A program made the translations under genes and the position numbers. Below the pieces are notes generated by a model that made no database searches, was not told the origin of the DNA, and worked only from the letters and a program-made list of their open reading frames with translations. This document shows, in pieces, positions 1-54,181 of a DNA stretch of 54,181 bases (position 1 is the stretch's first letter; each line of letters begins with the position of its first letter). Source of the stretch: Candidatus Heimdallarchaeota archaeon. GTDB lineage: Archaea > Asgardarchaeota > Heimdallarchaeia > Heimdallarchaeales > JAJRWK01. The stretch covers positions 1 to 54,181 of the forward strand of contig JAMOVR010000080.1 of assembly GCA_027061945.1 (NCBI GenBank), written 5' to 3'.

Positions 1-24
1 TACGAGGTTTACGGCTTTTGCTAC
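1..24 (-). CRISPR. first repeat of a CRISPR array that leaves the window
   Basis: Read on the minus strand, these 24 bases match the first 24 bases of the 37-base repeat of the array at 8604-9582, in the variant with 'aaaag' rather than 'aaacg'. The matching leader follows at 25-226. The rest of this array lies beyond base 1, so its length and spacers cannot be seen. Confidence 0.93.
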
Positions 25-226
25 TGGTATTTTTTTAGTTGTTTTGCGTGTTCTAAACCCATTTTAAGAATCGGTTTAGGGTACAATCTAGGGTTTGCAA
101 GCTCATTTATAAACATTGTCAAAACACCCCCACAAGCCGTGAAAACAAAAAATATTTCTCACCGCCCGTTAAAAACACAAAAACAATAATTAGAAACACT
201 ATAACAAAAAAATAAACACATTCATG
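25..226 (-). promoter_or_regulatory. CRISPR leader of the left array
   Basis: The reverse complement of 25-226 matches the leader at 8402-8603 at 200 of 202 positions; the two differences are G/A changes around 129-132. The match starts and stops sharply: beyond 226 and 8402 the flanks are unrelated. A TATA-like octamer (tttataaa) at 106-113 sits about 80 bases before the first repeat and is probably the pre-crRNA promoter. Confidence 0.92.
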
Positions 227-2884
227 AATTATTTCTTTTTATTTCTCCCTGCTTAGTTCTTGTTATAACTTATACTACATCTTGTCTTATACTTTAATTA
301 TGCGTGATTTTCTTGTTTTATTAAAAACGTTCTTTTGGTCAGTAGTACTCCAGTACGTTTGATATATGGTGAGTGGTATTCCCTTGACACACATTACTGT
401 TATTTTAGGAACACGTAAACATCTCCAAAAAAACATCTTACAACACATTTTTTTCAGAATGACTACATAAAAAACCACTTATTATTTTTAGATATTCCTC
501 CAATTTTACATTTTCCCTATTTTTCATTATTTGTTTTATTTTTTTACATAAATCACGAAATCATTATCTGTCTAAACCTTGGCTTAAAATAATAAATATA
601 TCCTGCACCTCAAATCCCTACAAAACTTTTTTCTAAGATGTTGGTTGATACAAACTACATTTCTTTTAAACAATATGGTTTAAAATATATGGTGCAGTAT
701 ACTAATTAAACAAATTATATGTTTTTATTTGGATCTTGTCGTTTAATTAATTTTGCATATATTAATTTTAAATTCATTTTTTCTATAATGAATGAATTAC
801 TGAAAATACATATTATATATCTATATATTTTATTAATTATTTAATTATCGAATTTTCGATTTTTTAACATATGTGTCACGCGTATCACATTACTACTCAA
901 GTACCCCCTACGAAACAGTCAATTACTCAGTCTAAATATCTCATATGTTAACAAAAGTATATTTTCTATACTTTATACGTCATATTTCGGGATCTTGATA
1001 ATATCCTAAAATTTCAAGGATTTAATTATTCCTTTCATAGATCAGATTTTGAGATCCTAATCATAGTTATTATGTGGTATATATCAATAAATCGCATATT
1101 TGAAACTATCAAAATTTACAGTTCTAATAAATATTTTATACACATGTAAACTGTGTTGTTATTCCTTTTCGTTTGTGTTTTTTAACAATAAAAATTCGTA
1201 TCACAATTATTTTTAAATATGTGACACATGAACTAAATTTTTTTATTATTAAACAGTTTCTGCGAATTTTCAAGCTACGCTCTCCCTACACAAAGAATAA
1301 ATTTTTTTAAATAATGAAAAAGTTATTGGTTATTATTTCAACAATAAACCATAAATTTTAATGTTTTATTTAAATAACTTTGTCATGTTGGCTTATGGGG
1401 CCGTGATTAATGAAAATAATGCCGTAAAATATTTTTTATCCAAAAACATTTGTTTGTAAATATCCCTATAATTTATAAATTTATATGATCTTTCTTATTA
1501 TTTTTAGTATTTTCGTTTTTTTCAATATCAGGGATGGAACTAAACCATGTTATTTGTATCTTTTTCTAGTTTGTTTTGCCTGATACCTTTATTTTGTTTA
1601 AATGAAATGGATTAAATCTAACTTAATATTCCTTAAAAGTTAGTCATTACTTTTGTGAGGTGTGTTCTATTTCATCAATGTGCTCTGCCCCAAGATTGCT
1701 TCCTCGTAAGGTGGGTATTAGGGGGGTAAAGGTTTTACTATAGAAGATAAGAGGCGATGTCCCAGTAATGTCATATGCACAACTCGATCTACCATAACAA
1801 CAAATCGGCATTGGCACCGGCTTATCTCATGCTCTACTCCGTACTTAGGTGGGGGTAATTTCTCGCTGATGGGGTTAATTGGTGGATAATATATCTTGTT
1901 TTTATCCCCAAGATATTATTTATGAACTGTTAATTAATAACCAATGTTTCTATTTCTTTATCTTATGGGGTGGATCTTAAATTAAGTGATATTAATCGTA
2001 TGTTCCTTTGAACTTATTGAACATTGTTTTGTACCTTATTTTTCGAATCATATTGTTTTTTTACTTTTTATATTACTCATTATAATCTAATGCTTTAAAA
2101 TTTTTGAATTTAGTGTCAAATTAACATATTTTTTTAACAACGCGAAAATACGAATTTTCTACATTAATTTACTACTGTTTTTCTTATTTTTTAACTCTCA
2201 CGGTAGAAAAAATTTGACCTATTACTCCGAATTATTACTTATTTTCGTTTTTTTGCACAACTAAATTTATATTTCCAAAATTGTAAAACGTGTATATTCT
2301 TGCTAAAACATTTATTTTTCAGAAATACGATTTTAACTAGGTTATTTTAGAAATAGGTTATAATTAACCGGCGTCATTCTCAAGATCATGTGAAATTGAA
2401 CGAAAACTAAATATGTTTTTCGTTTTTTTGCATGTAATAAAAATAACGTTCTTATTTTTTCTAACGTGTTCAATCGATATTAAAAAACAAACGAAGGCAT
2501 AGTGTATATGCGAGAAACTAGTGTTAGAGTGTATACTCTCCTCAAGTTGCTTATGTAGTGAGTATTTACTAGTTAATGGTTTCGTTTCACAGAGCTCTAG
2601 ATTTTTTAGGCTTTTCTTTTATTTTTTTGGGAAAATTTAATCCAAAGGCTTTGTTTTATTCATAACTGTGTTCTGCTCTTTTTCATTCTGTAGGGATTAT
2701 TATTGTATTAACTATATTTACCTCTCTTTCCCGAATCTTTATCAATTCAGAGTAATAAAGATAATTAAGTACTGGGGTAACAATTGTCCTTATCGTCTAT
2801 TCTTATGTGCTTATGTGGTGTTCAAAAATATTGTAAGTAAAGCACAGCAAATACCTAAGATCATAACCTTTCTTTCTTTCTAGC
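227..2884. other. gene-poor AT-rich stretch between left leader and IS605 relic
   Basis: No open frame here looks like a protein gene. Most of it is extremely AT-rich. A visibly more G-rich island lies at about 1660-1880. It contains runs of G and a possible long-range 7-base pairing between 1745-1751 (agataag) and 1821-1827 (cttatct), so it could encode a structured RNA, but I recognise no known RNA family. The motif ttttcgttttttt recurs near 1510, 2243 and 2418. Confidence 0.6.
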
Positions 2885-2985
2885 TCAGTGTGAACTACCC
2901 CTTGCTTTAGTGAGGGGCTTCCTGCTTCACAGAGGAGACTCTCTCCACAGGCGCTACGGGCCGTCCCAGCCCTGCAAGAAAAAAA
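2885..2985 (-). mobile_element. decayed IS605-type right end with tnpB 3' scrap
   Basis: On the minus strand this reads as a fragment coding for the tnpB C-terminal 'GRPVAL' region, followed by the right-end block GAAGCAGGAAGCCCCTC and then an AGTTCAC box. The same order occurs at 34536-34680, but here about 70 bases between the two parts are missing. It is a relic: no transposase gene is attached. Confidence 0.75.
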
Positions 2986-3087
2986 TATAAAAAAACATAT
3001 AATGTTTTCGGATTTCATCCCCTCCCTTCCGAAAGGGAGAGGATTTCCCGCCGAGAAAGTTAATTAAATTCTTGAACAAAATGTTTC

Positions 3088-4203
3088 ATGGTTATGTTGA
3101 ACACAAAACTAAAAGCAATGTTCCTTTCAACGATGACGATTGCCTTTATCTTTGGTTTTCTTCATCTTTTCTTTCCCGGATTCAAGTATGATTTTCGTTC
3201 TCTACATATTTTCCTATACAATTTAGTAACAGGGGGCACTATTCTCCTTTATTATACTGAAAAAAAAGATTACATGAGTAAGATCGTGTGGTCATTCTTC
3301 CTTCTTTCATTGGCATATGCGGTACTTCTTTTTTTTGAGAAATATTGGGCAGGAATCTTTATTGGTCTTGTGTTAGCAGTAATTGTTGAAAAAGTGCGCA
3401 TCAAGGCTTTTCAGTTTTTCCCATGGGATTTCTTTTATAACAAAGAAAGCGTAGCAAAAAAATTCCATCATGCAGCGCTTCTATGTCTATCTATTGGTTT
3501 AGTGATCGCATCATTTGCAATATGGAACCAACAATACGGACATGTTTTTGTATTTGAAACTTTAACGTTACGTTCATTTTATCTTGGTTATTCATTCCCT
3601 GTTTCACTTATCTCTTTCTCCGTGACCTTCCAAACACTTAAGCAAACCAGTAACAAGTTTTTCCAGTTCTTAGGTCCCTTCACTTTTTGGTCAATTAATC
3701 TGGGGGTAATAGTCTTTTTCTTATTCATTATTTTTGAAGCCCTTTACTGGGAACTATTTATTTCTACCTACTTGTTCGTTTCCGTTTCTTTAGTACTATA
3801 TATGTACATAGTTTTAGGAGAGAAAAAGCAACAAAAAGCGTTTATAACTTCGGGTTTAAGTTTTCTACTTGTTGTTGCGATTCTGGGAGTGACATACATC
3901 TCACTCAAATTTTTCCCTAAAAGTTATGACGCAGTGAAGGATGTTCTACTTCATTACCACGCATTATACGCTTTGTATGGGTGGAATCTTAGCGGGCTAG
4001 CGGTGATCTTAAGATATGAAGACTTCCCAATAAAACTCCATGAAAAGAAAATGATCATTTTTCATTGGTTGTTAATTGGTGGTATCGCTCCTCTGGGTTA
4101 TTATTATGTTGTTCCTGCACTAATTAGTATCCCGTTATACTTTATTTTCTTATACGTACTATTCTTCAGTACTCCTACGCATAAAATAATAGCATCTAAA
4201 TAA
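3088..4203 (+). CDS. polytopic membrane protein of unknown function
   Basis: This 371-residue protein consists almost entirely of hydrophobic helices (about ten predicted by eye) with short polar loops such as YTEKKD and GEKKQQK. I recognise no family motif, and no catalytic residues stand out. The start is an ATG at 3088; a second in-frame ATG at 3094 is equally possible. It reads towards the membrane-bound regulator encoded on the opposite strand at 4305-5171, with about 100 bases between the two stop codons. It lies inside the interval bracketed by the two CRISPR leaders, but nothing in its sequence links it to CRISPR function. It is a genuine gene by length and codon structure; its role is unknown. 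Confidence 0.75.
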   Translation: MVMLNTKLKAMFLSTMTIAFIFGFLHLFFPGFKYDFRSLHIFLYNLVTGGTILLYYTEKKDYMSKIVWSFFLLSLAYAVLLFFEKYWAGIFIGLVLAVIVEKVRIKAFQFFPWDFFYNKESVAKKFHHAALLCLSIGLVIASFAIWNQQYGHVFVFETLTLRSFYLGYSFPVSLISFSVTFQTLKQTSNKFFQFLGPFTFWSINLGVIVFFLFIIFEALYWELFISTYLFVSVSLVLYMYIVLGEKKQQKAFITSGLSFLLVVAILGVTYISLKFFPKSYDAVKDVLLHYHALYALYGWNLSGLAVILRYEDFPIKLHEKKMIIFHWLLIGGIAPLGYYYVVPALISIPLYFIFLYVLFFSTPTHKIIASK

Positions 4204-4304
4204 AATAAATCATTTTTCTGGTTCCAGAACTTTCTTTTTTTTCAAATTTTTTAATAATTATAACATTTAGAGTTTCTTTAGATAATTCATTTTTTCTCTG
4301 TTTT

Positions 4305-5171
4305 TTACCCCGTTATGAATATAAAGGAGGTGAAAACATAAAAATAAAGAATAATTATGGAGAATAATGCACTTTTCTCAATGCTCAAAGAATAGTAATT
4401 AGAAATTACTAATGTGTTAGTAGCTACGAACCATGCTTGAGAAATAATCATTGTTATGAGCCATAATGCCCTCACAGAATGTGTACCTAATAAATTTAGC
4501 CCGAACAATATTAAGATTGATATTATTGTCAGTGTCATAGAAAACAAGAATCCGGCGAACCCTCGTAATGACATTTTTTTTCTATTTATTGACAAAAATA
4601 TCCATTGTAATATTACCCCCCCTAAAAAGCTTAAAACACTAATCAAAAAAGTAATTACAGGACTCTTAATTATTTGTTGTCCGTAAAACAATGGTCCTAG
4701 CACAATTGCTCCTGTGCTTGCCAACACCCATGAGGAAAATAACCATCCCACTAATAAGACAATGATCACCGTTATTTTATGCTCTGCTATAAAGTAGAGC
4801 AATCTATTACTTGCCTCGCTAAAAAAACTAACTTTTTCAACAGTAACTCTTCCTGCTTTTGTTTTTAAAAACCATTCGCAGACTTCATATCCTTTGTCTG
4901 TTAACACATATTTTTTATTTTCTTGTTTTATTAATGGGCCTAATAGCTTTAAATGGTGATAGATTACTCCTGTAGATAGACCCCATTCTTTAGACATTTT
5001 AGTAAAAGATATACTCCCTTCTTCAAATATTTCTTGTAAGATCTTTCTCCGAATAGGATGAGAAAGAATCAAGAATACGTCGTTTTCCACGTCTTCCCCA
5101 GTTGTTTTTCCAAGCTCCGACAATCTCGAGCCGCTCCTAAAAACAGTTAATATTATTTTTTCAAAAGCCAA
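4305..5171 (-). CDS. membrane-bound winged-helix regulator
   Basis: Residues 28-110 form an ArsR/MarR-like winged helix. The pattern LSHPIRRKILQEI opens the domain, GLSTGVIYHHLKLL is the recognition helix, and KYVLTDKGYEV is the wing. Residues 130-288 form four or five membrane helices. Archaeal proteins of this design are thought to be one-component regulators held at the membrane; the signal is unknown. The longest frame starts with TTG at 5171. A GTG at 5090 is preceded by GGGGA and would begin right before the helix-turn-helix, so it is a strong alternative start that gives 261 residues. The nuclease gene at 5238 is divergent from it, and the short shared gap could let it control that gene (inference). 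Confidence 0.8.
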   Translation of the reverse strand: MAFEKIILTVFRSGSRLSELGKTTGEDVENDVFLILSHPIRRKILQEIFEEGSISFTKMSKEWGLSTGVIYHHLKLLGPLIKQENKKYVLTDKGYEVCEWFLKTKAGRVTVEKVSFFSEASNRLLYFIAEHKITVIIVLLVGWLFSSWVLASTGAIVLGPLFYGQQIIKSPVITFLISVLSFLGGVILQWIFLSINRKKMSLRGFAGFLFSMTLTIISILILFGLNLLGTHSVRALWLITMIISQAWFVATNTLVISNYYSLSIEKSALFSIIILYFYVFTSFIFITG

Positions 5172-5237
5172 GTTATTGATAATCTTTCTAGTAATTAGGC
5201 TTTGCTAAATCCCTAAAAATAGTTAAAAGTAATTTTT

Positions 5238-6950
5238 GTGAATATAACTCAAATGCATAAAGATTCAATGACTGACTTTTTTACGGTGTCACAAATAAGG
5301 AATTATTTTAATAATGACCCTCTGCTTGACTGGTTACAACGATTTGGGGAAAAAAACGGTTATTCCCAGGACCCTCCAGGGAGTGAGAAATACAATCAGC
5401 TTGTCATGAAAAAAGGAAAAGAATTTGAAGAAAAAATATATTCTGCGCTTGGAGTAGATCCTCTTGTTTCTTCTTTTAAGCCGGAAGAAGACTTTGAAAA
5501 AACCGTTTCACTGCTCTCTAATGGAATAAATGTTCTTTCTCAGGCGACACTAGTTAATTATTCTAATAATTCTTGGGGTATTGCAGACTTGATCGTTTCT
5601 AAAAATTGGTTTTTAGAGAAATACCCCCAGTTTGAAAGTAAACTTGATGGGTTTGACGGGTATCTTGTTGGTGAAATCAAGTTTAAAAAAGCAAAGAATG
5701 GAAAAAAAGGGTATAGCTTTGAAAAAAAAGACCGCATGTTTTACGTAGCCCAATTAAAAACATATATTGATGCTACGTCTAAAATAGTTCCTGTTTTTAA
5801 AGAGGGTTTTATACTTGCTCGAGATCCCCCTCCAATTCCTCATAATGGCCGTCCAGGAACACCAATTTTTCTCCCTATTGAAAAAGAAGTAAATGAGAGG
5901 ATTAGTAGTGCTTTAAGTTGGCTAAAAAAAGTAATTGATGACGGAGAAAATATTTTTCCGGGTTGTTGTTCTGAAATGTATTCTAACATGAATAACCATG
6001 AATCTTTCCCTTGGAGTAATGCTAAAAAACAGATTGCAGAAGAATTGGATGAGATTACTCGTATCACAGAGATAAGTATCTCCATGAGAAATAAGCTTCA
6101 TAATCTCGGAGTTTTTTCTGGTGCGGGTCTTGCAAGAAAAGTGCTGGTAGAACAAGACCCTGAAGTACTATCTCTCCTTCCTAATGGTTCAGAGTCCGTC
6201 AAGAAAAGACGGATTTTAGCGGTTTTAGAAGCTAATTATGGCAATCGCCCCCTATTTATCCCACGTAACGACGAGTTAGAAGCAAAATGGCTTGTCCCTT
6301 CGAATGCCGAGTTTTTTGTAGACTTTGAGACTTTTAATAGTGTTAATGATGATTTCTCACGTTTTCCTGAAGCCGGAGGCACTCCAATTACTTACATGAT
6401 TGGTTGTGGTGACATGATTGAAGGAGAATGGGTGTTTAAGTGCTTCGTAGCCCGTGAAGAAACATATGAAGAAGAAAAACGTATTTTCTCCGAGTTCTAC
6501 GACTACTTGATCCATCGTTGTAATGTTGCTGGAAGCTCTTTGAAGAATGCAGTAGTCTTTCACTGGGCTAGTCACGAAGTAACGAATACCCGTAAAGCTT
6601 CTGAGCGACACAATGTTCCTCAATGGAGTGAGTTAAATTGGACTGATTTAGGTGCAATAGTAAAAAATTATCCCTTATATGTAAAAGGTGCTTTTGATTA
6701 TAAACTTAAATCCATAGCTAAAGCATTGTTTAGGAGTGGGAAAATCCAGACGGTTTGGGAGGAGGGTGGTCTTGGTGATGGCCTAACTGCAATGACTATC
6801 TCATGGGAAGTCTATTCAGAAGCAAAAGAAAAACAGTTAGACCCTCTTAGCCATCCTGTAATGAAAGAAGTAATAAAATATAACGAAATCGACTGCAAAA
6901 CAACTTGTGAAATACTAAACTGGATGCGTGATTATTTATCTATGTATTAA
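5238..6950 (+). CDS. TM0106-type RecB-like nuclease with DEDD exonuclease domain
   Basis: This 570-residue protein has two nuclease domains. Residues about 15-235 are a RecB/Cas4-like PD-(D/E)XK domain with D117, E146-x-K148 in VGEIKF, and Q172-xxx-Y176 in QLKTY, so the catalytic set is intact. Residues about 355-570 are an RNase H-like DEDD exonuclease domain of YprB type: D362 and E364 in VDFETF, and the closing YNEIDC motif. This order is that of the TM0106 family, whose cellular role is not settled. No four-cysteine iron-sulfur cluster like that of Cas4 is visible. The start is a GTG at 5238; ATG codons follow at 5253 and 5268. It lies between the two CRISPR leaders, so a role in handling foreign DNA is tempting but only inferred. 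Confidence 0.85.
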   Translation: MNITQMHKDSMTDFFTVSQIRNYFNNDPLLDWLQRFGEKNGYSQDPPGSEKYNQLVMKKGKEFEEKIYSALGVDPLVSSFKPEEDFEKTVSLLSNGINVLSQATLVNYSNNSWGIADLIVSKNWFLEKYPQFESKLDGFDGYLVGEIKFKKAKNGKKGYSFEKKDRMFYVAQLKTYIDATSKIVPVFKEGFILARDPPPIPHNGRPGTPIFLPIEKEVNERISSALSWLKKVIDDGENIFPGCCSEMYSNMNNHESFPWSNAKKQIAEELDEITRITEISISMRNKLHNLGVFSGAGLARKVLVEQDPEVLSLLPNGSESVKKRRILAVLEANYGNRPLFIPRNDELEAKWLVPSNAEFFVDFETFNSVNDDFSRFPEAGGTPITYMIGCGDMIEGEWVFKCFVAREETYEEEKRIFSEFYDYLIHRCNVAGSSLKNAVVFHWASHEVTNTRKASERHNVPQWSELNWTDLGAIVKNYPLYVKGAFDYKLKSIAKALFRSGKIQTVWEEGGLGDGLTAMTISWEVYSEAKEKQLDPLSHPVMKEVIKYNEIDCKTTCEILNWMRDYLSMY

Positions 6951-7091
6951 AAGTATTTCTTATAGATCTTGCTTTTTTTTATTTCAACGATTGATTTTTA
7001 TAGAATATACCACAATATACAATTTTGTTTGTGTTTCGACTCCCATAAGACTAAAAACAGTTAAAAATTAAGTTTATTATTTGTTTACTAA

Positions 7092-8159
7092 ATGACGGAA
7101 CAACAAACAACGTCCAGTGTAAAGGCAGACCTCATATTCATGCCCATCATGGGTGTGTTATACTGGATATGGATGGTCTTCCTTGCATGGAGAACGAACT
7201 CTCCGTTAAACCCATTGTACGGCATAACGGGGGCTCCCAACGTGGGAACAGCGATTGCCTTGTTGTGGGTTGTCGCAGGTTTTGTCTTGGTCACAGTTTC
7301 TGATGGCCGAAAACTATTAAGAGAAAAGTTTGACAGCACTGGCAAGAGAATTACTGTGGTCTTGACTTATCTTTTAGTGGGTTGGTTGATAGACTACTTG
7401 CCATATGCGCTCTCTAATGGTTTTAGCTGGAAAATCATTTATTTCTTAATCTTTATGGTTTTGCCAGGAGTATTGGTAGTTATACCATGGAATGATGACG
7501 ATCTAACTGCAAATATTGTCCGTTTTGTACTTGTCCTTATTGCATGGGCAGGTCATGACGCTAAAATATATCAATATTCTTTTGCCCCTGATGGATATTT
7601 CAATGCCATTAACGCTTTACAGACGGTTTTCATTACTTTAATCGCTTTCGCAGTTTATCGTAACCCGTTTGACGAGACCTTTGCCCGTTTTGACATAACA
7701 TTAAACGACTTAAAATATGGTCTTCTAAGCTTATTCATTCTTTTTGCTATTTTAACACCAACAGGCTTATACTTGAAATTTCTTACACTTAATCCTTCTA
7801 AGAACCCCCTCTTATATCTTGGGATCTTTGTAGAGATCTTCGTAAGAGTAGCTATTATTGAAGAGCTCATATTTAGAGACATATTACAAAGAGCAGCAGA
7901 TAATTACTTTAATGTCGCAGAATCAAAGCTCCGTTCAATTGGAAGTCTTATCTTAGTATCATTATTCTTCGGATTGTTCCATGCTAATAACTTGGCTGAC
8001 CTAACAAACACAATAATATATGTTGTTTTTGCTTTCATTGCAGGCATATTTTATGCAATAGCCTGGCGTTTTGAAAGAAGACTTCTGGCAGCAGTAATCA
8101 CACACGTTGGTGTAGACTTGTTATGGTTCACCGTGTTTTACGCTGGAACTGGAGCTTAG
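7092..8159 (+). CDS. CPBP family intramembrane metalloprotease
   Basis: This 355-residue protein has about eight membrane helices. Its C-terminal half carries the three conserved motifs of the CPBP/Abi (CAAX protease-like) family: E257-E258-xxx-R262 in EELIFR, H297 in FGLFHANN, and H338 in ITHVGVDLLW. These are the glutamates and histidines that form the active site within the membrane in Rce1-like enzymes. Members cleave proteins in the membrane, and some give immunity to bacteriocins; the substrate here is unknown. It is a single gene with its own upstream gap, placed just before the CRISPR leader at 8402. The ATG at 7092 is the first good start. Confidence 0.9.
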   Translation: MTEQQTTSSVKADLIFMPIMGVLYWIWMVFLAWRTNSPLNPLYGITGAPNVGTAIALLWVVAGFVLVTVSDGRKLLREKFDSTGKRITVVLTYLLVGWLIDYLPYALSNGFSWKIIYFLIFMVLPGVLVVIPWNDDDLTANIVRFVLVLIAWAGHDAKIYQYSFAPDGYFNAINALQTVFITLIAFAVYRNPFDETFARFDITLNDLKYGLLSLFILFAILTPTGLYLKFLTLNPSKNPLLYLGIFVEIFVRVAIIEELIFRDILQRAADNYFNVAESKLRSIGSLILVSLFFGLFHANNLADLTNTIIYVVFAFIAGIFYAIAWRFERRLLAAVITHVGVDLLWFTVFYAGTGA

Positions 8160-8401
8160 AACAATCAAGCTTAAATTAATTCTTTTATAATACATTTACT
8201 TTTTTATCCGCTTTTTTCTTTTTTCTTGTTTTTACAGCAAAGCAATAAACACCTAAGAAATCGCTGTTTTTTATTCTATTAATTACTACGAATTAATTAA
8301 TGATTACCCTATTATTATGAAAAATATTTTTCAGTTTATTATACTCTCACGCAATGAAAATTGGGCAGGACGCCTACTACGATAATGGGAGGAGGAATGC
8401 C

Positions 8402-8603
8402 CATGAATGTGTTTATTTTTTTGTTATAGTGTTTCTAATTATTGTTTTTGTGTTTTTAACGGGCGGTGAGAAATATTTTTTGTTTTCACGGCTTGTAGGA
8501 GTGTTTTGACAATGTTTATAAATGAGCTTGCAAACCCTAGATTGTACCCTAAACCGATTCTTAAAATGGGTTTAGAACACGCAAAACAACTAAAAAAATA
8601 CCA
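8402..8603 (+). promoter_or_regulatory. CRISPR leader of the right array
   Basis: It directly precedes the first repeat and is 99% identical to the inverted copy at 25-226. A TATA-like octamer lies at 8515-8522, about 80 bases before the first repeat, suitable for starting pre-crRNA near 8545. An inverted repeat, ctaaacc (8549-8555) and ggtttag (8569-8575), lies about 30 bases from the first repeat and is kept in both leaders, so it may be a binding site for regulation or spacer integration. Confidence 0.92.
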
Positions 8604-9582
8604 GTAGCAAACGCCGTAAACCTCGTAAGGGGATTGAAATTTATTATACTATATTACTTTCATGTTTATTAAGATTACGCAAGTAGCAAACGCCGTAAAC
8701 CTCGTAAGGGGATTGAAATTAGAGGAGCTTCTTAACAACTTTGATGACAGCATGTGGCTCAGTAGCAAACGCCGTAAACCTCGTAAGGGGATTGAAATCC
8801 GACGGGACCACTGCACCGGCAAGAAGTGCTGATAGCCCCTAGTAGCAAAAGCCGTAAACCTCGTAAGGGGATTGAAATTGTTCCGCCATTTTTTCGACTT
8901 TTTTAGCCACCCTATTTAGTAGTAGCAAAAGCCGTAAACCTCGTAAGGGGATTGAAATTGTTCCGCCATTTTTTCGACTTTTTTAGCCACCCTATTTAGT
9001 AGTAGCAAAAGCCGTAAACCTCGTAAGGGGATTGAAATTGCATGATAGAAACGGGCAATTGCGAGGAGGTATCAACCTGTAGCAAAAGCCGTAAACCTCG
9101 TAAGGGGATTGAAATCAGGATGTATCTTCGTGCCTACCACGTGGCTCCACGACCAAGTAGCAAAAGCCGTAAACCTCGTAAGGGGATTGAAATTGAAAGA
9201 CCGTAAACATAGTCTTCATTAGAAATTTCTTTTCCGTAGCAAAAGCCGTAAACCTCGTAAGGGGATTGAAATAAAATCACCGTTCTTGCCTTGTAATTGA
9301 TTAGATTTTCGCTGTAGCAAATGCCGTAAACCTCGTAAGGGGATTGAAATAGGTAGACGGAGAATTTCTTTACGACGAAGTAACAGGATTGTAGCAAAAG
9401 CCGTAAACCTCGTAAGGGGATTGAAATCTAAGTTTTCTTCCTCACCGATTATTTGTTGTGCTAATTCGTAGCAAAAGCCGTAAACCTCGTAAGGGGATTG
9501 AAATAAGAGTCGCTGTGAAGTGATGCCCATCCACAGTCTTCCATTGTAGCAAACGCCGTAAACCTCGTAAGGGGATTGAAAT
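8604..9582 (+). CRISPR. CRISPR array, 13 repeats of 37 bases, 12 spacers
   Basis: Repeats start at 8604, 8683, 8762, 8842, 8922, 9002, 9079, 9157, 9236, 9314, 9391, 9468 and 9546. They begin gtagcaaa and end in the typical attgaaat, which would be the 8-base 5' handle of the crRNA, as in type I-A/B/D and III systems. Spacers are 40-43 bases. Base 12 of the repeat varies: c in repeats 1-3 and 13, t in repeat 10, and a in the rest. Spacers 4 and 5 (8879-8921 and 8959-9001) are identical. Direction is set by the leader on the left. No cas gene is in the window, so the type cannot be fixed. Confidence 0.98.
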
Positions 9583-9790
9583 TATATTTTTGGATATTAT
9601 GAATTAAATAAACAATTATACAGATGTAAACATCTCTTTTCCCTAAAATAAATAACTATGCTGATACTAAGTATTTGGATATTAATTTTTTGTTTTTACC
9701 CCGTAAAAACGGACTTCTAGTGGACTGTAAGTGAATCTATAATAAATATCCTTGAGATAGTAAACATGCGAAAAACCGCGAGGTGATGAC
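9583..9790 (+). promoter_or_regulatory. gap between array and surface-protein gene, with hairpin
   Basis: A perfect 8-base stem, gtttttac (9692-9699) with gtaaaaac (9703-9710) around a CCC loop, lies about 80 bases before the next gene. An 11-base direct repeat, tttggatatta, occurs at 9589-9599 and 9674-9684. These could mark the end of the crRNA transcript or a control site of the following gene; neither is proven. A strong ribosome binding site (gaggtgat) sits just before 9791. Confidence 0.4.
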
Positions 9791-10774
9791 ATGAAGAAAA
9801 CACTCATAGGGATTTTCCTAATCACCGCTTTAATACTAAGTGCTTATGGGTCTGCGACTATTGCAATGCCTGGAGACTCAAAAATAAAGCACGAAGTTCA
9901 AAGCGGGATTGTGACAGTAGAAACAGACTCTATCGTAGTAGAAACGGTTGGTAATAATGAACTCCCCTTCTACTTCTTCTGGTCAACAAGTAACCCTGAC
10001 GAAAAATATAAACTACAATTCTACACCATGTTTGAAATAATCGACACTAATGACAATGGTATCTATGACCCAACTGAAGACCAGGTCGTTGCTAACTCTA
10101 GAGTTGCATTATCTGCCTTTGCATGGGAATTCAGCGATGTTATTACAGACACAGACGCAAACGGGAACGTTACTGCTGTACACTTTAATATGACTTCTAC
10201 TTCAAGAGTAGGTGTTATCTCCCCTGAATTTACTTTACAAATCAGGAACCATTTATACGCTGAAAATATTAGTGCATTAAAATTTGACATTGTAATTACT
10301 AATTACACATTCAAAGACGACAATGCAAAACTAGTCTTAGCATTCCAATTAGTATTAGCAGACAAAAACAAGGAAATGCACACCTACAAGCACCAAACCA
10401 GAGAAAGTTTGAAGTTTGGCGATGCCTACTTTGAAACTAACACCACTGCACAAGACAAGCTACAACACGAAGTACAAGCTAAGTTATCCTATGGTGAAGA
10501 CATCGAGCAGCACATGGAAGACACCAAAATGGTATACTTGACATACAGTCACTTTAACGGTGATTTGGTTCATGACCCTGTCATTGGCGTAGACACCGGT
10601 AGCAGCAGTTCGTCGGAGGAAGTGCCGGGGGGAATTGAAAATCAAGCAACTTCTGGTTCCGTTTCACAAATAATTCCCACGCCCTCCAGAGGCGAGCTGT
10701 TGGCTACCGGCCTCATCGCTGTAATGTTTGCTATTGCTGTTCCTGCAATCATCTATAGAACCAGAAAAAGATAA
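9791..10774 (+). CDS. secreted, C-terminally anchored surface protein with EF-hand-like loop
   Basis: This 327-residue protein has an N-terminal signal peptide (KK followed by a hydrophobic stretch to about residue 25) and a C-terminal membrane helix at about 300-322 ending in RTRKR, so the body faces outward. A canonical calcium-binding loop, DTNDNGIYDPTE, occurs at about residue 88, with D, N, N, D and E in the ligand positions. A weaker second loop, DTDANGN, follows about 30 residues later. A Ser-rich linker (SSSSEE) precedes the anchor. I recognise no named family. The start is secure: GAGGTGAT lies six bases before ATG. Transcription probably ends at the double hairpin just after the stop. 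Confidence 0.85.
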   Translation: MKKTLIGIFLITALILSAYGSATIAMPGDSKIKHEVQSGIVTVETDSIVVETVGNNELPFYFFWSTSNPDEKYKLQFYTMFEIIDTNDNGIYDPTEDQVVANSRVALSAFAWEFSDVITDTDANGNVTAVHFNMTSTSRVGVISPEFTLQIRNHLYAENISALKFDIVITNYTFKDDNAKLVLAFQLVLADKNKEMHTYKHQTRESLKFGDAYFETNTTAQDKLQHEVQAKLSYGEDIEQHMEDTKMVYLTYSHFNGDLVHDPVIGVDTGSSSSSEEVPGGIENQATSGSVSQIIPTPSRGELLATGLIAVMFAIAVPAIIYRTRKR

Positions 10775-10779
10775 AACTA

Positions 10780-10840
10780 GAAAATAGCCCCCAACCTTAG
10801 CTGCTATTTTCAAAGGGGCCCTCGCCCCTTTTCTTTTCTT
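10780..10840 (+). terminator. double hairpin with T-rich tail
   Basis: Right after the stop at 10774 there is a 9-base stem (gaaaatagc at 10780-10788, gctattttc at 10803-10811), then a compact stem aaaggggc (10812-10819) with gccccttt (10824-10831), followed by a run rich in T. This resembles a transcription terminator for the surface-protein gene. Confidence 0.65.
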
Positions 10841-11266
10841 CTTAATTTTTTGTTTTTTAATTTTTCATACTTAATTTGTGATTCTAATATGAATTACTCT
10901 TTGTTTTTCGAAGAGTTGATTATTTCTATAGAAAAAGCTCCCTTAGGATTGCTTTCTTGCAATGGAATAGTATGGTCCGTTGTAAAGATCTTCTATCCAC
11001 AAGAATTAAACTCTATCTCAGGCGTGCTTTCAATACTACAATCATAGACTGCTTGTATTGTTTCTCATCCCGCATCTCTCGAAAGAACTTGTTGCGGCAG
11101 AATCAAAACATAACACAATAGGTATTAACCTGGTAAGACTAGTTTATTCTAATGAGTGTATAAATAAAGAGTTGTTTCCAAGTAGTTATATATACGCCCG
11201 TTTAAGTTAAAAACCAGCAATACGCTTTTAAAACAGCGCTTTTACACTACGCGTATCAGTCAAAAA
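10841..11266. other. non-coding gap before methyltransferase gene
   Basis: A 65-codon open frame at 10850-11047 has no ribosome binding site and no recognisable motif, so I do not call it a gene. No RNA gene or mobile-element end could be identified in this stretch. Confidence 0.4.
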
Positions 11267-11282
11267 CGAGAACTTTATATCT
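11267..11282 (+). promoter_or_regulatory. probable promoter of the methyltransferase gene
   Basis: The sequence gagaactttatatctg contains a TATA-like box about 30 bases before the ATG at 11309. This places the transcript start only a few bases upstream of the gene, suggesting a nearly leaderless message. Confidence 0.45.
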
Positions 11283-11308
11283 GTAAGCGATGTGGAGTTG
11301 CTTTGTGA

Positions 11309-13465
11309 ATGAGCATAACAAAGTTTGTCCCCGACATAAAACTCTGGGTCAAAAACCATCGGTTCAGCCCATCAGTCAAGTTAAAGTACTCTTTTTACGG
11401 GGAACACGAACTTGCGTTAAGTTCCATAATCGCTCACTGGTTAATAAAAGAGTTGGGTGGAAAAAGCTTTTCTAAGAATACAGTTCAAGATTTGGTTTGG
11501 TTAAGAGTAAAAGAGCATCCTGAAGAAAAACTATTGTGGCACTATGTTGAGTTCGTTGTTGATAAATGGAATTTGTTGTATGACCGAGAACCATTAAATA
11601 TGTCTCCTGAAAAGCTTAGTGAAGCTCTTAGGAAAGACGTTATTGGTTCTTTGCTTCAAGACCTATTGCCACCAAAAGAACGTAAAATGCTTGCTGCAAA
11701 CTATACTTCTCTTCAAGACGCTGAAATCTTAGTTTCATATCTTCCAGACTTAAAATATGAAACAGTGTTAGACCCTTTTTGTGGATCTGGTCGTTTAATT
11801 ACTGCATTTTTGAATTCCGAAAAAAGTCGATATTTGAAACATATCTATATTAATGATATAATGCCTTCAGCAGTTTTACTTGCTTATGCTAGAGCAAAGC
11901 TGTTTTTAAAAGAACGAGAACGACCTGACGTTAAAATTCATGTCACTATTGGAGACGCATTCAACGTTTTTAGTCAGAACCCCTTTGGCTTTACTACTCA
12001 GTCACCAGTTCTCCCCTTAGATCTTGTCATAATGAATCCACCCTTTACAAGGATCCAGTCCTTTTATGATGAGCAGTTAAACCATTTAAAATGGTTAGAA
12101 AATTATTACCCTAATATTTTTTCTGGGCAGTCTGGGCTACATGTTTATTCACTTTACTTAGCCCATATGCTATTAAAAGAAGATGGAATCCTTGCAGCTA
12201 TTCTCCCTTCCGCCACTTTCATGTCAAACTATTCCGTTAATTTGCAGAAATTTTTATTAACACAGTTTGAAGACGTGCTACTAGCTACTCCTGTAGACAA
12301 AATTTCTTTGACGGAAGACAGTCTATTAAGAGAACTCTTACTTCTCGGACGAAAAATTCATTCTTCAACCAACTTTCAAACACGTCTTTCTACGGTAAAG
12401 TTTATTCGTTTGACTCCCCAGTTAGAAAAAAATAAGACCACACCATTATTTGTAGAAGTTAATCGTAACGAATTATTTAAGGAATGGAACTGGACTAAAT
12501 ATTTCCATCCCCCAAAATTAAGGGAATGGGCAGAATTAATCTTAAGCACGGGGAAAATTCATTCAGGGGATTCTCTTGGATTTTCTTTAGTACGGGGTGT
12601 AGAAATGTATGGCCCCAATTTCTTTTTTATCCCAAACAAATACTGTGAAATATTAGAAGAAAAAGAAGATTATTTAAAAATAAAAATGAATGATAATAAA
12701 CTGAAAAAAGAAGTTTTGCTCCCAAAAATGTTTTTATCAAAAATAATGCGTCGTGCAGGCAATTACCCTGGTCTTATTAGTCCTACGGTTAAGGACTATG
12801 CTTTAGTGGTCCCTCCAGAGTATTCTGCTTTTTCCGAAGGAATCTCTGAATATGTGTCTGCTCTTGAGCAGGAAACAAGGCTTGCTAAAAAACGTTTTGG
12901 CGAGAAATGGATCTCCCATATCCACAAACAGTTACTACGTAAAAATCCTTACGGTCATGTTTTTGTTGCTGATAAACTTCCTCTTTTATCAGTTTCCCGT
13001 ATAGCTTTTTATCTTGACGAGCCTTTAGCGTGCACTAAAAACTTTTTTGTGTTTAATAATGTGAAAGACACTAACGCAAAACTATTAGCTGCATGGATGA
13101 ACTCTTCGTTATTCTTATTACTGTTTTTAAACGTTAGGCGTGAAATAGGTGGTTCTTACGGTAGATTAGCAATATCTGACTACAAAAAAGAGACTTTATT
13201 CATTAATTACAATAACACACAAGAAAAACAAGTAAAGCGTATATTAGAAAAGTTTGATCTTTTTAGACGACGGATTTTACCTCCAATTAAAAACCAAGTT
13301 TTTTACAAGCCAAAAATGTTTTTAGATCTGGAATTCATTTATTATCTGGGATTAGATGCTAAAAATGACCCTGAAGCTTTGCTAACAGATATTCATCTAA
13401 CATTACGAGAAATTTTCAAAGAGTTTGAAAAACGAGACAAAACAAGGACAAAAAGAGAAGGATAA
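11309..13465 (+). CDS. DNA adenine-N6 methyltransferase, gamma-type with C-terminal recognition region
   Basis: This 718-residue enzyme has S-adenosylmethionine motif I at about 155-163 (DPFCGSGRL) and catalytic motif IV at 243-246 (NPPF), in the order used by gamma-class adenine methyltransferases of types I and IIG. Residues about 420-690 resemble the target-recognition/TaqI-like C-terminal region, including AAWMNSSLFLLL and the REIGGSYGRL stretch. No nuclease motif is visible in the N-terminal 110 residues, and no restriction or specificity gene is adjacent, so it may be an orphan modification enzyme. Alternatively it belongs to a phage-defence system whose other parts are elsewhere. The next gene downstream is on the opposite strand. 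Confidence 0.85.
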   Translation: MSITKFVPDIKLWVKNHRFSPSVKLKYSFYGEHELALSSIIAHWLIKELGGKSFSKNTVQDLVWLRVKEHPEEKLLWHYVEFVVDKWNLLYDREPLNMSPEKLSEALRKDVIGSLLQDLLPPKERKMLAANYTSLQDAEILVSYLPDLKYETVLDPFCGSGRLITAFLNSEKSRYLKHIYINDIMPSAVLLAYARAKLFLKERERPDVKIHVTIGDAFNVFSQNPFGFTTQSPVLPLDLVIMNPPFTRIQSFYDEQLNHLKWLENYYPNIFSGQSGLHVYSLYLAHMLLKEDGILAAILPSATFMSNYSVNLQKFLLTQFEDVLLATPVDKISLTEDSLLRELLLLGRKIHSSTNFQTRLSTVKFIRLTPQLEKNKTTPLFVEVNRNELFKEWNWTKYFHPPKLREWAELILSTGKIHSGDSLGFSLVRGVEMYGPNFFFIPNKYCEILEEKEDYLKIKMNDNKLKKEVLLPKMFLSKIMRRAGNYPGLISPTVKDYALVVPPEYSAFSEGISEYVSALEQETRLAKKRFGEKWISHIHKQLLRKNPYGHVFVADKLPLLSVSRIAFYLDEPLACTKNFFVFNNVKDTNAKLLAAWMNSSLFLLLFLNVRREIGGSYGRLAISDYKKETLFINYNNTQEKQVKRILEKFDLFRRRILPPIKNQVFYKPKMFLDLEFIYYLGLDAKNDPEALLTDIHLTLREIFKEFEKRDKTRTKREG

Positions 13466-13514
13466 AGGCCATTTATTAAACATGCATATTATTATTTACA
13501 CATGTCTTAAAGTT

Positions 13515-14237
13515 TTATTTTTCGTTTAACCCATGTTCAAAGACCTTAGTCATGAATTCTTTTTTGTCCACGAATTCTTCTTTTATCTGGCCATCCATTA
13601 TCATTATTATCCGATTAACATGGTCGAGAACTTCTAAGTCGTGCGTAGTTATAACTATGGCTGATCTCTTAGAAACTTCATCGATTATTTCTAAGAACTC
13701 TTTTTTACTCCAAGGGTCAAAACCTAATGTTGGCTCGTCTAAAACCATTATTTCAGGTCTCATGGCTAATACTCCTGCAATCGAGACCTTTTTCTTCTCA
13801 CCAAAAGACAAGCTAAAAAAGCTTCTTTTGGCTAGATGAGTGATCTTCAAGTATTCCATTGCTTCTTTTACTCGAGTAAAGACTTCTTCTTCTTTTAACC
13901 CCTGGTTTCTGGGGCCAAAAGCAATGTCTTCTTCAACAATTGGGAAAAATACTTGATCTTCAGGATTCTGGAACACTAACCCAACATGCCTGGTTAATTC
14001 ACGTCGTTTCTTTACTTCATAGCCGTTATAGAATATTCTCCCTTTTTCTGGTGATAATAAACCATTAAGATGTTTAATTAAAGTAGTTTTACCCGAACCA
14101 TTTGGGCCAACAATGCCTATTTTGTCTCCTTTAAGAATACTTAAAGAAATATCTTTTAACACGTATTTCCCCTTTTCGTAAGCAAACCATATGTTTTCAA
14201 GCTTCAAGATATTTGTTCTTGCCATTGTTATCGCCAC
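13515..14237 (-). CDS. cbiO: ATPase of the nickel/cobalt ECF importer (CbiO/NikO)
   Basis: This ABC ATPase has 240 residues, with Walker A at about 43-50 (GPNGSGKT), the Q-loop in VFQNPEDQVF, signature LSFGEKKKVSIA, Walker B MVLDEPTLGFD and the switch histidine in TTHD. The signature has F in place of the usual third residue G, as is common in ECF-type ATPases. It is the last of three genes running right to left (M, Q, O) and powers the importer by binding the Q subunit. GTG at 14237 has GAGGA four bases upstream; ATG at 14225 is the alternative start. An N-terminal position just before the first beta-strand fits either. Confidence 0.92.
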   Translation of the reverse strand: MAITMARTNILKLENIWFAYEKGKYVLKDISLSILKGDKIGIVGPNGSGKTTLIKHLNGLLSPEKGRIFYNGYEVKKRRELTRHVGLVFQNPEDQVFFPIVEEDIAFGPRNQGLKEEEVFTRVKEAMEYLKITHLAKRSFFSLSFGEKKKVSIAGVLAMRPEIMVLDEPTLGFDPWSKKEFLEIIDEVSKRSAIVITTHDLEVLDHVNRIIMIMDGQIKEEFVDKKEFMTKVFEHGLNEK

Positions 14238-14291
14238 AAGTTCCTCTAAAAATTAAGAGCCTAATTGTGATTTGAGTTATTTTTGTTTTTT

Positions 14292-15056
14292 TCATCCTGA
14301 CAACATCCCGTAGTCAAAGAATCTAACTTTAGAAATGAGCAAAATAATAAGACAAAAGATAGTAGTAACCCATAGAATAAAAACGCCTGTAGAAGTGAAA
14401 TGAGTTTTTTCATGACGGAATATCCCATCATACATTCTACTTATTAACGCGTCTTTCCGAGAATGACTTTTATACGACGCTCTCACGAAAATACTGCCAA
14501 GCATATACCCGAGTAGCTTGTATTCTGAAATTTTCGCCCAAGAAGATTTATACGACCCCCTCGAATAACGAGCATTAAGCATTTTTTCTCCTTCAATCTT
14601 TAAGTCTAAAAAAGTCCTGTACATAAAAAGTAACACGTTAATTATCAAGTCTGGAACATACAAGTCGTCCAATGCATAAATAATCTTGAAAAAAGATTCT
14701 TCTGACTCGATAATTAATAAAGCGGTAAATACTAGTAACATGCTTCTTAATACGAAAAACAAAGTCAGACCTGTACGACTATAATTTACGGTTGCATCTC
14801 CAAATGTCATTATGCTTCCCTCTGTTTTTCCCCACCAAGTAAGTATCCCTAAAGAAATAATAAGTGGAAAAACAGGTGTCGCCTTCAAAAATACTTGTCT
14901 TATTCTTGCTTTAAATACTACCAGAAGAACTACCCAGTATAGAAAAGCAAAGAGAAGTTGTTCTATAGAAATAATCGAGATCAGGAAAAAAAGGAAAACA
15001 ATAATAGTTAAGATCTTAGACTTAGTATCTATTTTCAAGAGTACCACGTTTTCCAT
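14292..15056 (-). CDS. cbiQ: transmembrane coupling subunit of the ECF importer (CbiQ/NikQ)
   Basis: This 254-residue protein has about five membrane helices. A cytoplasmic stretch near residues 150-200 carries two Ala-Arg-Ser-like coupling motifs: 'NARYSRGSYK' and 'VRASYKSHSRKDAL', the regions through which T-subunits contact the ATPases. It lies between the M and O genes, which supports the assignment over other ECF T-subunits. It is separated from cbiO by 54 bases and from cbiM by about 117 bases. It couples ATP hydrolysis by CbiO to metal import through CbiM. Confidence 0.88.
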   Translation of the reverse strand: MENVVLLKIDTKSKILTIIVFLFFLISIISIEQLLFAFLYWVVLLVVFKARIRQVFLKATPVFPLIISLGILTWWGKTEGSIMTFGDATVNYSRTGLTLFFVLRSMLLVFTALLIIESEESFFKIIYALDDLYVPDLIINVLLFMYRTFLDLKIEGEKMLNARYSRGSYKSSWAKISEYKLLGYMLGSIFVRASYKSHSRKDALISRMYDGIFRHEKTHFTSTGVFILWVTTIFCLIILLISKVRFFDYGMLSG

Positions 15057-15173
15057 TTTTCCTAATTTTTTAATTTTTTAATTTAATATCCGCATTTTCC
15101 GAAGGGAAATAAAGAATTATTAACGTTTCTTCCTTGGAAAGCAGTACTTTACCAAGGAAAATAATAATTGTTT

Positions 15174-16157
15174 TTATTGAGTAAATTGTGTTTTCTTCGC
15201 GGAGTATTCTCTAACAATCATTGCAGGAATGAAAAATACACCTAAAACAATTACGATCCCAAGTAGTGCTGATAGAAACGTACCTAAGAATCCACCTAAC
15301 ATCAAGAAGTCATAGTCATTAGCTACCCCTAACCCGAATGGTTCCCTGGCTTTGTTCTCAAATCCTGCGATCATACTTACTTTTTCTAAACCGTCTGGAT
15401 GTGGACTAGCAAATAATGCTAACACTGAAAGCCCAAATAGTATTATTGCACTTCCTAACAAGGGCTTGTTTGATTTTTTTATTGTTTCTATGAATGGTTC
15501 TGCTGGTTGTTCCATACTTCTTCTTAATGGGAATTCACTTTTCATTAAAAATAATATAATAAACATTGTCAAGAACCCTTCTCCTAACCCTATTAAGGTA
15601 TGGTAGAATAATATTGGTGGAAGAGATACTTTGTAAGTAGTTACTCCAGAAGCAACAAGCTCTGAACAGGCGAAGAAAGAAGCAAAAACAACGGATAAGA
15701 ATGCCGCTAGAAATGCACCTCCTACATAAATTCTGTCTTTCGTTTCTTTGTTTTTAGCATTTCTTTCTAATCCTTCAAAAATTCTCCTAACAATGTAAGC
15801 CACAATAACACCGACAATTCCCATGTTAAATACGTTGACTCCTATAGTAACGATTCCTCCATCCGCAAAAACAATTGCTTGGGTAGTAATTACTACGAAC
15901 ATAGCCATTATCGCACCTGGGACACCTAGTACATAAGTAGCGAAAGCAGCACCTAACATATGCCCACTAGTCCCGCCTGCAATGGGGAAATTAAACATCT
16001 GTGCAACAAATATTACTGCCGCGACTACTCCAACATTGGTCAAGTTCTCAATATTCTCTTTTTTGAACTTGACAACCGCAAACCCTAATGCACCTAACGT
16101 TATAGACCAACCCAATAGGATTATTGGTAAACTCAGCCATCCATCAGGAATATGCAT
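15174..16157 (-). CDS. cbiM: metal-binding CbiM/NikM subunit with fused PDGLE (NikN-like) domain
   Basis: This is the substrate subunit for Co2+ or Ni2+ uptake. Mature CbiM/NikM proteins begin with Met-His-Ile-Pro-Asp-Gly, because the amino terminus and His2 bind the metal. That motif begins at the ATG at 16157, so I place the start there, 20 codons inside the longest frame, giving 327 residues. Residues about 1-215 are the CbiM helices. The C-terminal part has HPDGLE followed by two helices: the PDGLE domain found as NikN or fused as NikMN. A fused PDGLE domain is more usual for nickel carriers, but cobalt cannot be excluded. It is the first gene of the M-Q-O run. Confidence 0.9.
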   Translation of the reverse strand: MHIPDGWLSLPIILLGWSITLGALGFAVVKFKKENIENLTNVGVVAAVIFVAQMFNFPIAGGTSGHMLGAAFATYVLGVPGAIMAMFVVITTQAIVFADGGIVTIGVNVFNMGIVGVIVAYIVRRIFEGLERNAKNKETKDRIYVGGAFLAAFLSVVFASFFACSELVASGVTTYKVSLPPILFYHTLIGLGEGFLTMFIILFLMKSEFPLRRSMEQPAEPFIETIKKSNKPLLGSAIILFGLSVLALFASPHPDGLEKVSMIAGFENKAREPFGLGVANDYDFLMLGGFLGTFLSALLGIVIVLGVFFIPAMIVREYSAKKTQFTQ

Positions 16158-16199
16158 GTTTATCGGGTCAGTATTACCTTTTGACTTTAAAGGTATTAC

Positions 16200-16233
16200 C
16201 TTAATTATTAAAATCAAATGTTTAATAATTAAG
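16200..16233 (-). promoter_or_regulatory. 13-base inverted repeat upstream of cbiM, candidate operator
   Basis: The arms cttaattattaaa (16200-16212) and tttaataattaag (16221-16233) are perfect reverse complements separated by 8 bases. They lie 43 bases upstream of the CbiM start. The right arm contains a TATA-like sequence, so a protein bound here could block transcription of the metal importer. It does not match the known NikR site pattern. Confidence 0.5.
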
Positions 16234-16301
16234 ATCAGATGTTGAAAAAATACGAAACTAAGTAACCAACTAAAAACAATAACTTTTAGTTTCTTAGCTT
16301 T

Positions 16302-16865
16302 TTATTCTGCTTTTTTTGGGTCTATCTGTTCAACGACACCAAACTTCTCTTTAAACCTAGAAATAGAACTCATAATAACAGCAAACGCTGCTTCTCTTCC
16401 CCGCCATTCTTTAACAGTGGCGTACTTAGGGTTTTCTAAGTTCTTATACGTTCTAAAAAATTCTTGGATCTCGTTGAGCAAGTGCTTTGGTAATTGGACT
16501 ATATCATCAAAGTCCTTGAAGACAGGGTCATTTAATGCTACTGCTAATACCTTTTCATCAATACCCTTTTCGTCTTCCATGAAAAGTACTCCGATGGGCT
16601 TAGTTTCCACTAATGTTAATGGCATTGTTGGCTGGCTTATGAGAACGAGTACATCTAAGGGGTCTCCATCTTCTGCGAATGTTCCAGGAATTAGGCCATA
16701 GTCATGAGGATAAATAACACTGGAATGTAATACCCTGTCTAAAAGTAGGATATTAGAGTTTTTTGATAATTCGTACTTGTTTCTTGTCCCTTTGGGGCAT
16801 TCAATTAATGCATAAATATTTTGAGGAGGTCTTGATCCTGGGATAATATTCTTCCATAAAAGCAT
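16302..16865 (-). CDS. ppa: inorganic pyrophosphatase, family I
   Basis: This 187-residue protein hydrolyses pyrophosphate to two phosphates and so pulls biosynthetic reactions forward. The signature EDGDPLD at 65-71 contains the metal-binding aspartates. Upstream residues such as the K/R near KGTRNKYE and the YPHDYGLIPGT stretch also match soluble family I enzymes, and the length is typical. It is a cytoplasmic single gene behind the importer operon and is read in the same direction, about 85 bases after... the upstream divergent methyltransferase promoter region shares its other side. The ATG at 16865 fits the domain start. Confidence is high. Confidence 0.96.
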   Translation of the reverse strand: MLLWKNIIPGSRPPQNIYALIECPKGTRNKYELSKNSNILLLDRVLHSSVIYPHDYGLIPGTFAEDGDPLDVLVLISQPTMPLTLVETKPIGVLFMEDEKGIDEKVLAVALNDPVFKDFDDIVQLPKHLLNEIQEFFRTYKNLENPKYATVKEWRGREAAFAVIMSSISRFKEKFGVVEQIDPKKAE

Positions 16866-16911
16866 TATTTAAAAATCGAGATCTAAGTTAAAAACAATTC
16901 CTCCTTTTTAG

Positions 16912-16980
16912 TGCTACTGATATTTGTAGCAGTATTATTTTTTATTTTTAAGTTGCTTTTTCATGTTTTTTCATGAAAAA
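16912..16980 (+). promoter_or_regulatory. two inverted repeats in the divergent ppa/methyltransferase gap
   Basis: A 6-base stem (tgctac at 16912-16917, gtagca at 16926-16931) is followed by a 9-base stem (tttttcatg at 16957-16965, catgaaaaa at 16972-16980). A TATA-like ctttattgaa lies between the second repeat and the methyltransferase ATG at 17015. Either repeat could be an operator; the second one is well placed to control the methyltransferase. Confidence 0.4.
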
Positions 16981-17014
16981 CAAGTTAAATCTTTATTGAA
17001 TAGATTGTATTGGA

Positions 17015-18214
17015 ATGCGTTCTGGAGAGAATAAATGGGAATTATGTTACCCTGGTAAAAAAGAGTTGTCTGTAGAGTTTTTTCCGTCTGCAGAGCTGAT
17101 CCCTGTTGGTAGTATAGGGAAGGGCTTAAGGAATAATAATGAGAATTTACTGGTTTTCGGGGAGAATAGAGGAGTTCTACGTACACTTTTAGAAGAAAGT
17201 TCTATAAGAGAAAAAGTCCAGCTTGTTTATATTGACCCTCCTTTTTCTACTAAAAGTGTTTTTCGTATTGGTAATGATCGGGGTGCAACCGTGAGTTCTA
17301 GTTCTAAAGACCGTGTCGCGTATCAAGATGTGTTATCAGGTCCTAAGTACTTCGAGTTTTTAAGAGAACGCTTTTTTTTGTTACGAGAAATTTTGTCAGA
17401 TCAAGGATCAATATATGTACATATAGATACTAAGATTGGGCATTATGTAAAAATCTTGTTAGATGAGGTTTTTGGTTCAGAGAGATTTATTAATGACATT
17501 ACGCGTATAAAGAGTAATCCTAAGAATTTCTCCAGAAAAGGCTATGGTAACATAAAAGACATGATTTTGTTTTATTCTAAGACAAAGGACTATATATGGA
17601 ACGAGCCTCGAGAAGACTACAGTGAAGCTGACTTGAAACGGCTGTTTCCTCGAATTAACCCACACGGGCGGAGGTATACGACTGTCCCGCTTCATGCTCC
17701 TGGAGAGACTTTAAATGGTGATACGGGAAAGCCCTGGAGAGGTATAATGCCACCTAAAGGCAGGCACTGGCGTTATTCTCCCGAGATCCTAGAACAATTG
17801 GACTTAGAGGGAAAAATTGAGTGGAGCCGTAACAACGTTCCTAGACTAATTATCTATGCTGAAGAAAAGAAAAAAGTAGGTAAAAAAGTTCAAGACGTAT
17901 GGGAATTCAAAGATCCTCAATATCCCTCATATCCTACTGAAAAAAATATTTTATTGTTAAAACGAATTGTTTCAGCGTCTTCCGAAAAAGGAGGACTTGT
18001 TTTGGATGCATTTATGGGTGCAGGAACTACTTTAGTTGCGAGTGAAGAATTAGGCCGTAGATGGATAGGTATTGACAACTCAATAGAAGCATTTCAAACC
18101 GCTTATTCTCGCTTAATTTCGTTTGAAGAACTATCTAAAACCAATATTCTTAGTGAAAAGACCGCATTAAAAGAAATAAAAAAAGTATTGGGGCTTTCAG
18201 CTAGTTTTACTTAA
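17015..18214 (+). CDS. site-specific DNA methyltransferase, beta class (adenine N6)
   Basis: This 399-residue protein has catalytic motif IV first (YIDPPF, residues 72-77) and S-adenosylmethionine motif I near the C-terminus (DAFMGAGTT at about 331-339, followed by GRRWIGIDNS). This is the circular order of beta-class methyltransferases such as type III Mod enzymes. Residues about 160-320 between the two motifs form the target-recognition region. No Res helicase or restriction endonuclease is next to it. The TATA-like box lies about 25 bases before the ATG, so the message may be leaderless. It differs in class from the enzyme at 11309, so the two are not duplicates. Confidence 0.9.
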   Translation: MRSGENKWELCYPGKKELSVEFFPSAELIPVGSIGKGLRNNNENLLVFGENRGVLRTLLEESSIREKVQLVYIDPPFSTKSVFRIGNDRGATVSSSSKDRVAYQDVLSGPKYFEFLRERFFLLREILSDQGSIYVHIDTKIGHYVKILLDEVFGSERFINDITRIKSNPKNFSRKGYGNIKDMILFYSKTKDYIWNEPREDYSEADLKRLFPRINPHGRRYTTVPLHAPGETLNGDTGKPWRGIMPPKGRHWRYSPEILEQLDLEGKIEWSRNNVPRLIIYAEEKKKVGKKVQDVWEFKDPQYPSYPTEKNILLLKRIVSASSEKGGLVLDAFMGAGTTLVASEELGRRWIGIDNSIEAFQTAYSRLISFEELSKTNILSEKTALKEIKKVLGLSASFT

Positions 18215-18255
18215 CTACTCCTTGCTTTTGCAAGGGATTTTTTGTTTCAAGAATA
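18215..18255 (-). mobile_element. degenerate IS605 right-end-like hairpin after stop codon
   Basis: On the minus strand it reads CCCTTGCAAAAGCAAGGAGTAGTTAA, split here as ccttgc/gcaagg stem plus an AGTAGTT box, like the right ends at 34536 and 2889 but more decayed. It begins at the base after the methyltransferase stop codon and could now serve as a transcription terminator. Confidence 0.4.
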
Positions 18256-18506
18256 TTTGCTTGCCCTCATACCAATAATTATTTTCCCGTAAGGAATGCG
18301 GGAGTTGTTTTTTATGATTTTTTGTCACATGTATATTGGGCAGGCAGTTTTAGTCCCGCCTTCAATACATTATAATACCACAATCATATCACGCCTATAT
18401 AGTGCCAACTTGTTTTCATATCTCACCCTCGGATGGAGAAATTGCTGTTGATATAGGTTAAACTATTTTTTTACATTTAATACTTGATACGGAATGAATC
18501 GATTTG

Positions 18507-20510
18507 TTAGTCCCTATAGATTGTTTTACCCATAGAATCATCCGCCTCATAACCTTTTAAGGAGTTGATCTTTTCTTTTGTGCTTGGTTCCTTAAGAAAT
18601 TCTATGAACTCTTTTAACGGTTTTTTATCATAACGGTCTTTACGGACTACGAAGTCATAATGCTCTTTTGTTATAGGTATGAAGTCTAAATCATAAATAT
18701 CTGCAACATACCGTAGCCCGATTCCTGCGTCAGCCATCCCTTGTTTTATCCTGGCAGCAACAGCCGTATGGGACTTAGCGCTTATTCTGTATCCACTTAT
18801 TTTTTGTTTTAATTTTGAGGGTTGAACACCTCTTTTCTTCGCAAGCTCTTTTAATAAATGGTCAAACAAAATTCTTGTCCCTGAACCCTCATTTCTGTTG
18901 ACAAAACGGATATCTTTATCGACTAAGTCTTCTATGCTTTTAATTCCTAATGGATTCCCTTTAGCAGTTATTATTCCTTGTTCTCTGGAATATCCTCTAA
19001 TCAAAAGTAATGAATTGTCTGGATCTACTTGTTTAAGGGAATTAATATTATACGTTCCCGTTTTTGGATCCAATAAATGCATTCCAGCGATGTCTGATTC
19101 TCCTCTCCTCACAGCAGACAAGCTACCTGTAGATGCCAAGACAATGTAGTTTATTGAGGACTTGTATTGAGGTTTTTGTCTTTCGAATTCTCGGAGTAAG
19201 TCTTCAAGACCGAGACAACTACTGGCGGTCATACTTACTGGTGGTATCTGGTCTTCAGAAATGAATAAATACACTTTGATATCTGTGCCAGGCTCTAAGA
19301 AGTCCACATTTTCAGGTATTCTTGCATAACCCATTGCTCTAGTGAGGGTAGTTATCGCTCCAGAGCCTCCCGGTATAGGATATGCTAAAAGATTACCGTT
19401 AAGATCTGGTGTTATCCCAAGCAGTAAGAATTGTTCTCTCCCAGGAGGCGTCCGTATTTTGCTCAAGATCTTGGCGTTAATTGTTGGCCTTGGAACTTCC
19501 ATTGGTCGGCCTACGATGCCTCTAATTAATGGTGCTACGAAAAGATCAAAAATCATGAGCCCGCTGGTGGGATACCCTGGAAGCCCAATCAATGGTTTTC
19601 CGTTGACCACACTTAATATGGTCGGTTTTCCGGGTTGAACTCTAATGCCATGAACTAAAATTCCGGGTTCTCCTAACTCATCAATGATTCTATACATTAA
19701 ATCTCCAGTTCCTGCGGATGTACCACCAGAAACAGTAACTAAATCTGTCTCTAAAAGTGCTTTTAGCAGTATTTTCTTTAATTGTACTTCTTCATCTCTG
19801 ACAATCCCGTATTGAACTGGGATTCCTCCCGCAAGCTTAATTGCTTCACTAATAGACCATTTGTTTATATCATAGATCTTTCCTGGTGCTAATGGTTTTC
19901 CTTGTTCTTCTAACTCATTTCCTGTGCTTATTACTGCTATTCTTGGTTTTTTATAGACTCTTACTTTCGTTATTCCAGTAGCAGCCATGACTGATATTTC
20001 TCGGTGGGTGATCAAAGAACCTTTCTTGACAATTGTCTCTCCATACATAATGTCTGCTCCCGCACTCATTATGTTTTCTCCGGGGGCAACAGGACGGAGA
20101 ATAAATACTTTGTTATCTTTTATGTATGTATCTTCTACCATTACTACTGCATCAGCACCAAGAGGGACTGGTGCCCCCGTACTTATATCTGCAGCTTGTC
20201 CATGACCAATTTCGCCCTTAAACCAGCTTCCTGCAGGAATATAACCAATTATGTCTAATTCTACTGGTTCTTCTTCCATCGCGGGGAAAGTATCTTCTGC
20301 TTTCACTGCGAAACCATCAACCGAAGAACGATCAAAGGGTGGGACGTCAACTAAGCTAGTGATGTCTTCCGCTGCTACGTAGCCTTCAGCATCTTCTAAG
20401 GGAATTTCTACCATCTTCTGGATGCCCTTAATTGGAACGTTATTTATAAAAACATTCCATGCATCATTCACACTCATCAGTCTTTTGAAAATTTTTCTCA
20501 ATTTTTTCAC
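18507..20510 (-). CDS. moeA: MoeA-like molybdenum/tungsten insertase fused to a binding-protein domain
   Basis: This is a 667-residue fusion. Residues 1 to about 415 are MoeA, which inserts molybdate or tungstate into adenylylated molybdopterin. Conserved stretches include PPFDRSSVDGFA, the STGAPVPLGADAVV loop, VSGGTSAGTGD and GLPGYPTSG. Residues about 435-650 are a PBP-like domain of the type also found in molybdate-sensing ModE/LysR proteins, with SSCLGLEDLL, ASTGSLSAVRRGESDIAG and NRNEGSGTR. This fusion is widespread in archaea; the C-terminal domain probably binds a ligand related to the cofactor. It starts with GTG three bases after the upstream MoeA stop, with aaggg just before it, so the two genes form one operon. 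Confidence 0.93.
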   Translation of the reverse strand: MKKLRKIFKRLMSVNDAWNVFINNVPIKGIQKMVEIPLEDAEGYVAAEDITSLVDVPPFDRSSVDGFAVKAEDTFPAMEEEPVELDIIGYIPAGSWFKGEIGHGQAADISTGAPVPLGADAVVMVEDTYIKDNKVFILRPVAPGENIMSAGADIMYGETIVKKGSLITHREISVMAATGITKVRVYKKPRIAVISTGNELEEQGKPLAPGKIYDINKWSISEAIKLAGGIPVQYGIVRDEEVQLKKILLKALLETDLVTVSGGTSAGTGDLMYRIIDELGEPGILVHGIRVQPGKPTILSVVNGKPLIGLPGYPTSGLMIFDLFVAPLIRGIVGRPMEVPRPTINAKILSKIRTPPGREQFLLLGITPDLNGNLLAYPIPGGSGAITTLTRAMGYARIPENVDFLEPGTDIKVYLFISEDQIPPVSMTASSCLGLEDLLREFERQKPQYKSSINYIVLASTGSLSAVRRGESDIAGMHLLDPKTGTYNINSLKQVDPDNSLLLIRGYSREQGIITAKGNPLGIKSIEDLVDKDIRFVNRNEGSGTRILFDHLLKELAKKRGVQPSKLKQKISGYRISAKSHTAVAARIKQGMADAGIGLRYVADIYDLDFIPITKEHYDFVVRKDRYDKKPLKEFIEFLKEPSTKEKINSLKGYEADDSMGKTIYRD

Positions 20511-20513
20511 CCC

Positions 20514-21854
20514 TTAATCATTTTGTCCGTTGTTTATTTTTGTTCCTCGTATCATTTTTTGTTCTTTGAAGTATCTTACCAGCGTAATTTCCACTTCAGC
20601 ACCTTGGTCATATCCTTCAATTTCTTCAGGAATTATCAAAAGTCCGTCTGCTTTTGTCAGAGAAGATAAAATGCCTGCGCCACGACGAGTAATCGTCTGG
20701 GCAACAAGCGTATCATTTTCTGTTTTTAGTTTTACTCTTACAAAATCTCGGATCCCTGGCTTAGAAGAGACTTTTTGTTCTAATATTGCTTTTACTTTTT
20801 CTCGGGGACGATAATCAAAATTTTCTCCACTTAATAACTGTATTAATGGATACCCAAATAATTCGTAATTCAAAAAGGCGGCTACCGGGTAACCTGGGAA
20901 CAAAATCACGGGTTTTTCTTTAATCACCGCTAATGCTACTGGTTTCCCAGGACCAATTGCAACTCCATGAACTAATATGCCTGGGTTTCCTATCTCATCA
21001 ATTACTTGGGGAAGAAAATCTTTAGGTCCTACGCTTGTTCCTCCAGTAATAAATACAGCATCATTCTTTTCTATTGCATCTTGAACTTTGGAAATGAGTA
21101 CGTTTTTTTCATCTCCCACAATTCCTAAGTCTATTGGTTCCCCATTATCTTCTTTAATCATTGACATGAGCATAATCCGATTACTATCAATAATCTTTGC
21201 TGGAGAGAGCTGATCTAAGTCCTCGACTAACTCATCTCCTGTCGTCATAACACCGATATTCGGTTTTTTGTAGACTTTTACTTTTTTCACACCTATTGAT
21301 TTTAACAAGGCCAAATCTACTGGTCGCAGTCTCGTGCCTCTTTGTAGCACAACATCCCCTTTTTTAACATCTTCTCCTTGCTTTGCAAGGTTTTTCGCGG
21401 GAGTAACCGCCTTTTTAATTTCTATTACTCTTTCACTCACTAACTCGGTGTCTTCAATCATTACTACGGCATCTGCTCCTGGGGGAACAGGAGCACCAGT
21501 CGTGATTTTAATAGCAGTTCCTTCTTCAACAGGGGTTTTTGGTTCGTCTCCTATGAATACTTCATCAATCACTGTTAAAGTAATTGGGTTGAAAGGCGTT
21601 GCTCCAAAAGTGTCTTGTGCTCGGACAGCATATCCGTCTACTGCAGACCTGGGAAATGGTGGCACATCGATAGGGGAAACGATGTCTTCTGCTAACACCA
21701 TGTTTACAAGGCTAATATCCAGATCTCTTTCCACGATCTTCAAAAGCTTTTCCTTGGAAAAAGCGTTAATAAAAATATTCCACGCATCTTCAACTTTTTC
21801 AAGCTTCATAAAGCCGCGGTCTCTTACGTCAAACTTTTTAGGATTAGCAACCAT
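20514..21854 (-). CDS. moeA: MoeA, molybdopterin molybdenum/tungsten insertase
   Basis: This is a stand-alone MoeA of about 446 residues. It carries PPFPRSAVDGYAVR near the N-terminus, TTGAPVPPGADAVVM, then VFITGGTSVGPKD and FPGYPVAAF of the MoaB-like catalytic domain, and a C-terminal beta-barrel domain. Together with the following fusion protein it forms the usual archaeal pair; one is thought to serve molybdenum and the other tungsten, but which is which cannot be read here. I chose ATG at 21854, whose upstream ggtgtg resembles a ribosome site. The longest frame would add 20 residues that are not family-like. Confidence 0.93.
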   Translation of the reverse strand: MVANPKKFDVRDRGFMKLEKVEDAWNIFINAFSKEKLLKIVERDLDISLVNMVLAEDIVSPIDVPPFPRSAVDGYAVRAQDTFGATPFNPITLTVIDEVFIGDEPKTPVEEGTAIKITTGAPVPPGADAVVMIEDTELVSERVIEIKKAVTPAKNLAKQGEDVKKGDVVLQRGTRLRPVDLALLKSIGVKKVKVYKKPNIGVMTTGDELVEDLDQLSPAKIIDSNRIMLMSMIKEDNGEPIDLGIVGDEKNVLISKVQDAIEKNDAVFITGGTSVGPKDFLPQVIDEIGNPGILVHGVAIGPGKPVALAVIKEKPVILFPGYPVAAFLNYELFGYPLIQLLSGENFDYRPREKVKAILEQKVSSKPGIRDFVRVKLKTENDTLVAQTITRRGAGILSSLTKADGLLIIPEEIEGYDQGAEVEITLVRYFKEQKMIRGTKINNGQND

Positions 21855-21942
21855 CACACCAATATCTGGGAGTATACAAAATACTTTTTTTGTTAACCCA
21901 AAAGTTAAAAACATTTTTTATTTGGGGAATGTCATGTGTTCT

Positions 21943-22758
21943 TTACTCAAGTCTTGTGTAAAGTGCAATGTATTTTGCTGGTGGTCTTCCAGCTAGTTTG
22001 TCTATTTTCGTTACTGGTTCTGACAAGTCTCTAACAGTAAGTGTTACAGGGTCTATGTTTATTCGTTTTTTCTTCAAGTATATTGGTATCCTCTCCGTTA
22101 CACCAAACCCATATTCCATGTGTCCTTTGCCCATTATTGCAATTACCCATGATTCTGTATTGTCTGTTAGGACTTCAACTATAGACTTAGCCATGGCACT
22201 GTCTTTAACTACTTGTGCTAAGAAAAACCGATCTATGTTGAACCCTGTTTTCATCATGGGTGCTGAAGAATTGATAAGAGCCGAGAAAATTGTTTTGTAA
22301 TCGTTATTACCTTGAATTACTTCTTTTGGTTTTAAGAAACAATCCTCTTCTTCTAGCACGCTAAGTCCTGATCGGACAACTTTAGCAGCAATTGTCCGTG
22401 GGATAATCAAGCCTTTTATGGGGATATCTAATTTCTTTGCTAACATTAATATTTTTCCATAATGAGGGATGGGGAAGCCTTCTGCGCTTGTGCTATACTT
22501 TTCTTCTAAAATGCTAAGTGAGATATGTCCATCAAGATAATCATCTAATAACGCTTGTTGTTCAGTATTAAACATCTCAAGACCAATTACTAAATTTGGA
22601 TTGTTTTTGTATAGGCCTTTAATAAGCTCTAATTGCATGTCAAGAATTGCGGGTTGGATATGGTCTTCTCCTGCAAGTAAAACTCTTTGTTGGGAGATCT
22701 GTGAAACAATGGTGTCTATGTGTTCATTTAGTTTCTCGGCTCTAAAAGTAATTGACAT
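21943..22758 (-). CDS. ChaN-like protein (DUF399 fold)
   Basis: The protein has about 271 residues. It matches the ChaN/DUF399 family: RVLLAGEDHIQPAIL at the N-terminus (family pattern GExH), VIGLEMF, and a late MGKGHMEYGFGV motif with a conserved histidine. Bacterial ChaN is a haem-binding lipoprotein linked to iron regulation. This version has no signal peptide or lipobox, so it is probably cytoplasmic, and its ligand is unknown. The frame can start with TTG at 22767, but the ATG at 22758 is more likely. It lies between pheT and moeA, read in the same direction, with no overlap. Confidence 0.8.
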   Translation of the reverse strand: MSITFRAEKLNEHIDTIVSQISQQRVLLAGEDHIQPAILDMQLELIKGLYKNNPNLVIGLEMFNTEQQALLDDYLDGHISLSILEEKYSTSAEGFPIPHYGKILMLAKKLDIPIKGLIIPRTIAAKVVRSGLSVLEEEDCFLKPKEVIQGNNDYKTIFSALINSSAPMMKTGFNIDRFFLAQVVKDSAMAKSIVEVLTDNTESWVIAIMGKGHMEYGFGVTERIPIYLKKKRINIDPVTLTVRDLSEPVTKIDKLAGRPPAKYIALYTRLE

Positions 22759-22860
22759 ACTTATCAAGCTAAGAAAAAAAACTAAGAAAAGTTTATGGTA
22801 AAAAAGGTAAAAGAACGAAAAGTTTTGTGTGTTTAAATACCAATCATTTAATTTTTATTT

Positions 22861-24564
22861 TTATGAAAGTTGTTTTGCTGCTTCTACTAAGTCCGTGATG
22901 AATATTTCTCCTCCTGCTGCGGGGAGACCTAAACCCCAATTACTTAGCACTTCAGGATGAAATTCCCCAACCGTGCCTACTATTTTTCCATTTACGACGA
23001 CATTTGCACAACGACCTTCCATGAACCGTGAGTCATTTGTCTCTTTTAGCTCGTATTCAACTCCTGTAGTGCTAAGCAATGCCCATATATCACTCATTGT
23101 GTTAGAAAGGTTCACAGACTGCCCAATATTTATTATTCCTAAACTAACGATTGTTACTGGCTTGTTTTCCCTGAGCTTTACAATTTCACCTACTTCAAAG
23201 ATTCTATGAGGGTATTTTGTCCCGGTGTTCTCAGATTCTATTTTGAAAAGCACTGGTAGCATGCTATTCCTTAGAACAGAAAATGACTGGGACATTACGT
23301 TCTTAATCTTGACTATTGGTTCTTCAGATCTCATTTTTGTTTTACAGTCATCCTCATTTGACAATACGTAAGTAAAGACCTCCATGTAGCCAAGCCCAAT
23401 CATTAAGTCCCTTATCGCATCTATTGCAGCTTGTATCGGTTTTGCTTGTCCAATGGTGTAGCTTTCTAGGGGAACTTCTTTGAAATTGTCATATCCATAG
23501 GCAATAGCGATGTCTTCTACTAAATCTACTGTATGCATTATATCTCTCCGGTAGCTGGGTACTCTAACGGTGAATTTTTCTCCACGACTAGAAACAAAGT
23601 ACCCCATCTTGGTAAGTAATTCCTTGATTTGTGTGTTATTGAGTTCTATTCCGAGCAACTTGACAAGCTCATTTTTAGACGCTTTATGTACGTAGTTGAA
23701 TGAATATGGGAGAACAACCTCGTTTTCAGGACTTGCATCATGTTCATATCTTATTGTTACTGGATAGATCTTTCCACCCATATCCTCAATGTCCGCTGCA
23801 AACACGTTTACCGCCAAATTCGTGTGTTCAAAACTCGTCCCAGTAGCTTCGATTAACAAATATTTAGAGCCTATATCGATCCTTCCTAAGTCATTACTAT
23901 TAATAATAGGTACTAGCGAAAGAGGTCTTTGTTTAGCATCCATTAGTACCGGATATTTTGGCCATTTGTTTATTATGTGAGCATATTCGACTCCTGTTGG
24001 GTGTTTTTCAAGTATTTCTTTTAATGAAAGTTCCTCTTCGAACTGTAAGGGCGCGAACTTTATTTCTTCTGGGTTATACATCCCGTAAGTTATTGGGAAC
24101 TCAATTAGTTCTGCGTTATATAGCCCCATTGAAATACGTTCTCTTTTTTTGCCAAAAACAGAAGCGATCTTTTCCTGTGTTTGAATAAGTTCTACTAAGA
24201 GGTCTTCGTTTTTTATTTCAAAATCGGCTAAAAACGCTGCTACAAAAGGACGGTATTGTTTAGTATCTTTTTTAGTAATAATGTATTTGTTTTCGTCTTT
24301 TTCATTGACCAACTGAGACCATTCTTTATCATAATCGCGGTATTTTCCTGTTAAATATCCTCGTAATAATCTAGCCAATCCGGCTGCAGACCATAAATCC
24401 GGTCGATTAGTATCATTAAGTTCGACGTTTATTACTCCTTTTTCTTCGTCTAGTCCGTCGAACTCTGCTTTAGCAATAGGTAATAACTCCTCTAACTCCT
24501 CAACAGTTTTTATCTGAGGGATTAGGGACAATAGATTATCTAAGTTTACCTCTAATTTTGGCAT
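22861..24564 (-). CDS. pheT: phenylalanyl-tRNA synthetase beta subunit
   Basis: This 567-residue subunit is of the archaeal/eukaryotic type: it lacks the N-terminal EMAP-like and C-terminal anticodon-binding extensions of bacterial PheT. Visible regions include the B5 domain with DLVEDIAIAYGYDNF, and the non-catalytic synthetase-like core at about 370-560 with VFTYVLSNEDD, SFSVLRNSMLPVL and RIFEVGE. The subunit recognises tRNA-Phe and edits misacylated Tyr. Its ATG at 24564 overlaps the end of pheS by 29 bases, indicating translational coupling. Confidence 0.97.
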   Translation of the reverse strand: MPKLEVNLDNLLSLIPQIKTVEELEELLPIAKAEFDGLDEEKGVINVELNDTNRPDLWSAAGLARLLRGYLTGKYRDYDKEWSQLVNEKDENKYIITKKDTKQYRPFVAAFLADFEIKNEDLLVELIQTQEKIASVFGKKRERISMGLYNAELIEFPITYGMYNPEEIKFAPLQFEEELSLKEILEKHPTGVEYAHIINKWPKYPVLMDAKQRPLSLVPIINSNDLGRIDIGSKYLLIEATGTSFEHTNLAVNVFAADIEDMGGKIYPVTIRYEHDASPENEVVLPYSFNYVHKASKNELVKLLGIELNNTQIKELLTKMGYFVSSRGEKFTVRVPSYRRDIMHTVDLVEDIAIAYGYDNFKEVPLESYTIGQAKPIQAAIDAIRDLMIGLGYMEVFTYVLSNEDDCKTKMRSEEPIVKIKNVMSQSFSVLRNSMLPVLFKIESENTGTKYPHRIFEVGEIVKLRENKPVTIVSLGIINIGQSVNLSNTMSDIWALLSTTGVEYELKETNDSRFMEGRCANVVVNGKIVGTVGEFHPEVLSNWGLGLPAAGGEIFITDLVEAAKQLS

Positions 24565-26080
24565 TTGTCATCCTCCTATTCAAATCTCGTAATTCTTCAA
24601 AGTCTCTGCTTAGTAAGTGGCGGATGTCTTTTATTCCCAGTGCAAACATACCGATACGATCTAAACCAAGACCCCATGCAATTACAGGGACGTCTATTCC
24701 AAAAGGCTTTGTTACTTCTGGGCGGAAAATACCGGCACCTCCTAATTCTATCCACCCTACCCCTGGAATCTGTGCATGCAACTCTACACTTGGTTCCGTA
24801 AATGGAAAGTATGCAGGTGCAAGTTTTATTTTTTCAGTGCCTGCAAATTCTTTAGCAAACAATTTCAACAAAGACAGAAGAGTTCCAAAAGAATTATTCT
24901 CGTCTAATACTATGCCTTCTACTTGGTAAAAGTCAGGCAAGTGAGTTGCATCTATTTTATCATACCTAAAACATTTTGCAATTGCAAAGTATCGACCAGG
25001 TATCTCTGGGTTATGGGCTAATGTCCATGAGGACAATGCGGTTCCTTGGCTCCTTAGGACAAGTCTTCTAGTTACGTTTCTGTCAAATTTATATCCCCAT
25101 CCCCTGGAGTCTGCACCTTCTCCTGTTTCATGAACTTTTGCTACTGCATCAATAAATTCTTCTTCTAGCTCTTGGTCTATGGGTAGATCCGCATAGTATG
25201 CATCATGAATCGCTCTTGCGGGATGGAATTGAGGCATATATAATGCATCCATGTTCCAAAACTCGGGTATAACTAACCCGCCCTCCATTTCTTTAAAACC
25301 TAATGCAATGAATTTCTGACGGATATAGTCTAAGAACGCGTAATATCCATGTCTCATTCCCCATCTTGATGGAAACGGTGGTGGAATGCTTAAATCATAC
25401 CTTTTGAATCTTACGTTACGCCACGAACCTGTCCGGATCATTTTAGGCGTCAAGTTAGTTACTTCTGGACCTTTTTGTTTCCATTCTTCTATGAGCTCCT
25501 TAACTTTTTGTTTGTCTGGGATTTCATACCATAACGTAACTGAAGTAACAGTCTGGATCATTCCTCTTTTAACTAGTTGTTTGGCGAGTTTTTCCTCCTC
25601 CTTACTTAATTTCTTATTTTCTTTTATTTTTAATAGGAATTCTTTGGTTGGCGTAAATGGTACATCTGTTAGTTGTACTATTTTTCCTTCCTCTGTTTTT
25701 TTTACACTTAAAACTCTTGTTTTCATTAACTGGCCGAACGCACCACTAAATTCCTGTTTTGACAGACCTACTTTCTCAGCTAGCTCATCTAGTTTTTGAG
25801 GACCATTCTGTTTTAAAAACTCCACCAAGCGATCTTCGGGGGCTCCAATCTCACAATATTTTTCTCCATCCTCAGTAAGGATAAATCCTGTTTTTTCTTC
25901 TCTCATGATCTTCACTAAGCCCTTTTGGGCTAGTCTCTCACAAGTAGCAGTTATTGCGCCGGTATCAACTCCTATCTTTCTCCCGAGTTGTTCGGCTGAA
26001 GCTTTACCTAAAGTCAATAACGTTTCTAAAACTTTGACCTCGGGCTCGTTTAATTGGACCGTTTCATTCTTGGTTCCCAT
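24536..26080 (-). CDS. pheS: phenylalanyl-tRNA synthetase alpha subunit
   Basis: This 514-residue catalytic subunit attaches phenylalanine to tRNA-Phe. The first 200 residues contain winged-helix domains (LLTLGKASAEQLGRKIGVDTG and LVEFLKQNGPQKLDELA), as in archaeal and eukaryotic alpha subunits. The class II core follows: motif 2 around VLRSQGTALSSW, KCFRYDKIDATHLPDFYQVEG, and motif 3 with GLGLDRIGMFALGI. It heads the pheS-pheT operon. The ATG at 26080 is directly at the start of the first helix domain. The divergent hydrolase gene begins 160 bases away. Confidence 0.97.
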   Translation of the reverse strand: MGTKNETVQLNEPEVKVLETLLTLGKASAEQLGRKIGVDTGAITATCERLAQKGLVKIMREEKTGFILTEDGEKYCEIGAPEDRLVEFLKQNGPQKLDELAEKVGLSKQEFSGAFGQLMKTRVLSVKKTEEGKIVQLTDVPFTPTKEFLLKIKENKKLSKEEEKLAKQLVKRGMIQTVTSVTLWYEIPDKQKVKELIEEWKQKGPEVTNLTPKMIRTGSWRNVRFKRYDLSIPPPFPSRWGMRHGYYAFLDYIRQKFIALGFKEMEGGLVIPEFWNMDALYMPQFHPARAIHDAYYADLPIDQELEEEFIDAVAKVHETGEGADSRGWGYKFDRNVTRRLVLRSQGTALSSWTLAHNPEIPGRYFAIAKCFRYDKIDATHLPDFYQVEGIVLDENNSFGTLLSLLKLFAKEFAGTEKIKLAPAYFPFTEPSVELHAQIPGVGWIELGGAGIFRPEVTKPFGIDVPVIAWGLGLDRIGMFALGIKDIRHLLSRDFEELRDLNRRMTNAKIRGKLR

Positions 26081-26240
26081 GGTTATTAATCACTCCACTA
26101 CCTTCCTCTACTTACCCTCTTTAAACATTTTTTCTTAAGCATTCCCGCATACGCTTAAACCACTGATTATTAATCTTATTTAAAACTTCTTTCAATAAGT
26201 TTTATTGCTAGTTTTACAAGTGTTATTTGTGTTTAGAACA

Positions 26241-26861
26241 ATGCGGCTCGAACCGGTGAAGACAGATCCTAGGATTTTTCTTGACCCGGAAAGAACCACT
26301 TTATTAATAATCGATATACAAGAAAAATTTATTCCTCATTTAATAAGGAAAGATGACTTTATCAGAAATACTATGTTGTTGATTGAATTAGCTAAAATTA
26401 TGTCTATCCCAATTATTGTTACAGAACATAACCCAAAGGGATTAGGTAAAACAATTAAGGCTATAAAAGATATTTTGCCAAGAAAAACAAAAATAATTGA
26501 GAAACATACTTTTAGCACGTTTTCTACACAAGAATTTGTAAAAGCTATACAGGAAATTGGTGACGCTTCTAGGACACTTCTAGTTGCGGGAATAGAATCA
26601 CATATCTGTATTATGCAGTCCGTTTTAGAAGCGTTGTCACAAGGATACAAAGTCCATGTTGCGGGGGATGCTGTTACTGCTAGAAGCCGTTTTAACTGGG
26701 AGGTAGGACTTAAAAGAATGGAGCAGTCAGGAGCAGTAATCTCTAGTGCAGAGATGGCTTCTTATGAACTTTTAAGACGATCAGATACGGCTACTTTCAA
26801 AGAATTTCTACCCGTAATTAAGGTGCTTTCTCAGAAAACCGATGAAGACAAAAACTTCTAA
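26241..26861 (+). CDS. isochorismatase-like cysteine hydrolase
   Basis: About 206 residues from the chosen ATG at 26241; the longest frame starts 36 bases earlier, but those residues (VLQVLFVFRT) do not fit the family. The catalytic triad of the isochorismatase-like superfamily is visible: Asp in LLIIDIQEKF, Lys in IIEKHTFSTF, and Cys in GIESHICIMQ, each in its usual place. Members hydrolyse isochorismate, nicotinamide, carbamoyl compounds or other amides; the sequence does not reveal which. YcaC-like proteins are the nearest in style. It is a single gene, divergent from pheS. Confidence 0.88.
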   Translation: MRLEPVKTDPRIFLDPERTTLLIIDIQEKFIPHLIRKDDFIRNTMLLIELAKIMSIPIIVTEHNPKGLGKTIKAIKDILPRKTKIIEKHTFSTFSTQEFVKAIQEIGDASRTLLVAGIESHICIMQSVLEALSQGYKVHVAGDAVTARSRFNWEVGLKRMEQSGAVISSAEMASYELLRRSDTATFKEFLPVIKVLSQKTDEDKNF

Positions 26862-27150
26862 TCTAATCGATCTAATTACTTTGATAATTTCAAGACAAAA
26901 CAAAGCTTTCTTGTCTGCCTGTCTCTTACTTTTAGTATATGGGGTGCTAAATCTTTTTTTAAAGCATTTTTTTGAAATAATGACCAAAATTCATTTTTTA
27001 GTATAACACACCGTCCTAAATGGGATTTAATCTTTTCACCAATTCTAAGAGTTTATAGATATTCAACAACATATTAGTCATTAGAACAAACACGTTGGGT
27101 TTCTAATTTAATTAACAAAATCATTGTTAGAGACCCTTCGGGTGATTAAA

Positions 27151-28866
27151 ATGAAAAAATCATCAATAATAATGAGCATATCAATTATTCTACTTCTTAG
27201 TGGAAGCATATTATTGCAGGGTAAAGTTCTACCCGTAGTTGCTCAGGACACAAATGTTAAAATTGAGTCAGGTATGACAGTTATTTACGATATTAACCGT
27301 CTAAATTATAGCAAAGAGCTATTAAATCAATTTTTATCAGCTGCAAATATTTCTATTGTTCCTAAGTCTTCCTTGGCAGGTTCTGAATTGTATGTGAAAA
27401 TATTAAACGTTCATAAAGAAGCGATACCTGTTACGGATTTTGCCTCTCAACAAGTAGTAACTACGGATGGTGTAGTGGTCGATATTGAGATGGGCTTGAT
27501 TGTCAGCGAAGACACTACTTTCGAAATAAATGGTACTGATTTTGTTATTCCTAAAGGCACTGGTTTTAACATTCCGTTTGTGTTTGGAACAGTAACTGAC
27601 TTTATTATTCCTAGTGGAAACAGCACTTTATTGCCTTTACCCCTTGTCCTTTCTCAAGACTGGCTATCCCATGAATCAACTTTGAGTTTATTTAGCGATT
27701 ACGTGGATATTTCAAATACAAATGATTACTTCAATGTTTCAATTGCTCTTGATAACTCACAAATCATAAACATGAAAATAAATGGTGATATTTCGTGGAG
27801 GAAATCTGATGGTCTATTATTAAAACTAGATCTCACTGCTTATAACATGACTAATAACGAGTTGATCTTAGACTTATCTATTAATATGAAAAGCACCGAA
27901 CGTCTTACTACTGGCGTTAAGACCGGTGATTACTACTCTTTAGTTCTAAACAAGACTACCGCGGACTCCACAATCAGCGACAAGACAATTCAGCAATTAT
28001 ACGACCAATTAGTAGGAAATCTTTCACAAGCAGAAGGCTCTGCCGTATTAGCCTTTAAAGTAGAATCGGTTGATGGTCTATACTATGAGATCCGTCCATT
28101 AACACTAAACGTAACAACTGGTGAATTAGTTGAAGGAAATAGTACTTGGTTATCTTCCTTCGGAAAGTATCCACAAGGATTGACACTGAACGCAGCGACT
28201 TTACTTCTAAATAATAATGCTTCTTTAGACCCAAATACACCCATAAGAGACCAAGTAATATTAGGCCCCTTTGCGACACCAGATTGGGACATATACAAAA
28301 CATGGGATGCGTCATCATCATTAATGCTTCAACCAATAGTAGATCAATTAATGAGCTTTTTACAACGATCTGGCTTTGCTATTAACCTTGGAAACATTAC
28401 TCTTGGCGCTCCTAAATCACTTTCACTGTCCACAAGTGGCGGTAGCCAATTAAACTCTACTCATTATACTTCGAGTACTGAATTCGTAGTGACTCAGGAT
28501 CTTACAAGTACTAACTTTACACAAACAATTGGTAGTTATAACGTAACTCCAACAACCAAAATTCTTCTCCAAACTGGTGTATCAATGGATTTGGCATATG
28601 CGCTGGGAGACACACCATATCTCGAGACTGTTAAACTACAGACCTCTTTTAGTTTGGTGTTATCAACAGAAGTAAATGGCATAAAAATTAATGCTACTAT
28701 CGCTCAAATAACCATAACTAATTTAATGAAAGGTCACTATGTTCCTGCTACTGAGACCATTGGTATTGAAAATGAAACTAAAGTACTATTGGGCTTGCTT
28801 GGGATCTTAGCCGGTATATCTGGTATAGGCGCTGGAATTGTTGTATTATTGCGTCGAGGAGCATAA
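27151..28866 (+). CDS. large secreted surface protein with C-terminal anchor
   Basis: 571 residues from the ATG at 27151, which has GGTGAT seven bases upstream; the longer frame from a TTG at 27124 is unlikely. It has an N-terminal signal peptide (KKSS then a hydrophobic run, likely cut after VVAQ) and a C-terminal membrane helix (LLGLLGILAGISGIGAGIVVLL) ending in RRGA. The body is rich in Asn, Thr and Ser with many N-glycosylation sites (NxT/S), and beta-strand-like. A stretch with WRKSDGLLLKLDLTAYN recalls a repeat type seen in Asgard cell-surface proteins annotated as 'choice-of-anchor', but I am not certain. Function unknown; probably part of the cell envelope. Confidence 0.8.
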   Translation: MKKSSIIMSISIILLLSGSILLQGKVLPVVAQDTNVKIESGMTVIYDINRLNYSKELLNQFLSAANISIVPKSSLAGSELYVKILNVHKEAIPVTDFASQQVVTTDGVVVDIEMGLIVSEDTTFEINGTDFVIPKGTGFNIPFVFGTVTDFIIPSGNSTLLPLPLVLSQDWLSHESTLSLFSDYVDISNTNDYFNVSIALDNSQIINMKINGDISWRKSDGLLLKLDLTAYNMTNNELILDLSINMKSTERLTTGVKTGDYYSLVLNKTTADSTISDKTIQQLYDQLVGNLSQAEGSAVLAFKVESVDGLYYEIRPLTLNVTTGELVEGNSTWLSSFGKYPQGLTLNAATLLLNNNASLDPNTPIRDQVILGPFATPDWDIYKTWDASSSLMLQPIVDQLMSFLQRSGFAINLGNITLGAPKSLSLSTSGGSQLNSTHYTSSTEFVVTQDLTSTNFTQTIGSYNVTPTTKILLQTGVSMDLAYALGDTPYLETVKLQTSFSLVLSTEVNGIKINATIAQITITNLMKGHYVPATETIGIENETKVLLGLLGILAGISGIGAGIVVLLRRGA

Positions 28867-29012
28867 ATAAATAATACCCATAATCTTTCAAGCTTTTTTC
28901 TCTTCTTTTAACTTTAATATATTATAATAAAAAATCAATGTCCCGTTTTTTAACATAGATTTAAATTTTAACATAATATTCTCAAAAAGAAAACAATCTA
29001 TTTTTTAATATC

Positions 29013-30266
29013 TCATTCTTGTAACTGCTTGGTTCTCTTGCTTTCTAATCCCCCTGGAATTGATTTTAAAGGATAAATCTGGTAAAAATACGGAAGGTCA
29101 AATACATGCTCTGCTAATTCAAATTTCGCTACTTGCTTCATAATTGGTGTTTTTCTTCGGTACGTTATTCTTTCTCTAATACTTCTCATATTTGGAACAC
29201 TAACAGTTCCTGTATTCGCAAAATTAATAGTAATCTTTTCAATTCCTTCTTTATTTAGACCGATCTGAATTTTGTGTATCTTATCTTTAAACTCATAACC
29301 TGCTCCGTGAGGAACAATATTTAAGTTCCTTACATATTTTTTGTCTATTATCATCTCTTGCTCTGTAAATGTTTTTAAAAATACTTCTGAGGCTGGAGAA
29401 ATATTTCTCTTTCCTTTTAACAATGCCACTCCCTCTTCGGGGTTAAATGCTACAGGCATTAAGTCTTGAATAATTTTTTGTACTCCAAGTCGATGATTTT
29501 TCCCCTCATAAAGTAGTCCTTGATGTGTAAGAGAACAAATTATCCCATATTCTCCCTCATTAAAAATTTCTGATAGATATGCTTCACGATTTTTTGCGTT
29601 TCCCTTGTCTGCATAGTCAAAAAATTCTAAGTACTCTTTTTTTGCCTCGTCTGTTAAAACAGTGACTTTTCCGTGTGGTGTCTGTATCTCTTCAAATCCT
29701 GGGGTGCTCTGGAGCCAAGAAACATCATATAGTTTTGCTCCTCCAACATGCCCACTACAATGAACTAGCACATATCTTTCCCCAGTATCTTCACCGCTTA
29801 AAGGATCTTTAGCGTAGTATGCTCCTGCAAAATGGTTTCCCGTTGAAAGTTGTACATCTTGATTTAGTCTTTTTCGTGCTTGTACTAATATCTGTTCAAT
29901 CTGCTCATCAGTAAGATCTGGACTAATTTTGGCTACTGTATATCCACAGCCATTAGGCATGGCATTATGCAAAAACAAGTATCCATCGTAGTCTGCGATC
30001 ATTAACCCGCCGTAACTAAACCCTCTTTTTGTCCTGATCCTATTCATGCTGAACGTGCCATCTGGAGCAAAAATGACTGCGTATTTTCCGATGTCTAACC
30101 CCATAATATCGATTGCAAAAAGAAGCTTAGCACTGCCTACTCTCATTATCGCTTCAGACATGGCTGAGGCGCGGTCACCCGCAGCCATCGAAGCGTGGTG
30201 CAAAGCGGCTTCTTCAAGCCACTTTTCAAACTCTGGGCTAACGCCCACATACCTTACTTCCGGCAT
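29013..30266 (-). CDS. divergent RtcB-like protein
   Basis: This 417-residue protein follows the RNA ligase RtcB outline in order. C107 lies in NGCGY (RtcB: DIGCGM). N144-H145 lie in GNHF, the metal/GTP motif. H169 lies in YVLVHCSG (RtcB: IHSGSRG), with a downstream FFDYADKGNAKNRE helix like RtcB 'A.YAxxNR'. H248 lies in SLTHQG (RtcB: HN), HRLGV replaces HRKGA, and H320 in PHGAG matches the guanylylated histidine of SHGAGR. So the five key Cys/His positions are kept, but the Asp before the Cys, the SRGLG loop and the SMGT loop are not. RtcB joins 2',3'-cyclic phosphate RNA to 5'-OH RNA; whether this relative ligates RNA is open. It has its own upstream gap of 240 bases. Confidence 0.65.
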   Translation of the reverse strand: MPEVRYVGVSPEFEKWLEEAALHHASMAAGDRASAMSEAIMRVGSAKLLFAIDIMGLDIGKYAVIFAPDGTFSMNRIRTKRGFSYGGLMIADYDGYLFLHNAMPNGCGYTVAKISPDLTDEQIEQILVQARKRLNQDVQLSTGNHFAGAYYAKDPLSGEDTGERYVLVHCSGHVGGAKLYDVSWLQSTPGFEEIQTPHGKVTVLTDEAKKEYLEFFDYADKGNAKNREAYLSEIFNEGEYGIICSLTHQGLLYEGKNHRLGVQKIIQDLMPVAFNPEEGVALLKGKRNISPASEVFLKTFTEQEMIIDKKYVRNLNIVPHGAGYEFKDKIHKIQIGLNKEGIEKITINFANTGTVSVPNMRSIRERITYRRKTPIMKQVAKFELAEHVFDLPYFYQIYPLKSIPGGLESKRTKQLQE

Positions 30267-30506
30267 ATTCTACTCTCCCGTAGGAACTAGTTATAAAACA
30301 GGAAACGCTTGTAATATAGGTGAGTGATAAAACAGTCATCTCTTAATTTAATTAAATAGGGCGTGGTATTATTAAACTTGTTTGTCTCTTGATCGTAGTA
30401 GCTTGGGGAAAAACATAAAAACGAAGGAACTAAAAACCAGTGCTTTTTAAACCATTTTTTTATCACCAGTGGCAATGTATTTATCCTTTAGATTGATTTT
30501 CTAACC

Positions 30507-31997
30507 TTACCAAGGCATTTCTCCTGTTAAAAATGCTTTTACTTGAAGATTATTGGTATTAAATACTTCTTCTAGCCCCCCGTTAACTGCGATCTTTCCA
30601 TTAATCAGGACAGTAAGCGTATCTGCGATTCTTTTTGCTTGAAGAAGATTGTGTGTTGTAATTATTATTATTAGTCCTTTTTTCTTCATTTCGATCAATA
30701 TTTTCTCAAATATAGCTATAGCCGTGGGGTCAAGATCTGCTGTAGGTTCGTCTAACAACAAAATTTTTGGATGAAGCAATAATAACCGAGCAAAAGCAAC
30801 TCTCCTTTTTTCTCCTCCTGAAAGGACACTGCTTTGTTTGTCAAGTAATTCGTTTATCATTAATAAGGACGACACTATTTTCAAGTCTTCTTTGTTTTTA
30901 GCAGTTATTTTTAGGTTGTCAATAGTCTTTCCTTTAAACAAGTAAGGTGTCTGATGGAGAAATACTGGTAACTCTTGTGTATCTCCTTCTATTATTATCT
31001 TCCCCGTGAAGTCTTTTTCTAATCCTGCAATTATTCTTAATAAAGTTGTTTTTCCCACTCCATTTGGCCCAACAATCACATGGATTTTTCCATGATCAAA
31101 CTCTAAAGATATTGTTTTCAATACCTCTTTATCACCATACTTCTTAGTTATTTGTTTAGCAATAAGCGTTAATTTCTGGGATTTATTAGGATATAGCTTG
31201 TTAATTAGTGATGAGATATCTTGGGGTTTCTCTTTTTCATTATCTATAATTATCCGATTTTTTTTCCGCCCAAAAGCACTGACAATACTGTCTGAAAAGA
31301 AGGTCATCAAATATGGAGACTGCAGTACCTGCAAAATAATATTAACTAAGAATGAGATGGTCAATAATATTATACCAAGTGCTATTGCAAATTCTGGGCG
31401 TCCTTTAGATACTTCTAGCACTGCTGCAGTCGTTAGTGTTCTAGTATACCAACGAATATTGCCCCCCACAATAAGAATTGCTCCTACCTCACTAATAGCG
31501 CGGCCAAAAGCGATAACTATTCCAGTAATAAGAGTGGTCTTTGTTTCTTTAAGTAATGCCATGATCTCTTTTATTCCTTCAATTCTCAATGTGATTAATG
31601 TCTCATAAAATGTTTCAGGCAGAGAATGAACTGCTTGGATTGAAATGCTTGTAACAATAGGCAAAGCTAACAAGAACTGGGCTAAAAACATTGCTTGAGG
31701 TGTATAAATAAGTCCTAATGCCCCTAATGGACCATTACGACTAAGCAATATGTATAGAAATACACCCATTACAACCGGTGGAAAACCGGTAAATGTATTT
31801 ATTATGGATACCAATATCTTTTTTCCGGGAAAAGAATAATATCCAATCCCTAAACCAAATAATATTCCGATAATTCCAGCCATTATTGTTGCGGAAAAAG
31901 ACAGTTTAAAAGAAAACTTAGTGATTAGAATTATTTCTCGGTCTCGAGAAAGAATAAGTTGTATCGCGATGATTAAGCCTTCTAAAAGCCTTGACAT
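30507..31997 (-). CDS. tupBC: fused permease-ATPase of a tungstate ABC importer (TupB-TupC)
   Basis: This single chain of 496 residues holds both membrane and ATPase subunits. Residues 1 to about 235 are a TupB-like permease with five or six helices and the coupling motif AISEVGAILIVGGNIRW. Residues about 275-496 are an ABC ATPase with Walker A at 310-317 (GPNGVGKT), the Q-loop near VFLHQTPYLF, signature LSGGEKRRVAFA, Walker B ILLLDEPTADLD and the TTHN switch. TupB and TupC are normally separate proteins of about 230 residues each. The reading frame is continuous through the charged linker at 243-275. It lies 198 bases downstream of the binding-protein gene, in the same direction. Tungstate rather than molybdate is inferred from TupB similarity and the partner. 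Confidence 0.88.
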   Translation of the reverse strand: MSRLLEGLIIAIQLILSRDREIILITKFSFKLSFSATIMAGIIGILFGLGIGYYSFPGKKILVSIINTFTGFPPVVMGVFLYILLSRNGPLGALGLIYTPQAMFLAQFLLALPIVTSISIQAVHSLPETFYETLITLRIEGIKEIMALLKETKTTLITGIVIAFGRAISEVGAILIVGGNIRWYTRTLTTAAVLEVSKGRPEFAIALGIILLTISFLVNIILQVLQSPYLMTFFSDSIVSAFGRKKNRIIIDNEKEKPQDISSLINKLYPNKSQKLTLIAKQITKKYGDKEVLKTISLEFDHGKIHVIVGPNGVGKTTLLRIIAGLEKDFTGKIIIEGDTQELPVFLHQTPYLFKGKTIDNLKITAKNKEDLKIVSSLLMINELLDKQSSVLSGGEKRRVAFARLLLLHPKILLLDEPTADLDPTAIAIFEKILIEMKKKGLIIIITTHNLLQAKRIADTLTVLINGKIAVNGGLEEVFNTNNLQVKAFLTGEMPW

Positions 31998-32195
31998 ACC
32001 AATAGTACACCCTGTTCGTTAAGTTGATGTTGTCTTTTCTTTTATAATGTATGTGACGGTGGGGAGGAAAGTAATGTACTGATTTATTATCTTAATTTAG
32101 CAACTTATTTACTTCTCAATTATTGGTTTAATGATGCCTTAAGTATGTAGCTGTTTTGTAGTAATTAATACTAAATAACCTTTAATAAATGGGTT

Positions 32196-33140
32196 CTAAG
32201 TATCAAGACTTTCATGAACTGCAAGCCATGTTGCCCGGTCAACAAGTGTATATGCCTTGAGATTATAAGCCATAGTCAGTGTACTAGACATTCCTTGGCC
32301 AGATTCTATATACCATGAGTTCTCTTCAGCCCATGTTTCATTATCTGGATTAATAGTTACACCTGCAGTAGCCCAAATACTTAGTTCTTTAACATTAGTT
32401 CCCGAATTATCGCCCCTAGAAACAAACAACGATTTGGTCTGATATATTCTAAGAAAGGCTTCTGTAACATTCATGGCAGCACGTATGTTTGCAGGGTCAT
32501 TTCCTGGCCCAACAACAATAAAATCATTGTACATAAAATGAACACGATGTATTCCATGGCCTTCATTTACAAATTCTAATTCTAATGACTCCGCATGAAC
32601 CATTACTATGTCTGCGTTTCCTTCCCGTGCTGTGTCAAGAGCGGCGCCGGTGCCTACACCAATGTATTTCACAGTGACATTACTTATCTTTTCAAATAAA
32701 GGAATTAAGTAGTCAAGAAGTCCACTGTCTCTTGTACTGGTTGTGGTTGCTAACATAATACTTGTCGGTGGGGAAGCACCAATAGTAATATTATCCCAAA
32801 ACGCTTTTTCTTCTGGTGATAATGATTCTGGTCTGAAATCGGGATGAAATAATTGTGTGTCATACTTTCGATAATTTGCAATAGCTTGTTGTCCGTTGTC
32901 CGAGATTAGCCATTTCGCAAATTCTGCCGCCGCCCAAAAATGTACATTTGGATGTAACTCGGGGTTAACTAAGATTACACTGTAAGGATTGTAAAGAAGT
33001 GGGTCTCCTTCATACAATAGCTCATAAGTATATGGCTCTTGGTTGAACTTTAACCAAGTATATAACCCAAAACCGGAAGCTATTAGTAACACAATGATGC
33101 CTGTTGCGATTAGTATTGTTTTAGCGGATAATTCTTTCAT
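32196..33140 (-). CDS. tupA: tungstate-binding protein TupA, circularly permuted
   Basis: This 314-residue protein has an N-terminal membrane anchor (residues 8-30) and no lipobox. TupA motifs are all present, but in permuted order. Residues 38-101 (LLYEGDPLLYNPYSVI, VNPELHPNV, FAKWLISDNGQQAI, LFHPDF) are what normally closes TupA. Residues 129-314 (LATTTSTRDSGLLDYL, GVGTGAALD, YNDFIVVGP, SRGDNSGT, YIESGQGM, AYTLVDRATWLA) are what normally opens it. The old termini are joined by a linker at 102-128. It delivers tungstate to the fused permease-ATPase downstream. Tungstate would serve aldehyde:ferredoxin oxidoreductase-type enzymes, not seen in this window. Confidence 0.88.
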   Translation of the reverse strand: MKELSAKTILIATGIIVLLIASGFGLYTWLKFNQEPYTYELLYEGDPLLYNPYSVILVNPELHPNVHFWAAAEFAKWLISDNGQQAIANYRKYDTQLFHPDFRPESLSPEEKAFWDNITIGASPPTSIMLATTTSTRDSGLLDYLIPLFEKISNVTVKYIGVGTGAALDTAREGNADIVMVHAESLELEFVNEGHGIHRVHFMYNDFIVVGPGNDPANIRAAMNVTEAFLRIYQTKSLFVSRGDNSGTNVKELSIWATAGVTINPDNETWAEENSWYIESGQGMSSTLTMAYNLKAYTLVDRATWLAVHESLDT

Positions 33141-33241
33141 TTATGAGATGATTAGCGTGGATTTTTAAGCATTGTTTGAACATGCCGTAGCCCTTTGTAA
33201 AAAGCACCCCCATCAATTATGTCATTTTTCCATAATCATTA

Positions 33242-33970
33242 TCATCGCTTGTTTACTTCATTAATGAAGTTCAATGCAGTGCTAAAAATTATTTCTCGGT
33301 CATAGTCTCTTGTTAGCACATGGCTACTCCGATTTACTAAAAATAGATATTTATGTTTAGAACGTGTCTTCTCAAAGATCTCGTATGCATTTGACACCTC
33401 AACTAATTTGTCATACTTCGAATGTACAATAAGAATTGGTGCTTCTATTTTTTGCAATCGTTTTCTGACATGTTTTGCTAGATTATTGACGTCCTTAGCA
33501 TTATCACTATGAAAATACTCGTATGCACGATGTATGTCCCTAAACTGCGGATCATTGAGAGAAGTTTCGGGATCTCCTTGGTTTTTAACCCAAAAACCTA
33601 TTGGAAACATGGATAAAACGTCATGATACCATTTAAACACTCTAATGGGAGCAGCTAAGGTTATGCCTCCAAGAATCGTCTTATCATGAATTAATGAATA
33701 TAATGTCAAAAGTCCTCCTAATGAAAGACCTGCTACAAAAATACCTTTTTCAACGTTTTGTTTTGCTTCTTCAATTTCTTCCATTACTTTATTAGCCCAG
33801 TCTGACCATCTATACTCTCTTAATTCTTCTGGATTTTTAGCATGACCCGGAAGCAAAACATTTTTCCAGTATAACCCATTTTCTTCCATAAACTTCCCTA
33901 ACGGCTCCATTTCTTCGGGATATCCCGTAAATCCGTGGATCGTTACTATTCCGTAATCTAAAGTCTTCAT
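33242..33970 (-). CDS. alpha/beta hydrolase, carboxylesterase or monoacylglycerol lipase type
   Basis: This 242-residue protein has the alpha/beta hydrolase triad: nucleophile S83 in GLSLGG, D187 in HSKYDKLVE, and H217 in SSHVLTRD. The oxyanion region is IHGFTGYP near residue 12. The order and length match the Est30-like carboxylesterases, which cleave short acyl esters or monoglycerides. It has no signal peptide, so it is cytoplasmic. The divergent small membrane protein starts 150 bases upstream, and between them lies an 11-base tandem repeat. The true substrate cannot be told from sequence. Confidence 0.9.
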   Translation of the reverse strand: MKTLDYGIVTIHGFTGYPEEMEPLGKFMEENGLYWKNVLLPGHAKNPEELREYRWSDWANKVMEEIEEAKQNVEKGIFVAGLSLGGLLTLYSLIHDKTILGGITLAAPIRVFKWYHDVLSMFPIGFWVKNQGDPETSLNDPQFRDIHRAYEYFHSDNAKDVNNLAKHVRKRLQKIEAPILIVHSKYDKLVEVSNAYEIFEKTRSKHKYLFLVNRSSHVLTRDYDREIIFSTALNFINEVNKR

Positions 33971-34035
33971 ATAATTATACTATTATTTTGAAATATTTTA
34001 AAAAACTAGTTGTTTGTAAAACACGTTTGAATCTT

Positions 34036-34057
34036 ATGAACTCCCGATGAACTCCCG
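34036..34057. repeat. tandem 11-base direct repeat in a divergent promoter gap
   Basis: The unit atgaactcccg occurs twice without spacing (34036-34046 and 34047-34057) between the esterase gene and the small membrane-protein gene. It could be a regulator binding site, or simple slippage. Confidence 0.5.
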
Positions 34058-34120
34058 ACCTTAAAAGTGTGGAAAGAAATACAAAAAACATTATAGAAGC
34101 GAAATCATTAACATATAATT

Positions 34121-34534
34121 GTGAGCGATGAAAGTAATAAAATAACTAATAACTCAACTAATTTTGTTATTAAGAGGGAGAATACTAGTTTTTCTCAAAA
34201 AATTGTTAGTATGAATAACAAATCATTAGCCAAATTTTCGGCACTGGCTTTTGTTTTAATCGCATTCGGTCTAATTGTTAATGAAATAGGGGTGCTACTA
34301 CAGCGTCTAGCTTTAACAGGGCCGGGGACCGATCCCAAAACAATATGGGGATATTGGCTGATCTTTTTTGCTAATCTTATTGCATTCATTGCAGCAGCTA
34401 TAGCAGGAATTGTTCTGGCAAATATTGCTTTTAAAGAAAATATTGACCAAAAATTAAAATATTTTGCATTAATTGCGCTGATCTTAGCTTTACTAGGACT
34501 TATCCCTGGAAACACAATTACTATTACACTATAA
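34121..34534 (+). CDS. small membrane protein, three helices
   Basis: This 137-residue protein begins with GTG. A polar N-terminal tail of about 40 residues (rich in Asn, Ser and Lys) precedes three membrane helices at about 43-65, 78-102 and 115-135. The loop between the first two holds the motif GPGTDPKTIWGYW. I recognise no family. The decayed IS605 right end begins one base after its stop codon. Because there is a ready frame, transmembrane structure and a promoter gap, I take it as a real gene of unknown function. Confidence 0.65.
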   Translation: MSDESNKITNNSTNFVIKRENTSFSQKIVSMNNKSLAKFSALAFVLIAFGLIVNEIGVLLQRLALTGPGTDPKTIWGYWLIFFANLIAFIAAAIAGIVLANIAFKENIDQKLKYFALIALILALLGLIPGNTITITL

Positions 34535-34535
34535 G

Positions 34536-35465
34536 TGAACTCCTCCTTGCTTTTGCGAGGGGCTTCCTGCTTCATCAAAAAGACTTGCCCCGAGACCACT
34601 TCCTTGTAAGAAATGGTTCGGAGTATTTCTTTAGAATTCTCTTCACAAGCGCTACGGGGCGTCCCAGCCATGTCTTGATTTTGAGGATGTTTAGGGAAGC
34701 GTTGTAGTCTCTGTCTGCTTCCCAGCCACAAAACACACATCTGAATACTCTGTCTTTTAGGCTTATTTTTGTTTTTGTTTTCCTACCGCATCTGGCACAT
34801 GTCTGCGAGGTGTATTGTGGGGAGACTTTCACTACTGTCTTACCAGCCCAGTGCCTTCCGCCTTGTAGGACAGCATTCCTATGAATTCTCCCCATGAAGC
34901 GTCTAGGATGTGGCGGTGCAGGGTCTTGTTCTTTCCTTTCCTCACCAGTCCATTGATGTTCAAATTTTCTACATAAATCATATCATATCGTAGTTATCTG
35001 CGTAGTATTTTGATAGTTGTGTAGGAAGTCTTTTCCCTTTTCCGTTTGTTTTCCTGTGTATTTTTTTCTTCACGCCACCGATTTTAGAGAGAAATGCGGT
35101 TTTTTTCCACGTCTATTGAGAAACCGCTCTGATTGTAGTTCAAAGACTTGTATCTTCCCTTTTTCTTATACCTTAGCTTGCCTATTTTCTTACCGTTTTT
35201 CTTCAGGCTAGACAATGCTTTCACATTGCTCCATAACATAATTGATAGTTCACCATTTGCAATGCTTTGGAATACACCTTTTTTAATGCGGGTTTTTCTT
35301 CTTTTTTCAGCTTCACTATTAGTGCTTGGGTGTCTTTCTGGGTTATTTTTCTTCCTTCTTCCCTCGCCTTACTTATTTTTTTTAGGAATCGGTTGTATAG
35401 CCAGCGGGCTATTTCCAAGCTCTCCTCCACTCCACCTCTTCAGAAGGAAGAGAGCACCCCCATCG
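34536..35465 (-). pseudogene. tnpB: decayed IS605-type element with broken tnpB
   Basis: Read right to left. An N-terminal piece (35221-35430: EIARWLYNRFLKK, VNYQLCYGAM) is followed, in other frames, by the typical LWSNVKALSSLKKNGKKIG and KGRYKSLNYNQ region. After a gap comes IYVENLNINGLVRKGKN with HILDASWGEF (the RuvC-II glutamate region), and at 34575-34895 the C-terminal zinc finger (CARCGRKT, CVFCG) with RuvC-III 'DRDYNASLN'. The RuvC-I segment with the first aspartate appears to be deleted, and there are frameshifts. TnpB is an RNA-guided nuclease, so this copy is dead. The right end (34536-34680) with the GAAGCAGGAAGCCCCTC hairpin is well kept and could still give an omegaRNA-like transcript. 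Confidence 0.85.
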
Positions 35466-35471
35466 ACATAA

Positions 35472-36983
35472 TTAAAAAATAATTAAAACATAATACGTCC
35501 CATTTTCAATAGTTTCTGAGGGGAAAAACAAGGCTTCAGGAGTAATTAACATTTCTTTAGGCAAGCCAAGTTCTTTATTTTCAAGTATCTCTTTGTTTTT
35601 AATTATTATTTTTCCCTCTTTTTCGTCAAATAAAATTCCTTCTTTTCCCTCTATGATATGTCCCCATTCCTTTTTTTCTGTATCAATCCCAAAAGAAAGA
35701 ACTTTTTGTATTTGTTTACTTGTCTTTTTGGCTAATTCTTTCCAATGATATTGTTTTGCTTTTTCAAGACTTTTTATCTTATACTCTTCCCTTTTATTCT
35801 TGTTTTCAAGCAGTTCTATAAGTGCTTCACTAGTTTTTTCTGGAGAATCTGGAGGCACTAAGATCGCGGAGTCCCCAACCCAAAAAGGGATCCCGCCTAC
35901 ATTAGTACATACTACTGGCAGTCCAGCAGCCATCGCCTCTAATGTAGAAATAGAAAAACTTTCCCATCTTGAAGGAAGACAGAACACTGTTCCTCCTTGA
36001 AGTAAAGCATAAACTTCTTCGTCTGTTATAAAGCCTGTAAAAATAACTTTCCCGAAACCATTTTCATTATATGTTTTTCCTGTTTCGCGGTCCATTATTT
36101 TCAGGTTGAGTTCTTTTCCTAAGGAAATAAATTGTTCTTTAAATGGTCCGGTCCCAATAATTACTAAGTCAACATTTATCCCTGTTTCTATTACTTTTTT
36201 ATAAGCTTCTAGTAACACATCTACTCCTTTGTTATAAAGCATTCTTCCTAAGAACACGATATATTGCTGAGAAAGAGAAAATTGTTGTATAAGTTTTTCT
36301 AAGAGTGGTTTTCTTGGTTTTTGTATTTTTTCTAGGTTTATTCCGCCTGGGGGGATAATATCTAATATCTTTTCTCTACTAGGGTTCAAATATTTAATAA
36401 TGTCATTTTTTACATTTTGAGAGACAGGGATAAAACCATCTGCATAGGGGCTACCTTTTAGAGAAAGGGCAAGATGATACTTTGCATCTTTAATCCACCC
36501 AAAATTAGAATGCCAAGTAGTAACTATTATTGGAGGTTTAATTTTATTTTTCCAGACAAGGGCACTGGCCATTGCAGATGAAAAGAGCACAAAAGGCTTT
36601 GTTTGAGGATGTAATACCCTTATTTTTTCATGCTTAATCACGTTGCTAATAAATATGTAAAAATGGGAAATATTTGAAGGCATAACAACGTCTTCAAAAA
36701 CATATGTTCTTACGGGTAACTCTAATATCTCTTTGCTTTCTTTTTCCTTATTTGGAATTCTTAAAGTTCTTTCTTTTTTTTGTTCTGGGTCATTATTAGT
36801 GATAATTGCTGGAGCTTTTACTTTACTAAAAACGGCGTTTGGCTCCATATAGGTAATTAATACTATTTCCCATTCGGGTATTTCTGCTAGACCATTGACA
36901 ATGTTCTTTGTATGTGTTGAAGAACCACTAGAAGTAAGAATTGGTCCAATAACACCAATTTTTATGGGATCTTTCGCAACCAT
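35472..36983 (-). CDS. glycosyltransferase family 4 with C-terminal extension
   Basis: 503 residues from the ATG at 36983, which has GGTGA six bases upstream; 18 further residues upstream in frame are unlikely. The N-terminal Rossmann half opens with KIGVIGPILTSSGSSTHTKNI. The C-terminal half has FLGRMLYNKGVDVLLEAY and the EX7E motif (ESFSISTLEAMAAGLPVV), typical of retaining GT-B, family GT4 enzymes. These transfer sugars from a nucleotide-sugar donor to lipids, glycans or proteins. After residue 420 there is an added acidic, lysine-rich tail of about 80 residues that ends just short of the IS605 relic. The sugar and acceptor are unknown. Confidence 0.9.
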   Translation of the reverse strand: MVAKDPIKIGVIGPILTSSGSSTHTKNIVNGLAEIPEWEIVLITYMEPNAVFSKVKAPAIITNNDPEQKKERTLRIPNKEKESKEILELPVRTYVFEDVVMPSNISHFYIFISNVIKHEKIRVLHPQTKPFVLFSSAMASALVWKNKIKPPIIVTTWHSNFGWIKDAKYHLALSLKGSPYADGFIPVSQNVKNDIIKYLNPSREKILDIIPPGGINLEKIQKPRKPLLEKLIQQFSLSQQYIVFLGRMLYNKGVDVLLEAYKKVIETGINVDLVIIGTGPFKEQFISLGKELNLKIMDRETGKTYNENGFGKVIFTGFITDEEVYALLQGGTVFCLPSRWESFSISTLEAMAAGLPVVCTNVGGIPFWVGDSAILVPPDSPEKTSEALIELLENKNKREEYKIKSLEKAKQYHWKELAKKTSKQIQKVLSFGIDTEKKEWGHIIEGKEGILFDEKEGKIIIKNKEILENKELGLPKEMLITPEALFFPSETIENGTYYVLIIF

Positions 36984-37128
36984 TGTTTTCACCGTTTTTA
37001 TTTTTGTAATTTTTGTTTTTGAAGTTAACAGTCTCAAATATTCTTTTTAATTGCTGGTAATTTTCGTCTGACTCCCTACAAGAATATAAGTTTATGTAGC
37101 ATAAATCACAAATTAAATAGGAATTATT

Positions 37129-37518
37129 ATGGTGTCTAATGAGGACTTGAAGATTCTCGAGGATATTCAAGAAAGACTACTTTCTCTCTCCCTGCCTAAA
37201 GACCCTACCCTCTCAAAGGTCTTAAATGAAGCAATCCAATGCATGAATGCATTGATCGTAGCTATGAAAGGACATGAACCTAGGATCCGGCGTGTACCGG
37301 ACTCTGAAAAAGCAGGGTTCACAGAAAAAATAGAGACTAGTTTGTGGGTTAACCAGAGGATCGCAGATGAAATAAGCCAGCATCTCCAAAGAATATTTGA
37401 CTCAATACACGTCATTTCGATTTTACATGCAAAATGTGAATATTGCCAATTAGAAAATCGTGTTCCGGCAAAATTAACTTTACATGCCCTAGCAAACGAT
37501 GAAGAATGGGTTGAATAA
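37129..37518 (+). CDS. hypothetical protein, 129 residues
   Basis: A mostly helical cytoplasmic protein, with no signal peptide or membrane segment. A CxxC pair in AKCEYCQLENR occurs near residue 102, but only one such pair is present. The helical part (residues 5-90, with DLKILEDIQERLLSL and NQRIADEISQHLQRIF) could form a coiled-coil or four-helix bundle. Start ATG at 37129. It is divergent from the glycosyltransferase and reads towards leuS. I recognise no family. Confidence 0.6.
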   Translation: MVSNEDLKILEDIQERLLSLSLPKDPTLSKVLNEAIQCMNALIVAMKGHEPRIRRVPDSEKAGFTEKIETSLWVNQRIADEISQHLQRIFDSIHVISILHAKCEYCQLENRVPAKLTLHALANDEEWVE

Positions 37519-37604
37519 ATTAATTTTCAGGGCAAGATATAATATAATCTCTGAGGAAAAAATAAAAAGAAAACAAAATAAGGACTATTACTTTTTTAGG
37601 GGCT

Positions 37605-40454
37605 TTAAGCAAATGCTACCGCAGGCTTTCCGGGAATGGCTACATTAGCTTTAGGTGAAGTAGCGTTTTCGAATTCTTCTATGATCACTTTTTTCTCAAT
37701 GGTCTCTTCTAAGAGCCTTGAAAGACTCTTAATCGTTTCTAATTCTTTATCTTTTGACAGGATAATTGTCCCTGAATTTAATTGCTTAGTGATTGTTTGT
37801 GCTACTTTTACCGCATCTTTTGTGAAGTCTTTAAATCTTGGGTCTTTAGCTACCTTAGAAATCGCTTTTTTCTTGTCTTTTTTGACGATCTCGGCTACTT
37901 CATACATCCAGTTTGGAGCTAGAGTAATAATCATCTTGTTCCCAGTTTCTTTTCCTGCTAGTACTTTAGCAATTTTTAACACATCCTCGTAGAGTTGTAC
38001 AGCAAACTTTTCATTTGTTTCGACTTCTTCATCAATTAATTCTTGGTTTGGTTCTGGGAATTTTTCGTTAACTACGAAAGAATCATGACCTAATTTTCTC
38101 CACATTTCTTCAGTGAAATGAGGAGTAATGGGCGTTAATAATAATACTAATGCCTTTGTTACGTCGACAGTAGCAGGTCCTAAGGCTCCTCTTCTTCTCT
38201 CATACCATCTTAAGTCATTAAGTAAGTCATACAATATTGCCTGGACATATGACCGTGTTTCAATGTTTTCTCCTGCCTCTCTGGCTCTCATAATAATCTT
38301 TTGAAGTCTTGACCGCATCCATTTGTCCATTTCTGTTTCTTCTTTGTCAAAAGAATTGATGTTCTCAACAAGACTCTTTACTTTTTGCAGTCTTGAATTA
38401 TGGGCTTGCAAGTCTTTTTCTCTGAAATTGGCATCATCTAAGCCTTGACCAGCACCCAAAAGACCGACACGAACAAGATCTGGAGAGAACAAAGCTACTG
38501 CTTCTGATAATGGTGTGAAAATACCTTTTGACTTACTCATTTTTTGTCCTTCATGTGTCATTTGTCCATTTACTTCAATTGCTCTTGGGCTTTTATCGGG
38601 GAATAACGCTACATGATGAAACAAGAAGAATGTTAGATGGTTCTGAACTAAGTCTCTACCGGAGCCCCTCATATCTACTGGGTACCAGTAATGAAATTCG
38701 TCATGCATTTCTTGGATCTTTTCTTTTGAAAGACCAATCTGCTTAGAAAGAGAATCTAAGTCTCCCTTACTCCAAAACACATAATCAAAGAATTCAGGTG
38801 TGCAGTGTTCTTCTTTCAAAATCCCTTGTTTAACATACTTGTGTAAAGTATAGTACGCCATATAGATCGTGCTGTCTGATAGTGTTTCAACAATCCACTC
38901 CGGATCCCATGGAAGTTTAGTGCCTAAACCGGTTTTACGCGCACATGCTTTGTCTTGTAACCATTCAATTGTGTCCTCGAAAAGTTTTCGTATGGTTTCT
39001 GGGTAAAACCTCATCTTCTTTAAGTGTTCTCGAACTTTTTGTTTCCATTCTTCGTCAGAATAACGTAAGAACCATTGATTCTCTAAAATCTTCACGTGAC
39101 ATTGAGTTCCGCAACGACATACCACTCTGTCCTCCGGCTCGTACATAACAAAGCCCTTTGCTTGCTCTTCTGCCAGACGGGCAATCTCTTCACGGGCATC
39201 TTTTACAGGTTTTCCTCCCACAAATGGTAGCCCTTTTTTGACTCTCCCTTGATGTAGTTCTTTTTTGTAAATCTCTTTGGTTAATTTTTCCAAAGCCTCG
39301 TTATCTTCTAAAGTCACTCCTTCTTTGTCTACCATTGTTACTCCGGGCATTTCTGGGAGGCCCTTTGTATCTATCAGCGCCACTGGTTTAATGCTATCTA
39401 CTAACTTGCGTATTAAATCAGGATTATCAAATTCATCTGCGTGTTCCCTCAAGTATTTTAATGCTGCCCAGTCAAAAGGTGCATGACCAGGAACACTCAT
39501 TACTACTCCAGTGCCATAATCTGCCTTGACAAAAGTACCTGGGAGCACCGGAACTTCTGTTTCTACCAGTGGGGCGCGAACTTTTCTACCAATTAATTCT
39601 TTTCCTTTAATCTTACCCTTTTCTTTAAACTCGAATAATTGGTCTTTTAATTTTTTAATGGCCTCCTGGGTCAACAACAAGTCTTTCCCTTTCCATTCAA
39701 CAATTACGTATTCTATGTTTGGATGTACAAATACGTTAGTAACTCCTAAGACCGTTTCAGGTCTTAAGGTGGCACATGGATAGTAATACCCGCTCTCATC
39801 AGGACCAAATATTAGAGTATGCCATTCGCTAATTGACACTCCTTCTCCTTCTAATCGGTCGTGATCACCAGTAGGTGATTTACAAGATGGGCACCATATT
39901 ACTGGATGAGTGCCTTGGGTAATGTATCCTTTTTCTCGTAGTCTTAAATACTGCCATGTGATAAATTTAGAGTATGTAGGTGTCATGTCAGTAGTAACAA
40001 ATTCACGTCTCCAGTCAATAGCAAGCCCTATGGACTTCAAGTCTTTACGCATGAGATTGATGAAATATTTTGCCATATACACGGGATCATAAAACTTGGG
40101 AATGTCTTCGTCTTTGACACCAAATTTCTTTAATGCTTTAATTACTTTTTCATCGCCTTTTTTCAGCCTTTTTGCCTGCCCAACAATTGGTTCTCCTGTA
40201 GCATGAAAGCCCTGAGGGAAAAGCACATTATAACCCTGCATTCTCTTAAAACGAGCAATAAAATCCATTTTTGAGACAGTATATCCGTGTCCTAAATGAA
40301 CTGACCCGTTAACGTATGGATATGGAAATGTGACAAAGAACTTTTCTCTTTTCGGGTCAGGATCGGACTCATAAATTTTTGCTTTTTCCCACTTTTTTTG
40401 CCATTTCTGACCGAGTTCTTGCAAATAGTCTATAAATTCATTTTCTTTAGTCAT
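37605..40454 (-). CDS. leuS: leucyl-tRNA synthetase, archaeal/eukaryotic type
   Basis: 949 residues from the ATG at 40454, which follows GAGGT by eight bases; the upstream 14-residue extension in frame (WFLHQKK...) is unlikely. Class I signature HIGH-like VHLGH lies in PYVNGSVHLGHGY, and KMSKS in GQKMSKSKG. The CP1 editing domain is at about 200-450, with the conserved CATLRPETVLG. The anticodon-binding helices follow residue 700. It charges tRNA-Leu with leucine and hydrolyses misacylated tRNA. Length and order of the editing domain fit the archaeal/eukaryotic form, not the bacterial one. Confidence 0.97.
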   Translation of the reverse strand: MTKENEFIDYLQELGQKWQKKWEKAKIYESDPDPKREKFFVTFPYPYVNGSVHLGHGYTVSKMDFIARFKRMQGYNVLFPQGFHATGEPIVGQAKRLKKGDEKVIKALKKFGVKDEDIPKFYDPVYMAKYFINLMRKDLKSIGLAIDWRREFVTTDMTPTYSKFITWQYLRLREKGYITQGTHPVIWCPSCKSPTGDHDRLEGEGVSISEWHTLIFGPDESGYYYPCATLRPETVLGVTNVFVHPNIEYVIVEWKGKDLLLTQEAIKKLKDQLFEFKEKGKIKGKELIGRKVRAPLVETEVPVLPGTFVKADYGTGVVMSVPGHAPFDWAALKYLREHADEFDNPDLIRKLVDSIKPVALIDTKGLPEMPGVTMVDKEGVTLEDNEALEKLTKEIYKKELHQGRVKKGLPFVGGKPVKDAREEIARLAEEQAKGFVMYEPEDRVVCRCGTQCHVKILENQWFLRYSDEEWKQKVREHLKKMRFYPETIRKLFEDTIEWLQDKACARKTGLGTKLPWDPEWIVETLSDSTIYMAYYTLHKYVKQGILKEEHCTPEFFDYVFWSKGDLDSLSKQIGLSKEKIQEMHDEFHYWYPVDMRGSGRDLVQNHLTFFLFHHVALFPDKSPRAIEVNGQMTHEGQKMSKSKGIFTPLSEAVALFSPDLVRVGLLGAGQGLDDANFREKDLQAHNSRLQKVKSLVENINSFDKEETEMDKWMRSRLQKIIMRAREAGENIETRSYVQAILYDLLNDLRWYERRRGALGPATVDVTKALVLLLTPITPHFTEEMWRKLGHDSFVVNEKFPEPNQELIDEEVETNEKFAVQLYEDVLKIAKVLAGKETGNKMIITLAPNWMYEVAEIVKKDKKKAISKVAKDPRFKDFTKDAVKVAQTITKQLNSGTIILSKDKELETIKSLSRLLEETIEKKVIIEEFENATSPKANVAIPGKPAVAFA

Positions 40455-40496
40455 TTGTAATACCTCTGTAATCTTTTTTTGGTGTAAAAACCACAA

Positions 40497-41050
40497 CTAA
40501 CACTAATGATGAGAAGAAATTGTTATTTTTACAAAACGTATAGACATAGACACGGCTGTCTATATTAGTCAAAAAATTTTGCTGGTCAAATTCGTTGGGC
40601 TCGTAGAACGCTATCCCTCACTTGCCGTGTCACCAAACTCTGCATGGCATTTAACATACTTAACTCTTTCTTTAATTCAAGTGATCTATGCGCTAATTAC
40701 AATTCAAACTGTGTGAACTACCCCCCGCTTTTTCGAAGTGCTTCCTGCTTCTTAGAGAAAGCTTGTTCAAGAAACAATTTTTTTATTGTAGGAATGACCT
40801 AATTAGGAGTAGTTTAGGGGTGCTCTCTAAAAGCACTGCCATATGGACTTTCTCAGTCATGTACACAAGTCCTATCAATAATCGCAATAAAAAATATCCG
40901 TATCCTCTATCGTATCCAGTTCGAAGAAGGGAATGTTCCTAAACTGGGTTTAAAACCCATTACTTTTAGTCTTCTTTTTTCCTCCCAGAAATAAAATAAA
41001 TATTTTATAAAATTTATTTCATTACGTTTAATATTAGGTTTTTTCTTATT
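40497..41050. other. non-coding gap with IS605 right-end relic
   Basis: No gene is seen. At 40714-40790 lies a decayed IS605 right end (see separate entry). The rest is AT-rich. The sequence just before 41058 is the promoter region of the zinc-ribbon protein gene; TTTAATATTAGG near 41027 may be its TATA box. Confidence 0.5.
40714..40790 (-). mobile_element. decayed IS605 right end
   Basis: On the minus strand it carries GAAGCAGGAAGCACTTCGA, the hairpin with GCGGGGG and AGTTCAC, matching the right end at 34536. The preceding sequence also resembles the end of tnpB near 34600, but no coding part is left. Confidence 0.7.
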
Positions 41051-41057
41051 CTTGGTA

Positions 41058-42152
41058 ATGAGTAATTTATCGGCTCAGTCCACAAAAATTTCGTGTCCGA
41101 ATTGTGGGGCTGCAGTGGATTTAAATCCTGAGGACGTTGTTGTTATTTGTCCTTATTGTGGTAGTGCTTTTACAAGAGCACAACAGGAAATAAAGGATCA
41201 TAAAATTGTCCCACCTTCTTATTCTAAAGCGGAAGCGGAGAAAAAAATATTTGAGTGGATACGTAAAAAAACACGGTTTAGAGGAACTGGGACTGTGCAA
41301 GCCATAAAAGTAGAAAAAATTCTAGTCCCTTTTTGGGTTATGGCTTCTAGTGTAGAAACTCATTATGTTGGTTATAGACAAACTACCCGAGAAGAAACGG
41401 GAGGTACTTTTTCTTCGGGAGGTAAGGAACAGAGAACTACTCGGACGATCACGGTATATGAACCAGTGGACAAAATAATTAGAGAAGAACGAAATGATCC
41501 GTTGTTATGCCGCATGGGTGCCACTATTTTTGGAATTAAAGAGATTAACGAGGCAGTCAAAAAAGTAGTCAAATATGGTGTTTATGAAGATTTTAACGTT
41601 GAAAAACTAAAAGACCGTCCCGAAGAAATTAGTTTTTTATCTGGAGAAATCAAGCAGTCTGAAGCCAAAGAAATAATTGAGACCAGTATCCAAGATGAAC
41701 ACAGAGCTAAAGCAAGAGCAGATACTACTGAATTATTTGACTGTCGAACAAAGATAACGGTTAAAGGAATGGATTTTCTTCACTATCCTATTGTCTATGT
41801 AGAATATGTTCATGGAAGAGAAACATACCGCGTAGTAATGGATGGATATAATGGACAAATTTTAGCTGCTGAGATCCCTATAACAACTAGGTTCCGTTTA
41901 ATTGCTGAAATGGGGGCGGTATTTAGTTTGCTTGGCATATTTGTTCTCTCATTTCCTTTATACAATCAACTAGCTGAAGAACAATTTGGCTTTTGGGGTT
42001 TTGTTTATGGTGTTTTTGCGGGGTTTCTTCTCTTATTAGGAATGAAAGCAAATGCCACTGCTTGGTCAACAGAATCAAGAACAAAAGAGAAATTGAAGAA
42101 ACCGCTCTTTTCCCTACTTCGAAAAACTCAAGGAGGAGATAATAATGAGTAA
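41058..42152 (+). CDS. zinc-ribbon membrane protein, paralog 1
   Basis: 364 residues from the ATG at 41058; the frame can extend two codons to a TTG. The N-terminal zinc ribbon is SCPNCGAAVD ... ICPYCGSAF. A soluble middle part (about 60-290) contains a PepSY-like closing stretch, VMDGYNGQILAAEIP. Two membrane helices near 298-320 and 328-345 are followed by a basic tail. The next gene (42145) has the same architecture and overlaps by eight bases, so they are probably translated together. I recognise no named family. The zinc ribbon faces the cytoplasm if the middle part is soluble there, which I infer from the lack of a signal peptide. Confidence 0.8.
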   Translation: MSNLSAQSTKISCPNCGAAVDLNPEDVVVICPYCGSAFTRAQQEIKDHKIVPPSYSKAEAEKKIFEWIRKKTRFRGTGTVQAIKVEKILVPFWVMASSVETHYVGYRQTTREETGGTFSSGGKEQRTTRTITVYEPVDKIIREERNDPLLCRMGATIFGIKEINEAVKKVVKYGVYEDFNVEKLKDRPEEISFLSGEIKQSEAKEIIETSIQDEHRAKARADTTELFDCRTKITVKGMDFLHYPIVYVEYVHGRETYRVVMDGYNGQILAAEIPITTRFRLIAEMGAVFSLLGIFVLSFPLYNQLAEEQFGFWGFVYGVFAGFLLLLGMKANATAWSTESRTKEKLKKPLFSLLRKTQGGDNNE

Positions 42153-43131
42153 AGAAGAAAAGTTACTGCATACTACATGCCCTAATTGCGGAGCTCCATT
42201 AGATTATAGAGAAGGCGATCCCGTAGCATTATGTGTTTACTGCAACACAATGGTTCAGTTAAGAAAGATCAAGACTGAAGAAGAGCATTATATGTTAAAA
42301 ATAACTGCTGACAGGGGCATAATTCGCACACTTCTAGTTGGAGATTTACTAAAAGTTCCTGGTGTTCCGGAGAACATAAGAGAAAGGTTACAAATTGTTG
42401 AGGCGAAACTAGTATACATCCCTTATTATGTGCTTCAAGTACATGGAAATCTCAAATGGCGTGGCTTAGGACGACAGGCAAGATATTATGGTCCTTATGA
42501 AGGTGCTTATAGAAACATATCTTTCTATTTGAAACCAGAAGCAGGGGAATTTGATGACCATTTAGTAACTATTGTTTATGCGGGAAATATTCAAAATGAA
42601 GTATTAATGAGCTATAAATTCGCAACACGGGGGAGACGTTTCTTCTCTCTCGGAGAAATTAAGAGTCATGGCGGAGTAGTAATGGAACCAAAATTTGGTT
42701 TTGATAAAGCTCGAGAAATTGGGTTAGATAAAATACGACAAAAGCACTTACAACTCCTAAGAGAAGAACTGCAAAAAATTGAGGAGACTATTCCACACTA
42801 TGAAGTCACTCAAATTCAGCTTATCCATGTCCCTATGTGGTTCATAAAGTGGAAAATAGGTCACTCGAAAAAGACATACAAAGCGATAATAGATGCATCT
42901 TCAGGGCTAACTCTTTATACTGATGCCCCCCGTGGCAGTACTTATTGGCTGTCAGTAATAACAATGTCTGTCGTCTTTATGATGATCGGTGCTTCCCCTT
43001 TTTTATTAGATCTCCCAGGTGCCCTTTCTTTATCCATAGTCAAGTTAGCTGGAATAATCTCTGGCTCAGTATTATCCATACAAACGTTTATTAAGGCTAT
43101 GAAAACGTCTTTCAAAGAAAAAATGGAGTAA
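42145..43131 (+). CDS. zinc-ribbon membrane protein, paralog 2
   Basis: This 328-residue protein has the same design as the upstream one: TCPNCGAPLD ... LCVYCNTMVQ at the N-terminus, a soluble middle with IIDASSGLTLYTDAP (equivalent to VMDGYNGQILAAEIP in its partner), and two helices near the C-terminus (about 270-315). In the second CxxC of the ribbon the last Gly is replaced by Asn. A strong ribosome site, GGAGGAGAT, precedes the ATG, which overlaps the stop of the upstream gene (ATGAGTAA). The pair is likely a complex of two related subunits. Role unknown. Confidence 0.8.
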   Translation: MSKEEKLLHTTCPNCGAPLDYREGDPVALCVYCNTMVQLRKIKTEEEHYMLKITADRGIIRTLLVGDLLKVPGVPENIRERLQIVEAKLVYIPYYVLQVHGNLKWRGLGRQARYYGPYEGAYRNISFYLKPEAGEFDDHLVTIVYAGNIQNEVLMSYKFATRGRRFFSLGEIKSHGGVVMEPKFGFDKAREIGLDKIRQKHLQLLREELQKIEETIPHYEVTQIQLIHVPMWFIKWKIGHSKKTYKAIIDASSGLTLYTDAPRGSTYWLSVITMSVVFMMIGASPFLLDLPGALSLSIVKLAGIISGSVLSIQTFIKAMKTSFKEKME

Positions 43132-43216
43132 AAAAATTTTCCCCTTTTTGTTATGTTAACAGTGATTTCGTTTTTAGACAAGAATAATTCTGCTTGATAA
43201 ACCAACTACCAATTTT

Positions 43217-43507
43217 CTAAATAACGGATAAAAATATCAAGCCGAAACCAAAAAAGATTCCTGCTACTAGTACGAGACCTAAAAGCATTATTTTCCATAC
43301 TTGAAGGTTATCTTCTAATCCCTTGTATTTGCCCGCCTTAACGTAATTATAACAATCTGGGCATACAGTAACATATTGGAGTCTTCCATCAGAAGTTTGA
43401 ATATTTTCAGTGATTAAATGTGCGTTACAGAACCCCTTTTTACATATTTGACAATATCCTTCTACAGGTGCGTAACAATTTGGTATTGAGCATTGTTCAC
43501 CAGTCAT
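43217..43507 (-). CDS. small zinc-finger protein with C-terminal membrane helix
   Basis: The 96-residue protein has a B-box-like finger: C6, C11, C19 and C22 (CSIPNCYAPVEGYCQIC), then C27, H30 and a further pair C49-xx-C52 (VCPDC), enough for two zinc ions. A single helix at about 72-95 is the membrane anchor, giving a tail-anchored topology with the finger in the cytoplasm. It ends 85 bases from the paralog pair, on the opposite strand. Similar small B-box-plus-helix proteins are found in archaea with no assigned role. Confidence 0.75.
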   Translation of the reverse strand: MTGEQCSIPNCYAPVEGYCQICKKGFCNAHLITENIQTSDGRLQYVTVCPDCYNYVKAGKYKGLEDNLQVWKIMLLGLVLVAGIFFGFGLIFLSVI

Positions 43508-43722
43508 TAAAATCCGTATAATATAATATATTATTCATTATTTTAAGGTAATCTAATATTTTTTTTAGGACTTTTTCTCCTCGTTTCTGGCGGCAAATAA
43601 TTGTATTTACCTTTCATTATAATATTATATTTCAATTGAAAAGATAAAGTGCTCTCTATCATAGGTTTTAGACGTTATTGCTATGAATAGCCCTTTTAAG
43701 AGCTCTTTTGTTTCTTTAGAGC

Positions 43723-44724
43723 CTACTTTGTAAGTCGGTATCCACATGCGGGGCAAAATCTAGCACCCACATCAATTTCTGCACCACAATTCGGACAGAA
43801 CTTCTTTCTTCCTTTTAATTCATCATCAGTAGGATCTCCACAGTGTGGACAGAATTTCGCTGCTGGAGAAAAATATCCCCCACATTGATTGCATTTTATT
43901 AGCACTTCCTCTTCCGTAGTTCCTTTTTCTTTTACTTCGTCGGCTTGTTTTAATAAATCTGGAAATACTGCTGCTGCAAAACCGAAACCCGCGCCACTTC
44001 CCTCAGGCATTGCTCCCGCGATATCTTTCATTCCAGAAAATGTCATTATCTTATTGGGATCAACACCCGCTCTCATCCAGAATAAACGGTCTCTATACTC
44101 TGGAGTAGTATCAATTCCAAGAAATTTTACAGTTACTAATTCAATTCCGAACTGCGCAAGTTCTCTTCCTACTTCTTCTTTTACTAACTGAGATGTTTTT
44201 TCTTGGTTTTGAAGAACATCTACAATTGAATAGTTTGATAATGCCTGGCTGATCTTTTGTACAAAAAATGAACGAAAGAACTCATCAAAGGCTTCTTGAC
44301 TAAATATCCTGCGATTGCCGGCTATTTCATAAGCAAATTTTTGATAATCTTTTACTCTAAATATATAATCCCCATGGAACTGCAGAGGTGCTAATTCTTT
44401 TGTCTGAGAGCGTCCTCCAAATTTTCCTTTGAAGTCTGCAGTAGAAATAAAAATTACTTCTGCATGGAAAGGGTCTTTTTCATAACCAGCAATCCTTGAA
44501 AGAACAGTTGTAAGTAATGGTATGTTGTTAGTCTTTATGACATAACTTCCAGGCATAAAAACATCATATGCTTTTCCATCTTTCATAAAAACAGCTACTT
44601 GATTCTGTCTAACGGTTAAATAATCTCCCCAAGTCATGCGGTCCTTAGGATGTCTCCAAACAATTTGTGTTCCGGATTCATCCATCCATTCAATTATGTC
44701 TGGCATTAATCTTAATTGGGTCAT
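43723..44724 (-). CDS. SPFH/band 7-like protein with two C-terminal zinc ribbons
   Basis: This 333-residue protein. Residues about 25-225 are an SPFH domain of the YdjL/virion-core type: VRQNQVAVFMKDGKAYDVFMPGSY at the start and VGRELAQFGIELVTVKFLGID at the end. A Gly/Ala-rich linker (about 230-260) follows, then two zinc ribbons: CNQCGGYF ... FCPHCG and FCPNCGAEI ... FCPACG. No membrane helix is seen, so attachment would be through the SPFH domain. SPFH proteins form ring or cage assemblies at membranes. It lies in a cluster with three zinc-ribbon membrane proteins, suggesting a common membrane function. Confidence 0.88.
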   Translation of the reverse strand: MTQLRLMPDIIEWMDESGTQIVWRHPKDRMTWGDYLTVRQNQVAVFMKDGKAYDVFMPGSYVIKTNNIPLLTTVLSRIAGYEKDPFHAEVIFISTADFKGKFGGRSQTKELAPLQFHGDYIFRVKDYQKFAYEIAGNRRIFSQEAFDEFFRSFFVQKISQALSNYSIVDVLQNQEKTSQLVKEEVGRELAQFGIELVTVKFLGIDTTPEYRDRLFWMRAGVDPNKIMTFSGMKDIAGAMPEGSGAGFGFAAAVFPDLLKQADEVKEKGTTEEEVLIKCNQCGGYFSPAAKFCPHCGDPTDDELKGRKKFCPNCGAEIDVGARFCPACGYRLTK

Positions 44725-44783
44725 TCACCAATATAGATGTTATTATTTACAGTCGACCCTTAATTAATTAAAAAATTGAGTTT

Positions 44784-45044
44784 CTACATGCTGTCCTCTT
44801 TCTTCTCTTGTTTTTCGCTTTCCGCACATACTGTTGTCATTGTCGCGCGAACATTATCGATTTTTCGGATTTCATTTAATACTTTTTTTAATTCTCTCAT
44901 AGAATTAGCCTCTACTTTTACTATTAAGTCATATACTCCGTACACCGTATGTGCTTCTTTAATGTTCTCTATCCCCCTAATTTGCTTTAAAACTTCTGCT
45001 TCTTTTCCTTTTTCGGTATTTATTAATACATAGGCTATCGTCAT
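44784..45044 (-). CDS. stand-alone Lrp/AsnC RAM ligand-binding domain
   Basis: 86 residues from the ATG at 45044; a GTG nine bases earlier is also in frame. The protein is just a RAM domain: AYVLINTEKGKEAEVLKQI, then EAHTVYGVYDLIVKVEA with the conserved G-xx-D, and a closing strand NVRATMTTV. No DNA-binding domain is attached. Such single domains form oligomeric rings that bind amino acids and can modify Lrp-like regulators. The C-terminal tail is acidic and lysine-rich. It probably has its own promoter in the gap at 45060-45140. Confidence 0.9.
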   Translation of the reverse strand: MTIAYVLINTEKGKEAEVLKQIRGIENIKEAHTVYGVYDLIVKVEANSMRELKKVLNEIRKIDNVRATMTTVCAESEKQEKKEDSM

Positions 45045-45145
45045 TATAATCACGAGAATGACATATATTTATTCTATTTCACTAATCTATTTCAAACATA
45101 ACTGATATAGTTTCTGCTCTTTTATTAATAAAAAAAGAAGTGTTT

Positions 45146-45229
45146 TTAGCGGGTGGTATATACAAGTGTTCCAAATGAACCCGCATTTGCTTGTACTTCA
45201 AACATTATTCCTATTTTCTTTCTTTTCAT
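45146..45229 (-). CDS. candidate 27-residue small protein
   Basis: An ATG at 45229 is preceded by GGAGGTGG with five bases between, one of the strongest ribosome sites in the window. The frame runs MKRKKIGIMFEVQANA then GSFGTLVYTTR and stops at TAA (45146-45148). It has a basic N-terminus and a short amphipathic middle. A TATA-like ATATTTAAAA lies around 45298-45307, which would start a transcript about 45 bases before the ATG. No family is known to me. Against it: no homology test is possible here. Confidence 0.55.
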   Translation of the reverse strand: MKRKKIGIMFEVQANAGSFGTLVYTTR

Positions 45230-45547
45230 CCCTACCACCTCCTTTTCTTTTCTTATTCTTAGTTTTTCCCGTTTTTTCTCCGATTTAATGTTTGTTTTTT
45301 AAATATTTTAAGAAATCGGCCTTTATTTCATAAAAATAACCAAGAATTGATCGTTTTTATCTTGTTTTTTCGTCACTTCAGCCATATTTTTCTAGATTTT
45401 TTCAATTTTTTCCGGTTTATTTCTCACAAATATCTAATTTTTACGATAATTATGCTCATAAAATGATGAATATTTCATGTTTATAAAAAAGTATACAGAA
45501 GAAAGTAGCCAGAAAAATTATTAATTGAAAATCGAACTGATTCCACA
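45230..45547. other. AT-rich gap between small protein and 7-TM gene
   Basis: Apart from the ribosome site and possible TATA box of the small protein (about 45236-45310), I see no gene, RNA or repeat here. The stretch probably holds the divergent promoters. Confidence 0.4.
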
Positions 45548-46711
45548 GTGTTAGTCACAGAAATCATGACCATAATAGTATTTAGTGCAAGTGTCTCAGG
45601 ACTTGCATCAGCAATTGGGGCTTTTTACGCTTATAAGATGTGGAAATCTCCAGCATTATTATACTGGGGTTTCGCTTGGATCGCATCTTTCCTTTACGGT
45701 TTAACCTTCGGAATCCTATTGATGATCCATTTCAATCAACCTTGGCTTAGGATCATCTTTATGTCCAACACATTACTTACTGTGTTCGTCCTAACTCTGT
45801 TAGCCACTGGTCTTAGGTATTCTGAACAAGGAAGGATCCCTGAATATACTATGCTATACTGGATCGGGATTGGAATTGGTATTCCAACGGTATTTAGCAG
45901 TTCACTAGTGATAGTCTATTATTATAATGGCAGAATAAAAGCGAGCTATACTAATGACTTGCTTTTCTACATCTTAGTGCTAGTTTCTTTTGCAGCCCTA
46001 CTTGATTTCTCCTTAGTAATTAAATATCTCTGGAGAAAAGGTATTTACGAAGAAAGAAACAAAGTTTACGTAATCTTGTTCATGCTCGGTGTTCTAAGCA
46101 CAATTATTGGTGCGATTAGTGCAGTAGCTAGTAATTACTTACCCATACCAAAAGAAACAAGATTTATCTTCTTCCTATTCATTGGGCCATTTATTCTTCC
46201 ATTACTTATTCGTAGACCAATGTTGCTATTCCGAGCTGGTGAAGCACCTGTATTTATTGGTATTTCTGTTAAAAACGAAAAAATGGAAGAAGAAACACCA
46301 ATCTTAGAATTAATAAACAAAAACGTGAAAGATAGAGAACTAGAGCATATCGAACTTCTAATCAAAGGTGGAATTCGTGCATTACTAGATATCTTACAAA
46401 ACATTGTACCAGAAAGCGAGAAAAAACTTGAAGGTGAAGAAGTGATAACAAGCTTTGAGCTTGGTTTGTGGAATATAGTAATCGCTAAAAGAAAAACGAT
46501 GAGTGCATTGATTATTCTTGAAGAAAAAAGTGACACATATCAAAACGCTTTGAGATACCTACTTAAAAGGATAGACGATCATATTGGAATACCTGATGAT
46601 ATTGATCCACAAGCATTAAATCTTTATTATGATGAAATATTTGATATGGTGTCTAAAATCTTCGCAAACATTGATTTCGAGCAATACGAACAATTAAAAT
46701 TAGAAGTATAA
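45548..46711 (+). CDS. 7-TM sensor-like protein with cytoplasmic longin-like domain
   Basis: This 387-residue protein starts with GTG at 45548; the ATG at 45566 is an alternative. Residues 5-225 hold seven membrane helices in the style of histidine-kinase N-terminal sensor regions, with no histidine-kinase domain after them. Residues about 240-387 are cytoplasmic. A segment with FELGLWNIVIAKRKTMSALIILEEKSDTYQNALRYLLKRID resembles the longin/roadblock-like sheets that regulate small GTPases in Asgard archaea (similar features occur in the protein at 53627). That similarity is by eye only. It could pass a membrane signal to a GTPase (inference). Confidence 0.65.
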   Translation: MLVTEIMTIIVFSASVSGLASAIGAFYAYKMWKSPALLYWGFAWIASFLYGLTFGILLMIHFNQPWLRIIFMSNTLLTVFVLTLLATGLRYSEQGRIPEYTMLYWIGIGIGIPTVFSSSLVIVYYYNGRIKASYTNDLLFYILVLVSFAALLDFSLVIKYLWRKGIYEERNKVYVILFMLGVLSTIIGAISAVASNYLPIPKETRFIFFLFIGPFILPLLIRRPMLLFRAGEAPVFIGISVKNEKMEEETPILELINKNVKDRELEHIELLIKGGIRALLDILQNIVPESEKKLEGEEVITSFELGLWNIVIAKRKTMSALIILEEKSDTYQNALRYLLKRIDDHIGIPDDIDPQALNLYYDEIFDMVSKIFANIDFEQYEQLKLEV

Positions 46712-46748
46712 ATCTAGTTAAATTAGATAAATGATATAAGATTATTTT

Positions 46749-47450
46749 TTAGATTTTTTTACTTCTCTTCTTTTTCTTTTTTTTATAATAAACACATTCA
46801 TCTTTTAAAATGCAACTTTCACATTTGGGATTAATTGCAGTACAAGTTTTTCTCCCAAAAGAAATTATTGCATGAGAAAACCAGACCCAGTCATTCTTAG
46901 GAATTATTTCATTAAGCTCTTTTTCTATTTTCGCAGGATTATTCTGTGTAGTAAGTCCGAGCCTTTTTGAAATCCTTTTCATATGAGTATCTACAACTAT
47001 TCCACGAGGCATACTAAATAGCTCGCCCAATACCACGTTTGCAGTCTTTCTTCCTACACCCGGTAACTTAATCAATTCTTCGAAAGTAGAGGGAACTTTT
47101 CCATCATATTTATCTACTAAAATCTTGCTTAGTTGATGAATATTTCTTGCCTTACTTCTAAAAAGCCCGATAGAACGGATAATTTCTTCAATCTCTTCTA
47201 TCCTTGCTTGAGCCATTTTTTCAGGAGTGGGAAATTTTTCAAAAAGAATAGGAGTAATCATGTTTACTCTTTTATCAGTACTTTGTGCGCTTAAAATAGT
47301 AGAGACTAATAATTCAAAAGGAGATTTAAAATTAAGACCACACTTTGCATTGGGAAATTCTGTTTTTAGAAATTTAACTATTTTTTTCCCCTTATTTTTT
47401 AAGGTGGTTAAGTCTTTTTCTTGTGTTGTTTTATTCAATGTTTTTTTCAC
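46749..47450 (-). CDS. nth: endonuclease III, DNA glycosylase/AP lyase
   Basis: This 233-residue enzyme removes oxidised pyrimidines and cuts the abasic site. The helix-hairpin-helix is LPGVGRKTA (129-137) with catalytic lysine K135. Catalytic D154 lies in VVDTH. The 4Fe-4S cluster ligands are C203, C210, C213 and C219 in the normal C-x6-C-x2-C-x5-C spacing. The C-terminus is a basic tail (KKKKKKRSKK), probably for DNA binding. It is a single gene. A decayed IS605 right end lies about 70 bases beyond its start. Confidence 0.96.
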   Translation of the reverse strand: MKKTLNKTTQEKDLTTLKNKGKKIVKFLKTEFPNAKCGLNFKSPFELLVSTILSAQSTDKRVNMITPILFEKFPTPEKMAQARIEEIEEIIRSIGLFRSKARNIHQLSKILVDKYDGKVPSTFEELIKLPGVGRKTANVVLGELFSMPRGIVVDTHMKRISKRLGLTTQNNPAKIEKELNEIIPKNDWVWFSHAIISFGRKTCTAINPKCESCILKDECVYYKKKKKKRSKKI

Positions 47451-47529
47451 CGCACGTTCTTATTTTTAAAATAAATATTGGAGGAACACCAAAGGTAACA
47501 AACAATACGACAATAAGACTTTAATAATG

Positions 47530-47865
47530 TGCAAACAATTCCTTGCTTTCGCAAGTTGTTTCTTTCTTCAACAACTTGTATCATCATCACCTTTTTTTAT
47601 ACCTTACGTTCCTATTTTCTTTCTGTTCTTCTTCAGACTTGACAACGATTTCATGTCGCTCCATAACATAACTGGTAATTAACCATCTGCAACACCGTTA
47701 AATAGACCATTATTATTCGCTCTGGATTTTCTTTTTTCATCCTCACTATCAACATTATGTCTGCATGCCTCTCTGTGTTGTCCTCCATACTTTCTTCGTC
47801 TTGTCTATCTCTTCAAGTAGCTGTTATACCTCCAACGGGCTATTTTCAAGCTTTCCTATAATTTA
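47530..47865 (-). mobile_element. second decayed IS605/tnpB relic
   Basis: Read on the minus strand from 47860: a heavily mutated tnpB N-terminus. SLKIARWRYNSYLK corresponds to SLEIARWLYNRFLKK of the 35 kb copy, VNYQLCYGAT and SLSSLKKNRKKIG also match, and then the coding part stops. The sequence goes directly into a degenerate right-end hairpin with CTTGCGAAAGCAAGG. All of the RuvC and zinc-finger part is missing, probably by one deletion. Confidence 0.75.
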
Positions 47866-48368
47866 ATTTCTCCCCAAGTTCCTTGCTTGGATTTAGGCAC
47901 AGCTTGAAATTTAGGTTCTCATCATTTTCCTTCTCTACTTTTCTGTCTTATTTTTGCTTTATGTTTATTGCTTTAACCTTGACTTTCAATATAGTTTTTC
48001 AAAACGTCCATTGTTACTTGCCCAGTTCAGTCCATAAGTTGACGAGATTATTTATTTTTGGGGATTTTTCTAGGATTAATGGGAAGCTATTGTTTTCAAT
48101 GTGTTGATGTATAAGGGAATATTTAGTTTAGGGATTGCCTTGAACAAAATTAGTGTCTTTGTCTAGTTCGTATTGGTATTTCATATTTCTTAAAGCCTTG
48201 AATTAACTAACTATGCATGAAAGATACGACGAACTATTTATAAAAACGAATGATAATCAGCATTCATTCTCCTTCTACCTCACCTTTCCAGCCAGACCAG
48301 AAGGAAAAGGGCTTCACGCAAATGCAGTTAAAAAATAAAACAAATGGAGAAGAATAATCTTAATTATT
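47866..48368. other. non-coding gap with no clear content
   Basis: No open frame here has a family-like protein. The stretch is AT-rich and may hold further decayed mobile-element sequence, because it follows the tnpB relic, but I cannot align it to the other copies. Confidence 0.4.
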
Positions 48369-49436
48369 TTAATTTATTACTACCCATTGCCCCGTTTCAT
48401 GTGAGTACCTAAGAGCATCAAGTACTTTTTGTACTTCATAACCATCTTCAAAAGATGGTGAAGGACTTATTCTTTTCTTTATTCCTTCTCTTAACTGAGA
48501 TATTAATACTTCAAATGCCGGTTGTAAGTAGTTTTCTCCTTCTTTAATTGGTCTTAAGGCATATTTGTCAGGGATTTTTATTTTTTGCCATGGTTGATCT
48601 TTTTTTGCAGTCCATACTGTTCGATCCCAATCTATTTTTATTGAAGCTTCAGAACCATATGCTTCTATAATAGTCCCACCTTTACCATGCCTTACTACAC
48701 TACCATTAATTGTCCCTTCAACACCAGAGGTTAATTGGAAGACTGCATGGAAAGTATCATCGCTAGTTACTGGGCGAGGCTGATGTGTAATTGGATCTGG
48801 ACGGGAATGAACTTTAGTTACTAACCTACCAGTGATACCCTGGAATTCACCAAATACCCATCTAATAAAGTCAATGAAATGACTGCCTAATGCACCCCAA
48901 ATACCGCCTCCCATAAGAGAACTACTCCACCAATTCCATAAACGACCCGTGAACGGGAGACGAGTATATGTAGAATAAACAATGTTTACTTCGAACTCTT
49001 CTCCTAAATTTCCTTCAGCTACAAAGTCTCTGAAAAATCGCCATTCTGGTAACTGGCGGAATTCGTGGTTAATCATTCCTACACGATCTTCTTTTTCCAA
49101 AAAGTCCCACATTTCATATGCCTGTTGTTCATCTATTGCCATTGGTTTTTCACATAATACGTCTTTACCAGTAGCAATTGTTTCCATAACCATTTCATAA
49201 TGATAGTATACCGGAGTAACGATGCTTACAAGATCTATAGTAGGATCATTAATTAATTCACTCCAAGACTTATAAGCCTTAGGAATGCCAAATTTTTCAC
49301 TTACTTGTATTGTTTTTGCATAGTTCTGCCCGGCTACTGCAACAAGCTCATATTCATCAACATTCAAGAAACCCGGTATTTGGACTTTTTGTCCGAAACC
49401 TGTTCCGATAATACCTACTTTAATTGTTTCTGACAT
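48369..49436 (-). CDS. Gfo/Idh/MocA family oxidoreductase
   Basis: 355 residues from the ATG at 49436; a longer frame exists with 15 unlikely residues in front. The N-terminal NAD(P)-binding domain opens with KVGIIGTGFGQK (GxGxxG-like) and contains DVLCEKPMAID, the CEKP motif with the lysine that stabilises the cofactor ring. The C-terminal domain contains GGGIWGALGSHFIDFIRWVFG with the conserved histidine. Substrates in this family are sugars, inositols or biliverdin-like compounds; the particular one cannot be read. Single gene, divergent from the proline dehydrogenase. Confidence 0.92.
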   Translation of the reverse strand: MSETIKVGIIGTGFGQKVQIPGFLNVDEYELVAVAGQNYAKTIQVSEKFGIPKAYKSWSELINDPTIDLVSIVTPVYYHYEMVMETIATGKDVLCEKPMAIDEQQAYEMWDFLEKEDRVGMINHEFRQLPEWRFFRDFVAEGNLGEEFEVNIVYSTYTRLPFTGRLWNWWSSSLMGGGIWGALGSHFIDFIRWVFGEFQGITGRLVTKVHSRPDPITHQPRPVTSDDTFHAVFQLTSGVEGTINGSVVRHGKGGTIIEAYGSEASIKIDWDRTVWTAKKDQPWQKIKIPDKYALRPIKEGENYLQPAFEVLISQLREGIKKRISPSPSFEDGYEVQKVLDALRYSHETGQWVVIN

Positions 49437-49634
49437 TTTTAATCCCTTTATATTATTGGAAACATAGTTAATATAGATCATTGAAGAACTCCGTAATTAT
49501 TGATAATTTATTGAATAAAAGTCAGTACTTGCTTGGTTAAACATTACATCGTTCCACATTTTGTCAGTGATAAGTAGTAACGCTCATAGATAGAACATTT
49601 TAATCATTAAGTTGATAATAAAGAAGGTGTTCTT

Positions 49635-50636
49635 ATGGCAGGCAAAATCAAAGAATTCTTTGTTAATATCCTGCCCGGCCCAATTGTTAGATTATTTGCA
49701 CGGCCCTATGTGGCGGGGCTTGGAATGGAGGCCGGACTGAAAACAGCACGAAAAATATACGAAGAAGAGGGCGTATATACCACGTTAGACTTGTTGGGTG
49801 AGGCCGTATACTCCAGAGAATTGGTAGAAAGAAACGTTAGGTATTATAAACAACTTTTAGATTTGATTAATAAAGAAAACGCCCAGAAATTTGCGACAGT
49901 ATCATTAAAATTATCATCATTAGGTATACATGAATCAAAAGAATATTGTGTCCAGAATTTAGAAGAAATTTTGAATCATGCTGATAAATATGGCATCCCT
50001 ATTACAATTGACATGGAAGACAGTAATTTCACGGATGTAACTTTAGAAATATATCGTGAATTACTACCCAAGCACCCTACATTAGGTACCGTATTGCAGA
50101 CAATGCTTTTTAGAACAGAAAAGGATGTAAAAGAGTTTCCAGATCACTCTAGGGTACGTCTTGTTATTGGGATATATAAAGAACCACCAGAAATAGCATA
50201 TCAAGATAAAAAAATAATGCATCAGAAAATGCTTGAATACGCAAAACAATTATTAGAAAGAGATATTTATATTGAATTTGGGACACATAACGAAAAGACG
50301 ATACGAGAAATGCTTGCATATCTTAAAAAGACGCCGCCAAAGGGAAAACCACATAATGAAAGATTTGAATTTCAAATGTTATTAGGAGTGCCACGAGACA
50401 AGATTGTTAAAGAAATACAACAAGAAGGCTATATTGTACGTAAATACGTACCTTTTGCTATGGACTGGGAAGATGGAACTGCATATCTAAAGCGTAGAAT
50501 GTTAGAAAATGACCACTTAATGTGGTATGTGTTAAAGAACTTATTGTCTAATAAATGGATACAAACTTTAATTGCAATAATTGGTATTGGTGTAATTGGT
50601 TGGCTTCTTTATTATTTTAACGTGTTTAAGTTTTAA
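49635..50636 (+). CDS. proline dehydrogenase with C-terminal membrane anchor
   Basis: This 333-residue protein: residues about 20-300 form the FAD-binding TIM barrel of proline dehydrogenase, with ATVSLKLSSLG, ITIDMED, RLVIGIYKEPP, FGTHNEKTI and FEFQMLLGV, closing with YVRKYVPFAMDW and AYLKRRMLEN. It oxidises proline to pyrroline-5-carboxylate. A hydrophobic helix at about 308-330 (IQTLIAIIGIGVIGWLLYYF) follows, which the usual short archaeal or bacterial enzymes do not have as far as I know. It would fix the enzyme to the membrane near quinone or other electron acceptors. No pyrroline-5-carboxylate dehydrogenase is nearby. Confidence 0.9.
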   Translation: MAGKIKEFFVNILPGPIVRLFARPYVAGLGMEAGLKTARKIYEEEGVYTTLDLLGEAVYSRELVERNVRYYKQLLDLINKENAQKFATVSLKLSSLGIHESKEYCVQNLEEILNHADKYGIPITIDMEDSNFTDVTLEIYRELLPKHPTLGTVLQTMLFRTEKDVKEFPDHSRVRLVIGIYKEPPEIAYQDKKIMHQKMLEYAKQLLERDIYIEFGTHNEKTIREMLAYLKKTPPKGKPHNERFEFQMLLGVPRDKIVKEIQQEGYIVRKYVPFAMDWEDGTAYLKRRMLENDHLMWYVLKNLLSNKWIQTLIAIIGIGVIGWLLYYFNVFKF

Positions 50637-50916
50637 TGCCCATAGGGGTCATTTTAGAGTTGTTCTTAACTCAAAAAATAAACCATGTTATTATTTTTTT
50701 TAACTCTTAGCCAAATATTATTGATTTTAGGAATTTGAGTTTAGAAATAAAATGAGAAGGGAGACAAATACATTGCATAAAATACAAAAAAAAGAAAAAA
50801 TAATTTTTTATTAATAATCTCGTATTTTTGCTCTTTTTGTTAACTTAAGATAAAAAAGAGCATGTCAATAATAATTTCTGGTTATAAAAAGATCTTCTAT
50901 CTATATTTTATAGTAT
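50637..50916. other. convergent gap without genes
   Basis: Two converging genes end here. The 280 bases are AT-rich with several T runs (50693-50702 and 50800-50810), likely transcription ends. I see no RNA or mobile element. Confidence 0.45.
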
Positions 50917-52323
50917 TTACCGTGAAACATGTATGGCTTTTTTTAAGGCAGCTTCTGCGGCTTCCATTAATAGTTCTCCAATTGTGGGGTGTGGATGAAT
51001 TGTATGACCAAGTTTTTCTACAGAAATCCCGTTCTCAATCGCTAAACTTGCTTCACTTACTATGTCAGATGCGTGTGGTCCTACGATCTCTATACCTAAA
51101 ATCTCATCTGAACTTTTATCTGCGATCACTTTAACATAGCCTAATGTCTCTAATTCTGATAATGCTTTACCAGAAATTCCTAATGGTACTTTCCCAATGA
51201 TTATTTCTCTTCCTTCTTCTTTTGCTTGTTTTTCAGATATTCCTATTACTCCCACTTCAGGGTCGGTAAATATTGCTGATGGAATCGCTTTATAATCATA
51301 TTTAGATTCTAGACCTGCAATTACCTCAGCAGCGATAATCCCTTGTTTAGTTGCTTTATGAGCTAAAAATGGTAGCCCTGTACAGTCCCCTACAGCATAA
51401 ATTCCAGGTACATTAGTCTGCATCTTCTCATTTACTTTTATGAATCCTTTTTCATCGGTTATTACCCCTGCATTTTCAAGACTTAAATCCTTAGTTGTGG
51501 CCCGTTTTCCTACAGATAATAATATTTTATCTGCTGTCAAAACAAAAATCCCTTTCTTTTTTGATTCTACGGTTATTTCTAAGTGATCTCCCTTATCCTC
51601 CCATTTCTTAGCAATTGATTCTGTATAAATCTCTACTCCCAATCGCTTTAGCTTTCTTTTTATTAACCGAGATACTCCAGGATCAATTCCAGGCAGTATT
51701 TCAGGCATTAACTCTACGAATATGACTTTTGTTCCTAATTTAGCAAATACGGTTCCTAACTCAACACCTATTACTCCCGCTCCGATTATTAATAATCGAT
51801 CCGGTATTTTTGTCAAAGATAATATCCCTTTTGCGCTCAAAATTTTTTCTTCGTCAATTTGGAATTCTGGAAGAGAAATAAATCCTGCACCAGTAGCAAT
51901 TATGATATTTTTTGGGGTAAATATTTTTTCTCCTTCTTCAGTTTGTATTTTGACTGTTTTTTTATCTATCAATTCTGCGTTTCCGATTATCAACTTTATT
52001 TTGTTTAACTTAAAGAGTTGCTTTATTCCATCAACTAACTGTTTTATTATGCCATTTTTCCATTCTTGTGTTTCCTTAAAATTTATGTTTACTTCTTTTA
52101 CGTGAATACCCATTTTCTGAATTTCACTAGAGACCTTATAGTAATAATTTGCTGCAGAAATTAATGCTTTTGAAGGAATACATCCCCAGTTTAAACATTC
52201 ACCGCCTACCGTGCCTTTATCCACAACAACTACTTTTAATCCCAATTGGGCTGCTCGGATGGCTGCCGGATATCCTCCCGGACCAGCTCCGATAACCAGT
52301 ATATCTGGTGCTTCATTACTCAT
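50917..52323 (-). CDS. lpdA: dihydrolipoamide dehydrogenase
   Basis: This 468-residue flavoenzyme reoxidises dihydrolipoamide with NAD+. FAD-binding GAGPGGYPAAIRAA is at 12-25, the redox-active disulfide is C43-C48 in GGECLNWGCIPSK, the NAD-binding stretch is GAGVIGVELGTVF, and the active-site His-Glu pair is in HTIHPHPTIGELLMEAAEAAL near the end. No E1 or E2 2-oxoacid dehydrogenase genes or glycine cleavage genes are adjacent, so the partner complex must be encoded elsewhere. The ATG at 52323 is directly before the first beta-strand. Confidence 0.96.
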   Translation of the reverse strand: MSNEAPDILVIGAGPGGYPAAIRAAQLGLKVVVVDKGTVGGECLNWGCIPSKALISAANYYYKVSSEIQKMGIHVKEVNINFKETQEWKNGIIKQLVDGIKQLFKLNKIKLIIGNAELIDKKTVKIQTEEGEKIFTPKNIIIATGAGFISLPEFQIDEEKILSAKGILSLTKIPDRLLIIGAGVIGVELGTVFAKLGTKVIFVELMPEILPGIDPGVSRLIKRKLKRLGVEIYTESIAKKWEDKGDHLEITVESKKKGIFVLTADKILLSVGKRATTKDLSLENAGVITDEKGFIKVNEKMQTNVPGIYAVGDCTGLPFLAHKATKQGIIAAEVIAGLESKYDYKAIPSAIFTDPEVGVIGISEKQAKEEGREIIIGKVPLGISGKALSELETLGYVKVIADKSSDEILGIEIVGPHASDIVSEASLAIENGISVEKLGHTIHPHPTIGELLMEAAEAALKKAIHVSR

Positions 52324-52632
52324 TAATCACTTTTCTTTGACAAATCTATAAATTATTTTTATTATTTCAGAAAACATTAGTGAGCAATTTTCTATATAAT
52401 ATGTGCAAAAACCTCATATTTCGCTGTACCGGCAAAAACATGGGTAATATTTACCATAATTTTTTTTATAACCATCTAATTAATATTACCTCGAGACGGG
52501 TTCCTTCGAAAATCGTGATTTCGACAAAAAACGGAGACTTTGACCGGAAAAATCTTTATAATAACGGCTATATGTATACATTATTGATCGATGGTGGCTA
52601 TAAACCTGTGAAAAAATCCGAGGGTGATCCGT
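52324..52632 (+). promoter_or_regulatory. promoter region of the 52633 gene
   Basis: The sequence aatctttataataacgg (52550-52566) contains a good TATA box. A transcript starting near 52582 would carry a short leader ending in GAGGGTGAT, the ribosome site for GTG at 52633. The long frame at 52380-52655 that crosses this region has no family-like content and is taken as chance. Confidence 0.5.
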
Positions 52633-53232
52633 GTGGAAGTAGAGAAACGTATTGACGTAACCGTTGTTAGAAAACTGTTAGAAGAAGGAAAGCCCTTCAA
52701 TGTAATAATGCAAGAAATAATGAAAATTGGTCATGAGATAGTGGAACAACATGGCCATGTTGATTACCAAAATATTGACGAATTCCTAGAAGCATTAAGT
52801 ACTCATTCTACTCCTCTTAATGTAATAGACCGTGAAATCGATACTAACGTGGAAGGTGCTGGAAGAAACGTTGTATGTGTTAAGCAATGTACTATGAAAG
52901 ACTTAATGAAAGAAATGAGCGAGGCTGGCGGAGACGATGCAAAAGTAACTACTGTTATGCAAGGCCACCAATTAAGAGAAGGAGAAGAATCTAATTTCAT
53001 AGATATCGGTTGTTATATTATGCAACAACTAAGACAAATGATGATCTCTTCAATCAAAGTCGGTGGCCAATATGATCTCAACTACATTCATTTAGGATGC
53101 GATAAGGGAACTGGGAAAAGGACTGTTAACAAAGGCGATGTCGAGGCAATACACATGGATCAAGAACTGTTAAATAAACTACTCGATAAATATGACTGTG
53201 TATATGCAATTTCTTACAAGGAGGGGCAATAA
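52633..53232 (+). CDS. hypothetical protein, about 199 residues
   Basis: The frame opens with GTG at 52624, but GTG at 52633 has GAGGGTGAT five bases ahead and is preferred. The protein is cytoplasmic, mixed alpha/beta. Conserved-looking features are EHGH-like HGHVDYQ, a Cys pair in VCVKQCTMKDLM, DIGCYIMQQLRQM, and a late Cys in HLGCDKGTG. The three Cys groups might bind a metal, but there is no known motif. It is followed after 38 bases by a second small gene in the same direction. I recognise no family. Confidence 0.7.
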   Translation: MEVEKRIDVTVVRKLLEEGKPFNVIMQEIMKIGHEIVEQHGHVDYQNIDEFLEALSTHSTPLNVIDREIDTNVEGAGRNVVCVKQCTMKDLMKEMSEAGGDDAKVTTVMQGHQLREGEESNFIDIGCYIMQQLRQMMISSIKVGGQYDLNYIHLGCDKGTGKRTVNKGDVEAIHMDQELLNKLLDKYDCVYAISYKEGQ

Positions 53233-53270
53233 TAAAATAAGAATAGTACTGGGGAGTTGAGGTGGCAAAA

Positions 53271-53573
53271 ATGAGTGAAAAATCTACGAAGTTAAGAAAA
53301 CAAGTATTCTACAGAGTGGTTGAAGCACTAGAAGAAAAAGTATCCATGTCTGCTTATTATACTGTCGAATTGGCTTGTCAAAATATTGGTGTTAAACCCG
53401 AGGATCTAACTGAAAAAGATTTGCCTCGCTTAGTAAATGCTATACTTGACATTTATAAAGAATATTATCCACACAGAGTCGCAGATGTCGGGAATCATTT
53501 ATCTATGCGGTTATTACAGAAATTTGACGAAAAACCAAAGAAAAGAAGAAAATTTTTCCGTTTCTTCCGCTAA
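53271..53573 (+). CDS. hypothetical protein, 100 residues
   Basis: The ATG at 53271 has GAGGTGG five bases upstream; GTG at 53262 is the longer alternative. The protein is helical, with a middle KPEDLTEKDLPRLVNAILDIY and a strongly basic end KPKKRRKFFRFFR that suggests binding to nucleic acid or membrane. No family recognised. Probably co-transcribed with the gene upstream. Confidence 0.65.
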   Translation: MSEKSTKLRKQVFYRVVEALEEKVSMSAYYTVELACQNIGVKPEDLTEKDLPRLVNAILDIYKEYYPHRVADVGNHLSMRLLQKFDEKPKKRRKFFRFFR

Positions 53574-53626
53574 TTTTGTATTTATTCACCGAAAAAAACA
53601 AATTCCCTTTTTGTTAATTTTTACTT

Positions 53627-54058
53627 GTGTTCGTTTACCTAGTTATTAATCGAGGCGGGGTTCCTTTATTTTTATTCCCTAACATAAAAGAATTTCAAGG
53701 TGTTAAAATAAATTCAGTTCTTTTCTCAGGACTAATCGCCGCAATTAATACGTTTAGCATGGAAACCACAGGCGACATAGTTGGAGAAGCAACTTTTGGG
53801 AACCTATTAACTACGATGTCGTTGGATTCGAACAATAACATTCATGTATTCATAACAAAAAAAGATGTCCCCATAGAATTACATAAACAGCTACATATCG
53901 AATTCAAATCTTTGTTCTTGTCAATTCTCAAAAAACATGAAATAGAGCTAACACCAGAAAAAATACTAGATGGAGGCAAGGAATTAGAAGAAAAATTAAG
54001 GCCCGAACTAGAGCCTGTTTATAGATTATGGACAAAAACATATGCACAGTATAATTGA
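53627..54058 (+). CDS. longin/roadblock-like small protein
   Basis: This 143-residue protein begins with GTG, directly at a beta-strand: VYLVINRGGVPLF. The pattern of a first strand, FSGLIAAINTFS helix, a middle sheet with LLTTMSLDSNNNIHVFITKK, and long helices (LHIEFKSLFLSILKKHEIEL) matches longin or roadblock domains, which in Asgard archaea act with Ras-like GTPases. The assignment is by fold pattern, not by a sequence signature. It follows the two small genes at 52633 and 53271 with a 53-base gap. Confidence 0.7.
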   Translation: MFVYLVINRGGVPLFLFPNIKEFQGVKINSVLFSGLIAAINTFSMETTGDIVGEATFGNLLTTMSLDSNNNIHVFITKKDVPIELHKQLHIEFKSLFLSILKKHEIELTPEKILDGGKELEEKLRPELEPVYRLWTKTYAQYN

Positions 54059-54181
54059 GCAACTATTTGCTTTTTATGGTTTTTTCGCCTCTTAGAGAAG
54101 GCTCATCCCCAAAATATTTCCTTGTAAGTTAAGGAATTCTGGTTTGGAGTATATTTTATTTTCCTATCCATTTTCTCAAAA
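54059..54181 (-). mobile_element. decayed IS605 right end at the window edge
   Basis: Starting at the base after the stop codon at 54058, the minus strand carries a degenerate hairpin region ending in TAGTTGC. The adjoining 54104-54181 resembles the end of tnpB near 34600-34660: ttccttgtaag and ggagtat are shared in order. It may continue beyond the window. Confidence 0.55.

Follow-up and report, generated by a model that had tools for sequence, protein, structure and literature searches.

Closest described systems

Natural circular permutations are rare. One precedent among ABC binding proteins is present in the open-access literature, TpMglB-2 (Tp0684) of Treponema pallidum, a naturally permuted protein with a type I fold that was named 'Type Ic' (PMC4990184). 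A permuted TupA, or any other permuted type II binding protein, was not found in these papers, in agreement with the original prediction that no such TupA had been described. The search was confined to open-access papers, and therefore the permutation presented here is only provisionally the first natural one described for TupA.

The ordinary tungstate-binding protein TupA (NF041772) is represented by structures from D. alaskensis (5MY5), G. sulfurreducens (3LR1) and V. parahaemolyticus (3MUQ). In the D. alaskensis protein lobe A consists of A2-R76 and Y201-E251, the central strand is T77-P89, and lobe B is A91-Q200; the site residues are T9-T11, S12, H59, R118, T124 and D170 (PMC5517513).

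The sequence analyzed here, termed the window, is a contig of 54,181 nt from a Candidatus Heimdallarchaeota archaeon (JAMOVR010000080.1). It carries an open reading frame that is supported as a TupA with circularly permuted blocks. All the TupA blocks, the TTTS and RGDNSGT motifs, the site residues, the bilobed fold and a tupBC neighbor are in common with ordinary TupA; the differences are that the blocks are swapped, that the old ends are joined, and that the termini and anchor are probably situated on lobe B. The locus also differs from TupABC in that permease and ATPase are fused, a feature that is found in an ordinary-order relative as well.

Similar to TpMglB-2, the window protein displays a natural permutation, a putative membrane tether and conserved binding residues. 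The two differ in that TpMglB-2 has the type I sugar-binding fold and its permutation adds a fourth crossover, (PMC4990184), whereas the crossovers of the window protein appear unchanged; these are separate events. Type Ic is characterized by a type I fold, three or more crossovers and sugar binding, and the window protein falls outside of it, as it is homologous to type II TupA only. WtpA and ModA share with the window protein a related bilobed fold and an oxyanion function (PMC5517513). Their similarity to it is much lower and their motif set is another one. To our knowledge no permutation has been described in WtpA or ModA.

A complete TupA in permuted order

Features of the permuted gene and of its downstream neighbor are in Table 1.

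Table 1. Positions of the permuted tupA gene, its parts and the adjacent tupBC gene in the window
Feature	Position	Strand	Basis
Permuted tupA gene, 314 aa	32196..33140	-	ATG start, no internal stop; phmmer and profile matches
N-terminal membrane anchor (predicted), about residues 6-30, without a lipobox cysteine	33051..33125	-	Hydropathy; AlphaFold2 helix
Block that closes ordinary TupA, residues 39-117	32790..33026	-	Profile positions about 187-271, 79.7 bits; tail matched by the L004 and L005 C-termini
Joining sequence from old C- to old N-terminus, about residues 118-128, ITIGASPPTSI	32757..32789	-	Without counterpart in the ends of ordinary TupA
Block that opens ordinary TupA, residues 129-314	32199..32756	-	Profile positions 1-184, 258.9 bits; PDB TupA matches
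tupBC, permease (TupB) and ATPase (TupC) fused, 496 aa	30507..31997	-	NF041773 TupB at 2-225, ABC_tran at 293-420

The closest PDB sequences are the TupA proteins 3muq, 3lr1 and 5my5. In each, the large block of the window protein aligns with the start of the chain, and in the three alignments examined the small block (residues about 39-101) aligns with its end. In a phmmer comparison with 3muq, residues 127-313 match chain residues 6-183 (i-Evalue 2.5e-42) and residues 39-91 match chain residues 184-236 (i-Evalue 1.4e-10), thus in swapped order. The first block comprises the last strand of lobe B, the second crossover (NPYSVI) and the C-terminal part of lobe A, and it ends with the tail found at the C-terminus of ordinary TupA. 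The second block has the TTTS motif, H182, the first crossover strand (196-212), R242, T248 and D301.

TupA proteins of the phylum were collected, and an ordinary-order profile of 278 positions was built from 34 proteins (33 archaeal and one bacterial). The window protein matches this profile in two pieces, residues 128-312 at positions 1-184 (258.9 bits) and residues 28-117 at positions 176-271 (79.7 bits). With the blocks placed back in the usual order, an alignment that the original prediction had proposed as a check, it becomes one gap-free domain that covers positions 1-271 with 349 bits, and homology thus extends over the whole mature protein. With a profile devoid of close relatives the reordered protein scores 339 bits, as compared with 333-357 for ordinary relatives. 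At the cut site, TWLAVHESLDT is followed by YELLYE in the reordered alignment versus TWLFQKESLSNLKVHVT in the ordinary protein L004, and zero residues are lost. TupA is therefore complete in the window protein, with a short joint as the sole insertion. This bears out the original prediction of a circular permutation cut between segments that are adjacent in ordinary TupA. The closing block had been placed at residues 38-101; its swapped position holds, but its end is at about residue 117.

Family annotation shows the same break. Pfam PBP_like_2 covers residues 125-310 only, in the usual order, and NCBIfam NF041772 matches in two stretches with 205 bits, below its curated whole-protein cut-off of 400 bits. 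The low score arises because the permutation breaks the match in two, and concerns the automatic label rather than homology.

Predicted structure and site residues

The best of five AlphaFold2 models has a confident bilobed fold (pLDDT 88.5, pTM 0.79); its input alignment was shallow, at 5 rows, and pLDDT among the models spanned 53 to 88.5. Viral contigs, searched for relatives that might deepen this alignment, gave none. The best Foldseek hits of the model are the TupA structures 3lr1 (182 columns, rmsd 2.2), 3muq and 5my5 (191 columns, rmsd 2.9), and thus the model agrees with the type II fold of TupA. The matches are partial because the other block is out of reach of an alignment that follows the sequence order.

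Lobes were mapped through the 5my5 alignment, with 23 subtracted from the chain number. The cut would lie between D. alaskensis residues 182 and 188, inside lobe B and beside the second crossover. The central strand corresponds to window residues 200-212, within a predicted strand at 196-212, and Y201 corresponds to Y53. Judged from this mapping, both crossovers appear to be kept and lobe A would be one continuous stretch. Site residues T9-T11, S12, H59, R118, T124 and D170 correspond to T132-T134, S135, H182, R242, T248 and D301, and all are invariant in the three permuted proteins described below. The structure prediction, the coverage of the whole profile and the conserved site residues agree with what had been anticipated from the sequence, i.e., that all TupA motifs are present and that a fold with two crossovers permits permutation.

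The chain would have been opened in lobe B, in the loop that leads from its last helix to its last strand. With the opening at this place both crossovers would remain, but the termini, and with them the N-terminal anchor, are expected on lobe B and not on lobe A; on homology grounds both have probably moved from lobe A to lobe B.

Joint and membrane anchor

Residues 102-117 (RPESLSPEEKAFWDN...) are the tail in which TupA of the same class ordinarily ends. Ordinary same-class proteins end in LFFPYFDPTKLSPEERNFWGI (L004) and LFTPCFPDCANLTKEEANFWGVGSGK (L005), and the counterpart in the window is LFHPDFRPESLSPEEKAFWDN. Thus the new joining sequence is only about 10 residues (ITIGASPPTS), of which T119-I120-G121 are invariant in the three permuted proteins. 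The old termini are joined through the inherited C-terminal tail plus these approximately 10 residues. A linker of about 27 residues had been proposed; the joining of the old termini stands, but most of this length is inherited tail.

The putative anchor has a 19-residue hydropathy maximum of 2.36 at residues 8-26, and AlphaFold2 places a helix at 6-32 with low confidence. The membrane helix noted earlier before the new start is real, but it is no novelty, as ordinary TupA proteins of the phylum likewise carry an N-terminal membrane helix; only its attachment point is new. The helix replaces no lipoprotein signal. Membrane tethering as the force behind permutation, an idea raised for TpMglB-2, was considered and rejected: ordinary-order relatives have the helix anchor too, and tethering alone thus does not account for the permutation.

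Distribution and origin

The permuted order is also found in two other genomes of the genus, both separate public MAGs, whose proteins have 56-60% identity to that of the window. G002 (isolate Dive96_bin2.176, contig JAJRWK010000119.1, L052) has a complete permuted gene of 316 aa. In G001 (Candidatus Heimdallarchaeota archaeon S139_metabat2_scaf2bin.022, contig JALTMP010000187.1, L053) the 5′ end of the gene is cut by the contig end. In a survey of the phylum, 69 of 228 genomes show a TupA match: three are permuted, 59 are ordinary (both block matches on one contig, with the order read from the table by eye), six have the N-type block alone detected and one is split between contigs. Occurrence in related Asgard genomes, which had been suggested as a check, is thus confirmed, and the order is not that of ordinary TupA. 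A contig search with the alignment of the three proteins yielded hits in the two known MAGs and to a single bacterial TupA of ordinary order, and with its narrow peptide patterns no permuted TupA was seen outside the genus; a search with the window protein singly found no relative. In family f4 of the same order (G006 to G035), TupA was undetected among the genomes listed, and family f3 of the order has ordinary TupA. Family f4 may take up tungstate by another system.

Between G001 and G002, pN is 0.11 and pS 0.80 overall, and each of the two blocks, like the joining region, has a pN much lower than its pS; dS is saturated and therefore only pN and pS are reported. Purifying selection maintains all blocks.

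Every genome of the genus is a fragmented MAG and a complete genome was not found, a situation in which an assembly chimera or sequencing error might put fragments of two tupA genes together in an incorrect order. Order, junction spacing and the tupBC partner are nevertheless common to three separate MAGs, no other TupA that could supply the fragments was found in the genome, and all blocks are under selection. The same junction in separately assembled MAGs at 56-60% identity rules out misassembly, which the original prediction had named as a possible source of error, and the chance of such an artifact is negligible. A chimera of two different parents, with the C-type block of one TupA placed before the N-type block of another, would not represent the permutation of a single protein. 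Separate trees of the N-type and C-type blocks each unite the three permuted proteins (98/97 and 95/80). In the C-type tree they adjoin family f7, which belongs to the same class; the short length of the block makes this tree weakly resolved and leaves some room for a second parent. In the N-type tree their position is weakly resolved, and an AU test does not reject a grouping with f7 (p 0.40). Identity to L004 is 56% for the N-block and 54% for the C-block. With the three proteins forming one group for both blocks, f7 among the nearest for both, and blocks that tile one TupA exactly with none missing, a two-parent chimera is highly improbable. The simplest reading is a single permutation event in the ancestor of the genus.

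The permutation probably began with a tandem duplication of tupA in an ancestor shared by the whole genus, after which the outer blocks were lost. Fission and refusion of separate pieces would produce the same order, and the outer blocks of a duplicate have left no remnant; a search downstream for a remnant second C-type block found none. Duplication and trimming predict a tail-to-head junction of the old termini in which most of the C-terminal tail survives, as is found here, and also a short segment at both ends, which may be present. Residues 28-38 (TWLKFNQEPYT) resemble profile positions 176-186, as does the C-terminal TWLAVHESLDT. This similarity, noticed after the fact, gives 83.0 bits compared with at most 80.4 in 200 shuffles; it is present in the window protein only and absent from G002. 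The repeated TWL segment is a possible footprint of the duplication. Shuffling of pieces is therefore the less probable route, with a minor but appreciable chance, and duplication with trimming is preferred.

Transporter context and function

The next gene downstream of the permuted tupA is tupBC, and TupA is thus encoded with TupB and TupC as in ordinary systems. In G001 a fused tupBC begins about 16 bases after the permuted tupA, and beyond it are homologs of two proteins of the window, of 417 aa and 580 aa; the G002 contig breaks off just after tupBC has begun. The same fusion follows an ordinary tupA in G056. Fused tungstate permease-ATPase genes thus occur in the genus as well as in a relative from the class whose TupA has the ordinary order (tupBC of the window, L041 838-2340 and L043 3293-4975).

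Enzymes of the aldehyde ferredoxin oxidoreductase family are the usual users of tungsten, and the genome carries four AFOR_N genes above the cut-off. A second TupA was not found in the genome, whose assembly is 87% complete, so one could be missed. The adjacent tupBC, the four AFOR_N genes and the lack of a second TupA together make the permuted protein most likely the organism's tungstate receptor. It is very probably a naturally permuted TupA that serves a TupA-TupBC ABC importer as its membrane-tethered receptor for tungstate, and a preference for tungstate over molybdate is suggested by homology. Tungstate would be caught between the lobes, the closed protein would dock on the TupBC dimer, and the four enzymes of the aldehyde-ferredoxin-oxidoreductase type would receive the tungsten in their cofactor.

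Specificity is not readable from sequence, and the segment EGDPLLYNPYS is changed to ESDEELLRNTYS in G001 and G002, so the protein might be permuted but serve another oxyanion such as molybdate, or act as a membrane-bound sensor. Ordinary-order family f7 is also altered in this segment (NIYSAI, NLYSAI), every named site residue is kept, a TupB-type permease-ATPase adjoins the gene, and the genome has four tungsten-type oxidoreductase genes. Loss of the tungstate importer function is thus quite unlikely, and the role of tungstate receptor is retained as the preferred reading.

Other features of the contig

Two adjacent moeA genes are found on the same contig as the permuted tupA (window 18507-20510 and 20514-21914, both on the minus strand). 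The first displays a C-terminal PBP_like fusion (PF12727), which places a module of the oxyanion-binding type next to molybdenum/tungsten cofactor insertion. Three proteins without a Pfam match are encoded near tupA in the genus (window 27124-28866 (+), 29013-30266 (-) and 34121-34534 (+)); homologs of the first two are beside tupBC in G001, and a homolog of the third is near tupA in G002. A short open reading frame at 34575-34895 (-) adjoins the locus; it has a Cas12f1-like TNB zinc-binding domain (PF07282) and probably represents the C-terminal end left over from a TnpB gene of the IS200/IS605 type. A 23-nt direct repeat (87% identical; the exact core, AATTATTTCTCGGT, has 14 nt) stands on either side of the tupA region, at 31920-31942 and 33278-33300. 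Its copies are situated inside the ends of tupBC and of a hydrolase gene and may be due to chance; it was not found in the contigs of relatives.

Implications

Similar permuted cases may go missed, because order-dependent annotation (Pfam, NCBIfam) gives a partial match only. The event is sufficiently recent for its traces to be legible in ordinary relatives of the class and in the inherited tail, and thus the steps of the permutation can be reconstructed. Builders of biosensors engineer by hand binding proteins that are permuted so as to have their termini close to the hinge. A broader proposal should be considered tentative, i.e., that this is the first case known in nature of permutation among type II (TupA/ModA-like) binding proteins, and that a shift of the tether from lobe A to lobe B alters its presentation to and docking on the fused TupBC, with the pseudo-symmetry of the lobes allowing either one to be anchored; we regard it as possible but doubtful. 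In a genus of Heimdall-type Asgard archaea the receptor that catches tungstate is apparently held at the membrane by its other lobe, and the permuted TupA makes it possible to ask, in a natural system, if delivery to the transporter depends on which lobe bears the tether.
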